This document shows, one piece after another, positions 1 to 64,000 of a stretch of 64,000 nucleotides of DNA; the stretch's first letter is position 1, and the number at the start of each line of letters is the position of its first letter. The stretch comes from Filobasidium wieringae (Eukaryota; Basidiomycota; Tremellomycetes; Filobasidiales; Filobasidiaceae). Location of the stretch: positions 868,001 through 932,000 of the forward strand of contig BCIV01000006.1 of the NCBI GenBank assembly GCA_001600055.1, written 5' to 3'. The notes beneath the pieces were generated by a model that saw nothing but the letters and a program-made list of their open reading frames with translations, did no database searches and was not told where the DNA came from. Both the position numbers and the translations under genes were made by a program.

Positions 1-696
1 GTTCTTGTATTCCTTGGCAAATGGGGAGAAGTCATGCGCCCGTTTGCTTGAGCTTGGCCAGCATATCATCGCTAGTAAGAAGGTGTGGCTGTGTGGGCTC
101 ATGTGATTCGATCGATATGGAGTGTTATGCTTGACACGACATCACCAGGCAATAAAGAACTCCATATTCTGGTTTAATATGAGAGGTACGAAATACCACT
201 ACTAGCATCTCCTCGCCAAGGGGGATGACCTGCAGATTCTAGATTCCGGCTTGTTGACAAGCTTGTTATCGTACTAGTAGCTCATTGCGTTGTTGCGCAT
301 TTCTTCAAGACAGAGCGGTGATATAAGAAATTTAAGAAAACTGGTTTCTGCAGTGGTATCAAACAACATCTCAACAGTCGAGCTGCAGGATAGTGCTGTA
401 ATCTAATCAATCAGAGATCTCAGAGATCAGAAGAGCCCTGGCGATTCTCGACTGACGCAGACCCAAGAGTATGCGATTCCCAGTTCCATTCATCGATGAA
501 AATGCATATCACGTAAAGGCGGGAGCGTGCGGATGAGCGGGATGTCGAGTGCGGGGTGAGTTGTCCCGAGAATCAACCGAACCCTTCGACCTCGCAACTC
601 GCAACCTCCAGATCTTCAGCTTTCTGTCATTGTGAATTCGTTCTCGGATAGTTCGATCGTATACACACACACACACAGACATCAAGTACGCACACA
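1..696. other. Gene-poor left edge and 5' leader of the FGGY kinase
   Basis: I see no convincing coding exon here; the short open frames have no recognisable family content. The final 60 bases before the kinase start are its likely leader and carry a CA-dinucleotide run. The left part may be the 3' flank of a gene outside the window. Confidence 0.5.
661..677 (+). repeat. (AC)n microsatellite in the leader of the FGGY kinase
   Basis: A run of alternating A and C of about 16 bases ends about 20 bases before the start codon at 697. It is a simple dinucleotide tract, probably transcribed as part of the 5' UTR. Confidence 0.8.
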
Positions 697-3664
697 ATGT
701 CAAACAACACCCAAGAATCTTATTACATCGGGTTCGACGTGTACGTTCCCCTCTATTCCCGTCTCATTCCGACCCAAACGTAATAATCTTTTTCTCTGCA
801 ATCTCCACAGCGGGACAGGGTCTGCCAGAGCCGCTCTGTTGGATGGTAAAGGCAATATCATTGCGGATGCTACCGGTCAGTACAAAGCGTCCGCGATCGT
901 GCATTCGATAGCTGAACAAGAATCATCATCCTACGCCCTTTCTTGAAAACCTCCTTTGACTCCATATCCTTCTGATCAACTGTAGAACCAACCCAGACCT
1001 GGCGGTCCGAATCCGATCATCGGATCTTTGAACAGTCTACAACAGACATCTGGTCCTGTCTCTCCAAATGCTCTCTCCGCGTCCTCTCCCAATCCCACAT
1101 CCCGGCCGAAAAGGTCAAAGGAGTCTCGTTCGATGCTACCTGTTCCTTATGTGTTCTTACGGAGGAGGGGGAACCGATCAGCGTTCAGAAGGAGAAGCTG
1201 GGGGAGAGGGGGGAGAGGAATGTTATTCTCTGGGCAGACCATCGGGCTGAGAAGGAGGCGGAGGGGATCAATAAAACTGGACAAGGCGTGCTTGGGTTTG
1301 TCGGGGGCGTCATGAGCGTGAGTCCTGATCGGGGATAACAAGAGGTTCTCTCGTTCTGATTTGATCTCTGGACGGTTACTCTGCGACTCGTTTGACGAGA
1401 TTAGCTCGAGATGGAAATCCCGAAAACGCTTTGGTTGAAGAATCATATGAAAGAGGAGGACTTTGAGAGATCGTTCTTTTTCGAGCAAGTCGACCTCTAT
1501 CTTTCACCTTGTCGTCTCTCAAAACTGAACTTTATCCCTCCCACGCAACTAGTCTTCCAGATTACCGTAAGCTATCAATCCTTTTATCTTTCCTATCCAG
1601 TACTCGAAAATGACCGACGCTCGCTCGATAGTGACTTACCGCGCGACGGACAGTAAAGCACGTTCGACCTGCTCACTTACTTGTAAATTCTCTTACGTCT
1701 CGCCTGGGGTCAATGTGAAACATTCCGACGGGAAGGAGGAGACCAGTGAGGGTTGGTCTAAAGGGTTCTTGGAACAGATCGGTCAGTCCATTTTCCCATT
1801 TCCTAATCCCTCAAGTATTCAGGAAGACTGATCGTTCGATTTCGTTCGGATTTGGGTAGGACTAGGATCTATCGTTGAGAGGGGCTACGAACAAGTGGGC
1901 GGTCAACCGGGGAAGAACGGGTTGATCCTTACTGCGGGACAACCCGTCGGTCAAGGTCTCACCGAAAAGGCGGCAAAGGATTTCGGACTCTTACCCGGTA
2001 CCCCCGTCGGAAGCGCCGTCATCGACGCCTATGCCGGTTGGGTGGGGACGATCGCTGCGAAATCCGATACGGATAGGTCGACGGGGAGGTTGAAGTTGGA
2101 GGAGAGTAGTCATCGGTTGGCAGCTTGTGCGGGCACTTCGACTTGTCATATCGTTCAGGTGAGTCCGAGGGTAAACGGTCAGCTCTGTGTTCTTTACAGG
2201 GGCTGATGGGATTGGTATGATCGGGGGAACAGAGTGATAAGGGTGTTTTCGTCGATGGGTGAGTTGGACCGTATATCAAGTGGGAAGGTCTGAGACGAAA
2301 AAGACTGACTTCGGTTCGCTTTGAATGGTTCAGTGTTGTACGTCCGACCGGCGGACAAATCGTGTCTGATCCCCCTTTTGTTTCTGACTTTTCGAAACAA
2401 CGTTCGTAGTGGGGTCCTTACCCTAACGCCGTCTTCCCCGGTTGGTGGATGAACGAAGGTGGTCAATCTTCCACCGGACAGGTAAACTCGCCGTTCAGTC
2501 GATTTAATGATCGCATGTCTGATTCTTTCCTTCACGTACAGCTCATCGATTTCGTCCTCACTACCCATCCGGCCGCTGGTAAAGCGGAAGAACTGGCGAA
2601 GGCGAGCGGGAAGGGGTTGTTTGACTTTTTGGAGGAAAAGCTGGAGGAGCTCAAGAAGGAAAGAGGAGCGGCGACTAGTAGTGAGTCGCTGAGTCGCGTA
2701 TCAGACGGACGAGATGAAACGTTGACGTGATGTTTGATGGGTGTAGCTGAACTGTGCAAGCATTTACACTTTTACCCCGATCTAGTGAGTTTTCTGTGCT
2801 CGATTGGTCTTGTTCCAGGGTTCACTGGTCGCTGATACGAAACGTCTGTATAGCATGGTAAGATAGCGACTGACAACAGCTTCTCGTTCCGTGTCAAACT
2901 GAGATATACCGATGCTGCTGATTAGGTAATCGATCGCCTTTGGCGGATGTCAAGATGAAGGGGATGATCACCGGGCTTACCCTTGATAGCGGGGTCAACG
3001 ATCTCGCCATGAAGTTCCACGTCACTCTCGAGGTATGTGGTAGTGACCGTGTCAGACCAAGGGCCCGCCTCTCACCGCGCTCGACGATTTTAGGCTATCG
3101 CTTTGCAGACCAGACATATTCTGGACGAGATGAATTCAAAGGGCCACACGATCGACTCGATCTATATGAGTGGTGCGTACTGCTCGTCATCTTGTAGCGA
3201 TGTCGGCTCACCCACATGAGACGCGCGCACAGGTTCTCAAGCCAAGAACAAGCCTTTGATGCAACTATTGGCTTCCGTTTGTAACGTCACCGTCCTCATC
3301 CCACCTCACCCCTCCGCTGCGGTAGTTATGGGAGCTGCGATGATGGGTAAATGCGCTGCCAACATCTCCGAAAAGCGAAAGGGAGAACCCATCACGACCC
3401 AGGACCAGTCCATTGATTCAGGACGAGAATTGAACAGCGAACTTTGGGACGTCATGGTAAGTCGCGCTTGAATTGAGCGGGTCCCGCTGTACGATCACTC
3501 ACCCTGGTCGATTACAACAGGCTGAGATGACCCCTGACGCAACCGCTGTCAAGCCGGATGCCACCGACTACGAGCAGAAACTATTGACCGCTAAATACAA
3601 GATCTTTAGAGAATCCATCGAGATTCAGAGGAGGTGGCGGGAAGAGATCGACGCGATCGCGTAG
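697..3664 (+). CDS. FGGY-family carbohydrate kinase (D-ribulokinase type)
   Basis: Predicted ATP-dependent sugar kinase of the FGGY family, in the subgroup of human FGGY and yeast YDR109C, which phosphorylate D-ribulose in the cytosol. Start chosen at the ATG at 697, giving MSNNTQESYYIGFDV, then after a short intron GTGSARAALLDGKGN, the N-terminal phosphate-binding segment of the actin-like ATPase fold. Downstream are GTSTCHIVQ, FPGWWMNEGGQSSTGQ and HGNRSPLAD, typical FGGY C-terminal lobe motifs, and SGSQAKNKPLMQLLA with PPHPSAAVVMGAAMMG near the end. About ten short introns break the frame, so the coordinates are outer bounds. The last exon ends in a basic/acidic helix with the stop at 3662-3664. 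The next stretch on the same strand is unresolved; the next clear gene, eIF6, runs toward it. Family assignment is firm; the substrate is inferred. Confidence 0.9.
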
Positions 3665-3886
3665 GGACTTGAAATTATGACGAGTACGCTGTATAGGATA
3701 GATTTTAAGGAGGTCCATCAAGGGTTCATTGCATTGCGTGTATGACGAGCATTGTTACTGCGTGTTGATGGTGTAAAGTTCGGATGATCACCCCTCGCTC
3801 CTGCGTTGCTGGCCGGAGAACCCAGCAGTCTGTATCGCCTCGTTGTTCAGGACATCTATCGTGACTATTTCGTCACCTCGGAGTCC

Positions 3887-4700
3887 ATGAGTCCCAAAGA
3901 AGTTTGCAAAAGTTGGATCCACCATAAGGCGCCGAGATTGGTTGGTCTCCATGTGCGACGAGGGGGTATGTGCCACCAAGCGATCATGGTGTGCGCTATA
4001 GCAATATGAAAGTAGGGGTTAGCAATGCTACAAAAGAAGCTCGTCCTTTGGTCAAGACCCAAATAACCCCAAAAGTGGAAAGAAAGGGCCAGACATCACG
4101 CACGTCTTGAGGGATATGGCCTCAATGAACATTTGGATGCAAAGTAATGTCACCGCTTGGTCTTCTCGTCATTTCAGTGTTGTTGTCAATCTCACCAAGG
4201 ACAAAGACATTGATATGATTGCGGCCGTGTTCCAGAGAGAAATCAAAGAGTCTCACAAGCGTCAATGTGAGAGCTCGCCCGAGGTGTATAAGCAATCAAT
4301 CAGCCAGCAACGGGACCGACCAGGACTACATCTGAAAGGTACAGTCGACTCATTTGTCAAGGAGTATGGAGAACAGGTCCAGCTTGCGCTAGATAATTCG
4401 GAGCTTATGGAACTCGTCCCAAAGACCATCGCCTCTGGAGGACATGCGGCTTACAATCCCCGCTATTTCGTACGCAAGCTCAACAAGCATGATCGTCCAA
4501 TTGATGGAAGTCTCGACACGACTCGGGTGGAAGGAAGGGGAAACAGCGACTCATGCAAAAGACTACTCCACAATCTACCGTATCGCAACCCAAAATCATG
4601 TTTTCCAGCTATAAAATCTCTAGACCACTCAACTGTGGAACTTTGGATCTGTGACAGCGCTCCGAGGCCGCTTCAGGAACGTGATGGCCATGTTCGCTAG
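3887..4700 (+). CDS. Hypothetical protein, unresolved exon structure
   Basis: Two open stretches with coding-like composition but no family I recognise. One (3806-3965) includes MSPKEVCKSWIHHKAPRLVG; the other (4023-4700) includes VVVNLTKDKDIDMIAAVFQ and VDSFVKEYGEQVQLALDNSE, with a mix of charged and hydrophobic residues that looks genuine. The first possible ATG is at 3887. A canonical donor at 3966 and acceptor at 4022 do not join the two stretches in phase, so either another splice site is used or the locus is degenerate. The open frame ends at 4700, before a CAT repeat. A further frame at 4808-5104 may be a last exon or unrelated. This could be a real lineage-specific gene or a decayed one. 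Confidence 0.3.
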
Positions 4701-4768
4701 AGGCGCGCCAGACGAGCGACATACACATCAGTGGCGATGTCAATGTCAGGGGTCTATTCTCTTTTGAG

Positions 4769-4798
4769 CTCATCATCATCATCATCATCATCATCATC
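4769..4798 (+). repeat. (CAT)n trinucleotide repeat
   Basis: About nine tandem CAT/ATC units. On the opposite strand they read as a methionine run, which is not a real protein. The repeat sits between two unresolved open stretches. Confidence 0.85.
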
Positions 4799-4807
4799 GC
4801 TCACTCG

Positions 4808-5104
4808 ATGAAAACTATTCTAGTGAGAGCTAACATGAACGGGATCCTAAAGAGGAAGGATCTACGTCACCCACATCTGTATCCAGCAATCTTCCTGGTG
4901 GACATTGATCTACCTCTATCTTTGAAGACCGTCGATGACGCCAACAATATTTTTCCGAATATCCTTATTCCACTATTCCTAGTTCTTCAGAACGAATTCG
5001 ATGCTTCTGGGAAAGAGGGAGGAAAGGATTTGCAGTGCATCACACCGTTCTTGGTGGAGGAGGACAGGCTGAGCTGTTATTGCTATGATCCTCGTAAAGG
5101 GTGA
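4808..5104 (+). other. Open stretch of 98 codons, possible terminal exon
   Basis: An ATG-initiated open frame containing LYPAIFLVDIDLPLSL and FPNILIPLFLVLQNEF. No family is recognised. It may be a terminal exon of the unresolved locus to its left, a short gene, or chance. It is listed because the composition is less skewed than nearby shadow frames. Confidence 0.2.
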
Positions 5105-5543
5105 TGGAACGATTTTCTGTTTCCTGACGTCACTCCTCTAGAGTTGTGATAGTGTCCTGAACATCTTCGATCTGGCCTTGTCAAACACGCGACTCCAAAT
5201 AATAATATGAAGGGAGATCGCTCGGTGACTTCGCATAAAGCTCGTGAACAGAAAGATCACCTCAAGGACAAACGTCTCCCCATCTCTCACCCCACATCCT
5301 CAGTCACTGACTGATGATCATTTCCCCTTTAAGTATGATCCATATATATTCAGCAAGCCCAATCGGACTCATACAAAAAAAAGAAAACCAAAAAAAAATC
5401 GAAAAAAAGAGAGAGCAAGCGAGCGGGTAGGATGAATGAGTAGGGTTGTAGATAGGTAGATAGGCAGGCGAGGAGAGGCGATTTAGGTGGTGAATGCCTT
5501 TTTATTTTTTTGGAGGACCAGGTGCGAGCGGGATGATAACCGT
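5105..5543. other. Intergenic; 3' flank of eIF6 with an A-rich tract
   Basis: No coding exon is evident. Around 5375-5410 lie several runs of five to nine A (U-rich when read as eIF6 RNA, which is transcribed leftward), a plausible 3' UTR or polyadenylation neighbourhood for that gene. Confidence 0.5.
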
Positions 5544-6510
5544 TTAAGCGTAGGATTCCAAGAGAGAGTCTCTCATTTCCGAGATGACCGCGCTCTGAGT
5601 CTGTCCCGCGAGTCCTACAAGATCCGACCAAAGTGTGTTCGGGTCAGTGGGAAGATCAAAGAGATTCAGGGATGGTTTATGAAACGTACGGAAGGTGGCC
5701 TCGATGACACTAATCTCGGTAGCGGTGGTGTCCAATCCGGCGAAGGCGCACCAATCGTTGACGACTAGTCCGGCACCGATCACGTCTGATCCTCGGTTGA
5801 CGGTTCCAGCGACGAGTGGAACTTGGAGTAGGGAAGATAATTCGTCTTGCTCCGATCGAGAGGTTTTGGGGTGTACCAATCCTCCCTGGGTGGAATGAAA
5901 CGAGGTCGTATTAGCGAATGAAATATGAGCGGTGGGACCTTGACAGGCCGACTCACCTGGTTCGACAAGGAACAATAGCTCCCTACGAGTACGTTCCCGG
6001 CTACGGTCTGCCTAAACACCTCGACCTTCAAGACGTCGGCGATGATCTCTTCCGTCTCGCGATCCAAATCGGGGTGCACGAGAGCGACATAATCGTTACA
6101 AACGATAACGTTTCCCAGCGCAGAAAGTCTCTCCTCTACCCTCTGAAGCGCTACCTCGGCAGGGAGGGAATTTCGGAGATGTTGGAGTTCTTGATCGGTG
6201 GTGGTGCTGGGGACGAGGAGACCGTGACGGTTTCCAGCGCAGAGTCGACCGATGATACGGGTTCCGGCGATGGTGGTGTGGATGACGGGGATGACGTCCT
6301 GAAGTTCAGCTTCGAAGACGGAATAGAAGTTGGAGGAGGAGGCGAGGGCGGTGAGACAGTAACTGAGTTGAGTCGGTGGGTAGGTGGAGCGGGACGAGAG
6401 ATTTCAGTCGGGTGATGAGCCTAGAGTACGTTGGTAGAGACTTACGAGTTGGTCAACTTGGAGAAGACTCCGATGTCGGAAGAGTTTTCGAATTGAGCAC
6501 GGACAGCCAT
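5544..6510 (-). CDS. TIF6: Eukaryotic translation initiation factor 6 (60S anti-association factor)
   Basis: eIF6/Tif6 binds the 60S ribosomal subunit, prevents early joining with 40S and is needed for 60S biogenesis in the nucleolus. Four exons reconstruct a full-length protein of about 245 residues. It begins [19 protein letters not shown] (ATG at 6510), continues with [92 protein letters not shown] and [19 protein letters not shown], and ends [15 protein letters not shown]. These are hallmarks of the five-fold pseudosymmetric eIF6 fold. All three introns are GT..AG; the last (5615-5689) is 75 nt, a multiple of three and free of stops. Confidence 0.97.
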
Positions 6511-7105
6511 AGTAAAGCAGTTATTTGGATGTAGTGTGGTGTGTGGCTGTTATTTGTATTAGGTGATGAAGATTCTTTGATATAGATCAAAGTTTTGCGC
6601 TGGAAATGGACGGCCGAGGTCAGTTTTTTCTTCGTCGAGATTGTATATAAGTAATACTACTGTGCCACTCACTTTGCTTTATCTGTTTGTTACGGATCCG
6701 ATGATTTGAATCTATCGAGAAGAGGTCAAAGGTGAATGAAATGCTGTTGCAGAGTCGAAATCGCCTCGATCAAAGGTTCGAGCGAAATTCGAGTTTACGA
6801 TTACGCGATGTCCACCTCACTTCGGAACCGCAACTGCTAGAAGCGAGTCATTCAAGGCCACGTCATAGGCGAATGAAGCTTATCAAACAAAAGCTAGAGA
6901 TGGCGTACGGTAGAAACTGCCTGAACCTGTTTCTGTGTGACGCGCAGATCTCAAATATCAACAATCGCAATTGTCAGCTACAACGTACAACAGCGACTTG
7001 AGCTACTCACACCTTCACCTTACTTGCAACTTGTTACCTCTACACACATACGCACGTACACACCTCTCTCGAACCTACCACCCACACAAACCACAACCTT
7101 CCACA
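6511..7105. other. Divergent intergenic region between eIF6 and the orphan 150-residue gene
   Basis: About 600 bases shared as upstream sequence by two divergently transcribed genes. No coding exon is recognised. The last 100 bases before 7106 are rich in C, A and T with few G, like a fungal 5' leader. Confidence 0.5.
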
Positions 7106-7788
7106 ATGAACCCATTCCTCGAAAACGCTCACAATTCTTCAAACCTCACCCCGTCAGCTTCCAAGACGACCCGTAACCCATCCCCCATCATCTCTCCCAT
7201 GCACGATCCTCGTCAAAAAAAGGCAGTAGTTCAAGTCCCTAGCAGAGTATTGGGTGTCGTTCATCGTGAGTCCCGCTCGATTCGTCCGAGGCCTTTTTTC
7301 CGTTTACTGAACGGACATACCTTTCGAATCGTTCAGCCAACCCAATCATCCCCGGTCAAACCGCTGCTAATTCCACAGCTGAACAACCGTACCAACCCGG
7401 TCTAGGTCAGAAAGCTCTCCTCGCCAAGAGATTTGCTAAAGCCAAGTATGTCGCCCTGCATGCACTAGATCTCCCTTGTCAAACTGTCGAAACTTACTCA
7501 CTTCCTCCCCCTTTGAATGGTAATTAGCAAACCTTCCTTGGTCTCCCCAACCGATCAAATGCAATCCCCCTGTTCCCAAAAACTAGCTGGAGCGAAGAAG
7601 AGGCATTTCGTAAAGTACGTTTTCGCCCTTCGATTTCATCTCCCTTTAATCCGTATCCCACCGCTCACCTCTCTCTCGTCCGAACAAACAGGGGAAAACC
7701 AGTATCCCTCGCATCTTCCTTCTTAGCGGCCGCTCAGAGCCCGGCTAGTAAACGTAGGGGGGACGAGGAGAACGAGAACCTTTCCTGA
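7106..7788 (+). CDS. Orphan small protein (150 residues, four exons)
   Basis: Unrecognised protein. Four exons (7106-7265, 7337-7445, 7528-7614, 7692-7788) join in phase through canonical GT..AG introns to a 150-residue frame, which supports a real gene. The N-terminal half is Ser/Asn/Pro-rich (MNPFLENAHNSSNLTPSAS). The middle has a basic helix-like block, GLGQKALLAKRFAKAN. The C-terminus has AGAKKRHFVKGKPVSL, ASKRRGDEENENLS and the stop. It looks like an intrinsically disordered, probably nuclear basic protein with a short acidic tail. I see no catalytic motif, signal peptide or membrane segment, and infer no function. Confidence 0.7.
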
Positions 7789-8174
7789 GCCAAGGCCGGC
7801 AGGGATGAGGATGGTGGAATTCTGTATCTTTACATTTTCGTCGGATCTCTTGTTTCCTTGAAAGGGGGACGGACGATCCTTGTTTTCTTCTTGTTGTTTT
7901 GCGTTCTTGCTTGCTGTTTGTAATTTTAGTAACGACTTTCTGTTCGGTTGCGGGTCATGATTTGTGGTGATACATATACGTTCATTCCACTTGTCACTTG
8001 TTTTTCCTGCTTGAACTCAATCCTGTTCGATTTCGACCGATTGATACTTCTTCTGGGTGGCAGGTGTGTTCATGATCATTCAGTGAGATACAAAAACAAG
8101 ACATCTAGTGGTGATCGTTGGATACAATGATTGAATTGTCACTAATTATACTTCCTCACTCGGTCCCTGATCGT
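7789..8174. other. Convergent intergenic region
   Basis: 3' flanks of two convergent genes. It contains T-rich stretches (for example around 7870-7930) consistent with 3' UTR sequence. No exon is recognised. Confidence 0.5.
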
Positions 8175-11100
8175 TCATTTCTTCTTCCCTTCCTTCCCAC
8201 TCGAATGCATACTCTTCGCCAACGCCGAACCTTTCACAGCGAGCATATCCGCTCGTTTGATATCCGCATCGAACTCCCTCGGTACCCAGAGCCCCATGAC
8301 GTCCATCCCTCCGTACAAACGTGACAACCTGACCGCTTCCACTTGAATGAGCGCGAGAAGGTTGACCGTACGTGGATCAGGAGGAGCCCCCTGTCGAGCG
8401 TTGGAGAGGAATCTGAGACTCTCCGTAGCGTCGGTGGTGAAGACGATGCGCTTGTAGCCCTGAGCGGTTTGAAGTTCTTTCCCATCCTCGCTCTCCAGGA
8501 GAGCCCGTGTCATTCGGACGGCCCAGAGGACGGTGGCTAGTTCAGCCTCGACCGAACCTCTCATGGTCGTACCGAGCGAAATCGCTTGTCCTTCAGACAC
8601 AGGCGTTTTGATGACGATTCCACCACCTGCATAGCCTCGAGGACCGGATTTACGGGAAAGTCCCATTTGGGAATCACGGTAAGATCCATCACTGTAGATG
8701 ATCAGGGTCGGATCGGAGCTGTTGGTCGCGTGGTGGTACGCCTTGTAAGCTTGTTTACGTGCCCAATCGGCATTGATCATCCCACTTCGGGTGGTCCAGT
8801 GGTTGAAGTGCCAATTGATCCGAAGTAGGTCTTCCACCAGGTTCACTTGACTGATCGCAGTATCTTGGTAGATGACCTGTTTACTCAAATCCGCCGGTAA
8901 AAGCGCGGATCCAGATGCTCGATGGATGAATTCTCGGTGCGCAAGCAGTTCGGGATGTTGTTCAGCTGAGCTCCTAGCCAACTCTTCCTCAACTATAGTG
9001 CAAAAACATGTTCAGGAGGATCATCAACTCAGACACCGCTCTTACTCACGCGCATCACCATAGTCCAGACGATTTCGAGCCAAGCTGACAAACAGTCGTT
9101 GCACACGACCTTTTCGAGCGCTATCAAGGTGTGATCGCAGGACGGTCGATTCCGTAGTGACAGGTGTATGCAGTTGAGGTGCTGGCAAGGCGAGATACAC
9201 GTCAACGTTCGTTGTACTCGGCAAACAGGATACAATGTGTGCTTACAAATCTCTTGAGTTTCAGTAACAACCGCTGGCGTCCTTTTGGTAGCTCCCAGCA
9301 AACTTGTCAATGCCGATTTGATGGATTCTGTTAGACCGGAGAACCCTAGTTCGAATGGCAAAACGCGATTTAGTCAGCATGAGCCCTCAGCAGACCACGG
9401 ACGCAACGCTTACATCCAGTAGACTTGCTCTTCACGACGGCAGGTTTCGCTTGACTGTCCGTTGCCGGCGCCTCCTGAGCAACTGCTGAGGACGATGGCT
9501 TCGGTTGCAGTACCTCTGCTTGAGTGTCGTTCAGCGGCTTAGCTGGAATATAGTCGGTGACAGTATCGGCTGCTTTCTTCACCAACTTCTCCGCCTGGGA
9601 ATCTCCAGTTTCTATGGCTTCGGCGGCCGCCTCAACAGCCTTTTTCGCTCGTACGTATTTTGGATGGCGTAGTACCTGAATGATTGGCTCTTGCTCGGAA
9701 ACCGCAACCGTATTGCTAGGCAAAGACGCTTCGCGCTTGACTTCGGGCGGAGCAATGGCTATCTCACTGGGAGCTCCCATTTGACCTAATGCATTGAGGG
9801 CTTGTACTGTTCGGACATGAAGGTGAGTCTCAGGAAGCCCAATCTGGTCGGATAACATGGCAAGACTCACACCGTAGCTTTGCTTCTACGCGGGTCAACT
9901 TGGCGAGGCGGACTCGTCGCTCCCTCTCAGCCACTGCTTCGTAACCACGAGGCGTGTCTTGTCCAAGTTCTCCCTCGATAGCCTCGATCCCGATATGGCC
10001 AAGTTCCCCATCCATGTCAGATATAGGGTGTTCGAGGGTATCACTGGTCCCAGGTATCAGATCATTGTCAACTATGCTTTTGGCTTGCTTGCGTCTGACA
10101 GTCCGTGCTCTGACTTTGATACCTACGCGGTCAGCGTAACGGCTGCTCCTGACAAGACCACGTCGACGAGGAGCCCTCGTCGATACAGACCGGCCGATCA
10201 CTGTCTCAGCGACAGAAGCCATTTCAGTCTTGGGTACGGACGCGTTCCCTTCTTGCCGGCTGTTCATCCGGTCCCATTGCGCTCGCTCACTGGCCGAGAG
10301 GGTTTTGATGTGATATCTCATCATGTTTTGCAAGTACACAGAGAGCACCTCGATATCAGTCTGGCTCAAATTCTCTATCTGCTGATATCTTTTTCGGAGT
10401 CCCCGCATATGTGGCCTGCGGCCCGTAAACGCAGCGAGTTGGGAAATTTGTTTCCCCAAAGAAGAAATTGCTTCGTTTTGGTGAGCCTTCAGAACGTTGA
10501 CAAAGTCATTTCGTTCAGGACGAAGCGCTCTATTCTTGGCAAGACCTGCTGGTGATGTATCCGAGTCCGTTTGCTCACTGGTGCGTGAAGGTGTTGAAAC
10601 ACGTGTATCACCCGCAGACAACGAAACGGCGTCTCTTGGCGTGGTCATAGATGCGCTGCCAGTCTGATTATTCACACCGTCTGGTGGCAGAGGCATCGTT
10701 GTACGAGAAGGCAGAAACAAGCTTTGTAGCTTGACCGTACGAGAGGCCACCCAACCTTTCCATACTGGAACCATCTCTGAGTCTAACTCTGATTCAGCTT
10801 GGTTGATACTCTCGAGCAGACCTGCTTTGACGCGCAAGCGACTTATCTCATCTAAACGATAGATTTGACCGGATTGGCTGTTGGCGGTCAGATCGTAGAC
10901 AGCCAGGAGGAAAGCCTTGCTTGTGGCGCTGATCCCTACTCGCCTGACGATTTTCCTATACCGCTGGGACATTTCCACCAGTTGTTCATCATTCTCCTTG
11001 AATCCGATGTGTACCAAACGGTTTATAAGGCTCAGCGATGGGTCGCGAAGCCGCTGTCTATGCGTCATTAGTCTTGATAGCCTCTTCACACGAAGTTGTG

Positions 11101-12804
11101 TTGCCGAAGAGGCTGACGAATGAGATGATTCAGTCGTCTCGAGGCTCCCGTGACGGGACCACCAGTTTGCCAGCAGGATGATCTCTCGTAAGGCTGTTTG
11201 CATGTCGGCTTCTAGAACCTCACGCTTTAGCGATTTTTGACTTTGAAGTCCCATATACATGGCGATGGAACACAAGATTCGACGGCTGAAAACTGACAGT
11301 TGCCTCCGCTCATGCAAATCAGCCAGAGCTTTCAATTCCTCTTTGCAAATGACCGGATCTTTTACCATCTTCTCGATGGTTCGATCTTCTAGCGCGGGTA
11401 GACCAAGATCTTGGATGATCAGCTCCGATCCTGCTAGGGTCCATATACCGAAGTTCTCTTGGAGTTCTGCGCGACGGCGAGCAATGTCGTGACTAGATGT
11501 ATCTGGTTCTGTTTGTGCTTCGTTGCCATCGTCTGGGCTACCTTTGTCGTGCTGCTGTGATGGCAGATCGACTGTTTTCCCCTTTTCGTTTAACGATCTG
11601 ATGTCCAGACCTAGAGTTTTGATAGTCTTTGACCGAATCGCGAGTAAGATCTCTTTGGGATCCTTTCCACCGAGAGTTGCAAATGCGGACACCATGCTCG
11701 GTGTCAATGTAAGTGGCTCTTCAGCGGAAAGTATAGCATCCCGCAGATCATCCCCGTATTGGCGTATCTCTTCCTGTTCCCAGATCCTTAGCCGTGTGAT
11801 ACAAGCCACAAGATGGCGAGGTGCTGATCTAACGTATTCTTTCACGGCCTTGGCCAAGACTGTATCAGCGTCCTCGTTAAGGGCCTTGATCGCGTCTTCG
11901 TCTTCGAGATCCTTCTGTTTTGCTGGAAGTGCAGTCGTAATAGGCTGTTCTTTTTCTATTGTAATGCTTTCATTTGACGAGTTTGAGGCTTCATTCGTCC
12001 TATGGCGTCTCGCATTTGCCACTATGAGTTTGGTAAGGTGTTCAGGAATAGAGGAACCAAAACTCTCCGCATCTTTCTCAAGTTTTGTACTCGATCCATT
12101 TAAAGCTAGGGACAGCTGGAACAGGGCTTCTGTGAAACGAACACCTTGAAGCGCATAAGTTGCAGGGATCTTAGGCTCTTTCTTCCTCCGTAACGCGGTG
12201 AAAAGCCGTTTGAGCTTTGCAATGGTGATCGCGTTCAGATCGATAGGCGACTTGATGGAAGCTACAGTATCTTGGAAAAGTTTTGCTGTCACGGCCGATT
12301 GTCCTCCCCTCAGCAACATAAGATCGATCGTTTGTGCCAATTCGGGTTGCGCGGGCGAGATAAAACGCAGTCCTTCTTTCCAGGCATAATTATCGGATAT
12401 TATGGGATCAACAGTAGGCTCGTCGATATGTGCTGATGTCACCTCATTGCTTGAAGCTTGGGTATCATCAGAAGGCTTCGTCGGAGTATCTTGCGGGAGA
12501 GAGGGTATAAATTGAGATGTCTGAGCGGACGTAGTCTTTTTCGATTGAGTCGGGGTGCCTTTCATTTTAGGCTTAACCAAAGGTTTGGCCGGAGCTGCTC
12601 TTTCCGATTTCGAAGCAGTCTTGGTTGCCTGACTACTAGACCGAATGCTTCTCGGGGCTGAGAGCTCGAGGACAAGTATAAGCTACCGTTAGTCGAAGGA
12701 GTCGGGTATGTTGAACTCACCCAGATGCGCCGGTCTATGTAATCGAGGGTCCAGGACAGAGCTAGGTTGTCGAGCTCGCCCCGGCCAAACGGCAACCCAG
12801 CCAT
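8175..12804 (-). CDS. Large orphan protein with C-terminal RNase H-like domain
   Basis: Six exons read in phase into one protein of about 1,400 residues. The first exon (ATG at 12804: MAGLPFGRGELDNLALSW) joins a 2.7-kb exon that is mostly helical and charged with no family I know, then three shorter exons (AVEAAAEAIETGDSQAEKLV, SGLTESIKSALTSLLGA, RLFVSLARNRLDYGDA). The last exon carries an RNase H type-1 fold: LIIYSDGSYRDS (first Asp), GGGIVIKT, SVEAELATVLWAVRM (Glu), IVFTTDATESLRFL (second Asp) and WVPREFDADIKRADMLAVKG (last Asp). All four acidic positions of an RNase HI D-E-D-D site appear present; the usual His loop before the last Asp is replaced. No reverse transcriptase or other retroelement domain is visible. 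The first-intron acceptor is uncertain, so the N-terminus is less sure. Predicted RNA:DNA-hybrid nuclease or a domesticated nucleic-acid-binding fold. Confidence 0.75.
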
Positions 12805-13111
12805 TTCGCCAGAGCACAGTGATGGACATGAAAAGTCAAGAGACAGCTGCAAGGCCGTCGGTATGTGTGACCTAGCTTTTGTAGGAGTGTTACTGCTTTA
12901 CAATAAAAGTTGGGAAGCTAGTTGAGCATCTACTCTGAATGTCGATATCGGTCGATCGATCTGATCGCACCGCGGATTCTTCGCTGACATGCGCCTTTTC
13001 CGTAATACCCCGACCTACGAGAATCACAATCAATCCAATAAGGTCAATCTCAAATGGTACTCGTTCAAGAGTCCTTGCATATCGTTCATAGGTATTCAAA
13101 TCATCAACACA

Positions 13112-14192
13112 ATGTTCCGACCTGCTGCTCAATCCGCTGTCCGAATCGTCGCCCGTGGCACCCGTTCTGCCGCTACCTTCAAGACTGAGGGAATCAACGG
13201 AGGTGACTTCAAGGCCCTCCGAGACGGTGTCAAGTCTCACGCTCAGGGTGAGTGTCGACCTGCAGCTTCAATTTCATAATCCTATACTCGAGATCTAGGC
13301 AGAGATCTGCTTAGCTAGAACACTCCAGCCGATGGGGCTATGGAGGAATTCGCGAGCTGGATGAGCTAATTGTTTGCTATCTTCGCAGGTACCACTGACC
13401 TTTGGAGGAAGATCAGGTATGTCCACGTTTTGCTGATCGCCAAGATTCCTAGACTGAATAAGAACTCTATATCGTTCCAAAATCAAGTTTCTACGTATGC
13501 ATTCCTGGTAAGTCTTGATCTTCCATTTTCCATTATCTACGTAGTCATTCAGACTGACGATCAAACCTTTTCTTTATTGTCAGGTGTCATCGTTGTACGT
13601 CAAGCAATCATCGTGTGAACTAGATGAGCGAAGACTCACTGGACCGCCTACGTCGTTATAGGGCGCCATCTGGGTTAAGCAGGTCGAAGATGAGCACGCT
13701 GCTCACCTCGAGCACTTGAAGCACGACAACGACGGAGAGTTGCCCGAGCGTACTATTTGTGAGCTGGCTCTTGTGATAAACAACGGGTCGGCAAAAAGTT
13801 AATCAAATGCTGATCTTCCGCAGACCCTTACATGAACATCCGTAACAAGGTAAGCTAAAACATTCAAGTCTGATAAACTACACCAATACTGAACCACCTT
13901 TCTGTTTTATAGCCCTTCCCGTAAGGTTTCAATCCAGTCATTATTGGTGTTATTGGAATACTGATAACACTTGACGTCTGCTTTTATGTTGCACTATCAG
14001 ATGGGGAGAACGTGAGTTCTGGTCGTGATCAATCCAGTCGAGCTTCGATCGCTAATCCCTCATGAATCATTCATAGAGAGTCTCTTCTTTAACGTAAGAA
14101 TTGCATCTTCCATTTCATGGTCAAATTTGCCTCTAATCTACATGTTAATATCACAGCCCAAGGTCAACGTTCCTTCTGGAGAGGCCGAGTAA
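13112..14192 (+). CDS. COX13: Cytochrome c oxidase subunit VIa (Cox13/COX6A)
   Basis: Nuclear-encoded small subunit of mitochondrial complex IV. The ATG at 13112 opens a presequence, MFRPAAQSAVRIVARGTRS, rich in Arg and small residues. Splicing across several 50-130 nt introns then gives GTTDLWRKISFYVCIPGVIV and GAIWVKQVEDEHAAHLEHL (one matrix-to-intermembrane helix), IYPYMNIRNKPFPWGEQSLF and FNPKVNVPSGEAE with the stop at 14190-14192. The PYxNIRNKPFPWG block is diagnostic of subunit VIa. Some exons are tiny (for example the one encoding the NIRNKPFP segment), so a simple open-frame view misses this gene. It is transcribed divergently from the RNase H-domain gene across about 300 bases. Confidence 0.95.
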
Positions 14193-15395
14193 GCTTTCTG
14201 GCACATATGAAAGTGGGATTTGACTATGGATGTATGATGTAGGGAATGATGATGGGATGCATAAGAACATATCGACGCAGCTTTCTACGCAGTCCGTCAT
14301 CCTAGTATGTCTTCGGAGCAGGACGAAGCCGTCTGACCGTTCTGGCACGCAAGTTGTCATAGTAACAAAGGCTCATCACGAGAGAAGATTTGGCTGCTAG
14401 TCCGTGCTTGCTGTCTTGGAGCAGTCCTTGAACAACGTGACCCAACCGGTGAAGAGGTCAGCCAACTACACCAAGCTGCACGCAAGGATGCATACGAGTT
14501 CGCTTCTCACAAGTCTCGAGGTCATGGCAAATGCCTTCTACACATGTGCACTCTTACCTGTTGTCCTTGGCGTCAAAGACAACGCACCTTGAATAGATAT
14601 GATTGGTACATTACCGTCAAGTTCGGGTCAATTCTAGTCTCGGGAAGTTCTCCCCTTGTGCCACACAGTGGATTCGGTCAGCGTCACGGTATCTGTGTTT
14701 TTCTTGGTCATCACTTCATTCTGCTTCGACTTATCTGCTTTCCCTGCAACATGGTTCCGAGGCGCTCTATATCTGCCTGCTTCCTTTCGATAATATCGTT
14801 GATTCAATGAGGTTCCTTTTCACAATGTTGATCAACCTCTGCGATTTGGCAAAATTGCTTTCACAGAGGTTAATTGTCGTTGTGCGAGCTCTCGACCCTT
14901 GGTGTCTGACAGCGCGATCGGTTGATTTATGCTGGATCGGAAACCTTCCATGGCTAGGGAGTCATCCTTTGAGAGGCATGGATACGTACAAAAGGCGTTT
15001 GTCAAAGATCATTCAATTGGTTGACGACCGCAACTATCACAGGGACTTTTGAATCCCTTCGGCCTACCACTTGTCTCATCTCACTCAATTCCGTTCAACC
15101 GACTCCTTTTCAGATCGGGCATCTTTTTCCAGATCGGTGGAATAGCTCCTTTGTGCGCATGTTCGGAGCTGCACATCATGGTGCCGTTGATATTGTACAT
15201 CGAGTTGACAGACGATACAACTTTGTTGTGTTTGTAAGATGATTTCATGGGTGGGTCGTGAATGCGTCAAGCTGTATGCAGACTTGACCGTCGAGCGAGT
15301 TATCGTTTGTAAGCAGCATTGTTACCCGCTGCCGTTCTTGATCTACGAAGAAAGGCTAGTTCAGCGCAATCCAGAATGTCTCGACCGTTACCGTC
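14193..15395. other. Intergenic, 1.2 kb, nothing recognised
   Basis: Several short open frames on both strands overlap each other and have atypical composition. None shows family motifs, and I could not build a spliced gene. It is the convergent 3' region of COX6A and the SCOC-like gene. Confidence 0.45.
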
Positions 15396-15727
15396 TCACA
15401 GATTGTTTTCGTACTGCTGCAGCATCTCATTCTCTTTCCGAAGCTTTTCGTTATTCTTCTCCGTGTGGTCGATGCTCTCCATTATATCTATAGAACCCAA
15501 GTTCAGCAATCAAGCATGGAGAAACCGCCGCTCAACTTACCTTTCAGTCTTCTTTGTAAACCAATTACGTCTCTACGAAACAGGATTAACTGGGCGGCCA
15601 CTTCTTGTCGGTTTCGAACTTACTGTATCGTAGCCTCCTTCTTAAGGGTCTGCTGAAGTACATCTTCTGTAGATTGTTCTTTCGGAACGTCCCAAGCGGA
15701 AGCACCAGGATCTTCCTCGGGTATCAT
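15396..15727 (-). CDS. Small SCOC/Slo1-like coiled-coil protein
   Basis: Three exons (15624-15727, 15541-15572, 15396-15487) separated by canonical introns of 51 and 53 nt give a 75-residue protein starting at the ATG at 15727: MIPEEDPGASAWDVPKEQS, then EDVLQQTLKKEATIQDVIGL, QRRLKDIMESIDHTEKNNE and KLRKENEMLQQYENNL. The C-terminal two thirds are a heptad-repeat helix ending in KxENxxLxQYxxNL, like the SCOC family (human SCOC, yeast Slo1), small coiled-coil partners of Arl GTPases at the Golgi. The middle exon is only 32 nt. The frame also stays open upstream of the ATG, so a longer N-terminus cannot be excluded. It shares a 340-bp divergent promoter region with RFC3. Confidence 0.7.
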
Positions 15728-15899
15728 TCCGAATTCTATATGAACAAGGCCTAAAGACAGATATCGGACCGTTGTTGTGGACTGAGGAATGTCCTGGTGT
15801 AACCGGTGAAGTGTGACTAGGATCACTCTCAGCATGTCGGGACTCCAGCGCTGTAGGCTGATCTCGACTTCATTTACGAAGCGCGTCTGACGTGTTTCA

Positions 15900-15905
15900 A
15901 CGCGT
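15900..15905. promoter_or_regulatory. MCB-type ACGCGT box upstream of RFC3
   Basis: A single ACGCGT 163 bp upstream of the RFC3 start, within the divergent RFC3/SCOC-like promoter. ACGCGT is the MluI cell-cycle box bound by MBF in fungi, typical of G1/S genes for DNA replication. One 6-mer can be chance; the gene context makes it credible. Confidence 0.45.
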
Positions 15906-16067
15906 TCAACCTCAAAGATCGATTGAGGTATCAGCTAGCTAGGTGCTAGGTGCCCTCCATCAGACCTTCATCTCGCTCTCTCCAGGCGTTCCAGATACTT
16001 AAGCTTCACCGTCTCACTCACCTACTCATCAAGGAGCTTAGTTACAACTACTTACTGCCAACGTAAC

Positions 16068-17918
16068 ATGGATATCGATAGCCCCCCTTCAGTGTCAAAC
16101 CCTTTGCTCAATGAACCCAACCTGCCAGACGACCAGAACCCTTCCCTTCCTCCACAAGCGGAAGGCGATGAGCTACCTATAGACGATAGCGGAGATGTAG
16201 ACATGGACGGAGAAACTTATAGCAGAACAACTTTGGGAGTGAAGGAAATATCCAATGGGAAAACTGGCTCAGGTGTTGCCAGTGGACAGGCAGGAGCTTC
16301 AACGGACAATGCAGGATTCGGGAATGTAGCAGCCTTCTTCCAGCCGAGAAAAGCAAATACCGGAGGTAGCAAAGGGAAGGGAAAAGAAGTCGAGTCCGAA
16401 CACACCGACGAGATAGAGAAAAGAGGAGGACTGCCATGGTGAGCTGGACTATAATCGAAGCTCGCTCCCGTCAATCAGCTGAACAATCGACATCAATCAG
16501 GGTGGAAAAGTATCGACCAGACACCCTAGACGATGTTGTATCGCATAAGGATATCACTGGTACCAGTGAGTGGTGTTGTCCTTTACCCAATCTCCCAAGG
16601 TCAAACACTTACATTCTGTCTCTTGTTTACAGTTGAAAACTTTATAAAGAAAGGCCGACTACCTCATTTGCTCTTCTATGGACCACCAGGTAAGTTCCCA
16701 GGGCGTTTGATCATCTCATCGTCGCTCACCAAGCTAGTTTCGGATAGGAACGGGAAAGACATCGACGATTCTTGCTATCGCCAAACTCATTTACGGTCCG
16801 ACCGCTTGGCGATCACACGTCCTCGAGTTGAATGCCTCAGATGATCGAGGAATAGAGGTTGTCAGGGAGCAGATCAAGGGATTTGCAATGACGAGGGTTT
16901 TGTTCTCGTACGTAAATCTTCTTGAGCATTATGTGCTTGCTTTGGCTGATCGTTCTATATCGCGATGAACAGGAAAGGGTTCAAACTGATCATCCTCGAC
17001 GAAGCAGACATGATGACTCAAGCTGCTCAAGGGGCGTTGAGACGAGGTATGCAGTATGACTGACTCAAACCTGCTGCTGTTGCTGACCTTGACTTTCAAT
17101 CTTGCAGTAATTGAACAATACACCAAAAACGTCCGATTCTGCATTTTGTGCAATTACGTCAACAAGATCACACCTGCGATTCAGTCAAGATGTACGAAAT
17201 TCAGGTTTAGTCCACTTCCTGAAAAAGAAGTCGAAAAGAAAGTAGACCAAGTAACAGAGCGGGAAGGGTGAGTTAGCCTCCTATTTACGACCTGGCCTAG
17301 TATCCGTCACTGATCATGCGTATGTTATAGGGTCAAGCTGACTGCGGACGGAAAGCAAGCTCTCCTCAAGCTGTCTAAAGGAGACATGCGAAGGGCGTTG
17401 AACGTTCTACAGGCTTGCCATGCTGCTTATGACGAAGTCGACGAGACGGCGGTATACAACTGTACGGGAAACCCTCATCCGAAAGACGTCGAGAGTGTGG
17501 TACAAAGTATGATGAGGGACGAGTTCGGTACTTCCTACGAATGTACGTTCAGAGAATGCGCTTTTCAAAGGAGGTTAAACTGACATCGAAATCCACCCCA
17601 ACAAATCAGACATTACGAAATTGAAGACCGATCGCGGTTTGGCATTGCAAGATCTGATAGCTGGAGCATATGAAGTCCTGGAGACGGTAGACCTTCCACA
17701 ACAAAGCCGGATATATTTACTGGATGCCCTGGCAACATGCGAGTAAGTACTATCTTGGCATCAGTCCTGTAGCTGGACACATCTGAACTCGGTTCTCCTG
17801 ATTTTGCTCGGATATCATTAGGCATCGTCTATCGGTTGGAGCGTCAGAAAAGGTCCAATTGACCAGTCTGCTCGGAGCTTTCAAGATCGCAGTTGAGCTC
17901 AGTCAGAAGAGCAAATGA
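16068..17918 (+). CDS. RFC3: Replication factor C small subunit Rfc3 (human RFC5 type)
   Basis: AAA+ subunit of the clamp loader that opens PCNA and, in variant complexes, the checkpoint clamp. Splicing of about eight exons gives [40 protein letters not shown] (Walker A), [38 protein letters not shown] (Walker B DEAD), [20 protein letters not shown] (SRC arginine finger) and [20 protein letters not shown] (sensor 2), ending in [20 protein letters not shown]. This last segment assigns it to Rfc3 rather than Rfc2, 4 or 5. The ATG at 16068 adds about 115 residues absent from yeast Rfc3, acidic and Ser/Gly-rich, with a PIP-like [12 protein letters not shown]. The first intron lies exactly after the LPW start of the core. 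Confidence 0.95.
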
Positions 17919-20037
17919 GGAAGGGCCATTTGTGACGATACGGAAGAGCCATTTCGGTGGTGAACATTACAGTTTGTGATCGCATATGACATCGATATCA
18001 TCCATCCGTCACCGTGCAGTTATATTAGCAGACTCGCACAGACCCCATGCTATAAGAATTGGGACAAGGCTGTACAGCATGTACAGCAATGCACTCTGTA
18101 ACAATGGACTGCGATAATGTGGGTGGATGAAGCGACGGATGCAGACTATTCTTGTCGCAGAGATGGAAATAGAATGGTTGTCTCTCAAACAACGCGTCTT
18201 ATCTTTCGTAGCTTTCATGGTCCACCTCGGACCGATCGGAAGGTCAATTGCATATTTCGAATGGCACCGGCGGGTCCTGAAGAACATGTGACCGCGACTG
18301 TACTCTAAGGTTTCTGAAGAACATGTCAGATCAACCATATCTCCGATGAAACACGAACTTCTAGGGGTACAATGGAACCATGCGCTAGAGGTGATGGTCA
18401 CCAGAAAACAAGTGCGAGCACTGACAACCGATTTACATCCCGAGCTTGATTGTGTTACATGTGACAATGCGTTTATCTCGCTGAGGTTTCGGCCGATAGG
18501 GTACGCGATCGCAGAGTGGGACTATACCCTTGCCGCTTGCCGTGACCATTTCGATCAAAATTATCAAGCATATGCACATACACAGCTCGGATACTCATAG
18601 TTTGATGTTGCCGTTGATCAGGCGGCGATGAAACTGATCGAAAGAGAGGTCGTTGATAAGCTCGTGCCGAAAAGACAGCCGGTTCGAGATGACACCCGGT
18701 CCGTGATGGCCGTCTTCTCATTTCTGATTAGAAGACAGGCTAGCGTGGTCGAGCCGGATCATGACGAGTGTGGCATGACATGAGAACGATAGGCGAGCCA
18801 TGGGCTAATGTCCGACCCGACGATCCGACGATATGGCGACATATCGATATGATCGCGTACCGAGGACTGAACGACGAAACACGTGTGACCACGGTGGGCC
18901 AGGGTTTCGCAGGGATGCAAGGGGGAATTTCCTATAGCCGGCGGGAGTTTAATCGGACCCTAAATGATTGAAATTGCCCCGCGAGAAGCGAAGAGTGCTG
19001 AAACCGTGATCGCTTGGGGATGGAACGATGGGAGCAAGGGGGAATGGTCTGGACGAGCGGGGCAAGCGGGCAAAATCCGCCGCAGCCAACCCAGAAGCAG
19101 GTGAATCTCTTGGAACTGGCGCGGGCCGAGAAAAGTGTGCCCAAGCCCAAGAGCGACAAGAGTTCAGGGGTCAGCCTGACATGTTTCCTGTAACGCGGGG
19201 CTGATAGCGGAGGTGGGAAGTGCGAGCGAGGGGTGCGAGGGTGAGGGCCAATTTGCAGCGAATCAAGGAGGAAATAGCGGGATCTCAGGTGGTCAGGTTT
19301 AGATGGGTAGATGTTCGAGATTCAAGGTGGCTGGCTGCACTGGCTGTGTTGTTTTCGAGTAGGAACTGTCATCCAAGCGAGCCATCAAAACAAACCCAAT
19401 GCAGCGTTTCTGGTACAAAAGGTGACGGTGGTCGTGTGGTTCGTTCTTGCTGTCCTGCCCTTTCCATCCTACCCACACCTGCTCTCCATCTCCTGCTCTC
19501 TCACACTCTTGTGACGACGACTGCTACCTGCTAGCCAGCGTTCAGTCTCTCCTGATCGGCGACCTTGTTCCGGTCCCCATTTACCACCCTATCTCGGCAA
19601 GCGCATCCCGCGCTTTCTTGTTGTTCACCGGCAATCACACTCGTTTTTCCTCTCTCGCCTCGATCTCTCGGCATTCGCCCAATTGAGCTCGGCAGCGCGT
19701 AGTCCACGGCCAATCAGCACTTGGGGCGCATCCTAATCACAAATAGACCCGCACCGAATATAAACACTCGACTGTCAAAAGGTAAGCTACACCCCCTTTT
19801 CCTTCCCTTTGCCCTTTCTCTTCATCCTCTCACCTCGACTCACCCACCTTTCGACTCTCTTCCTCCTTTCTCCCTCACAGCGTAACTCTCTAGTTTCCCT
19901 TCGACCGTGGTCTTTCTTTTTCTCGTATAATATAATCCATTCAGCGGAGTAGCGAAACAGTCGTTGCTCCCATCCCATCAACACTTTCCATCTTATTCGA
20001 CATCTCCCACCGAATTCGATAATAAACATCTGACAAT
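17919..20037 (+). other. 2.1-kb gene-poor region upstream of PMA1
   Basis: No exon can be supported. Open frames at 18009-18467 (-) and 18346-18600 (+) overlap and have no family content. From about 19440 onward the plus strand becomes strongly pyrimidine-rich up to the PMA1 start, as in leaders of highly expressed fungal genes. Promoter elements for PMA1 are listed separately. Confidence 0.55.
19710..19764 (+). promoter_or_regulatory. CCAAT and TATA-like elements upstream of PMA1
   Basis: CCAAT at 19710-19714 and TATAAA at 19759-19764, about 280 bp upstream of the PMA1 ATG, followed by a C/T-rich leader. The spacing is compatible with a core promoter for a highly expressed gene. A donor-like AAAAG|GTAAGC at 19782 and acceptor-like CACAG at 19880 could bound a 99-nt 5' UTR intron, but the donor is only about 20 bp past the TATA box, so this is uncertain. 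Confidence 0.45.
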
Positions 20038-23000
20038 ATGAGCGCACCTGTCAACGAAAAGGTGCACGCTCCCGTCGAGGAGGCCCCTACCAAGTGAGTC
20101 GATCATTGCTGCTCATGCCTCCACCATCATCGAGAACAGTGATGCTGATACGATGCATCATTACAACCATCTTTTAGGGAGTCTGTCGGCGCCCCCGCCC
20201 CCGCTGAGAAGAGAGTCAGGGAGTACAAGGATATGGAGCACGATGGAGGTGGTGTCGTCACTGCCAACGTCGCTCTCAACACCATCGGATTCACCGCTGA
20301 AGGTAAGCTGCTCCACCTCTTCCCCATTCGAAAGATTGTTGTTTCGCGCGTCGGCGTACCGCGGTTGTCGACCGCGATTGCGGAGGCAAACCTGGTACCT
20401 GTCGCGCGAAAAACGTCAGCGGCCCCAACGTTTGCGGAACCGGATCACTGACCGATGTTGTTTCGTGTTTTAGACTTGTACGACAAGGACAAGGTCGACA
20501 TCGAGCACGTCTCCATGGAGGATGTCTTTGTCTTGCTTCAGTGTGATGACAAGGGTCTTACCGAGGAGGAGGCCGCTAGGCGTATTGGTATCTTCGGACC
20601 CAACAAGGCGAGTCGCGTTATCGCTTGGCACATGCCGAGCCTTTACTTGCAGCCAAGATCAGTGACTTACCTATTGACTCGCTTCCTACAGCTCGAGGAG
20701 AAATCCGAGAACGCCTTCTTGCAGTTCCTTTCCTTCATGTGGAACCCCCTCTCCTGGGTCATGGAGGGAGCTGCTTTGGTCGCTATCGCCCTTTCCAACG
20801 GTCAGGGCCGACCCCCTGATTGGCAAGATTTCGTCGGAATCATCTTGTTGCTCTTGATCAACTCTACCATTGGTTTCGTTGAGGAGAGGAACGCTGGTAA
20901 CGCCGTCAAGGCGTTGATGGATTCCTTGGCCCCTAAGGCCAGGGTTAAGCGTAACGGTGCATGGAAGGAAATCGAGGTGAGTTACAGCGTGACAATGCCG
21001 CCTTGGAATCAGGTCTGACTCATCCCCGTGTCAATAGTCTGCCGACTTGGTTCCCGGTGATTTGGTTGCTTTCAAGCACGGAGATGTCTGTCCCTCTGAT
21101 TGTCGATTGGTCGAGGCCATAGATGTTTCGTAAGTTTCCACTTGAGCGATCAGAAGTGCACGCAGTAGACTGACTTGCTACTTGCCATTTCTAGTATGGA
21201 CCAGGCCGCTCTTACCGGAGAGTCTTTGCCCCAGGGAAAGAAGCTCGGTGACGAGTGTTTCTCTGGTTCCACCTGTAAGCAGGGAGAGGCTGAGGGAGTT
21301 GTCATCTCCACTGGTGCCAACACCTTCTTCGGTCGTGCCGCCACCCTTGTCGGTGCCGACAACGATCAATCTGGTCACTTGCAAATGGTTCTCGCCAGGA
21401 TTGGTACCTTCTGTTTGGTTTCTATCGGTCTCTTCGTTCTCTTGGAGATCCTTATCCTTTACGCCGATTTCCGATACTCTTATCGTGACGGTCTCGACAA
21501 CATCTTGGTCTTGCTCATTGGTGGTATCCCCATCGCCATGCCTACCGTTTTGTCCGTCACCCTCGCCGTCGGTGCTCAGCAGCTCGCCAAGCACAAGGCC
21601 ATCGTTACCCGTATCACTGCTATCGAGGAGTTGGCCGGAGTTACCATCTTGTGTTCCGACAAGACCGGTACTCTTACCACCAACAAGTTGACCATTGACA
21701 AGGAGAACGTCAAGACCTACGGTCCCTTCTCCGTTGACGAGACCGTCTTGCTCGCTGCCTACTGTTCCCGTACCGAGAACCAGGACGCCATCGACGGATG
21801 TGTCATTGGAACTTTGTCTGATCCCGCCCTCGCCCGAAAGGGAATCAAGCTTTTGGACTTCAAGCCTTTCAACCCTGTTGACAAGCGTACCGAGATCACT
21901 TACCTCGAGGAGTCCACTGGAAAGCTTAAGCGTGCCACCAAGGGTATGACCGGTATCATCATTGAGCTCTGTTCCCGAAACAAGAACAACGAGGTCGAGG
22001 ATCAGCTTGAGGCTGATGTCGAGGAGTTTGCCCGTCGTGGTCTTCGTGCTTTGGCCGTCGCTTACGAGGAGGTTCTCGGAGACACCCCTGACGCTCAGGG
22101 TAACGGTTTCGAACTTGTCGGTCTCTTGTCCATCTTCGACCCTCCCCGATCCGACACCAAGCAGACCATCGACGACGCCATGGCTCTCGGTGTCAAGGTC
22201 AAGATGGTTACCGGAGATCAGCTCGCTATTGCTAAGGAGACCGGTCGTCGTCTTGGTTTGGGTGACCACATGTACGCTGCCAAGGTTTTGAAGGACGGAC
22301 CCGTTGCCGGAGGAAAGCACGCCAACTTGGACGAGATGATCATGGATGCCGACGGTTTCGCCGGAGTCTTCCCTGAGCACAAGTTCGAGATTGTCAAGCG
22401 TATCCAGGCTCTCGGACACTTGTGTGCCATGACTGGTGACGGTGCCAACGACGCTCCCGCTTTGTCCAGGGCTAACGTCGGTATCGCCGTCGAGGGTGCT
22501 ACTGACGCCGCCCGTGGTGCCGCCGATATTGTCTTGACCGAGCCCGGTCTTTCCACTATCGTCCACGCCATCCGAGGATCCCGAATCATTTTCCAGCGTA
22601 TGAGGAATTACGCGGTCTACGCCTGTGCTGTGACCATCCGTATCGTCGTCTGTTTCGCTTTGATGGCTTTCATCTGGAAGTTCAACTTCCCTCCTTTCAT
22701 GGTCTTGATCATTGCGGTCTTGAACGACGGAACCATCATGACCTTGTCCTTGGACCGAGTACTGCCCTCCAGCACTCCCGACTCTTGGGACTTGGCCGAG
22801 GTCTTCGCTTACGGTATCGGATACGGTCTCTACTTGACCTTGTCCACCATCGTGTTCTTCATCGTCATCCACGACACTACCTTCTTCGAGAGGAAGTTCG
22901 GTGTTGAGGCCTACAAGGACACGAACGCTCGTGAGATGCACATGATCATCTACTTGCAGGTTGCCATCATTTCCCAGGCTTTGATCTTCATCACCCGATC

Positions 23001-23537
23001 TCACGGATTCTTCTTCATGGAGCGACCTTCCGTTGCTTTGTTCTTGGCCTTCTGTCTCGCTCAGTTGATCTCTTCGATCATCGCCGGGTTCGGAGATTGG
23101 GGTTTCACCGCCGTCCACCACATCTCCGGAGGATGGATCGGTATCATTTGGGTCTGGAACATTGTTTGGTTCGCTCCCATGGATTTCGTCAAGTTCGCCT
23201 TGAAGTACACCATCATCGCCGCTTTGCAGAAGAGGAAGGCCAGGAAGTTCGCTGCCGCTAACCCCGACATCGACACTGGTATCAAGCGAACTGCTTCCCG
23301 ACACGAGTCTTTGTACTCCAACCGAACTTCGTTCCTTTCCAAGGCTTTGAACCGTGCCGGTCTCGCTAAGGGCCAAAAGGTCAACATGTCTCAGAACGAG
23401 TTGCAGCGATTCGGATCCATCCAGGCTCAGCAGACGTAAGTTGACATTGCTCGTTGCTTGTCTTTATTCGCAATATACTGATCTTTTGCTATTTCTTCAG
23501 TGGTGCCGCTTTGCAGCGAAACCCCTCCCGACACTAG
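20038..23537 (+). CDS. PMA1: Plasma-membrane H+-ATPase Pma1 (P-type IIIA)
   Basis: Electrogenic proton pump that builds the plasma-membrane proton gradient; about 1,000 residues. The ATG at 20038 opens [19 protein letters not shown]. Motifs: [20 protein letters not shown] (M1), [16 protein letters not shown] (actuator TGES), [20 protein letters not shown] (M4), [18 protein letters not shown] (phosphorylated Asp), [40 protein letters not shown], then M5-M10 with [19 protein letters not shown]. The C-terminal regulatory region ends [18 protein letters not shown], the last residues on a separate 3' exon. Strong codon bias (few A/T third positions) indicates very high expression and makes long shadow frames on the other strand. 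One intron, 20608-20691, starts with GC instead of GT, is 84 nt long and stop-free. Confidence 0.98.
20608..20691 (+). other. GC-AG intron of PMA1, in frame and stop-free
   Basis: The conserved Pma1 sequence requires joining FGPNK to LEEKSENAF. The only boundary giving this is AAG|GCGAGT..ACAG|CTC, a GC-AG intron. Its 84 nt are a multiple of three and contain no stop, so retention would insert 28 residues (beginning [12 protein letters not shown]) just before the M1 region. Confidence 0.8.
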
Positions 23538-24114
23538 ACACTAGTGTAGGGCAGTTGGGTTCGTCGTGGATAGATGTAGCAAACAATATCCCATGGGAAG
23601 AAGGGATGGATAAATGGGATGATCATCACTTGGCTCGGTGCAATTTAGATTCTTTACATTTGTTACTGGCTGCACGGGATTGTTCCAAAATATTCAATGG
23701 ATAAAAACGAGAAACCTGTTCTGCTGCCACTGCCCAAAGCTAAACCTCCAAATGCTCTCCTATATGATAGTACGATAGCGCGGCAGCCTACACTCAGCAT
23801 TTGCGTGTAAATTTGTACAAGCCGTCCAGTACAACCAGGACATCGGTTGGGCGTGTCTTCTCTCCAGTTTGAAGAGCTAACACACACCAACCAGTTGACG
23901 ACTTGGTAACCCATTTGACCTCTAATTGTATGCAAAAGACTGAACTGGACTGCTTAGAGAGCGCCTTGATACATGACCTAAATTCGTTTACAGTCGCTCT
24001 ACCAGCAACGAAGAACAGCCTGAGCGAGTTGCAGCGAAGGGGCTGTATGTATAGAGCTCAAATTGGGAGCGGTGCCTTCTAGCTACAAACAACCGTACTT
24101 TATATCGTCTACTT
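23538..24114. other. Convergent intergenic region of PMA1 and the Mtf2-like gene
   Basis: 3' UTR-like sequence of PMA1 (T-rich stretches around 23640-23710) meeting the 3' flank of the minus-strand gene. No exon is recognised. Confidence 0.5.
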
Positions 24115-25640
24115 CTATCTCCACTCTTCTTCATTCTCGTAGATCCTCTCCTTCGGTTCAGGCATATCAGCAGGTCTCATGGCCGCCTCTCTCCTTCTCC
24201 TCTCTGCTGAAAGCTTGCCGAGCATCATCCTAACCCTCTTCTCCTTCTCTTCGACATCCTGTTCCACCCGCTGTTCAAGCGCTCCAAGCTTGAGAAGCAC
24301 TTGAGTCCCAAATTCCGCTTCCAACCTCCTTTGGCCCTCCCCGAAGTTCGAGCGGGACGAGAGCTGGGTCTTACCGAGGGATTCGACGATACGGGATAAG
24401 ATTTTGCTGGTATTCCGATCCCACCCTACTCCATTCACCGCCATCTCCCTCACGCATTCCTCGACCCTTCTCAGATTTCTGAAATTGTCCCAATGGGTTT
24501 TGATCACTTCATTGTAAGCTGCTGTGGAACATCCTGCGACATAGGATTCGATGGAATGACTACGCGCCAGACTGAAAGCGGCGAGCGCGAGATGTGGGTT
24601 TCGAAACTGATCTCTAAACAGGGAAATGAGGTGGGTCAAGATCAGGGGGTATGATCCTGGGAATGATCGGCCTGTTGCGATGGAAGAAGGTTGGTCGGAT
24701 TCCTCGGCCCCATTCGAGGTAGAAGGGACGGCCTGGGGTGGAGAAAACCATTCATTCTGGGCCCATTCCCAAATCGCAAGATCATTCGATAAGGAATTGA
24801 TTACTTCCTTCTTCCTATCGAACTCCTCATAAATCTCCTGCTCCATCTCGTGCGTCGGCATGACGGCCGAAGGACCTGGTTTGCTCGTCGGGCGAGGCCC
24901 CTCCGTTCGCACTCTATGAGGCTCGGGTACCAGTTGGCCCATCTTCGCAGAAATTCCTGGTCGAGCGTCGAAATCTGGTGTCGGTTTCATTCCTTGATCT
25001 CCGAAGATATCGTCAGAACTGGAAGAGGCAGGGATCTCTTTGTCCTTATACATCTGATCCAAGATCTCATTGAACGCCTTGGCTTCCTTAGGAGACATCC
25101 TTGATCGGTCCGTAGGAGGGGCACCTGCTTTCGAGATTCTTGGTACGCTCGCTAATAAATCTTGAGCTCGTTTCATGGATCGAGACAGGTGGGTCTGATC
25201 TGGAAGCCTTTCTTTTGGTCGGACTCGAGAACTAAAGCCTGAACGACGAGGACTGTCTACGGCCGAGCCTAACAAGTCGGGTGATCCAATTATGCTATCT
25301 TCTGCTGAAGTTTGAGATGTAGGTGGTCTACAAAGAAAAGATTATACGGTCAATTCAATAATGTGTCAACGCTGTAATCATTACTCACCTGAGCGATGGA
25401 GGAGGTTGACTAGCGAATAGATCTGCGAATATGTCTTCCAATCGTTCCTCCTTGGGTCTGCAACCAGATAAGGTCAGTTTGTCAGCTGAAGTAGTCAGAA
25501 TTTCTGCGAGCGATAGCTGCGAACTTATTAGAAGAGGATGAATCGTTATTCGCTCGGTCGGCATAGTTTCGAACGGCTGTCCATCGACGAGGAATGGCCG
25601 TTCTTCCTCCCCGCTTGGCTAATGTAACCGGTAAAGACAT
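24115..25640 (-). CDS. Mtf2-like mitochondrial protein
   Basis: About 465 residues in three exons. I chose the ATG at 25640 because it gives a typical matrix presequence, MSLPVTLAKRGGRTAIPRRW, with many Arg/Lys and no acid; the frame extends upstream only without an ATG. The middle is Ser/Pro-rich and probably disordered. The C-terminal half matches the fungal Mtf2-like domain: INSLSNDLAIWEWAQNEWF, YPLILTHLISLFRDQFRNPH, LALAAFSLARSHSIESYVAG, AAYNEVIKTHWDNFRNLRR and EMAVNGVGWDRNTSKILS. A charged coiled coil, RRREAAMRPADMPEPKERIY, precedes the stop at 24115. Yeast Mtf2/Nam1 acts in mitochondrial RNA metabolism and translation; the same role here is inferred. The exon 1 to 2 junction is uncertain because no consensus donor is visible. 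Confidence 0.65.
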
Positions 25641-25887
25641 CAGAGAGTTCGTATTGTAACTTGTCGTTTTAGGTACAGCTGTAATATGTGACGAATGGAA
25701 TGAACGTGAACTGAGCTGGTGATGCACGCAGATGGATGCTGAGAGCGATCAAGACCAAATAATTCTAGGTCAGCGTGAAATCTCTGCTCAAGCCATCGAC
25801 TGATATCCAAATCGCTCAACCCTGCTCAACAACTTGACATCAGACAACTCTCTGCCCTCCGTCTCCACCAAAAACCGCCGATCAGCC

Positions 25888-27517
25888 ATGTCCGACGCTA
25901 CCGAGCGAAAGAGAAAGTGGGACGATGCCCCGGAAGAGAAACCAACTTTGGTTGATGCCGCAGCTCAAGCAGGTTCGTTCCCGACTCTGGCTTCAAACGG
26001 TCATTCTGTACTAACTGAATACCTTGGTCAAACAGCTGCTATCGCTGCCCGAATTGCTTCGCAGCACGGAGCAGGTTCTCCTGCGCCCAAAGAGGAGAAG
26101 AAGGATGCCTATGACGGTGCTTTTACGCACGATATCGATATCAACGATTTGAGGAATAGATATTTGATAACGAAAGGTTCAACGCAACAGGAGGTAAGAT
26201 CTCCATATCCCTAGCTAGATCTGCTGCAGACTAACTTGTTAATTCATGTATCAGATCGCAACCGAAACTGGCGCATCTATCACGACCAAGGGAGTGTGGT
26301 TGCCTGACCGTTCGAAAGCCTCTCCGAATGAAGAACCCCTCTACCTCCATATCGCCGCTCCATCCCAATCAATCCTGGATCTAGCCGTCAAGAAGGTGAA
26401 TGAATTGATCAACACTGATCTAGGGCCTTTGGTGGAGGATCGTTCCAAGTTCTTGAAAGCCAAGGAGAGGTATTTCGAAGAGGGAAGGGAAGGTGGAGGG
26501 AGAAGAAAGTGGCCGGAGGAGAAAGTACCTATCAACCTGGAAAGCATGAGGAACTTCAACGTTAGAGCTAAAGTGGTTGGACCAGGGGTGAGTCTTGCCA
26601 TTTCTCCATGAGATCGATTGCTGATACGATATATATCCGCATCAGGGTATGTTCGTGAAGTATATTCAAGGAGAGACCGGGACCAGGGTACAGATAAAGG
26701 GAATCGGTTCTGGTTTCATTGAGAACGAGACTGGACGAGAGGCGGAGGAACCTATGCACGTGTATATCAGGTGCGTTCTCCCTTGCAACCTTCCATTTTT
26801 TCCAATTACTGATCTCAATTCGCTTTCCTACTCGTTTAGTGGTCCTGATGAACGTCAAGTCGCAGCCGCAAAGGATCTAGCAGACGATTTACTAACCGTT
26901 GTCAGGGAGGAACACGCCAAGGCTATTGCGACCATGACTATGAACATGGGTGGAGGGTACGGAATGGGTTACGGTGGACAACAGGGATACGCTGGATATC
27001 AGCAACAGCAGCAGCAAGGCTATGCTGGGTATCCCGTAAGTTCCGATTCCATGTTCGAGGCCTTCCAGATGAGCTGAAACGAGAATCTGATCAGGGTTAT
27101 GGAGGGGAACAACAACCCCCTCTACCTGGCGCAGCAGGTGGCGAAGCGTCTGCCGCTCAACCGGGAGCCACTCCTGTGCTTACTAACGGACTGCCGGATG
27201 CGAGCGATAAGAGTGGATTGTACGAGGCTTATAAGGGGTACTGGGGTGGGTGACACATCGTGAATATGATCAGAAGAGAATCTCACCCTTGACTTTTCCG
27301 GTTTATAGCAACGATGGGTTATGATGTGGAGGATCAAGCATGTGAGTCCCTAGGCTAACGATCTTATTCGTGGTTTCTGTTGGCTGACCAAGAACATTGT
27401 GTAGTCAAAACGTGGCAAGCGACTCAGCTGGCTAGCGGGTTCGATTACTATGGCCAACCAGCGGGTGGGGCTGCTGCTGCTGGAGGTGCGAGTGCAGGTG
27501 GTGCTGCCGCTGCTTAG
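25888..27517 (+). CDS. KH-domain RNA-binding protein (KHDC4/Blom7-like)
   Basis: Start chosen at the ATG at 25888: MSDATERKRKWDDAPEEKPT. The KRKWDD opening recurs in splicing-linked KH proteins. Exons then give DIDINDLRNRYLITKGSTQQ, EIATETGASITTKGVWLPD and LYLHIAAPSQSILDLAVKKV (first KH-like fold), followed by NFNVRAKVVGPGGMFVKYIQ, GETGTRVQIKGIGSGFIENE and EPMHVYISGPDERQVAAAKD (canonical KH with the GPGG loop). The C-terminus is Gly/Tyr/Gln-rich (MGYGGQQGYAGYQQQQQ) and Ala-rich to the stop at 27515-27517. This order resembles human KHDC4, a pre-mRNA splicing factor. Nuclear RNA processing is the likely role. About seven introns. Confidence 0.75.
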
Positions 27518-27809
27518 TCGAATAGGTTGTATCATTTATCTTGATTATCGGTAGTGAATATACAATATCGCTTCAGCATGCCGGGATAGCCAACCTGATC
27601 AACGCATCAATCGAGATCCCTTGGTACTCCTTATGCTTCAGCTCTGAACATACCAAGAAGAAAGACCAAGCATTGTATGAGATGGTACACTCCTGACCCG
27701 TTACTTTCTGCAATCTTGCCGAGTACTCTCCGGAGGCGAAGTTGATCGACGGCAGCAATAAACTCTTGTCCATTATATGCTTCGAATATGTAGCACAATC
27801 GTACAAGAC

Positions 27810-29231
27810 TTAATTCGATTGCAATCTAGCTTCTAGCTTTGGGCTTCGTCTAGCACCAGGCGTTTGTTCTCCATCACCCTCTCCACTCAATTCTTCATTC
27901 CTATGCAAACCTAATTCCCTCAGTCGATCGGCTAGTACCACATGATCCGCAGATGGCTTCCTTCCTCTGGGTGTAGTGATACCTTCATGTACGTCACGAT
28001 AATGATTTCGTTCTGCCGAAATGTCTCTCCGCAAATAAGCGGGAACCTCGCCTTGATCCTGCATCTCCTCCTCCTCCTCCTGTCTTATACGTTCTCGATC
28101 GTCCGGCGTGAGCGTCCCATCGGCGTATTCGTAATCCTCCTCCTCCTCGGGTTCTTCTAGGATGACATCAGATTCCAGACTTGGACTTCGTGCAAGCTCG
28201 TATTCGAATTCCTCAGGGATACTACCGATATCACTTGCCACGTCGGAGTAATCGTCGGAAATAGCATTCTCAGGGACTTCAGGTTTTGTGCCCTTGATCC
28301 GGGAAATCAAGCCGTTTCGTATCCGGCCTCCAGAGTTGGTCCGACCGAATGGAGGCGGTGCCAAACTGGGCGACTGATCTCGCTCGCCGGTAGGAGGCAA
28401 CGATATAGTGTCCTGCGGCTGAGGAGGGCCTCGCATGGAGCTATTCGATTCTGACCTGGCTCGAGTCGAACCCGAAGCAGATGGGTCGCGAGACGAAGTC
28501 GAGGACGCGTTTGAGGAGTTGCTCATCGATCGAGCTTTCTTCCACAGTTTTTTGGTACTGTCTCGTACCAAGTGGTGCAATTCAGGTACATCTTGTGACC
28601 TAAGAGAGGGATCGCAAATTCAGAATTAGTTATCCCGTGCAATTCGATCGAGCTGTTATGATACCCACTGATTACGTTGAGCGATATTTTTTTTGTATTC
28701 TTCCCACTCCTCATCATTCATCATCAAGACACGTCCCCCTGGTACACCTGATCCACCCATCTTTCCTGCGGCACCCCCTTGCGTCTTGAGCATATTACTC
28801 CTGGCAGCCACACCTAGGGCGATACTCCGCCGTCTCTCCAAAGTCGGAGCAGCCGGTAGGGGTGCGAAAGACACGCTAGGATGTCTGACCGAGTTGGAGC
28901 GTTTCATCCCATGGTTCTGAGAGGATATTGAGCTGCTTGAAGAAGCGCTCGATGACACCGAGGCTGTGCGTCCACGACCATTATAAACGGCAGCTGGAGG
29001 TGCGGCTTGTCTCGTCCCTCCCGCGACATCTTTGAGTGCGAAAGATTGCTTGATGGCAGAGGCTACTCTATTGCTTTTCGAAGCCGAGTTGAGAGCTGCT
29101 TGTTGTTTTGGGTTGATACATGTCGGGTCGTTTCGATTTATCAGTATGGAACCTTGTGGTTGTTCTAGGCTCATAGCTGGGTTTGGTGGTGACAGCAAGG
29201 ATATCGGGCTGGTGGAGTAGGCGTCCGCCAT
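27810..29231 (-). CDS. Disordered Ser/Pro-rich protein of unknown function
   Basis: Two main exons give about 440 residues from MADAYSTSPISLLSPPNPAM (ATG at 29231). The only ordered-looking pieces are RVLMMNDEEWEEYKKNIAQR (a conserved-looking acidic helix), ELHHLVRDSTKKLWKKARSM, and a C-terminal acidic block with EEPEEEEDYEYADGTLTPDD followed by EEEEEMQDQGEVPAYLRRDI. Ser/Thr runs (TASVSSSASSSSSISS) and basic Ser-Pro patches suggest a phosphorylated scaffold. I do not recognise the family. No signal peptide or membrane span is seen. The gene is tandem with the MDR-fold gene upstream, 220 bp away. Confidence 0.7.
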
Positions 29232-29450
29232 GATGATATACAGGTATCCTTGCACCAGAGTAAGGTTGACAGGACCTTGCTATTATGGCTGAAATGAAAT
29301 ACGAGTTGATGACAACCGGGCACCTGCACATCGATTTCCCCGTTCGGACTGTGCCGAATTGGGAGCCGGGCAACGTAGGTCATATCACGTGATTATAAAG
29401 TTATCTATAGTTCTACATCTCAGGCTACGTGTATCCTGCCTATAGCACAT

Positions 29451-32400
29451 CTAGTTCATTAGTCTGACCACAATCGAACCCGCTTCGTCTCTCGGTCTCC
29501 CAGCTACCATGGATGCCAGTTCTGTGAACGCGTCAGGTGCCCTTTCGAACGGCACGACCATTCCCACTTTGGGCTGGTAATGGCCCATGATCGATTCCTC
29601 TAATATGTCCCGGCTATCCTGTCCGGAGACATCGATATCGCCTCCACCAGGCATCAAGTGTATATAAGAGATAGCCTTCTTGTCCTTCTTGACAAAGGCT
29701 CGTCGTAATGCGTGGAGGGACGATTTGACTTGCGGCCCGGCAGTAAGATGGTCAGCGTCGTCTCCGTACAACGTTACGAATCTGTTCATCAGAGAAGTGG
29801 TTAGGATACATGAATGAACAGTCAAAGATAACGCTTTACTCACATTCCATTCGACCTCAGCACTCGACGAGCCGCGTCATACACCCGTCTTCCGCCATAC
29901 GTATCCAACACAAACTCAAACCCACTCTCATGCTGCCCATTAAGCACCACAATTGGATCATCCGCTACCACCTCTCTCGCTCCGTTATCCCACGCATCTT
30001 CTTCAGCGGACTCGACGTCGAGTGGTACTTGTGCCGTAACGTGTACCCCGAGGTGAGACAGTTCTTGGCACACCAGAGATCCTACACCTTCATGTGCGTT
30101 GAGTACAAGAGCTCTAGCTCCTCGGCCGACCCCATTACACGCTCGATGAGCCATTACTCCGAGTAAAGGCAGACAGGCTTGTTGTTCGAGACTCAGGTGC
30201 GTGCCGTAAGGCGTGCGAGCTATTCGTCGCTTGTCCACCGTGATGAATTCGGCAAGCGTTCCGCTCTGATATTGCAATCAGGGTCAGCTTAAGGCAGATG
30301 AGATCGTGAGGGATCAGACGTACCTTTTTGATATCGACTAAACCAACGACCATATCCCCTTTCGCGATCGCCCTGACTTCGGCTCCAACCTCCAGAGCTC
30401 TACCGACAAAACTCCTGCCTGGAATCCATTTCCCGCTACCAGAACCGGCGTCCGATTTCTCACGAACCATATCGAAATCATACCTATCCAGAGCAACCGC
30501 GTACACCTGCACTAGAACCTGTGACGTTGTAATCTTGGTAGGAGGAGCGTGGTGTGCGGAATAAGAAACGGGTGGAGGCAAGTCGGCAAGAAGATGAGCA
30601 GGGGTAGTCGCTCGAGGGGTACGCGACAATCCGCCCAAGGAGGTTCGACGGCCGAGATTACTACCGCCACTTCCTGAGATTGTGATGGTAGACATGGTCG
30701 ATGTAGGCATGCCTAGTACCCTAGCGTCCAATTTGTTTAGGTTTTTAGTAGGATCCAACGATGGCTTGTATGCTCCGGTAGGTAAAATCATAGAGCTATG
30801 AAGTTGCATCAGTACATGGAATCGGTGATTAAGCACCATACAGCTCACTTGTATCCTCCACGACCGTCTTCACCGATCCCATCAGCGCCCAGCAACGGAA
30901 CAGGATCGCCTCTCGCCGAAATAGTCTCTAAGCCAGCCTCTCTGCCTGGTTTTTCCGGTTTCCTCCACACTTGAGAACCACCATACTGACTACCTTCATA
31001 GACACTCGCTGCATACCTGCTCCCTCCGCTCATAGACTGTGCTCGAGGTTTAGACATTCCCATGTTATAACGAGATTCCCCGTCGTCGAGGTAATCTCCC
31101 TGTGCAGACCCGGCATAAGCGGATGAGCCGAACATTGACAACCTCTGGTTCATGTCGTATCCAGAGGGGAAGTTGTAGCTCGAGCGGGCAGGTTGTGGTT
31201 GCGAGAAACCCATGGATGAAGCGGGCCTGAAGAGTCCTTCCGTTCTTGGAGTCATTCTCTCACTTCTGATCGAAGCTGCACGGGAGGGTGGTCTCGATCG
31301 AGCGTATTCTGATGAAGCTGGCTGGTTGTGCGATTCCGTAGAATCAGGTTCGAGCATCTCGGGCAAAAGGGTCAGAGTTGTGGGTGAAAGGAAAGAAGGC
31401 GGCTCGATGGACATCCTCCTTGAGGCGAAAGAGTCGCTCACAGGAGGGGCCAGGATCATATTGTAATCTCCGGTTCCTCCCATGGACGAGGCCCGCAAGT
31501 GCGAAGGACTAGATGGTCTTGAAAGAGGAGAAGGTCCTGGAGATACTCCTTTTCTTAACATCTTGTTCCCACTTGTCACCAACGCGGGTAGACTTCCTCT
31601 CCTACCCTGAGGGTAAATGGGCATTAATGGAGCAGGAGCCGAAGCCTGAGAATAAGCCGAAGTGGACGAAACGACGGATTCCGCTTTCCTAACCACCGGC
31701 TCCGGATGTCCTGTGACCGAACTTGATCCTGATCCAGGCATGGGGACCCACCGTTGGGAATGTTGGTCCCACTTGAGAAATGCCGGCTGGTTCGGATCAG
31801 CAGGAGGTGGAGGAGTTCCGATGCTATTACTATTAGAACTCTTTGAGGATGATGCTGAATGTTGTCGTTTCTGATCGTCCACCCAAGGTCTCACCCGACC
31901 CATGTCTTCTTGTCGCGGGGAAGTAGGGTAAGCATGATGCTCTTGATGTTCTCGATGATGATCGTGCTGTTCAACTCCACCATCAGGCATCAACACATCC
32001 CCGTCTTCCTCCTCTTCCTCGACTTGGCCCAGAGTCATTCCTCTCTCTGCCATCGGATCCGAGGCCTGGTCTTCCCTCATCGGGGTAGGAGGTTGAACAG
32101 CAAACGAAGGGGTCACGACACCCGCCCTTCCTCTCTGCTCCTCTTCTTCCTCCCTTTCCGCTTGCTCAGTTTGGTAATCATACCCCTGCTCGTAGCCTCC
32201 TACAGGTCGTCCAAGTTCGATCCCATTCAACGTATAACTACCGTCTTGATTACGAGGAATCATCTTATAACTTCTACTAACGCCTGGAACGGGTCTAGGT
32301 TTCGTCTGATTAGCCGAATCCACCTGACTAGAACCGGTAGAATCCGTCCCGTTCTGCCCTGCACCGCTGGTCTGCTCAGGTGGTTGATAGTCACTGAATT

Positions 32401-33520
32401 TCTGTAACCTGACGCCCTCTCTTCCTAGAGCACTTCCAGCTCGGGAAGGAGGACGAGAGGTAGCGGCGACGGGGTTCCAAGGGGAATTCGCATCGTAGCT
32501 CTTTTCCAGATTACTAGCCGGTCTTCCGAGCTCCGATTGAGGGGGCGTAAGACGTTGATCGGGAGAGTTGGAGTGGTATTGTGGTTGAGGAGAACGATAT
32601 GGATTGGGGGAAGAACGAGAGTCCGGGGTATTCGTTCGGGGACTTGGGGTATTTCTGGGTTGTGGTTCTGGGTATCGCTGTTGTTGCTGCTGATCCTGGT
32701 AATATGGACCACTCCCGTCCATGTTGGCAGCGTTAGATACAGCTTGCACCTGCCTTTGCTCTTGGTGTTGATAAACTTCACTCTCAGTCACCGAGCTCCC
32801 TTCCTCCCTGTCCATCCCTTGCTCGATCTCCTCCGCACGTCTAATTTCCTGAACTTGTACCAGAGACTTGTGTTTCTTTCCCTCCAGAACGCGCTGAAGT
32901 TCTTCCTCCACCTCACTCTCAGTACGTTCTTCCTCCGATCTGTCTGATCCTGATTCTGCCTCTTCTTCCTCCTCTTCATCTTCACCGACAGTACGAGCAG
33001 GAGGAGGAGGAGGAGCTAAATCCAGGACAGAGAACTGAGCGAATTGTTTCTCGATTCCTCCTTTCCTTGGGTTCTTCGGCATAGATTTAACCTTCATTTG
33101 CATAGGGTTTTTAGAAGCGCCCGAAGTGGGTCGGAAAGTTGGGAACGGGTGGGCGTCTAGATGATTCGAAGTTGAGGATAAAGCAGGGGATTCGAAGGAA
33201 ACGTGATTCGAAGCCGATTTCGACTTTTTGGTCGTCGTCGCTGGGGTCGACGTCGTTTTCTTTTTCATCTTCTTTTCCACCACACGTTCTTGAACCTGAG
33301 GTTGACCTTGTGCATAATCTCTCCCCCTCACGTTCCTCTGTTGCCCATACTCTTGTTCATCGCTAGAACTCTCGTCGTACGTTCTTCTCGCGTTTCCTCT
33401 GTGGTTTTGAAGGGCTCGTCGAGATTCATCAGGTCCGACAGGATATCCAGTAGCGGGATGGTAATTCGAGGTCTGGGAGGAAGCGTAAGAACGGGAAGGC
33501 TTTTTAAAACCGAACACCAT
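29451..33520 (-). CDS. MDR reductase-fold protein with a long disordered N-terminal arm
   Basis: Starts at the ATG at 33520 (MVFGFKKPSRSYASSQTSN). One 2.7-kb exon encodes about 890 residues of Ser/Pro/Gln/Glu-rich sequence (QQQQQRYPEPQPRNTPSPRT; KSASNHVSFESPALSSTSNH). At 30847 the frame meets AA|GTGAGC, a donor whose 50-odd-nt intron ends CATAG and restores the frame as NSMILPTGAYKPSLDPTKNL. The rest is a zinc-less medium-chain dehydrogenase/quinone reductase fold: QVLVQVYAVALDRYDFDMV, IPGRSFVGRALEVGAEVRAI, SGTLAEFITVDKRRIARTPY, ARALVLNAHEGVGSLVCQEL (Rossmann loop), FEFVLDTYGGRRVYDAARRV and VGMVVPFERAPDAFTELAS. The zinc ligands are not seen. Yeast Ast1/Ast2, which help deliver Pma1 to the membrane, also carry this fold, but orthology is only a suggestion. 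If the intron is not used, the MDR part starts at its own ATG. Confidence 0.75.
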
Positions 33521-35128
33521 GGTGAGGTTAGGTTAGGGATGGATGGCGGGAGAAGGGGTCGAGGTTTGAAGGCAAGGTGTGTGACGAGTGTTATTATAAA
33601 GGTCTTGATGTGTGTCAAGATGGGCAGCCTAAGCCTGATAGGTCTGTAATGTAATGTACAAATGGCGGAGGTGTATATCAAGTGCAGATTGAAGCAGCTA
33701 CGCTATCGAAACGTCGAATCAAAGGTGAAAGAAAGCAAGAGCTTGAGCGTAAAGCAGCCCCGCGGAAGCTAAACGTCGCGATATAAATCAACTTCCCCTC
33801 TTCTCTCAACCGAAAGCGAAAGCCACTGACGAAAAACGGGATGATAACGTGGGCTATCAGCTGTCATCGTCCAGCTCTAGCCTACGGGGTCCCTATACGG
33901 GGAATGGATCCATCCAGTACACATCAGAACTAGTCAGACTACAGACCGGGTGCAGGACATGTGACTTTCACCTTGCTCTACGAGTTTGACGTTTTCGAGG
34001 TTGGCTAGAAGGAAAGAAAACCAAGACACACGCGGATGCATTTCCGTCTCAGGTAGATCCCGTTCATGGCGATCTCTCAAGCGCTTGACCTAAACATCTT
34101 GTCGTTACAGATCATCAGTAGCTTCAGTAGTGTGGTTCACCTGTCTCCTATCAATACTACGACCGCATGAATCTTGACTGTATGGTCCTCAATGACGATT
34201 CGATGCCTCGAGTATTTTTCTGCTCTTCCCGTCCGTATGTTTGCTTGCCTTTCGGGATGTATTCCAACTCGCAAATCGGGCAAGACCGGGCTGCATAAGT
34301 CAACGACATTTTTCGTACGTGAGAGACAAAGATGCGTCTTCTCCTTCCATCGGAAGCTCGTTGTAGAGTTGAAGGGTAGAGTTGATGATGTGATTGCGCC
34401 CTTTAATCGGATTGATAGCAGAGGAGCGAAGTGGCGATGCCCACAATCGAACTCCCATGCTGAGCGAAAAAATTATACCTTTAGATCCTTGACTTCGAGC
34501 CTTTCGTTAACAAGTATGCTAAATCCTAGAATCCTCATAAAGCTTACGAGCGTGGAAAACTCTCGAGAAGCCGATCGACAAGAATAAGATATATAGGATA
34601 CGATATCGAGATCTTATGGTCGAGGTCTCGCAACGAAACAGATCAAACCCAGTGGGCAGCGCAGACTGGACAAAATAAGTTTGAACATCACCAGAATCTC
34701 CAGAGATCCGCCCTCCTCACCTAAGTTAAGCTGAGATAGGTGATAGAATCGACCCTGAACGATATCTGCACACACAGTAATGTTGGCTGATGATCTATGC
34801 TTCATTTCGATCACGTGATATGTAATTAAGACAGACACGCGTGTAAACGCGTCTACGCGTCTTTCTTTGTTTGTGATCATTTAGCTCATTCGACCTTGAA
34901 TTGGGGACTGCTCTTGGTATTGGTCGAGCCCTCTGACCACACGAAGCCACATTATCTCCCTACAGTGACGGTGCTAGTTCCTGTAAATCTCGGAATTCTC
35001 TTTAACGGGATAGCGAAACTCTACCGATCGACATACATGTCAACGAACATTTAACGATACCAATCACACATCGCCCGCAGGAGAAAGTGATCGATAAACG
35101 GCGAACAACAAGCAAAGAGTTCTTGGGG
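33521..35128. other. Divergent 1.6-kb region between the MDR-fold gene and RIF1
   Basis: No exon is supported. A 137-codon open frame at 34174-34587 has no family content. The right part contains the cluster of ACGCGT boxes listed separately. Confidence 0.5.
34837..34860. promoter_or_regulatory. Cluster of three ACGCGT (MCB) boxes upstream of RIF1
   Basis: ACGCGT occurs at 34837-34842, 34847-34852 and 34855-34860, three palindromic MluI cell-cycle boxes in 24 bp, about 270 bp upstream of the RIF1 ATG. MBF-type factors bind this element in yeasts to drive G1/S transcription. Clustering makes chance unlikely. It could also act on the divergent gene 1.3 kb away, but RIF1 is much closer. Confidence 0.7.
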
Positions 35129-38100
35129 ATGAAGATGACTCGTTCTCTCCAACGTCCTGTCAGCGTAGAAGGGGATGTTTTTATCGATGCTGGGGATCAT
35201 GAGAGCACAAAGCAGGGGAACTTGAGGCTCGGATCGCATAGGTCAATCAAGGGGAAGGAAAGAGCGGACGAGATAGGGGAGGAGGTCATGATCGGTTAGC
35301 ACATCTCTATACCAGAACTAGCGCATGATCCTGATGTCAATTCTGAACGAATAGGAAAAGCGCTCAGACCTACTGTAACGTTCTCACCCCACCCGAGACA
35401 TCATCCTTACCGCTCAGATGCTCGAGTAGCTACTTCCCTGAGAGCCATAACCGGCCAACGTTCATACATTTATACCCCACGTGGACCTACGAGTGGATCG
35501 AACCATCTGGATAACGAGACGGAGAATTCTCCGACGAGAACTCCTCGGCAGGAAGATCAGCATGCTACCCCGCTCACAAGCTCGGTCAATTTCCCCATTA
35601 ATATTACACCGAAATCGATCTTGAAGAGGAACCGATCTGGTCCGATCCGAGTGGTCGCTACCGTGGAAGAAGGTACAAGAGGGAATGCGGAAGAACTCAG
35701 ACAGAGCGGAAGGAGAAGACCGGGTTTGCAAGTGAAGGATTCGTTCGTTCTGAACAAGGAACGAGCGGTCGAAGGACAAGCGGGTGGGATTGAGGGAGGC
35801 GCGTTCAGGGAAGCGGACGTGCCCAGTTCTGATCGATTGTCTTCCGATACCGGAACGAATGGCGAGGAGCTCTCTGAGCGGAGAGGAGGACAGGATGGGA
35901 ACGGTACTGGTGATAATAGTAGGTCGCCCGGTAACAACAACGACAGCTCTGACCCAGTCGATGTGGAGATGGTCGAAGTCGCCTCTTCTCCCTGCACCAT
36001 TGATTCTCTACTGGATATAATTCTTAATGAGAAAGACGATCTGCTCGCAATCGAAGACGCCTACAACCTTCTCTTCGCTCGTTTTAAGAGATCTTTCGTC
36101 ATCTCCGCTGCAGCGGACAAAATCGAGCGTACGGAAGCTCAAGAGAAGGAAGCGGAGAAGATTTCCGAAGCTTTGAAGCGAAACGTGTCAGACGTTTATC
36201 GGGCACTGATGAGGGATATCAAAAGGCTGGTCCAGCCCGCTTCGGCCGATACTAGATTCTTAGGATCGTCTTCTCCTATTCCGACGAGAGAAGACAAGTT
36301 GGCAACACCATCACCTTCACCCCAGACGGCTTCTAGCTCTGATCGGGAGAACGACGATCAGGAAGATACTCCTAAACCTAGAAGGCAAGGGTACTCCGAA
36401 GCTGAAGTACGGGATCGAAGAGCAGCTACGGGGGTTGGTCAAGCTGCGCTCAAGGTCTTCTCCTTTATTGGGTATAACAAAGAGTTGCACAGTCACTTCT
36501 CGGACGCGGATATATCTTCCTTGCTTAGCGCGGTCATGATCATCCCCGCTACTCCCAAATTGAACACGCCCAATTCGAAACGGACGTATGTTCTGGCAAT
36601 CTATGTGATCTCCTTGCTGGTGGTACCTATCTCGTGTTTAGTACCGGTCAAGGAGAAGATCGTTCGCGCCTTACTCAACGCGACAGGAGAGATCTGTACG
36701 AAATTCTGGGGAGGAGGACCAGGTCGACAAGAAGGACTAGGAGGAAACATAAAAGCCAGAGTGGAGGGTTATTCGGCGATTTGGAATGTCTGCTCGAAAT
36801 ACCCTTCGCTATTCTTGCCTTACCACAAAGATTTCGTCCCGGAGATCATCAAGGGTCTGACGAGCCCTAGTCCTACTGTCAGAGCTAGAGCTTCGGCTGC
36901 TGCGGGCGGGTTCTCAAAGGGAAAACTGCGATGGCTCAGGGAAAGCAAGCAGACGTTCAAGACAGTTGTACAGGGCGGTAAGCTGGTTGAGGAGGACGAT
37001 GAAGAATGGGAAATTAGGAAACTGGATGCAGAGAAGGAATGGAGGCGGGCAAGGGACACAGCTCACGAGTCTGAGGCAACGACGGTCGTGAGTGGATCAA
37101 GAAGAGACTGATTGTCGGTGCTATTACTAAATTCATCAACTTGATTAGCAACAACTGAAACGGGGATCTAAAGCACCGTATGGCCAGGAAAACGGTCGTC
37201 GACAGATCGTATGGGACGAAGTTGAGAAGATGCTGAAGCAAACCATGATCAACGACCCTCATTGGTCTTGTGCTTCTTGGTCATGCCTCGTCACGATGCT
37301 CGGTGATGGCTATATCAACGATTCTCAGCGATATAAATCGATGCAACACGTAATCCTCGTGAGTAATACGGGCATGTCTTCTCTGGCAGATCAGGTTTTA
37401 AAATTCAACTTCCTGTCAGGCCCCACTCAGTAAGCAAGAAACAGGCCCACCCCGCTCAGCCGGTCGTATATGGCTGTCAAGGTTTGCGTATGACCACACT
37501 ATCTATGCCATCATGAACTACAAGAAGAAATACGTGGTGGATACCGCAGGTCTGCCAGGTATCACCTACGATCTCGATTATTCCCTTGGTGACAAAATGC
37601 TCGGCGCCGTCATGTCGCTTGTGGCGGAAGCGTGGAAACGGGAAGAAGAGCTTATACGTGGCGGAGGACGAGCTGAGACGTTCGAATGCCCGAACAATAA
37701 CGCTACCGCCACTCTTGCTTGGAGGCGGAAAGACTCTGAAGCGAGTCAAACCTATCTTAAAGCCTGCGGATCTGGTATAGTTGGTATAGCTTATGCCTAT
37801 ACCACCGCTATCATAAGAAATAGCTATAGGCCAGAAAGTCCCGATAGCCCAGACCAATTGGAGATCGACCGCTCTATGCGTAACCAGCAACTGGACAAGC
37901 TCTGGTCAGCTATCAGTCCTGTTCTCATTAACATGTTACAAGTGGAAGCTGTTGACTGGCTCAAGCTGGAAGCGTGGAAGATCCTAGCTCAGCTGCTTCA
38001 TGGACGTCCGGCCTTGACAGACTCCAACACTCAAGACGATATCGATCAATTACTACATACAGTCTATTTGGACGGAGAGGCTGCGAACACTGACATCGTC

Positions 38101-41100
38101 CCTAATGGACGAGAGCAGTCAATTCTGGAATTGGCTCACTCCCTCGTGGACAAACGGATCTTGCCCGAAGATCTTATGACATTACCGTGCGATTGGGTAG
38201 CTTCTCATTTGCCTCGCGGACTTGGAAGACTGTTCCAAGAAGCTTTGCAAGGTATCCGGGGCTTCCAAGATTCCGACTTGGTCCCAGAGCTCAATCGGCC
38301 TACCGGTAACGTCCGTCTTCCCGTAAGTCTCTACCTGCAGCTCAACCGTCAACGCGTGCTGATTCATATGACACACAGGACTCCTTGATCGTAATTTGGC
38401 AGGGGTTACTTCTTGCGCTCAAATCAGTAGCTACAGGTTCGCATCCTGTTTCTTCTTTCCTGAGCGAGAGCTGCTGCAAATGCTCAACCTTCATGTTTTC
38501 CTCCAGATACCCCGACTTTCAGTCCGGGTTTACTCGAGATAGTCAGGGTCGCGACTGACGTCTATTCGGCTGAAGCCCAGGCATATCTCCCGCCTTCCCT
38601 CAACGCAGAGGACCTGATCAACCTTGACACGATCCAGCTTGACATATTTCACGACCTGGTAGAGGTAGCGATCGACTGCCTTGGATTTAAGGCTTTAGCA
38701 GACTCCAGACTTGCCTTGGATACCGTCTCGTCCTTCCGGGATGCGACGACGCCATTCATCCAGGTCATCAGTGCTAATGAGGCAGGAAACCCAACCGCTA
38801 TTGGAGCCTGGCTTCACAAGCTTGTCACATGTCCTCCCATAGATTTAGCAACAAACGCATCCGTGCAACGAGTCTATCTGGAGATTTTCGATCTCCTGGT
38901 TATGACGCTCGAATCAGGGGGACCTGCCAAGCGGACTTTAGGAGATTTGACGAATGCTCTGTACACTTTCCATAACGATTGCCCCTCAATACGGCAACAC
39001 CTTTGGAGAACTTTGAGTAAGTTTGAAGCGATTTTGTCTCATACTTTTTACTAATTGTCGAGGTGCATCTATCCGTTAGGCCGAGGTTGGATACGCGTCA
39101 TGCAGAGTATCCGGGGTACATCAACTGCATCTAACAACACTTGCCGAATTTTGGTTGAGATGATGATACGTCCGTTCAGGTGAGGCTGTTCGAGTTCGGT
39201 GCACTGGTCATTACTCATTTCGATTGTGGTTCTAGAGAAAATTGGACAATGAAGGTGCCGGATTTCTTTACGCGCGACCTATCGGATTGGGTCGAGCTTG
39301 TTCGAGCAGCAGCCGACAGATCAGAGATGAAGGGTGTTGCGCCGCATGACGCTGTTCTTGTCCCTTTTGCTGAATACATGGTTGCTTGGGGGAAAAGCCC
39401 CGACTCTGATTGGTCAGTAGATACCGGTGCATGTGATATTGTTCGGTTTCTAAATTCGATACGACATAGCGACTGGTCTTCTCAGCTCATTCTGACAGAC
39501 CGTCTGCTCTCCATGTTCCCTTCAGCGGACGTTCCTTTGTCGGAAGCAGTGTATCAATGGTGTTCCACTGTACTTGAGAGAACTGTGTCGCTTGATCTGG
39601 TCAACAGAGCTAGCCCAATCATTGACGTTATGGATTGGGTAGTGACTCGCGTTGAGACGGAAGACAACATCACCAAGGACCGCCTTATAGAGCTACACCC
39701 GATCATCACAGCACTCTGTATGATGGAGACAACCGAATTAAAGTGCTCGACTGCAGTACGTTGTCCGATTTTTTCGATCTGCACATGGCGTACTGATCCG
39801 ATTGAAATCAGCTGGAGACTCTATGCTTTCATTTCTTGACAGCAGTGACCTCTGCTTTGGAATCCGGCTGCTTGATATGGGACCAGAGCATCGTGCGACA
39901 ATGGAGCCCGGTGTTTGCAACGTTACTGAATAGTGAGGATCTTGAGCGTCAACAAACTTGCAAAACATTTTGGCATCGAAGCTACGATAAATTTGGCGTA
40001 GACTGCTTCCCCACTGATCAGATCAACAACATCCGCAGTTGTCTGGGCATCGTGGAACCACCTCCTACGGAAGTCGAACCACTCGAGCGAGCATCATCTT
40101 TGTCGCCTTCAAGTTCCAGCCGGACTGCTCCTCTAGACTGGGCACCCTCAATTGCAAAGCAACCATTCAAGGAAGCCCAGAATTCGAGCGTCGTGTCTGA
40201 GTCGGCCGGTTACGAAGCAGATGTTTCTGCTCTTACTCCTTCGATCAAAGCGAACGTTCAAGTCAAGAAGGAGAGAGGGATGAAACGGAAAGCGGAAGAA
40301 CAAGACTCTACCTCCAGTCGACGGCTGAGGTCTCATGCTAGCGTCGACTTCGACACTCCATCTCCCTCTCAATTAAGTCGGCGCCAGCGTAAGCGTCTCA
40401 ATCAGTCGCAAGGTTCGCCGATAGTTGAGGGATCACGACGAGGGAAGAGTCGCCGGCTGAAAGGAACAAAATCACTGCCACAACTTGACGCCCCGCACAG
40501 GCAAGACCAGGAGGAGGAAGGAGATTGTATACGCGTGACTACAACACCGCCTTCAGCCTCGCAAAGCGCCAGGCTCCATTCTCCTCTGAATCGACAATCT
40601 TCATTGCCGCTTCGAGGACATCGAAATTCATCGACTCCTACAGTGCGCCAAGAAAATCGCCTCCTGATCCAGCCAGAAGTCGTGGTACCAGTCTTAGCGA
40701 AACGTGTGTTCAACTGGGAAATCTAGCCTAAAACATCTTGCTAATGTTTATCTAAAACAGCCTTACCGTATACTGTGGGCAGTCCCAAGCTGTCCGAGGC
40801 GACTACGGAGCAAGGAGGACGGTCGACGACTCCTGCTACACTACGTAAGTCAATCAGATCAAAACTCCGCGATCAAGGATCCTAACGAATTTCACAACAA
40901 TGGCTCATTCCAGAGCGAACGAGCGACGGTCCTTCCATGAACAAAAGCAGACTGTTGCGCTCGCGAAAGGTTGGCAAAGTGCACATCCTTCTGATCGCCA
41001 CTGGTAGCGTGGCCAGCATCAAAGTTCCAAACATAATCATAGCGTTATGCGAGGTGGGTCGACAGCACATTGATCCTCGTCCTGATTACTAAGCGATGCC

Positions 41101-41872
41101 TACAGGATGACCGATTCGAAATTCAAGTGGTTGCGTCGGAGTCAGCTCGCACTTATTTGTCGCCCAACGAACTTCCTAGTGCTGTTACCTTATGGGCAGA
41201 TAAGGACACTTTGGATGTGAGTAGATTGTGCATCAAAAGGGAAGCGAGAATCAACCTGACATTAACAATTTGTCGGGAATTTGACCAGGATTTGAAGGGC
41301 CCTCAAGACTCGTTTCTTCATGTTGAGGTATGTAGCAACGGCTGCGATCAATTGAAAAGCCACTCTGATCGTAGTATCCAGTTGAGAAGATGGGCAGATA
41401 TCGTACTGGTTGCACCTTGTAGCGCAGACGATTTAGCCAAAATTGCGGTCGGAATTTGTGATAGTCTTGCGGTCAGTGCAGTACAACGCTACCCTTGTCG
41501 GTCTTGACTGAACCAGTACATATAGACTTCGGTTTTAAGAGCGTTCTCGCCAGCAACCCCCACCTTCGTGTTTCCCGCTATGGATCCGTTGTCCTATGCG
41601 CATCCACTAACAACACAGCATATCGATATCGTCCGGAATATCATCGGATTTCGGGTGATTGGCCCTCAACTCGGTCAAATCTCTACCAGCGAAGGAAAAG
41701 GTAGGCACCTTCCGTTTAAGCAAAACCCTTCAAGTGAATTGATCTGGCTGTTTGATTAGTTGATCCAGGAGCTATGACTAATTGGAGAGAGGTAGTGGGG
41801 ATAGTCAAGGGAAAAGCCGATGATCTGATCTCGGCTACCACGAAAGCCGGCGTAGAGGCCGTAACAATGTAG
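35129..41872 (+). CDS. RIF1: Rif1 homologue, reading in frame into a Hal3/PPCDC-type flavoprotein
   Basis: The Rif1 part (35129 to about 40703, roughly 1,650 residues) starts MKMTRSLQRPVSVEGDVF. Exon 2 has ALRPTVTFSPHP and ITPKSILKRNRSGPIRVV, with a SILK protein phosphatase 1 docking motif. The Rif1 N-terminal HEAT domain follows: AALKVFSFIGYNKELHSHFS, ADISSLLSAVMIIPATPKL, GGNIKARVEGYSAIWNVCSK and PSPTVRARASAAAGGFSKGK, then more helical repeats. The end is basic and disordered (SSRRLRSHASVDFDTPSPSQ). Rif1 controls origin timing and telomere length by bringing PP1 to chromatin. Unspliced, the frame stops at 40726. A canonical intron (40704-40760, branch CTAAT) and a second (40845-40913, branch CTAAC) instead lead in phase through PLPYTVGSPKLSEATTEQGG into the Hal3 domain (described separately), with the final stop at 41870-41872. 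Rif1 identity is strong; the fusion is a model. Confidence 0.8.
40937..41872 (+). CDS. Hal3/PPCDC flavoprotein domain (C-terminal part of the RIF1 frame or a separate gene)
   Basis: Alternative separate-gene model beginning at the ATG at 40937 (MNKSRLLRSRKVGKVHILLI). Motifs of the HFCD flavoprotein family: IATGSVASIKVPNIIIALCE (FMN phosphate loop), QVVASESARTYLSP, DSFLHVELRRWADIVLVAPC (catalytic-type His), SADDLAKIAVGICDSLAT, PATPTFVFPAMDPLSYAHPL and GAMTNWREVVGIVKGKADDL. In coenzyme A synthesis these proteins decarboxylate phosphopantothenoylcysteine using a His, an Asn in PxMNxxMW and a Cys near ACGD. Here the His is present, the Asn position is Asp (PAMDPLSY), and the Cys loop reads QISTSEGKVDPGAM with no Cys. 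In yeast, Hal3/Vhs3 subunits supply the His, pair with Cab3, and inhibit the Ppz1 phosphatase; a Hal3-like, non-autonomous role is therefore inferred. No ATG lies between 40761 and 40937 in this frame. Confidence 0.85.
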
Positions 41873-42032
41873 CTTGTGTTTGCGTTGCAATGACTGTATT
41901 TGTACCAGAGCACATGATACCCAGACATATCCTTGTATAAACATAGCATAAACACGAGATACCCAAATGAACAGAATAACCTTTGACATAGAGGTCTTCA
42001 ATAAAATACACCCAACTCCCTGTACCACGAGC

Positions 42033-45000
42033 TCAATCCTTGCGCTTGAGAATACCTTTGAAGAAAGTCTTGAAGCGTGAGGTATGACCATTATCCGTGT
42101 GCTTGGCCTTCTCCTCCTTGTGACCGTTCTTCGTCTTTGATTTCGAATTGCTCCAGCCGTTACCCTGCTTCAAATGATCGCGGCTCTTAAGCCAGGCCCA
42201 TCTGTTGCACATTGGAGGCCAAAGAATACTCACAGTACGATCGACTCCGGCCCGAGCAGCCAGCCTTCCCTCGTAAGGATCCTCATTCTGATCCATCACC
42301 ATCTTGTTCAAGTCCCCGGTGGAGCGATGCGATCTTAGCTTGCGGTCTAAACCCATGACACTTCTAAAGCCGGTATTTGTTGGAACTGCTTTGTATCCAC
42401 GCTATTAGCAAGTCTTATTGCAAGCATGACAGAGGCAAGCTTACTAGTCTCCGGAAGCTCTTGCTCGGCGATCGGCTGGAATTGCATGCTTCGGAAATTT
42501 GTCAGGTCCGACCGTTGCCTCCTGAGATGATACGCATGGCCTGTTTCCATGCTCATACTAGGTCGATGAGTTGGCGTGGCACGGAATTTCTCTTCCTCTT
42601 CTTCTGGGAGTTGTCCTTCTCTAGCCAAGCGAACGAAATTATCAACGCTTCGACGATTCGTGAGATTGCTAAGTCGAGATATAGATCTTTCGAATTGGAC
42701 AGGCGTCTTTGACCGAGGTTGATCGTTTTGTACCTCCTCGAGAGCTGTGCGCGCCTCTAGTACGATCTCTATTTGTTATCGTATCATCAGTTCGGCTCCA
42801 GGGTCTCACGAACCAAGAGACTTACGTTCTACATCCTTGACCCCTGTAGTATCGGAAGATCTCGACTTGATGAGCAAGATAAGCAACGGGCAAATTGCTG
42901 AGATAGGCTTACAAGATGCGATCTGGTTCAACCTGTTGTCAAGCGCGACCGGATCCATTGATTCTAGTTGGGGCAACGGTGGAACCTTGAGTTTCTCTGA
43001 ACTGATCAAATGACCTGAGAGCGTCCGCAAACGTCCCAGATGCTCAGCTGTCGAATCAAAGGGTTAGACTTTTCATCGAATCTTGTATGAGCATATCGGC
43101 TGACCATCATGGCGTATGATAGTATCTCGAGTTCCGGAAACCATGGACTCTTGAGACGCGCGTGATTCGATTCGCTTCTCCACTTTAGCTGGAGAGCCGT
43201 CCCTAAGTTCCTCGACCGAACCTAACAATGGGGACGTCAATGGGTTGCCTTGTGAGAAACAGAGGAATGAGACATGATGCCTACTCTTCTTTTCTTCTTT
43301 CTGGACGCCCGCTGGCAGGATCGTACTTTCAGGCTCTATGAGCGATCGCAAGCAACCCTCACTAACTATCCTCGTGTGACGGCGGTGTTGTGAGGTTCGT
43401 CTAGCCCTTTGATCTTCCCTCATTATATCGATTTCGTCTTTGTTAGCATGCGCGATGTTGTCAGAAGCTAGAGCCATTGCTGATGCTGGACGTCGTAATG
43501 TCGGTACCTCGGAAGATTGTTCGCGCTTGCGGGTCTCACGAAGTTGATCTGAAACTCAAACAGTCAGGATGCGTTGAAAGGACGCAATCACTGAGGCCTA
43601 CCGAAAGACTTGATCTTCTTGACCTCTTTTCGACTTGGTAGTGTGTTCTGTCCACTAGGTTCAGAGGCTAGATTGGCCTTGCTCAACGCCTCAATGGTTG
43701 ACATCGCATTTGTGCGTGATCTAAGTGGACTGTTAGACATTCGTCCATGATTGTGGTGAGGAGCATGAGGTTGTTCTGCTTTCACTTCCGGTCTGGACGG
43801 CTCAGGCACCATACTCCTTTGTGCTTTTACGGTTAGTCGCTTCTCAGGAGTCACGACAATCACGGCCTCGGCGATGCGATTCTTTAGGATGACGTTAGGA
43901 CCGCCAGCCGCGACCGATTTCGGATCACATTCCACAGCAGTAGGCTCCCTTCTCCTCTTCGCCACAGATCCGCTTCTCACGGTAGTCGGATTATCTTTCG
44001 GTAGAGCTTCCTTCCGCTTCTTCGACCGCTGATCCGATGTTGCAGTCCGTACGAATGGAGGGGTTGACAGTTCTGACGAGTGAGGCTGAGATTGTAGAGC
44101 TACATGTCGCGTTGCTTGGGATGCAGTCAATCTTTTCTGATGGTCGGGACAGATCATAGCTCTAAGAAGTCGCTCCATAGCTTTAAAAGACAGACTGTAT
44201 CAGTACTAGTCTTGTATGTCGAGGCCTGGAATGCCGACTTACATGTACTCATCTCCCAGTCACCTAGCCATTCGCCTTTGACCGACCTTTCGTAGTAGAT
44301 TTTCATTTCCCCCTGTGAGCTGCAGTCCTCATTTGCAGACGACTCGAACGGCGTTCTACCCATTAGAATCTCGAAGAAAGTTATCTGCGCGAGACACATC
44401 TAATTCAGTACGTATAGCTCGCGTCAAGACGTCTTCACCTACGCCTAGCGCCCAGACATCGGAAAGACGTTCATCATGCCAAGCACCTAAAGCACGCTGT
44501 TTCCCAAGGTAACAGAATTAGCCCGATATGATGCTTTTCAATATCACGGCGACACTTACAGGTGGGTCAAGGTATTCTGGAGTTCCCCAGCTGATTTCGC
44601 TCCAGAATGGTTGTTCTTGACTTGCGCTAGCCTTGTTGGAAGAAACTGCTAATGAGGTCGCGCCGATAGGACCTTTACCGTCCGAATTTTGAAGATCCCA
44701 CCGTTGTGCGAACCCAAAGTCTACAAGGACAGGAACATCCGCGTACGATATCATGATGTTGGCAGGCTTGATGTCGTTATGAGCTAAGAAGATAGACCGA
44801 AATCAATTGAACTCTTCGTATTATGACGAACCGGACCCGAAACGTACTGATCCCGCGATCGTGCAGATAGGCAATCGCGCTGGTAAGTTGACCGAAGTAT
44901 GGTCTCGCCGTCTCCTCTGGCAAACCAACAGGAATACAATGAGACAAATATGGCATGATGACTCTATTGTACGGGAACACAGCTCAGTCAAACGATTCGT

Positions 45001-46772
45001 TTAACGGATCAAAGTTGGTGTTACTCACAGAGCGTAGCTTGGAGTGATGATGAAGGAATCGAAGCCGATGATACTAGGATGAGGATCGTCTCTCAAGGTC
45101 CTAATGACTTTCATCTCGCTCCACAAAGCCCGGACCCGCGCAGAGGTAGTAGGATCCTTCTTCCTGTAGACCAGTTTGACGGCGATCTTGTCCGAAATAT
45201 GTTGAGCCGCGATCGCTTGAGAAATAGGGGGAAGACCTAAGGTAGTGTGACGAAGCGCCGGATGGTAATCTGCTTTTCGTGGTTTAGCTCCCCATACGGA
45301 TCCCCAATTACCTGTCGTAACGCGATTCTATATCAGCTTGCGTAAACATGCCCATCGAAGTCAGACATACCGAAACCAATTTCTTCCCCAAATTTATACC
45401 TGTCCGCTAGCATCTGATCAGAGAGCTAAAAGATTGATTCGCGTTCAGTTAGCGCCTGGAAGGTCAAGCTCTCAGTTTATAGAATTACCGATAGAACGTC
45501 TGAGACTTCTTGACTCTTGTTCTCGTCCGATTGAGCAACCCCGCTATCATCTGCTCCACTGCTAGTCCAGCTACTTTCCCCCGTCTCGTGCGCAGCAGAA
45601 TCGTCTTGCCCCGAGTTTTCAAACGAGCTATCCCTTACTTCATGAATATTCCTCGTCTCGATTTGTTCTGGTTTGCGGTGACCCTGCTGATCCTGAACTT
45701 TGTTAGGTGTGAAAGTAGATTCGGCGGAATGGTCTTCCAAGTAATACTTCGTCTCCATCTCTTCTCCATCGCGATCGAGCTCTTCGTCTGCGATGCGCGA
45801 GACCTCCATGCTCATATCGAGCGAGGTTTCGCGGCTAGGTTCCCGCTCGTTTTGAACAATAGGAGTCGGTTCTAGCTGATAGAACTTGCCTTCTCCAGGG
45901 ATGACGATCTCTCTCTGATCATTCCTCTTGTTCAAGCTTGAAAAAATCGGAGGCTGGGCTTCGAGAGGGGGAGAAGGCGCCTGTCTCCTTTGACCAGCCT
46001 CTTCGATCGCTCGTATACGTTCATCGTTAGTAGAAGCTTCCATAAGCTGGTCGCTCTTCTTCCCCGCAAGCTCATAGTCTTTCGGTAAGACCTCCGACCT
46101 CACCCTCTCTTTTGCGGTTTCGTCCTGTCCAGGAGCTCGAGCTCTTCCATGTCCAAGCTGAGCGCGTTGATAAGCCTGATGAGCTCTAGCCTGAGCGTGA
46201 ATGGGAGGGAACTTCTTCCCTTCCGCCTGAGCGATCTCAAATGTATCCAACTCAAAAGCATTTCCGAAACTACCTTCGCTACCGTTTTCCTTCTCCCTCT
46301 TTTTCTTGACCGGGGGTGCCAAGGCTTTAAGGAGTAAAGGATCGTCCATAGTGATATGAGATGGAAGCGGGGCGGTAGGAATGAGAAGCTTGGTACCGGG
46401 AGGGTGAGGTGGAGTCAACTTCAACCTCAACCTGAGCTTAGATTTTGGCTTATATAGGGTCTGCTGGACATGCGTATCTTCTTCCTTCTTGTTAGTCGAA
46501 ACGGACCGGGGTACTTGTTGTTGAGTACGCGAAGGAACTCTAAGAGCAGGGTTGTGAACGTGTTGAATTTCCCTCCCCGCCTGCTGATTCATCGAACTGC
46601 CCGCGTCCTGGAGAGCTCTGACAGATCTGGGTTGTGAGACTTCTCGATGAGAAGGTAGTCGTGCGTAAGGATGAACGGTAGTTTGTTGAGTAGGGTAACG
46701 ATCCGGACGAGTACCGGGGGTCCTTTGCGGGAAAGAATTGAGCGAGGATGTAGTTGGGTGTTGATGAAGCAT
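42033..46772 (-). CDS. Ser/Thr protein kinase with long disordered extensions
   Basis: About 1,300 residues in many exons. The first exon (ATG at 46772: MLHQHPTTSSLNSFPQRTPG) is a roughly 430-residue disordered arm with basic and acidic Ser-rich parts. The kinase domain follows: ADRYKFGEEIGFGNWGSVWG (Gly loop), ISDKIAVKLVYRKKDPTTS (VAIK-type Lys), IVMPYLSHCIP, ETARPYFGQLTSAIAYLHDR, SHNDIKPANIMI (catalytic Asp and Asn; HND replaces HRD), VLVDFGFAQRW (DFG), SWGTPEYLDPP (P+1 loop), LSDVWALGVTFFEILMGRTP and a final helix with CPDHQKRLTASQA. The C-terminal third is disordered and basic, ending FKTFFKGILKRKD at 42033. All residues for catalysis appear present. I cannot place it in a kinase subfamily with confidence. 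It converges on the RIF1/HAL3 3' end, 160 bp away. Confidence 0.85.
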
Positions 46773-49700
46773 CGTAGCGGTTTCGATATCCGGAGGAGGA
46801 AAGCTTAAGAAGTGAGGTAAAAGGTGTTGTTCATAAAAATCCGAGTGCGTAGAGCAGGAAGTCGAGAATGATAGTAGTAAGCAAAGTCTGATAGCGATTT
46901 GGCCTGTTCCTGTGTAATGTCTATAAGGTCGTGAAGTTGCGTTAAAGCGAGCGTGTGGTGGTGTGTATGGGCGAATGGGTCGTTAGTGTCGTTAAACGAG
47001 TGTCGATGTAGCTAAGCTGAAAGATGAGGAGAGAAGGGATGGCTGTGAACGTGTGAGCAGGTGGTGATGACAGTCACAGTCCGCCTGCTTATAGCTTTCG
47101 ACGTTCAGTAGGGCGGACTGACGCGTTTGTTTACGTTCGATGTTGGTTTGTTTTGATTTGATCGCTTATGATCCAGAGTGATCCAGAGTAGATCCCTCAC
47201 TCAACTCGTTCTTCCCCTTCCTCTCCCTTTCCTGCCATTCGCCTGCACAAAGCGGTGTTGATTCGCGTTCAATTGTGAAACACTTGGTAGAACGTGTATG
47301 AACATGTTCAGTCTCTCGATCGTTGCGCACGACAGTAGTAGTATAACAGTTATGTAGTCTCGTAATGAGTCAACGGACGTAGGACGGCCGCCTCCTATGG
47401 AGACGACCTCCCTGTTACACAAGCACTACCAGAACTCAGAATCCCCTTCCCTCGTCGTCATCTTTCCCTCTAGCCGTGAATTCTTCGAACCGTGATCATA
47501 TCAATAAGCTCGTCAACGGTCGACGGATCATCTGAAACATCCGCGCTCCTGGGTAAGCGCGCGCTTTTCCACACTCTGTTGGCGCGCGGTTGAGCATGAA
47601 ACAGAAGGTCGCTTGAACGAGTTGTATGTAAGTGGGCACGATGAAAGCATCAGCCATCGTTGGTAGGCACTGCCGATTGTATGAGTGCTGAACGTGCAGG
47701 TCTGGTTCCCTCTTACTGAATATGTTGTTCGCTGGGCCAGGGAGAAATGTGTGGAATGACAAGCATATCCGTTATGCGACTTGGCATTGACTTTTATTGT
47801 CGTATCCCGTGATCGCACGCTTCAACGGCCAGATCGTACCCAAGCCATAATTCTTCCTCTTCTTCTCGAAGTCAGTTGTTTCGTACGCTGCCGCAACATG
47901 GTCAATGACACAAATAGCTACCATAGACGACCCGAACGGTGCTTGTGAGAATCGCCGATGCCTAATAGAGATCACATTGTCCCATCACCTCAACCTATCA
48001 GCCTCCTACAATAATGAACAGGATGGATGCCTCTCATGAGACCCGTCGGTTACACCCACCTCAATGCTTCCACCTGATGAGATCCATCGGTAGGAACTGG
48101 AAGAAGGTTTTCCAAAATGTGTTCCCGAGGGCTTTCAATTCAGGTTCGAGGAAAGAATTAGCTCTCCCAGGTTGTGATCGCTGAGGTTCGGTAGAGTATT
48201 GGATCCGGACTGGTTGGAGGATCGGGCATAGGTACTCCGCGTTTTGGTACAGGTACCGATATCAGATCGACTCAAACCAGTATTCCTCATTCACAGAGAA
48301 TTCGTTCGATTGGGATCGGACTGTACCGAGGAATGGTATGAAGTTTTCAGCCAATCTCCGTTGCAAATGAGGATGGGCTGTTGACCTAGAGAGTCGGAAG
48401 CCGCGCCACAATGAGCGCGAGTTTTCTCTTACCGTTCGAGGATATCGTTCAGTCCAGCCTCTGCTATCACTGTGGTAATTCAGAATTGTATACACATCGG
48501 CTGGAAGAACGTTAGACCGAATTGATCCCGACTGCGAAGTTTCATATGGCATGTGTCTCTCTGCAAGAGGAATCATGCTGTCCAATGTCTTGTGGACGCG
48601 ACGTCTTCAAACACCGAGCCGTCAGATCTCGTCTTCATTCCCCAGCCTGTTTTGGGGAGCGCCGGTATTTACGAACTTTCCTCCCCCTTGGACGTTTGGA
48701 TCGGCACGTCGTATCTCACCACCGATCCGTTCATCTATTCGAAGTTTCCTCTTGATTAAAAGTCTCTAGCCATGCGAGACAAACCTACCCTAACCGCCCA
48801 AAGCCGCAATACTAACCGCCGATGACTACGGACCAAACCGCACTCGCTGTACGACTCCCTACGGTGGAACAGTGAGTCCGGCCGAGTGAGACCGAGGTAG
48901 ACAAGAGGATCCGTCCGACCTCGGTGCGCGTCCCAAATGAAAAGGGGGCGTGTTTGTACTGCCAATGCCGCATGTTTTAGCTCACGATCGACAGATCGTG
49001 CATATGGGGTTCCTGAACGGCGGGTCCGATCCAGCACCCCAAGCTGTGTAGGGTAGGAATTCGGGCAAAGAGGAAGGTTTCACCTCATCATAACGCCTCA
49101 CGTTACCGTTCAAGCCCACTAGTCATCCACTCAGCAGATACAAGATTTCATCGACACTCGTGGGACTTGAGGACTGTCAAGTCGGACCGGAACGACCGTC
49201 CTCCACTCCTTGCTCGAGAAACTTTTACTTCCATCTTCCACTCGTACCAGGATAAAACGCTTGACTTCTTGGCCACGCGCTCGAAGCGGCTCCAGCTCGG
49301 TGGCTTCAAGAAAAGCCGAGTTTTTGCCGCACGCACGCAACGGGATCGAATTTTCTGGTGTGGACGTGAGACATCTATTTTACGGAATTTGCGAACTGCT
49401 GGCTGTGATGGACTGGGTAACCAGAGCGGCGCGAGCTAGCGAGTGAAAGGGAGGGAAGCGAAGATTGGTATCAGGAAGGAAAAGAAGAAAGCGAAAGGAA
49501 GAACGTTTGTATTTTGGTGGATACGAAAGAGATACGATCCATTCCGATCGCGCTTAGTACTGTGCTGAAGGAACGGAGGAACTGATGATTGGTGTGTGAG
49601 CATGGAAATCTGGCTCGATCGGTTTGTCACAGCGGGGAGGACCAAGATTGTTGTATCATCTCGCATGTCGTCAGCTGTGCCCTCCGGGTCCCGATGTCAA

Positions 49701-50382
49701 GCTGTGCGTAGCATGTACGCGTGAGATGTGTCATGATACGCCTCACATGATTGAGGATCAGACCGTCTGTCACTGCGAGAGGCTACGACTGGGACTGGTC
49801 GTGACTGTACGAGCGAAATCCGGGTGTAGATTTTCATCCGCGTCCGGTATCGGGAGAAATTGTTTCCGACGGAGAAGCACAGGTCTTCGGCATCTGTCAG
49901 GGATTTTGTTGGACGGGATCAAAATGTGAGCGGAAAGTATGATGTAGATATTCATTTCCAAGTGCAAGGGGGAAACCGGAGACACTGGCTGATCCTTATA
50001 GTATACTCGAGTGAGAGTGGTGACTGTAGCCAAGCGGTTCGAGCGAGCGTGGTGCGATACCAAGTAGGATATACACGACTCTATTTGATTCTGTTGCAGC
50101 CAGCTACCACGCCTTCTACGCGTTTACCACGCTCTCGCCTAGAGCTCTTCCCCTCTTCCTCGCTTTGATTTCACAGATTTGCAGCCGAAAGCAGTTACGA
50201 ACGACTGGGAATTTCCGGGAATATCGTCAACGTTCACCTCGACACATCGACATCAACGTTCGATTTTGTACCACACATACCATTCGGACGATACCCAGAC
50301 TACGTACCATCATAGCAATACCCATTAGAGTCACTTAGCACCCAAACACGACCTTGAAAACGGACGTCGAACTTACTCAGGA
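46773..50382. other. 3.6-kb gene-poor region between the kinase and the transcription factor
   Basis: Upstream of two divergently transcribed genes. Short open frames (for example 47496-47818, 48262-48585, 49131-49446) overlap on several frames and carry no family motifs; I could not build a gene. The region could hold non-coding RNA or long promoters. A hairpin-like inverted repeat lies near 48840-48884. Confidence 0.5.
47121..47134. promoter_or_regulatory. ACGCGT box next to a forkhead-like TGTTTAC, upstream of the kinase
   Basis: ACGCGT at 47121-47126 is followed immediately by TGTTTAC (47128-47134), the reverse complement of the forkhead core GTAAACA. The pair sits about 350 bp upstream of the kinase start and suggests cell-cycle control, but both are short motifs that could occur by chance. 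Confidence 0.35.
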
Positions 50383-53300
50383 ATGTTGAATATGGTTCAA
50401 CATTACCTAGACTCCCGACCTAATCCTTCTCCAAACGACTCGCCATCTTTCGCCGGACTGACGCCAACAAGCAAGAACAAAAACAGATCAAACGGGGGAT
50501 CTAGATCTCCTTCTGGTTCTCTGCAAGGCGTTTGGAATGATCGATCGGATGCAATCCGGCCTGAAACGAGAGGTTCGCCTTTACCTGGAAACCCTGAACA
50601 CGGGCAAGAGACTTTGGGATACACTAATGTGCCCGTACAAGGATCCTCATATTCGATACCTCAGCCCAACTTACATTCGGGTATCACATCGTTGTCTCAC
50701 CCGCAACTGCAGCAACAACATCACCTTATCCCCAGCTCACACGGAAACGGTCACCTACATCCCTCTTCTACCTCGACCTCGAATCTAGTTTCCAGTTCGA
50801 ACCAATCTTACCCATACTACCAATCCGCACAAGCAGGTCCAGGTCCTAGCTCTATCGCTTCCTCAAGTCCCCCACACCTCCGTGCGCAATCGAATCCTCA
50901 CTTGCAAACGCAGACCATCACACAGACCTCGAATCAAGTTCACTCGCAAACGTCCGAACAACCTCGTCACCCCTCTTACAATCACCCCCAATCTCAACCG
51001 CAATCCAACCTCACTCCAGATCCTCCTTCTTATAAACGCAAGCTCACACAGTCAGAGGAAGAAGGGGATGAATTGGAATCTGATACTCAGACTCAGGGGC
51101 AAGGACAAGGTCAGACGCAGCGACAGACTCAGGGGGATGAGACGAAGGAAGTCACGGGTGGACCTACTTTTGTCGCTTGTACCAAATGGTCAGTCTGCTT
51201 CTAATTGTGTAGCGACGAGCTAAGAGGAGTGCCGTTCTGATCCTGTAATTTGAACAATCCGTTTCTACTATGAACCTGTTCATCGATATAATCGTGCCTC
51301 CACAGCCGATCGAGGAAGATCAAATGCGGTGGACAAAAACCTTCCTGCCTGTCATGCAAAAAGAAAGACCTCGATTGCTGCTATGATGCCGTAGTCAAAC
51401 GACGTGGACCGGATAAGAATCCAGGTGGACGAGTGAAGAATAGGGAAGCCAAGGAGAAAGGTAACAAACGGTTCTCCACTGGTGCTAGTGCTAGTGTTTC
51501 CTTCAGGGGGACGAGCTTGAACGACTCGGCGGGGAGTGAGGGGGAGATAGGAGGGAGATTGGGAGGCACGGCTTATGGTTGGGGAGTCGATATGGGTCAT
51601 GCAGGACCACAAGGACAACAATGGATGAACGATCAGATGGTCATGCATCATCCACATTCGCAGAACTCGCACCACCCTCAGCACACTCAACATCCTCAAC
51701 GGCAACAGAGCTATCCTCTTTATGATACCGCGATTCAACAACCCCATACACCTGTCACACCCGCAATGCTGAACACGCCAGGATCACTGCCTTTCAACGG
51801 GATGGTCAATCTCGCTTCTGAACGTCCGAACTTTCCTCCTCTTACCCTGGACGAAGCACGAAGTGTCCTAGGAGCCGGAACGAATTTACCGCCTCAAATG
51901 ATTTCACCCAATCATCTGAGTAGCAGTAAATCCTGGATGACCGCTTCGCCAGGGAACGTATCCAAGCTGGGAGTACATAACTTAGTACCTGGTTACCAAG
52001 ATCTTATGAATCAAACAGAGCTGATGGGGAGGAATATGTAAGCTAGTTTCATTCCCTACTTTTGGTCGATTCTCCGCTGAACATACCGACATTCCAGTGG
52101 CGAACATGAAATTGTCTTGGACGGAAGGATGGAGCAGCTGCCTCCAATGCCTTCTTTGTCACTGGAGAGGTTGCCGGACATGGCGTATGCTAGAGATAGC
52201 AATTGGACGTGGATGACCGGCCTGTTCAGTTCGAACGCCAACCAGGGGTCAGTCCTCGAGATCTAAACAGCGATGATCAATGCTTTACTAATCAAAGTAA
52301 GGATTGTCAGACTCGCCATGATCAATCAAGAGATCCGTGACTTTTTCGCTCTGAATTTTTCTTGGTTTTCCTTTTTCAACAAATCGCTGTTCTTCAACCG
52401 CCTTCATCATCCTCAAGAACGACTTCGTATCCAGCCATGTCTCATGCTAGCTATGCTAGCCGTTGTTTCTCTTGCGAAAACAAGCGGGGTGGATCCTCAT
52501 GGCGCCGGCAGGAAAAGGTCGATTATGCTGGCTGATTCAGCTCGATCGATGTTGCATCACTCGATCGCTACGCAGAGCATGGATCCGTCCATGGCTCAAG
52601 CTGCCATGGTTCTCACTACTTTCGAGGCCTATCCACACACTGTTCATTCATCTACCCGGTTCGCTGCCGCGCTTACACAATTGGATACGATCATACACGC
52701 TTTCCAATTGATCGCGGTGGACGTCAATGATCACAGGGCTTCCATCTTTATACCTAACCAGGTTCCTCTGGTGGCGGATGAAAATGGCGACCCTCTACCG
52801 GTCAGACCTCCTGTAGCGGATACCGGATCGGCTGATACCCCTAATGGCCCTGTACGGCTATTCAGTCGGTGGGCACCTGAACCCGAATGGCCCATCGAGT
52901 GGTCGGTCGCTCAGATCAAGCAGGATGAGAACAGGCGGATGTGCTGGATCGCTTCTTCTGTTGCCGGACATTTCAGTCAATTCCAATGTGCTATCGCTCA
53001 GAAACCGATCGATCTGTACCTCAGTAAACCCGAAAACGTTCGTTCATTTCGCTATTCCCTGACCAAGCTGTTTGCTGATTGATTTTGACTTCCCGCAGTA
53101 CGCGATGTTTTTTACAGCTGAACCTCTATTAGTCGACTCGCAACCGGAAGCTGGGAAATGCACGATCTGGGCATTGTTCAACAGGGTAACTCTCCTTTGG
53201 CATTACGTCTCGAACGCTCGATATCATCAGGAACACAGTACGCAAGAAAAGCTCATGATGGCTGTCGAGGTCTGGAAGGAAGCAGATCGAATTGAAAAGG

Positions 53301-53894
53301 CGATGTTTCATGTCGAAATGGACGGAGGACGATCGATGAAATGGCAAGCGACGGACTGGTTACTCAATCTGCGCCTGCTGGCCACCGATAACTTCCGAAT
53401 GTTACCTGCCATGTTCGGAAACCGAGCCACCGAATTGAGCCGGGAGTTTGCCAGACGTTGGTTGGCAACGCAGGCCAACGTAGCCAAGACACTGATGGCT
53501 CCTGTTAGTGCTGGAGCGAAGAGGGATATACCTAATATCGAGCCTAGGAGCTTTTTCGTTTGGTCTCTCCTGACTCAAGTCAATACGTGAGTACCGAGGT
53601 CCAGTTCATTTGGATTTGCATGCGCATCTCTGATTCGTCTTTCGCTGTAACAGCGCCATCGAATTATACCAACAAGATCCATCTCTCTTTGAGGCCCTCA
53701 ATGTCGCTGAGCTGCTTCTCCGCCATGTGACAACCGTTTCCCAAACTTGGCCAAGTGAGAGTAAGTCGCACTAGAAATGATTGCTGAGAACGCCGCTGAT
53801 CTCTCCTGAGACAACAGCACTTATCAACTATCTTGAACACTTCCGCATCAAGTTTCAGCATGCCGCACAACCCAAATTCCCAATGCTCGCCTAA
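50383..53894 (+). CDS. Zn2Cys6 fungal transcription factor
   Basis: Starts MLNMVQHYLDSRPNPSP (ATG at 50383). A Gln/Ser/Pro/His-rich arm of about 260 residues leads to GGPTFVACTKC, split by an intron inside the second Cys codon, then RSRKIKCGGQKPSCLSCKKK and DLDCCYDAVVKRRGPDK: a C-x2-C-x6-C-x6-C-x2-C-x6-C binuclear zinc cluster with the usual basic linker. Further exons give the fungal-specific regulatory domain: LMLAMLAVVSLAKTSG, LADSARSMLHHSIATQSMDP, SMAQAAMVLTTFEAYPHTVH, NRRMCWIASSVAGHFSQFQC and WALFNRVTLLWHYVSNAR. It ends FQHAAQPKFPMLA with the stop at 53892-53894; about 1,000 residues. Nuclear DNA-binding regulator; target genes unknown. A single ACGCGT lies at 50118 upstream. Confidence 0.9.
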
Positions 53895-54211
53895 CATCGC
53901 ATACCTAGGTCGTACCATCTCAACCAATGGGATCTCTAGGACTTTTGTAAAACCTACACACCATATACAACATTGTAACATCTTAGAAGGACGTTGTTCG
54001 TAGCATCACCTCATAGCATTGATCGTCGTCTAGGTTCACGGGCTTTGGCCTTTCGGTTGATCCCTCTTCCGGATGCTAAAGCAATCGCGTTTATTATCAA
54101 TAGACTCCGTCAACGTCCAATTCTTGATGCAAACAAGCTGAACACCCCAATAGTTCAAGTCTGGACCTGATCTCTGAAGGCAGAGCTCATAGTCGGCTTC
54201 AGATATTTGGC
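53895..54211. other. Intergenic between the Zn2Cys6 factor and the transporter
   Basis: About 320 bases serving as 3' flank of the regulator and upstream region of the transporter. No exon or clear motif is recognised. Confidence 0.45.
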
Positions 54212-56101
54212 ATGGGACAAGGGAACCGAAATCACTCGAACGACGGGTACTCGGTCGAGCCAACAAACGATTATGGGAGGGTCAATTCTATGGTAAATCT
54301 AAACGTTCGTGAAAGATTCGCTGTAAACTGACAATCGAGTCGTACAAAGGAAACAACAAGACCTCGTCGAGCCACACTAGAATCGCAACCACTCCATGTC
54401 GGATTCGATATAGATGATAAACCACCTCAAACTATAGGAGCTGCCTTCGGAAATCACCCTCAAGCACCGCAATCTGATTATCATCAGCGGGACGGTCGAG
54501 ATCACTCTGCTTATGAGCCTCAAGACAACAGGTCGAGCTTAGGAAGCAGGTTCTCGGAAGCGTTCGAAGAGATTGTGGGAAAGCCAGAACAACAGGCTGG
54601 GTTGGATGAAGCTTTGATACGGATGAAGAAGAAAGCATATGTCAAAGATGCTTCTATTACTGGCTTATTCGTGCTGTCATGGTGAGTCTTGATATCACCA
54701 TTCTCCCGTTTGGGAAACAGTCTCAACTCTCGACTCAATTTGCAGGTACTTTTTTGCTACCCTTCTATCAGTATACAACAAATGGATGTTTGCACCAGAG
54801 TACTACAACTTCCCATACCCTCTGTTCGTAACGATGTGCCATCAGATCATCCAATTCGGCCTCGCTGTGCTTGTTAGACGGATTTGGCCCGCCTTGAAAC
54901 CCAAGGAAAGACCTAATAAGGACAACTATGTGTGAGCGTGATCCGTTCTCACGTAACAGCGACAGAAAGCTAAAAAGTCTCGAATGATACAGTAAAAAGG
55001 TCATCCCCGCTGCAGTCTCAACAGGACTGGACATCGGATTGTCAAACCTGAGCTTGAAAACGGTCACTTTGACTCTATATAGTGAGTCAGGAGCCAGATC
55101 GTACAGTGCATACTCAACCTTAGCTGACGCGCTTTCCCATTTTAGCCATGTGCAAATCATCTACCCTCATCTTTGTCCTGATGTTCGCATTCATCTTCCA
55201 TCTAGAAGCCTACTCTGTCCGCCTTATCCTAGTGATCTCTTGCATCTCTGTTGGAGTCTTCCTCATGGTCTTCAACGCGACTACAGTATCCATCCCTGGA
55301 ATCGTGATGATCTTTTCCGCATCCGCCATGGCGGGTCTTCGATGGGCCCTCACCCAGCTGGCTATGCACAAGAAGGAAATGGGAATGACCAATCCTTTCG
55401 CGACAATATACTGGCTAGCTCCCGTGATGGCTGTAACACTGGGGATGGTCAGTCTACCGGTAGAAGGATGGATCGGAATGTTCAGCGGGAGCTTCTTTGA
55501 AGGTTTCAAGGCGATTCAAACCTGTGGGTTCATTCTGCTACCAGGCGGGGTTGCTTTTGCCATGGTAGCGAGCGAGTACTAGTGAGTAGGCGAGACGTTT
55601 CGTTTCCTCTGGCCTGGGTTCTCATCGACTTCACGGGGCACTTTGTAGTATCATCCAACGAGCTGGAATTGTACCGCTTTCCATCGCGGGTATTTTCAAG
55701 GAAGTCACTACCATCGCCATCTCTTCCTGGATCTTTGGTGATCAGCTCACGCGACTGAACGAGGTCGGGGTAGTCGTCACTCTTTGTGGTAAGCAAGTTT
55801 GTTCTCGAGCAGGAAGTGTCACTCGACTGATCGGTTTGGCCGCGTAGGTATCGCTACCTACTCGTACCACAAGTACCAAAAGACCATTCACGGCGTTACC
55901 GATGACCACGGCGTGTCAGACGGGCGACCTAGCGAAGGTGACGGCTTCGCCCCACTTCCGGGAGTCGAGGAGGGAGATATCCGAATGACGGGTCGGCGAT
56001 CTCGGGAAGATCGCGACATGTATGTGTTGGGTGAGGAAGACGAGGATGATGATGGTCGACGACGACCGCACGATCAGGTGTATATGGGGAGTACGAGGTA
56101 G
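54212..56101 (+). CDS. Triose-phosphate/nucleotide-sugar transporter (SLC35C2-like)
   Basis: Membrane transporter of the drug/metabolite superfamily, TPT branch. The ATG at 54212 gives MGQGNRNHSNDGYSVEPTND and a soluble N-terminal arm with SRFSEAFEEIVGKPEQQAG. Membrane spans follow in separate exons: ITGLFVLSWYFFATLLSVYN with KWMFAPEYYNFPYPLFVTMC, VIPAAVSTGLDIGLSNLSLK, MCKSSTLIFVLMFAFIF, LILVISCISVGVFLMVFNAT, ALTQLAMHKKEMGMTNPFA, CGFILLPGGVAFAMVASEY and IVPLSIAGIFKEVTTIAISS. GIATYSYHKYQKTI ends the last helix, a pattern shared with SLC35C2-type proteins. The tail is highly acidic (LGEEDEDDDGRRRPHDQ). Likely located in the Golgi or ER; substrate not predictable. Seven or so introns; stop at 56099-56101. 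Confidence 0.85.
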
Positions 56102-56202
56102 TTGTATCTACGTGTATGGATTTAGTATTGATATAGATGCATTTGACGATCGACCTTGTACCCCAGGACGCGCATATATATGGAAAACATGGAGATCATT
56201 TC

Positions 56203-58466
56203 CTAAAGGCTTTTCAACGCTAGGAGGATGGCGATAAACCCGATGACCCGGACTGGCCAGCTCAGACCTGGATGTGTCTGCACAGACCCGTTCTGACTAC
56301 CCGCCGCGCCCCCTCTACTCCTCCCTTTACCTTCTTCTTGAGGGACCATCGCGCTCGTCCCATTCACACTCCAACCGCCTCCGATCCCTTGCCCGTTGCT
56401 CGACCCGTTCTGCGCGGTCAGGACCCTCATGGGGGGCGGGGATTGTCCGGGTTGAACGGGCTGGAAGACTTTGATATAGTTGATCAACCAGATCGTGTTC
56501 TTCATGTTCGCCTGTAAGAACCGAAGCGAGTGGAGATGAGTAACGAGGACGTCTTACTTGAGCAAAGAGGGTGGGATGGTTACGGGGTCGGCGATCTGTT
56601 CGGCGCATGTTCCGGGACAATGACCGGTCGCTAAACAACACCCCGTCCGACCCCAGTCAGCTCCCCGTTCCCAAACAGCTCAAAACGACTCATGCTCACC
56701 CGCATAACTCCCCCCCGCCCAATCACCTACGAGCCCAACATTCGGTAAACCGGATCATCGAGTGTATCTCCCTGACTTTCCGCGTGAACACGTACCGCAT
56801 AGATTGACAGTCAAGACTAGTTGGTTGTCCTTGAAATACCTCCCTATATCGCACGTCGAGGCGTCGTAGGCCATACTAGGTAGACCCCTACGAGTGGTTA
56901 ACAATGAGCAGATCAGTTGAGCCAGTTTCCGATGTGGAGTCAGAGGGGCGTTTACCATGATCCCGGGTTGGGGGTTTCGGTGGATATACTTTTTCACGGA
57001 AGAGGGTTATTCCCCAAGACCATGTGTTTGCGGGGTGATGGAAAGGAACGCTTACTCCAAAGGGATCCCATTCCTCGGGAATTCCCCTTTTCCAAAAACA
57101 AAAAAGAACAAAAAACAAACAAACAGGGTTATCAATCGAAACAACCCGTTCACGCCGCTGGGACGAAACCTCAAACAAGGTTTCAGGACATACAGATCCT
57201 GATCCCCTCTGGGTCCCATAACAAGACGAAAACCCCGCCTCCGTCCTCGTTGAAAGGCTGGCCGTAGGAACGGATGGAAGGGGAGACGATGCCGCACCCC
57301 GTCTTCCCTGTGCGTGGAGGTGGGTGGTTGGTTGACGGACAGGCACGTTTGGTTGGTTCGTGTTGGGTTGGGGGATGTGAAGAGAGGAGCTTACCGGAAG
57401 TACTATCGCAGTCCGTCTCCTACCCGACCATCCATCGCCAACCCAACCAGACCAAATCGAACCGCAACGAAACGAAACGAAACGAAACGAAACGAAACGA
57501 ATTCAACATCCCCGATAAAAAAACCTCAACGCCCTTTCCCTCCAGACTCTCGATCAGATTCAGATGGTTGGGAAGACCTACACCCGTGATCCCACCGTAC
57601 CCGCCCGAGCGATCCAGAACACATCCGGGGGTAGAATGACTGGGGCGTGTCGGGGTTTATTTAGTACCTCGTTGTTCCTGGGAGTGGGGGGACGGGTGTA
57701 GGGAGTGGGGAATGGGGAATGGTGAAGGGTGGGGGGGGACGTACATTGTGGCTTGGCTGTGCGTGGTGAGTGGGGTGGTATTTATTAGATGAGGATGGTG
57801 AGAAGGGAACTGAAGAGAAGATAGAAGGGGGACGTACTTGGAAGTCCGATCTTGTATCCCTTCCTACCATGTCAAGCCGCGTAAGATCGATCCATTTAGC
57901 CGCTGTGATGGTGCTTTGACGGTATGGAATGGTACTTGCGACTATATCGATTTCCCCCTGTTCGAAGCGATGATATTGATATGCTTATCAAGGGACGGAG
58001 CGGATGAAGAGATGAGAGATGAGATGAGGGACGTACGTAGAGTGGCCATTCAGCTCCGTAACCTAGTGTCCAAACTATCCCGTTCGAAGGAAAGAAAGCA
58101 GGAACACCACATAACGTTGACCAACGACGTCGCAGCGCGATCATACGAGACAGACCACTCACAGGCTGGCCAAACGCCACATCCCCAAGGCATCAGCCCG
58201 AAATCGGCCACGAAGAGTCCCCCATCCCAAACCGCCTTGCTCTGTAACCTCACGCTATCCCTCTTCTGCCCGGGTTCCAAGCTCGTCCACCCGTCCGCCT
58301 GGATCCCCGGGGTCCCGTCCGTGGTCCAGAACGCCAGGCCTCGCGAGAAGGCCAAGGATGAGGGGAGGTAGGTCACTTGACCGTTGGAAGGGTCGGGAGA
58401 GGTGTAGAAGGTGAAATCGTCGAAGAACGTTTGGTTGGAGTAGCTGTGTTGGAGCGCGTACGGCAT
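56203..58466 (-). CDS. GH16 beta-glucanase-like protein, probably GPI-anchored
   Basis: Glycoside hydrolase family 16, laminarinase-like, acting on beta-glucans at the cell wall. At least eight small exons rebuild the fold: MPYALQHSYSNQTFFDDFTF, GQKRDSVRLQSKAVWDGGLF, ADFGLMPWGCGVWPA, GEIDIEGIQDRTS (catalytic E-x-D-x-E with the 79-nt intron removed), NQAT then IHSTPGCVLDRSGGYGG, GCGIVSPSIRSYGQPFNEDG, GGVFVLLWDPEGIRIWEFPR, STCDIGRYFKDNQLVLTVNL and NTIWLINYIKVFQPVQPGQS. The Ser/Gly-rich C-terminus ends in the hydrophobic tail SWPVRVIGFIAILLALKSL, typical of a GPI-anchor signal. The 5' end is unresolved: the frame stays open upstream of the ATG at 58466 and I found no clear signal peptide, so an upstream exon is likely. 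Several introns are C-rich on the coding strand (G-rich on +), and one holds a pentanucleotide repeat. Confidence 0.85.
57465..57501 (+). repeat. (AACGA)n pentanucleotide repeat inside a GH16 intron
   Basis: About seven tandem AACGA units, read as CGTTT units on the GH16 coding strand. By the rebuilt exon structure it lies between the exon encoding PGCVLDRSGGYGG and the one preceding GCGIVSPS, so it is intronic. Confidence 0.8.
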
Positions 58467-59213
58467 TTCGAGTGTGGAGCGAGGGGGGATCGGGGCGTTG
58501 GGGGCGTTGCGGGAGGAGGAAAAGGTGGGAACGAGTATCGTTTGGATATGCTCAGAGGGAGATATTTCCTGATTGGGAATGATTTATGATCAATGATGAT
58601 CATGGTCGATCGAATCGATGCATCCTTTGAACGTATTGTCTCCAGTTGAAGGACCATCTACGCTGAAACACGACCTCGACTTGAAACTTCGGTACCAATT
58701 CCCATCCTCACCCGTTGGCCCATCACCGTCAGCCATCCACCGATTCTAGATCCCCACCGAGCTACGGCCCATTGCGCTAGAGCGAAAACCCATGGGAGGA
58801 CAACAACGGTAGATCCAGGAACCAATTCTCAAACCCAACACGCGAGCTCCGATCCCTCTCGCACCTCCCCGTCGCCCTTTCCGCGCTGGACCTCCCTGGC
58901 CGCTCTTTTCCCTTTTTTGCTTCCAAACGTGAACTAAGACAAGGAAATCACGTCACCGCTGAGAGATAAACTTAAGGTTCTAGATACACGTCGCTCGTTT
59001 CCATCGCATCGCATCGTTCCTTTTTCCGGACGCGCGCTGGGGTTGATAACGATTCTGCAAAGTGCGAAGGTGGACATCGCTCACGGTTCAAGCGTACGCT
59101 CCTGGTAGTACTCTTGATCCCCCAACCTCCCCCCTCTTCTTCCTCTCCACCAACCAACACACACACCCTCTCCCTCTCACTCATCCCTCCAAACCTCCCA
59201 TCCACTCCCCCCA
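58467..59213. other. Divergent region between the GH16 gene and the GDP-mannose transporter
   Basis: Probably contains the missing first exon of the GH16 gene (minus strand, left part) and the pyrimidine-rich leader of the transporter (59100-59213, rich in CCT/CTC). Neither a signal-peptide exon nor a TATA element could be fixed with confidence. Confidence 0.4.
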
Positions 59214-61368
59214 ATGTCCCGCCCTTCATCCCGTCCAGGATCACCCGGACCTGCCTCTCCCCGTACTTCCGCCGTCCCCAACCTGGCTCAATATGCGGCC
59301 GACGCCAAGATCAGTAGTCATAGGGGGGAAGAAGGGTTGATGCCTAGTAATAGCCAGGGTCAGGCTCAGGCGCCGCCTGTTAATGGTTGTGAGTGTTTGG
59401 GGCTTGGGTCGGTTTGCTTTGGTTTGGGTTGGGTTGGGGGTTTGTGAAGCGGTCGATCTTTGAATACATCCTACCCCTTCTACCTCTTCCACTCTTTCTC
59501 TTCGTCTCGTTTCCAATCCCCCCCCACCCGTGTTACCATCTATCATCCCATCCAAAACTGTACACTCGATCTACCCTCCCGAGCACGGTCGCACGGTCGT
59601 CGGAAGCGATTTCTCGAAAGCGAGAACGCGAAGGCGGACATGGGATGATATTTTCCCTGCGAGAGGGGCCGGGTGGGAACGTGAGGGGAGCACGGGGACA
59701 CGTTGGATGAGGCGCAGTACGGGATGGGTGATGGGGGATGTGACGATGGGACTGCATCGAATGACCAGTCGAGACCAGTCGAGACTGGATAGACTGGATG
59801 GAATCGGATTGGACCGCTTGAATCGTTTGGAACAGAATTCGAACTGATCATCCTCCGTTCATTCCCACTTGCTTTCCCTCACCCCTCGCACCCACTCGGA
59901 TCTCTCGAATCTACGGTTCTACGGTCCTCATCATGTCGACTTCATCCACCTCGAACCTCCCCGTGACCGCTCCCGCGACGGCCACTTCAGTCCTCCCCAT
60001 CTTGGCTTACTGCGGTGCTAGTATCATGATGACCGTCGTCAACAAAGTCAGTGTGCATCTCGTCTACGTGATTCGGTGGATATCGTCTAACCACCTCACC
60101 CCCTCGACCACCTCGCGCAGTTCGTCGTCTCGGGTCATCATTTCAGCATGACCTTCCTCCTCCTGACCATCCAATCCGTCGTCTGTTGTGGATCGGTGTT
60201 CATCGTGAAGAAGATGGGGATCATCACGTTCAGGGACTTTGATATGAAGGACGCAAAGGCTTGGTTCCCCATCAGTGCGCTTTTGGTCTCTGTCATTTAC
60301 ACGGGGAGTAAGAGTTTGGTGAGTGCAGAACGAACGCCCGGCGCGGGTTCACGCAGGGCAGGATGGGACCGTGTTCAGGGCTGATCGACGACAAGTGCGC
60401 CCCGCCCCGTTCGATAGCAATTCCTTTCGATCCCCGTCTACACCATCTTCAAGAACCTGACGATCATCCTCATCGCTTACGGCGAAGTGATCTGGTTCGG
60501 TGGACACGTCACCGGACTCACCCTGGTCTCCTTTGTCCTCATGGTCGGTTCCTCCATCATCGCCGCCTGGTCGGACATTTCGAACGCCATGGCCGCTTCG
60601 GCCGGGGCCATCGTGGACCCTACCACCGGCGCTGAACTCCCTCTCGTCCCCGGTGGCGGCCTGTTGGCGAACATCAACGTCGGTTACCTCTGGATGGCCA
60701 TGAACTGCGTCTTCTCCGCCGCTTACGTGTTGAGCATGAGGAAGAGGATCAAGGTCACCGGGTTCAAGGATTGGGATAGCATGTTCTATAACAACCTGTT
60801 GTGTATCCCCGTACTCATCGTCGCTTCCGTCGTCGTCGAGGATTGGGGCGCGGAGAACTTGAACTTGAACTTGTGAGTCCGGGAATCGGGGGTGGAGAGG
60901 GATCGAAGCGGAACGTTCCTCATCCTCTCTTTTTCTTCCTCCCGCTCAGCCCCGCCGAGACTCGTGGGTTCTTGTTGTTCGCCATGTGTTTCTCCGGAGC
61001 CGCCGCCGTCTTTATCAGTTACACTACCGCTTGGTGTATCCGAACCACCTCTTCCACCACCTACTCGTAAGTCCCGGCCGCACCGGTTCACAAGTCATCA
61101 TCCACTGACACCCACACCCACACCTCCTCTGGTCTCGGTCTTGATTTCTTGCGCTCACAGCATGGTCGGAGCCCTCAACAAACTCCCCGTGGCCGCCTCG
61201 GGTATGATCTTTTTCGGGGATCCCGTAAACTTCGGATCGGTCTCCGCCGTAGGGACCGGGTTCGTCGCCGGACTCGTCTACGCCGTGGCCAAGCAGAACC
61301 AGAGCAAGATCGAGAAGGCTAAACAGGCCAAGTTGGCCAATGGGTACCCCTTGAGGGAGAAGTCGTAG
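59214..61368 (+). CDS. Golgi GDP-mannose transporter (Vrg4/Gmt type)
   Basis: Antiporter that brings GDP-mannose into the Golgi lumen for mannosylation of proteins, lipids and (in cryptococci) capsule polysaccharide. Exon 1 from the ATG at 59214 gives [25 protein letters not shown] and joins in phase to [18 protein letters not shown]. Further exons: [120 protein letters not shown] and [20 protein letters not shown]. The GALNK signature binds GDP-mannose. The protein ends [13 protein letters not shown] with the stop at 61366-61368. An alternative start at 59933 ([19 protein letters not shown]) also reads in frame into the first span. Immediately followed by phosphomannomutase on the same strand. 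Confidence 0.93.
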
Positions 61369-61987
61369 AGCGTCGTCTTTGAGCGCTGCGAGCCCCGAGC
61401 CGAGTAGGGGGGCTGAACGGGGGGGCGAGGGGGGGGGGGATGATCGGAGAGGTTATAGATATCCGAAAGTCTCCCGACTCGCCCAGGTGTCGAACAGGGT
61501 TCAGGGGGAGGTCGAAAGAAGGACTTTCGATCGGATGTGGAAGGATCGACGACCGAGATGTGCACTTTTTTTTATCCTGTTATACATTCGTTTTCACATG
61601 CCTTTTTTTACCGTGCGTTTTTTGTGCATCTTGCCCCCCACCCCTCTTGTTCGATTGACCGCTCGTACGGATGGACGAGTGGGCAGTGGGAAGGGGTCTG
61701 AGGAAGGTATATACGACAGAATACATTCGTTTCTTGATCGGAACTGTGTGGCCTCGAGCTTGTGCCCTGTGCTCGTCCGCTTCCGGTCTCGCAGGTAAAA
61801 ATAAGGTTCCGACGCGAGTTTTGAATTTCCACGTTGACGCGAAATATAAACAGAGCAGACTGCAACTTGCAACTTGACCTGATGCACCACCTATCACTGC
61901 CACACCACGTATACTTCCCACCACCTCCTGTCTCCCTCCCTCCTGCTCTCACTACATACACCCTCACACAGCACACACACACCAACA
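61369..61987. other. Intergenic between the GDP-mannose transporter and phosphomannomutase
   Basis: Begins with long G runs (6, 7 and 11 G at 61407-61439), then T-rich 3' UTR-like sequence, and ends in a C/A-rich leader with a CA run just before 61988. No exon is recognised. Confidence 0.5.
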
Positions 61988-63186
61988 ATGTCCCTTGGAA
62001 ACGATAAAGTCCCAGCTGGTACCGGTCTCTTCGCGGACAGGGCTCGACCCAAGACTATCTGCATGTTGTAAGTCCTGTTCGTTTCTCTTCGAACGAGAGT
62101 GCTTGTCCTGACATGACCATTGCTATCGCAGCGATGTAGACGGTACTTTGAGTTTGGCCAGGCAGGTAAGTCTTTCTCAAGTCAACACGTACGTTTGTGC
62201 ACGCGGTACTGATTCGACCTACTATTACCAGTCCGCCAAGCCCGAGATGATCCAGCTCCTCAAGGACCTCCGTAAAGAATGCGTCATCGCCTTTGTCGGA
62301 GGATCCGATCTCGTCAAGATCGACGAACAGCTCACTCACGATGGGATCCCCGCCATCCAAGATTTCGACTACGGGTTCGCCGAGAACGGTCTGACCGCTT
62401 ACAAGATGGGGGAAAAGTTGTCCAGCGCTAGTTTCATCCAGCACGTCGGGGAGGAGGATTACAAGAGGATGGTCAAGTTCATCTTGCACTACATTGCTGA
62501 TTTGGATACTCCTATCAAGAGGTGAGTCGATGGCTTTGCTGTCTCGAGGTGTTGCGTAGCTGACTCGAATCGCACGCCTTAGGGGTACTTTCATCGAGTA
62601 CCGAAACGGGATGATCAACGTCTCCCCTGTTGGACGAAACGCCTCGTAAGTGTTGCAGCTTCCCGTTTCTCTGACAAACCAGAAAACAACCAATAACCTG
62701 CCTTTTTACAGTCACAAGGAACGAGACGAATTTGAGGCCTGGGACAAGCAGACCAAATGCCGAGCCACTTTCATCGAGGCCTTGAAGAAAGAGTTTGCTA
62801 GCCTCAACTTCACTTACTCTATCGGTGGACAGATCTCTTTCGACGTTTTCCCAGAGGGTGAGTTCAACTGGTCTTTCCAAGAATAGAGTCTAGAACGGTC
62901 GACTGATTTAATCTTTCTGGGATAGGCTGGAACAAGACTTACTCTTTGCGTCATATCGAGTCTGAGGGATTCGAAGAGATTCACTTCTTCGGTGACAAGG
63001 TCAGTCACGAACGAACCTCTCCACCTAGCAGAAGCGTAAGAATTTACGTCCCCCTTCTAATAGACCTACCAAGGAGGAAACGATTACGAGATCTTCAGCG
63101 ATTCCCGAACGATCGGTCACACCGTCACCAACCCGGACGACACCATGAAGATCCTCAGGGAGTTGTTCTTCACCGACAAGAAGTAG
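61988..63186 (+). CDS. SEC53: Phosphomannomutase (Sec53/PMM)
   Basis: Cytosolic HAD-superfamily enzyme converting mannose-6-phosphate to mannose-1-phosphate, the precursor of GDP-mannose. Spliced from about seven exons, about 265 residues. The ATG at 61988 gives [18 protein letters not shown], followed by [20 protein letters not shown] (nucleophile Asp in DVDGT), [58 protein letters not shown] (cap substrate site), [40 protein letters not shown] (metal-binding Asp) and [19 protein letters not shown], ending FFTDKK with the stop at 63184-63186. All PMM motifs are intact. Adjacent to and codirectional with the GDP-mannose transporter, the next user of its pathway product. Confidence 0.97.
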
Positions 63187-63799
63187 AACGCTCTTGACGA
63201 GCTGTAACAGTCAAGTTCAAGGGAGGGACGTTACGATATAGAGGTCTCCCTTGCTTGTCATTCCTTTTTCCTTCTTCTTTTGGGGTGTCGGGCGCTTTTA
63301 CGCATGGTTGGGCGCAATGTATGATTTCATTTCATTTTCTCTGATTTTGAAAGTGGGCATTGGCAACTTGTGCAGAAGGGGCCAATAATGATGCTTTTAA
63401 CCTTTCTTGGATGTGACATGCAGTCACGGTTGAGCACTTGGATTGACAGGATGTTCTCAATCGTTTATATGCAAATCAGTGAATCATTTCATGTACCAGC
63501 CTTGCTATCTCAGAAGATACCAGAGCGTCCAGAGCCTGTATATTTGGAAATGGTGGGTAGTGAGATCGCAATACTTCAAATCTTGCATGGTTTCCTTCAC
63601 TTCTAGATACGATCTGCATCGTCCTTACTCCAAAGCAGCTCTATCAATTAAACCGAGCTCTATGTATCCGCCTCTAGGCAGCGGTCTATGATAAGCGAGC
63701 AACCGCCACTCGATACCGCGAGATCGAGCTGCGGAAACAAGGCGGTTGGTGGTTGCAGATTGTGTGATTTTCGATCAGGCAGTGGCCCGTTTTGTTACA
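63187..63799. other. 3' flank of phosphomannomutase, convergent with the edge gene
   Basis: T-rich sequence just after the stop (63255-63300) fits a 3' UTR. The short open frames have no coding signature. The region separates two convergent genes. Confidence 0.5.
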
Positions 63800-64000
63800 T
63801 CATCTCCTCGTATCCTGCGCAACTTCGACCGGCGACATGTCTCTTAATGACTCGTCCACCCGTGCGACCCGATCTCTTCGTTTCCGTACCATCTCCTCGA
63901 CCCCTCTCACTCCAGCAAGTCCGACACCTTCGACCTGTCCAACAAGCCTCTCCAAATCCATACCTAAATCCTCCTCTAGCCCTTGTTCCACCCTTTCCCA
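63800..64000 (-). CDS. C-terminal exon of an unidentified gene, cut by the window edge
   Basis: Open from the window edge to a stop at 63800-63802 on the minus strand. The visible 66 residues include EDLGMDLERLVGQVEGVGLA, GVRGVEEMVRKRRDRVARVD and ESLRDMSPVEVAQDTRR, a charged amphipathic helix with heptad-like spacing, probably coiled coil. The composition looks like genuine coding sequence. Too little is present to name the gene. Confidence 0.5.
   Translation of the reverse strand, partial: WERVEQGLEEDLGMDLERLVGQVEGVGLAGVRGVEEMVRKRRDRVARVDESLRDMSPVEVAQDTRR

Follow-up and report, generated by a model that had tools for sequence, protein, structure and literature searches.

Does the reading frame of a Rif1-like gene in Filobasidium wieringae end at its apparent stop codon, or does it run on into a neighbouring Hal3/PPCDC-like domain? 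In the window (the whole stretch of 64,000 nucleotides that was analysed), the nine-exon assembly of the Rif1-like gene showed no frame break, and its apparent stop lies inside a possible intron, as the sequence-only reading had proposed; the coordinates and the donor, branch and acceptor signals of this intron were all reproduced (Table 1). Retention of candidate intron 1 leaves a short Rif1-like protein, with the unspliced frame ending in ...AKRVFNWEI, and its removal opens a fusion frame, ...VLAK-PLPYTVGSPKLSEATTEQGGRSTTPATL, that contains no Met. The further proposal, that this Met-less linker leads through a second intron in matching phase into Hal3 without a stop, was confirmed by translation: after intron 2, the joined frame passes through RTSDGPS-MNKSRLL into the Hal3 domain. 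An ATG within candidate intron 2 is out of frame with Hal3. In silico splicing of both introns yields a fused model of 1947 aa, a single open frame over both domains. The second ATG at 35135 has a better start context than that at 35129 and is possibly the true start of the Rif1-like gene. A search for a second copy or allele found region 39812-41872 once in the genome.

Table 1. Features of the Rif1-like/Hal3-like locus, in window positions.
Feature	Position	Strand	Details
Rif1-like gene	35129..40726	+	9 exons, phases all match, no stop before 40724
Rif1-like exons 1-5	35129-35294, 35355-37087, 37149-37358, 37420-38322, 38379-38436	+	
Rif1-like exons 6-9	38507-39016, 39080-39179, 39236-39755, 39812-40726	+	
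PP1-docking motif pair	35357..35626	+	RVxF-like RPTVTF near start; SILK (KSILK, 35612-35626) at end
Conserved C-terminal motif EVVVPVLAKR	40676..40705	+	Naganishia EVVLPALSQR, EVVIPALSQR
Candidate intron 1	40704..40760	+	57 nt, GTGTGT...CTAAT...ACAG, carries in-frame stop TAG 40724-40726
Linker exon	40761..40844	+	84 nt, phase 1-1, without ATG
Candidate intron 2	40845..40913	+	69 nt, canonical GTAAGT...CTAAC...CCAG, matching phase (1)
Hal3/PPCDC-like domain from first Met	40937..41872	+	PF02441; stop 41872
Hal3-like exons	40914-41053, 41106-41216, 41289-41327, 41382-41471, 41526-41700, 41760-41872	+	

Both candidate introns score like the other predicted introns of this genome under a model that had seen the region: among accepted introns, intron 1 lies at the 26th percentile for its donor and the 43rd for its total site score, and intron 2 at the 72nd and 36th. 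Unprompted, a gene-finder with 264 kb of training sequence joined 35135-41872 into a single gene. When the region was masked during training, the joined model exceeded two genes by 18.5 nats, a value that none of 54 upstream regions and none of 2464 random gene pairs attained, and that 3 of 594 intergenic slices did; this rank is uncorrected for the number of same-strand gene pairs open to choice. Because the joining score leans to joining (it was also above zero in 31 of the 54 and 517 of the 594 controls), the rank alone counts. Among the neighbouring same-strand pairs, 0 of 13 scored above zero (10 negative, 3 not joinable), a comparison that is partly circular since the gene-finder itself had split them. 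About 14.5 of the 18.5 nats came from the gene-start prior (8.9) and from the negative score of 40704-40726 including the stop (5.6), and the margin was still 17.6 after intron 2 had been counted for the two-gene model as well. The same gene-finder set introns 40389-40510 and 40643-40697 inside protein sequence that is conserved in P0001, a 93%-identical relative; its exon calls therefore err. The joined frame does better than chance and is modestly favoured by the sequence.

On balance, a Rif1-like/Hal3-like fusion appears somewhat likelier than two genes. The leading competitor, which we regard as a serious though less probable reading, is a pair of ordinary adjacent genes. In it, the Rif1-like gene stops at 40726, and a separate HAL3 transcript begins upstream of 40845, loses an intron from its 5' UTR and is translated from 40937. 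This alternative had been voiced from the outset, with the genes placed about 200 bp apart and the linker as 5' UTR. The spacing agrees, at 210 bp from the Rif1-like stop to the Hal3 ATG, but this gap is small (among 29 same-strand gaps, 2 are shorter) and the joint score lies above its controls. The linker, in addition, has a coding score of 3.16 in frame, against -2.6 and 0.6 when it is read in the two other frames. Among 39,556 noncoding windows of 84 nt, 1.07% hold an open frame with this score or a higher one, as do 0.61% of 8,236 upstream windows; for coding exon starts, the share is 63% of 365. A coding role of the linker exon is more probable than one as 5' UTR. The context of the Hal3 ATG, CCTTCC, is poor, ranking near the 1st percentile among 71 predicted starts, and belongs to the type with T at -3, which is found at 3 of the 71. 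Consistent with two genes, on the other hand, Met 40937 sits at the natural start of a stand-alone PPCDC, 13 residues before the GKV lysine as compared with 11 in P0045, and C. neoformans has UTR introns, which are far less conserved than ORF introns (PMC5006051, in excerpt).

Relatives also speak for two genes. The last residue of the P0001 protein coincides with that of the unspliced frame. In favour of the fusion, however, the sole visible change of P0001 past the intron 1 donor is RV to RA, most simply GTG to GCG (the codon being deduced from the protein), which would turn the donor GTGTGT into GTGCGT, a form that occurs among accepted introns. One scan each of viral_contigs and genome_contigs found no DNA of relatives. 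The PF02441/flavoprotein domain is absent in all three Naganishia homologs (P0122-P0124, 30-33% identity to the Rif1-like protein), i.e. there is no Hal3 fusion there. The sequence-only reading had suggested looking for joined Rif1 and Hal3 domains in related Tremellales genomes; in these 3/3 homologs the two are unfused, Naganishia being of the order Filobasidiales, not Tremellales. The homolog search scored the 7999 candidates with the most words in common and yielded at least five proteins, and other Tremellomycetes may still carry the fusion.

The conserved C-terminal motif (p 0.047, 0.04 and 0/1000 shuffles against the three homologs) keeps its terminal R (AKR or SQR) in the unspliced frame alone. 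Past EVVxPAL, the Naganishia homologs extend by 67, 143 and 145 residues to a common helical-looking tail, which was not found at 39812-43000 beyond chance-type matches (best score 42 vs 30 to 35 in three control regions). The match scoring 42 spans the end of a Hal3 exon and an intron with an in-frame stop, and the next-best is antisense to the neighbouring gene; both were taken as chance. The linker looks suggestive when aligned with the Rif1-like tail of Naganishia (RTSDGPSMNKSRLL beside RPPSRPSFSRSRVL), but homology was rejected at whole-linker p values of 0.27, 0.33 and 0.85; a linker stretch chosen post hoc gave p 0.03, 0.02 and 0.52 against the three tails. The claim of one Rif1-Hal3 polypeptide finds partial support in the joined frame and the coding-like linker, and is opposed by the unfused homologs, the end of P0001 and the lack of significant similarity between linker and tail.

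Independent of the fusion question is the identity of the upstream protein, whose putative assignment to Rif1 draws on its architecture and not on Pfam. The name is plausible and rests on the RVxF and SILK motifs (RPTVTF, KSILK), which are PP1-docking motifs of Rif1 (PMC4811881, in excerpt), together with a HEAT-like fold and a disordered tail; KSILK is present in 3/3 Naganishia homologs and KVSF in 2/3. Pfam Rif1_N matched neither the spliced protein (E up to 0.01) nor the three Naganishia homologs (E up to 5), and an exon-by-exon genome search with Rif1_N gave no match, its control matching nowhere either, so that absence is not established. Searching the PDB by sequence gave no significant relative (one match at E 5.7). 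The fold search with exon 2 gave generic HEAT/ARM proteins, with no Foldseek match at E up to 0.001; Rif1 was not among the matches listed, which excludes nothing. The predicted fold of exon 4 was poor (mean pLDDT 42.5). These results could point to another HEAT-repeat, PP1-binding protein, which we consider unlikely: an N-terminal RVxF followed by SILK, a HEAT-like middle and a disordered basic C-terminal part is the order described for one fungal Rif1, and Rif1 diverges strongly, with 16% identity between two budding yeasts (both from excerpts of PMC8820739); moreover, Rif1_N matched no other place in the genome. The protein resembles the Rif1 of S. cerevisiae and H. polymorpha in its RVxF/SILK motifs, HEAT-like region and long disordered part (PMC4811881 and PMC8820739, excerpts), but differs in that no C-terminal tetramerisation-type domain was recognised and a possible Hal3 domain lies at that end.

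The Hal3-like domain has a flavoprotein fold (PF02441, E 3.9e-27), and its best solved relative is 6eoa (E 2.9e-47), a C. neoformans protein that we take to be probably CnHal3b (the structure entry is named PPC decarboxylase). We aligned 31 sequences, comprising 25 from the best 120 of 467 listed, one protein from the homolog search, the window domain, the C3 paralog and three PDB pieces. The catalytic His is present (FLHVE), as in 31/31 aligned sequences. The catalytic Asn is lost, with PAMD here and PAMN in the other 30 of the 31, and so is the catalytic Cys, which is present in 28/31 (the human piece does not cover it and the Arabidopsis structure has Ser). Because Asn and Cys are lost and only His is kept, the domain alone is probably no working PPCDC. 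The acidic C-terminal tail of yeast-type Hal3 is absent, the C-terminus being GKADDLISATTKAGVEAVTM, and the basidiomycete Hal3 proteins tested, from C. neoformans and U. maydis, have little or no inhibitory effect on Ppz (PMC9604783, in excerpt). For these two reasons, the label of a phosphatase-inhibitor-like module, given on first inspection, is weak for the predicted domain, and a catalytically degenerate PPCDC fold appears the better description. A Metallophos search gave 17 matches, PP1 and Ppz1 types taken together.

Hal3 and Vhs3 of S. cerevisiae likewise keep His without the catalytic Asn and Cys (PMC6695811 and PMC9604783, excerpts), but carry the acidic tail, and KRVPAVTFS of ScHal3 is only loosely echoed by RPTVTFS of the Rif1-like protein, which is not of the BBxxxVTF form. 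CnHal3a and CnHal3b of Cryptococcus neoformans offer a further parallel: 6eoa, the best solved relative, groups with the window domain in the 31-sequence tree (support 0.63), and each genome has two PPCDC-type genes. Excerpts of PMC6695811 describe both Cryptococcus proteins as functional PPCDCs with non-acidic tails and apparently no Ppz regulation, whereas the window domain has lost Asn and Cys. Elsewhere in the F. wieringae genome, a PPCDC-PTH2 fusion lies in one exon, a firmer case than Rif1-Hal3. SpHal3 of S. pombe, a fusion of a PPCDC core with thymidylate synthase (PMC6695811, in excerpt), also joins a PPCDC/Hal3 domain to an unrelated protein; there the domain is N-terminal, active and has an enzyme partner, while the candidate here is C-terminal, degenerate and has a Rif1-like partner. 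UmHal3 of Ustilago maydis, with a C-terminal PPCDC behind a long N-terminal extension with Vps9-like sequence (same source, in excerpt), and Exobasidium P0125 (PF02441 + PF02204) share with it the basidiomycete origin, the long N-terminal partner and the C-terminal PPCDC. UmHal3 differs in keeping His, Asn and Cys as a functional PPCDC and in its Vps9-like partner, as opposed to a PP1-docking HEAT protein. In the literature searched, from which the phosphatase review PMC6506691 (matching both names) was left out, we found no report of a Rif1-Hal3 fusion.

A read-through bicistronic transcript that keeps the Rif1-like stop, uses intron 1 rarely or never and makes no fusion protein is improbable: mushroom-forming fungi do have polycistronic mRNAs, whose ORFs lie 364 nt apart on average, but these are likely unique to Agaricomycetes according to a figure legend (PMC4503453, in excerpt), and the intron 1 signals and the coding-like linker would be a coincidence. 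In the fusion that we favour, the locus would be one transcription unit, and from the sequence we infer a transcript in which splicing out 40704-40760 and 40845-40913 joins a Rif1-like PP1-recruiting HEAT protein through a short disordered linker to a degenerate Hal3/PPCDC domain; retention of 40704-40760 would give the short Rif1-like protein. Known members of the PPCDC fold form trimers; at the C-terminus here, the fold may then serve oligomerisation or regulation in place of the lost tail, not catalysis. A bolder version, doubtful as a whole, is that in this lineage the helical C-terminal tail of the Rif1-like protein gave way to a dead PPCDC fold, whose trimer would replace the oligomerising end of Rif1 and add a second phosphatase-related surface. 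Retention or splicing of the 57-nt intron would switch between a short and a long, oligomeric form, and could couple chromatin PP1 targeting to flavin/CoA metabolism.

Capture of Hal3/PPCDC by unrelated partners has precedents in thymidylate synthase in S. pombe and the Vps9-like part in Ustilago. If true, the present case would be a further variant of the known Hal3 gene fusions, with a Rif1-like partner. It would link a PP1-recruiting regulator of replication timing and telomeres with a domain family known in budding yeast for inhibiting a PP1-like phosphatase, would offer a natural test of whether another fold can supply the C-terminal oligomerisation of Rif1, and would be an example of an intron-borne stop codon choosing between two proteins.

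The Rif1-like frame and the Hal3/PPCDC-like gene downstream of it most likely belong to one transcript. The candidate intron at 40704-40760 holds the in-frame stop (40724-40726); its removal would give a fusion protein, in which the PPCDC fold would serve at the C-terminus as a module for assembly or regulation, and its retention would give a short form. The accessible text of PMC5006051 names intron retention as the most frequent form of alternative splicing in fungi; for C. neoformans the same text gives such retention a part in gene control and does not rate alternative splicing as an efficient route to proteome diversification. On re-reading the sequence (window G+C 50.4%, on contig C6 of a 19.76-Mb genome in 33 contigs), all coordinates that the sequence-only reading had assigned to the fusion candidate were correct. 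The joined protein, counting the linker exon (40761-40844) and the upstream part of the first Hal3 exon, comprises 1947 aa. The second ATG of the Rif1-like gene (35135) has the better context and may be its start codon. A convergent minus-strand neighbour (42033-46772) lies 160 bp from the Hal3 stop; its predicted product is large, with, by eye, a serine/threonine-kinase-like stretch within a long disordered chain.

Positions of the genes and domain matches discussed
Feature	Position	Strand	Description
Rif1-like gene	35129-40726	+	nine exons, 1704 aa, all phases compatible
Hal3-like gene	40937-41872	+	214 aa
PPCDC-PTH2 gene	G000:C3:802258-803975 (L003 3975 down to 2258)	-	second PPCDC of the genome
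Other PTH2 place	G000:C1:374332-374478 (L027)	+	E 8.2e-4, 23.5 bits vs cut-off 23

A simple gene-finder self-trained on 264 kb called 35135-41872 as a single gene. As its training data included this region, we retrained it with 34500-42000 shuffled and scored the junction alone (Rif1-like exon, final 183 nt; intervening 210 nt; Hal3 start). The joined path exceeded the two-gene path by 18.5 nats, and the best joined path chose exactly the introns that had been proposed, 40704-40760 and 40845-40913. Prior terms make up a large part of the absolute value (8.9 nats for the gene start, 5.6 for 40704-40726 including the stop), and we therefore used ranks against controls, uncorrected for the choice of one gene pair among possible same-strand pairs. 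With the gap replaced by 210 nt from upstream of other genes, none of 54 constructs reached 18.5 (maximum 13.95); random intergenic slices did so in 3 of 594 cases (maximum 20.5), and randomly paired ends and starts of other genes in 0 of 2464 (maximum 9.0). Real same-strand neighbours with gaps of ≤1500 nt, a partly circular control since the same gene-finder had called them separate, never scored above 0 (0/13; 10 negative, 3 not joinable).

The linker exon scored 3.16 for coding in frame, versus -2.6 and 0.6 in the other frames. Open 84-nt windows with at least this score made up 1.07% of 39,556 noncoding and 0.61% of 8,236 upstream windows, compared with 63% of 365 coding exon starts, and the coding:noncoding density ratio near this score is about 15 (0.348 vs 0.0236). 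As had been noticed, the linker contains no ATG, so that, if it is coding, entry must come from the Rif1-like exons. Of 71 predicted starts, 3 have T at -3, as the Hal3 ATG does; the context of this ATG falls at about the 1st percentile, a rank exaggerated by the model having picked these starts with the same matrix. Because intron 2 contains an ATG out of frame with Hal3, a transcript keeping it would give poor Hal3 translation.

Alternatively, these could be two genes, HAL3 having a spliced 5' UTR, a less likely but serious alternative. The only close relative found, P0001 (293 aa, metagenome contig of 3190 bases), is identical to the window protein at 273 of 293 positions and ends in ...LAKRAFNWEI, as the unspliced window frame does in ...LAKRVFNWEI; the stop is therefore probably conserved, which fits two separate genes as well as an intron-retained form. 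Past the donor, P0001 shows a single visible change; under the simplest codon assumption it would leave a usable donor, GTGCGT, present in 7 of 496 introns accepted by the 264-kb gene-finder. P0001 conservation also contradicts the gene-finder introns 40389-40510 and 40643-40697, so the automatic annotation of the last Rif1-like exon is likely wrong. The upstream protein has three more distant homologs in Naganishia (Filobasidiales; 30-33% identity), none of which carries a flavoprotein domain. They share with the window protein the motif EVVxPxLxxR (p 0.047, 0.04 and 0/1000 shuffles) and continue past it for 67 to 145 residues into a common tail (in one, DVFALIQQAAQLKHTIRDLDD...). No such tail was found in the window in either the joined or the unjoined reading, so this lineage has probably reshaped the end of the Rif1-like protein, at the present HAL3 site.

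The earlier assignment of the upstream protein to Rif1 held in part. N-terminal RVxF and SILK motifs are present, as in the fungal Rif1 layout (accessible text of PMC4811881, PMC8820739), and residues about 400-633 are predicted, with middling to good confidence, to fold as HEAT-like helices. Pfam Rif1_N matched neither the spliced protein nor the three Naganishia homologs, nor the genome exon by exon, a search in which the control also matched nowhere; a PDB profile search returned a single match (E 5.7). The protein likely belongs to Rif1, and we call it Rif1-like.

The proposed Hal3-type domain is a clear flavoprotein by family search, with the PPC decarboxylase 6eoa as closest solved structure, and by eye its five intron positions coincide with those of the paralog on contig C3. 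In an alignment of 31 sequences it retains the catalytic His (31/31), is alone in carrying PAMD, all 30 others having PAMN, and has no counterpart of the Cys present in 28 (the human piece does not cover it; the Arabidopsis structure has Ser). It forms the longest branch of the tree (1.44), grouping with 6eoa (support 0.63). Given the residue roles in the accessible text of PMC6695811, the domain by itself should not function as a PPCDC; like yeast Hal3 and Vhs3, it could supply His to a mixed trimer.

The C3 paralog has complete catalytic residues in the same alignment; because this complete PPCDC exists, the window copy is free for another role. Within one unbroken exon (L003 3046-2791) the paralog continues into a peptidyl-tRNA hydrolase 2 domain, and the predicted 374-aa protein has Flavoprotein (30-213, E 6.6e-30) and PTH2 (260-374, E 9e-46) separated by an acidic linker. 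This is a firmer fusion than the Rif1-Hal3 candidate, and the accessible portions of the literature searched held no description of it. Elsewhere in the genome PTH2 matched at one place, and weakly, so this gene may carry the only canonical Pth2. The 207-aa Filobasidium floriforme PPCDC (P0045) is without PTH2.

PF02441 is combined with PF02204 (VPS9) in a protein of Exobasidium rhododendri (P0125) and in one further protein (P0126); the former stands against the statement, in the accessible text of PMC6695811, that this architecture is found in Ustilaginales and not in other fungi. PPCDC fusions are already known, the same text describing PPCDC fused to thymidylate synthase in S. pombe Hal3 and to a Vps9-like part in Ustilago Hal3. 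The candidate described here differs from both in its Rif1-like partner and degenerate domain, a combination that would be new.
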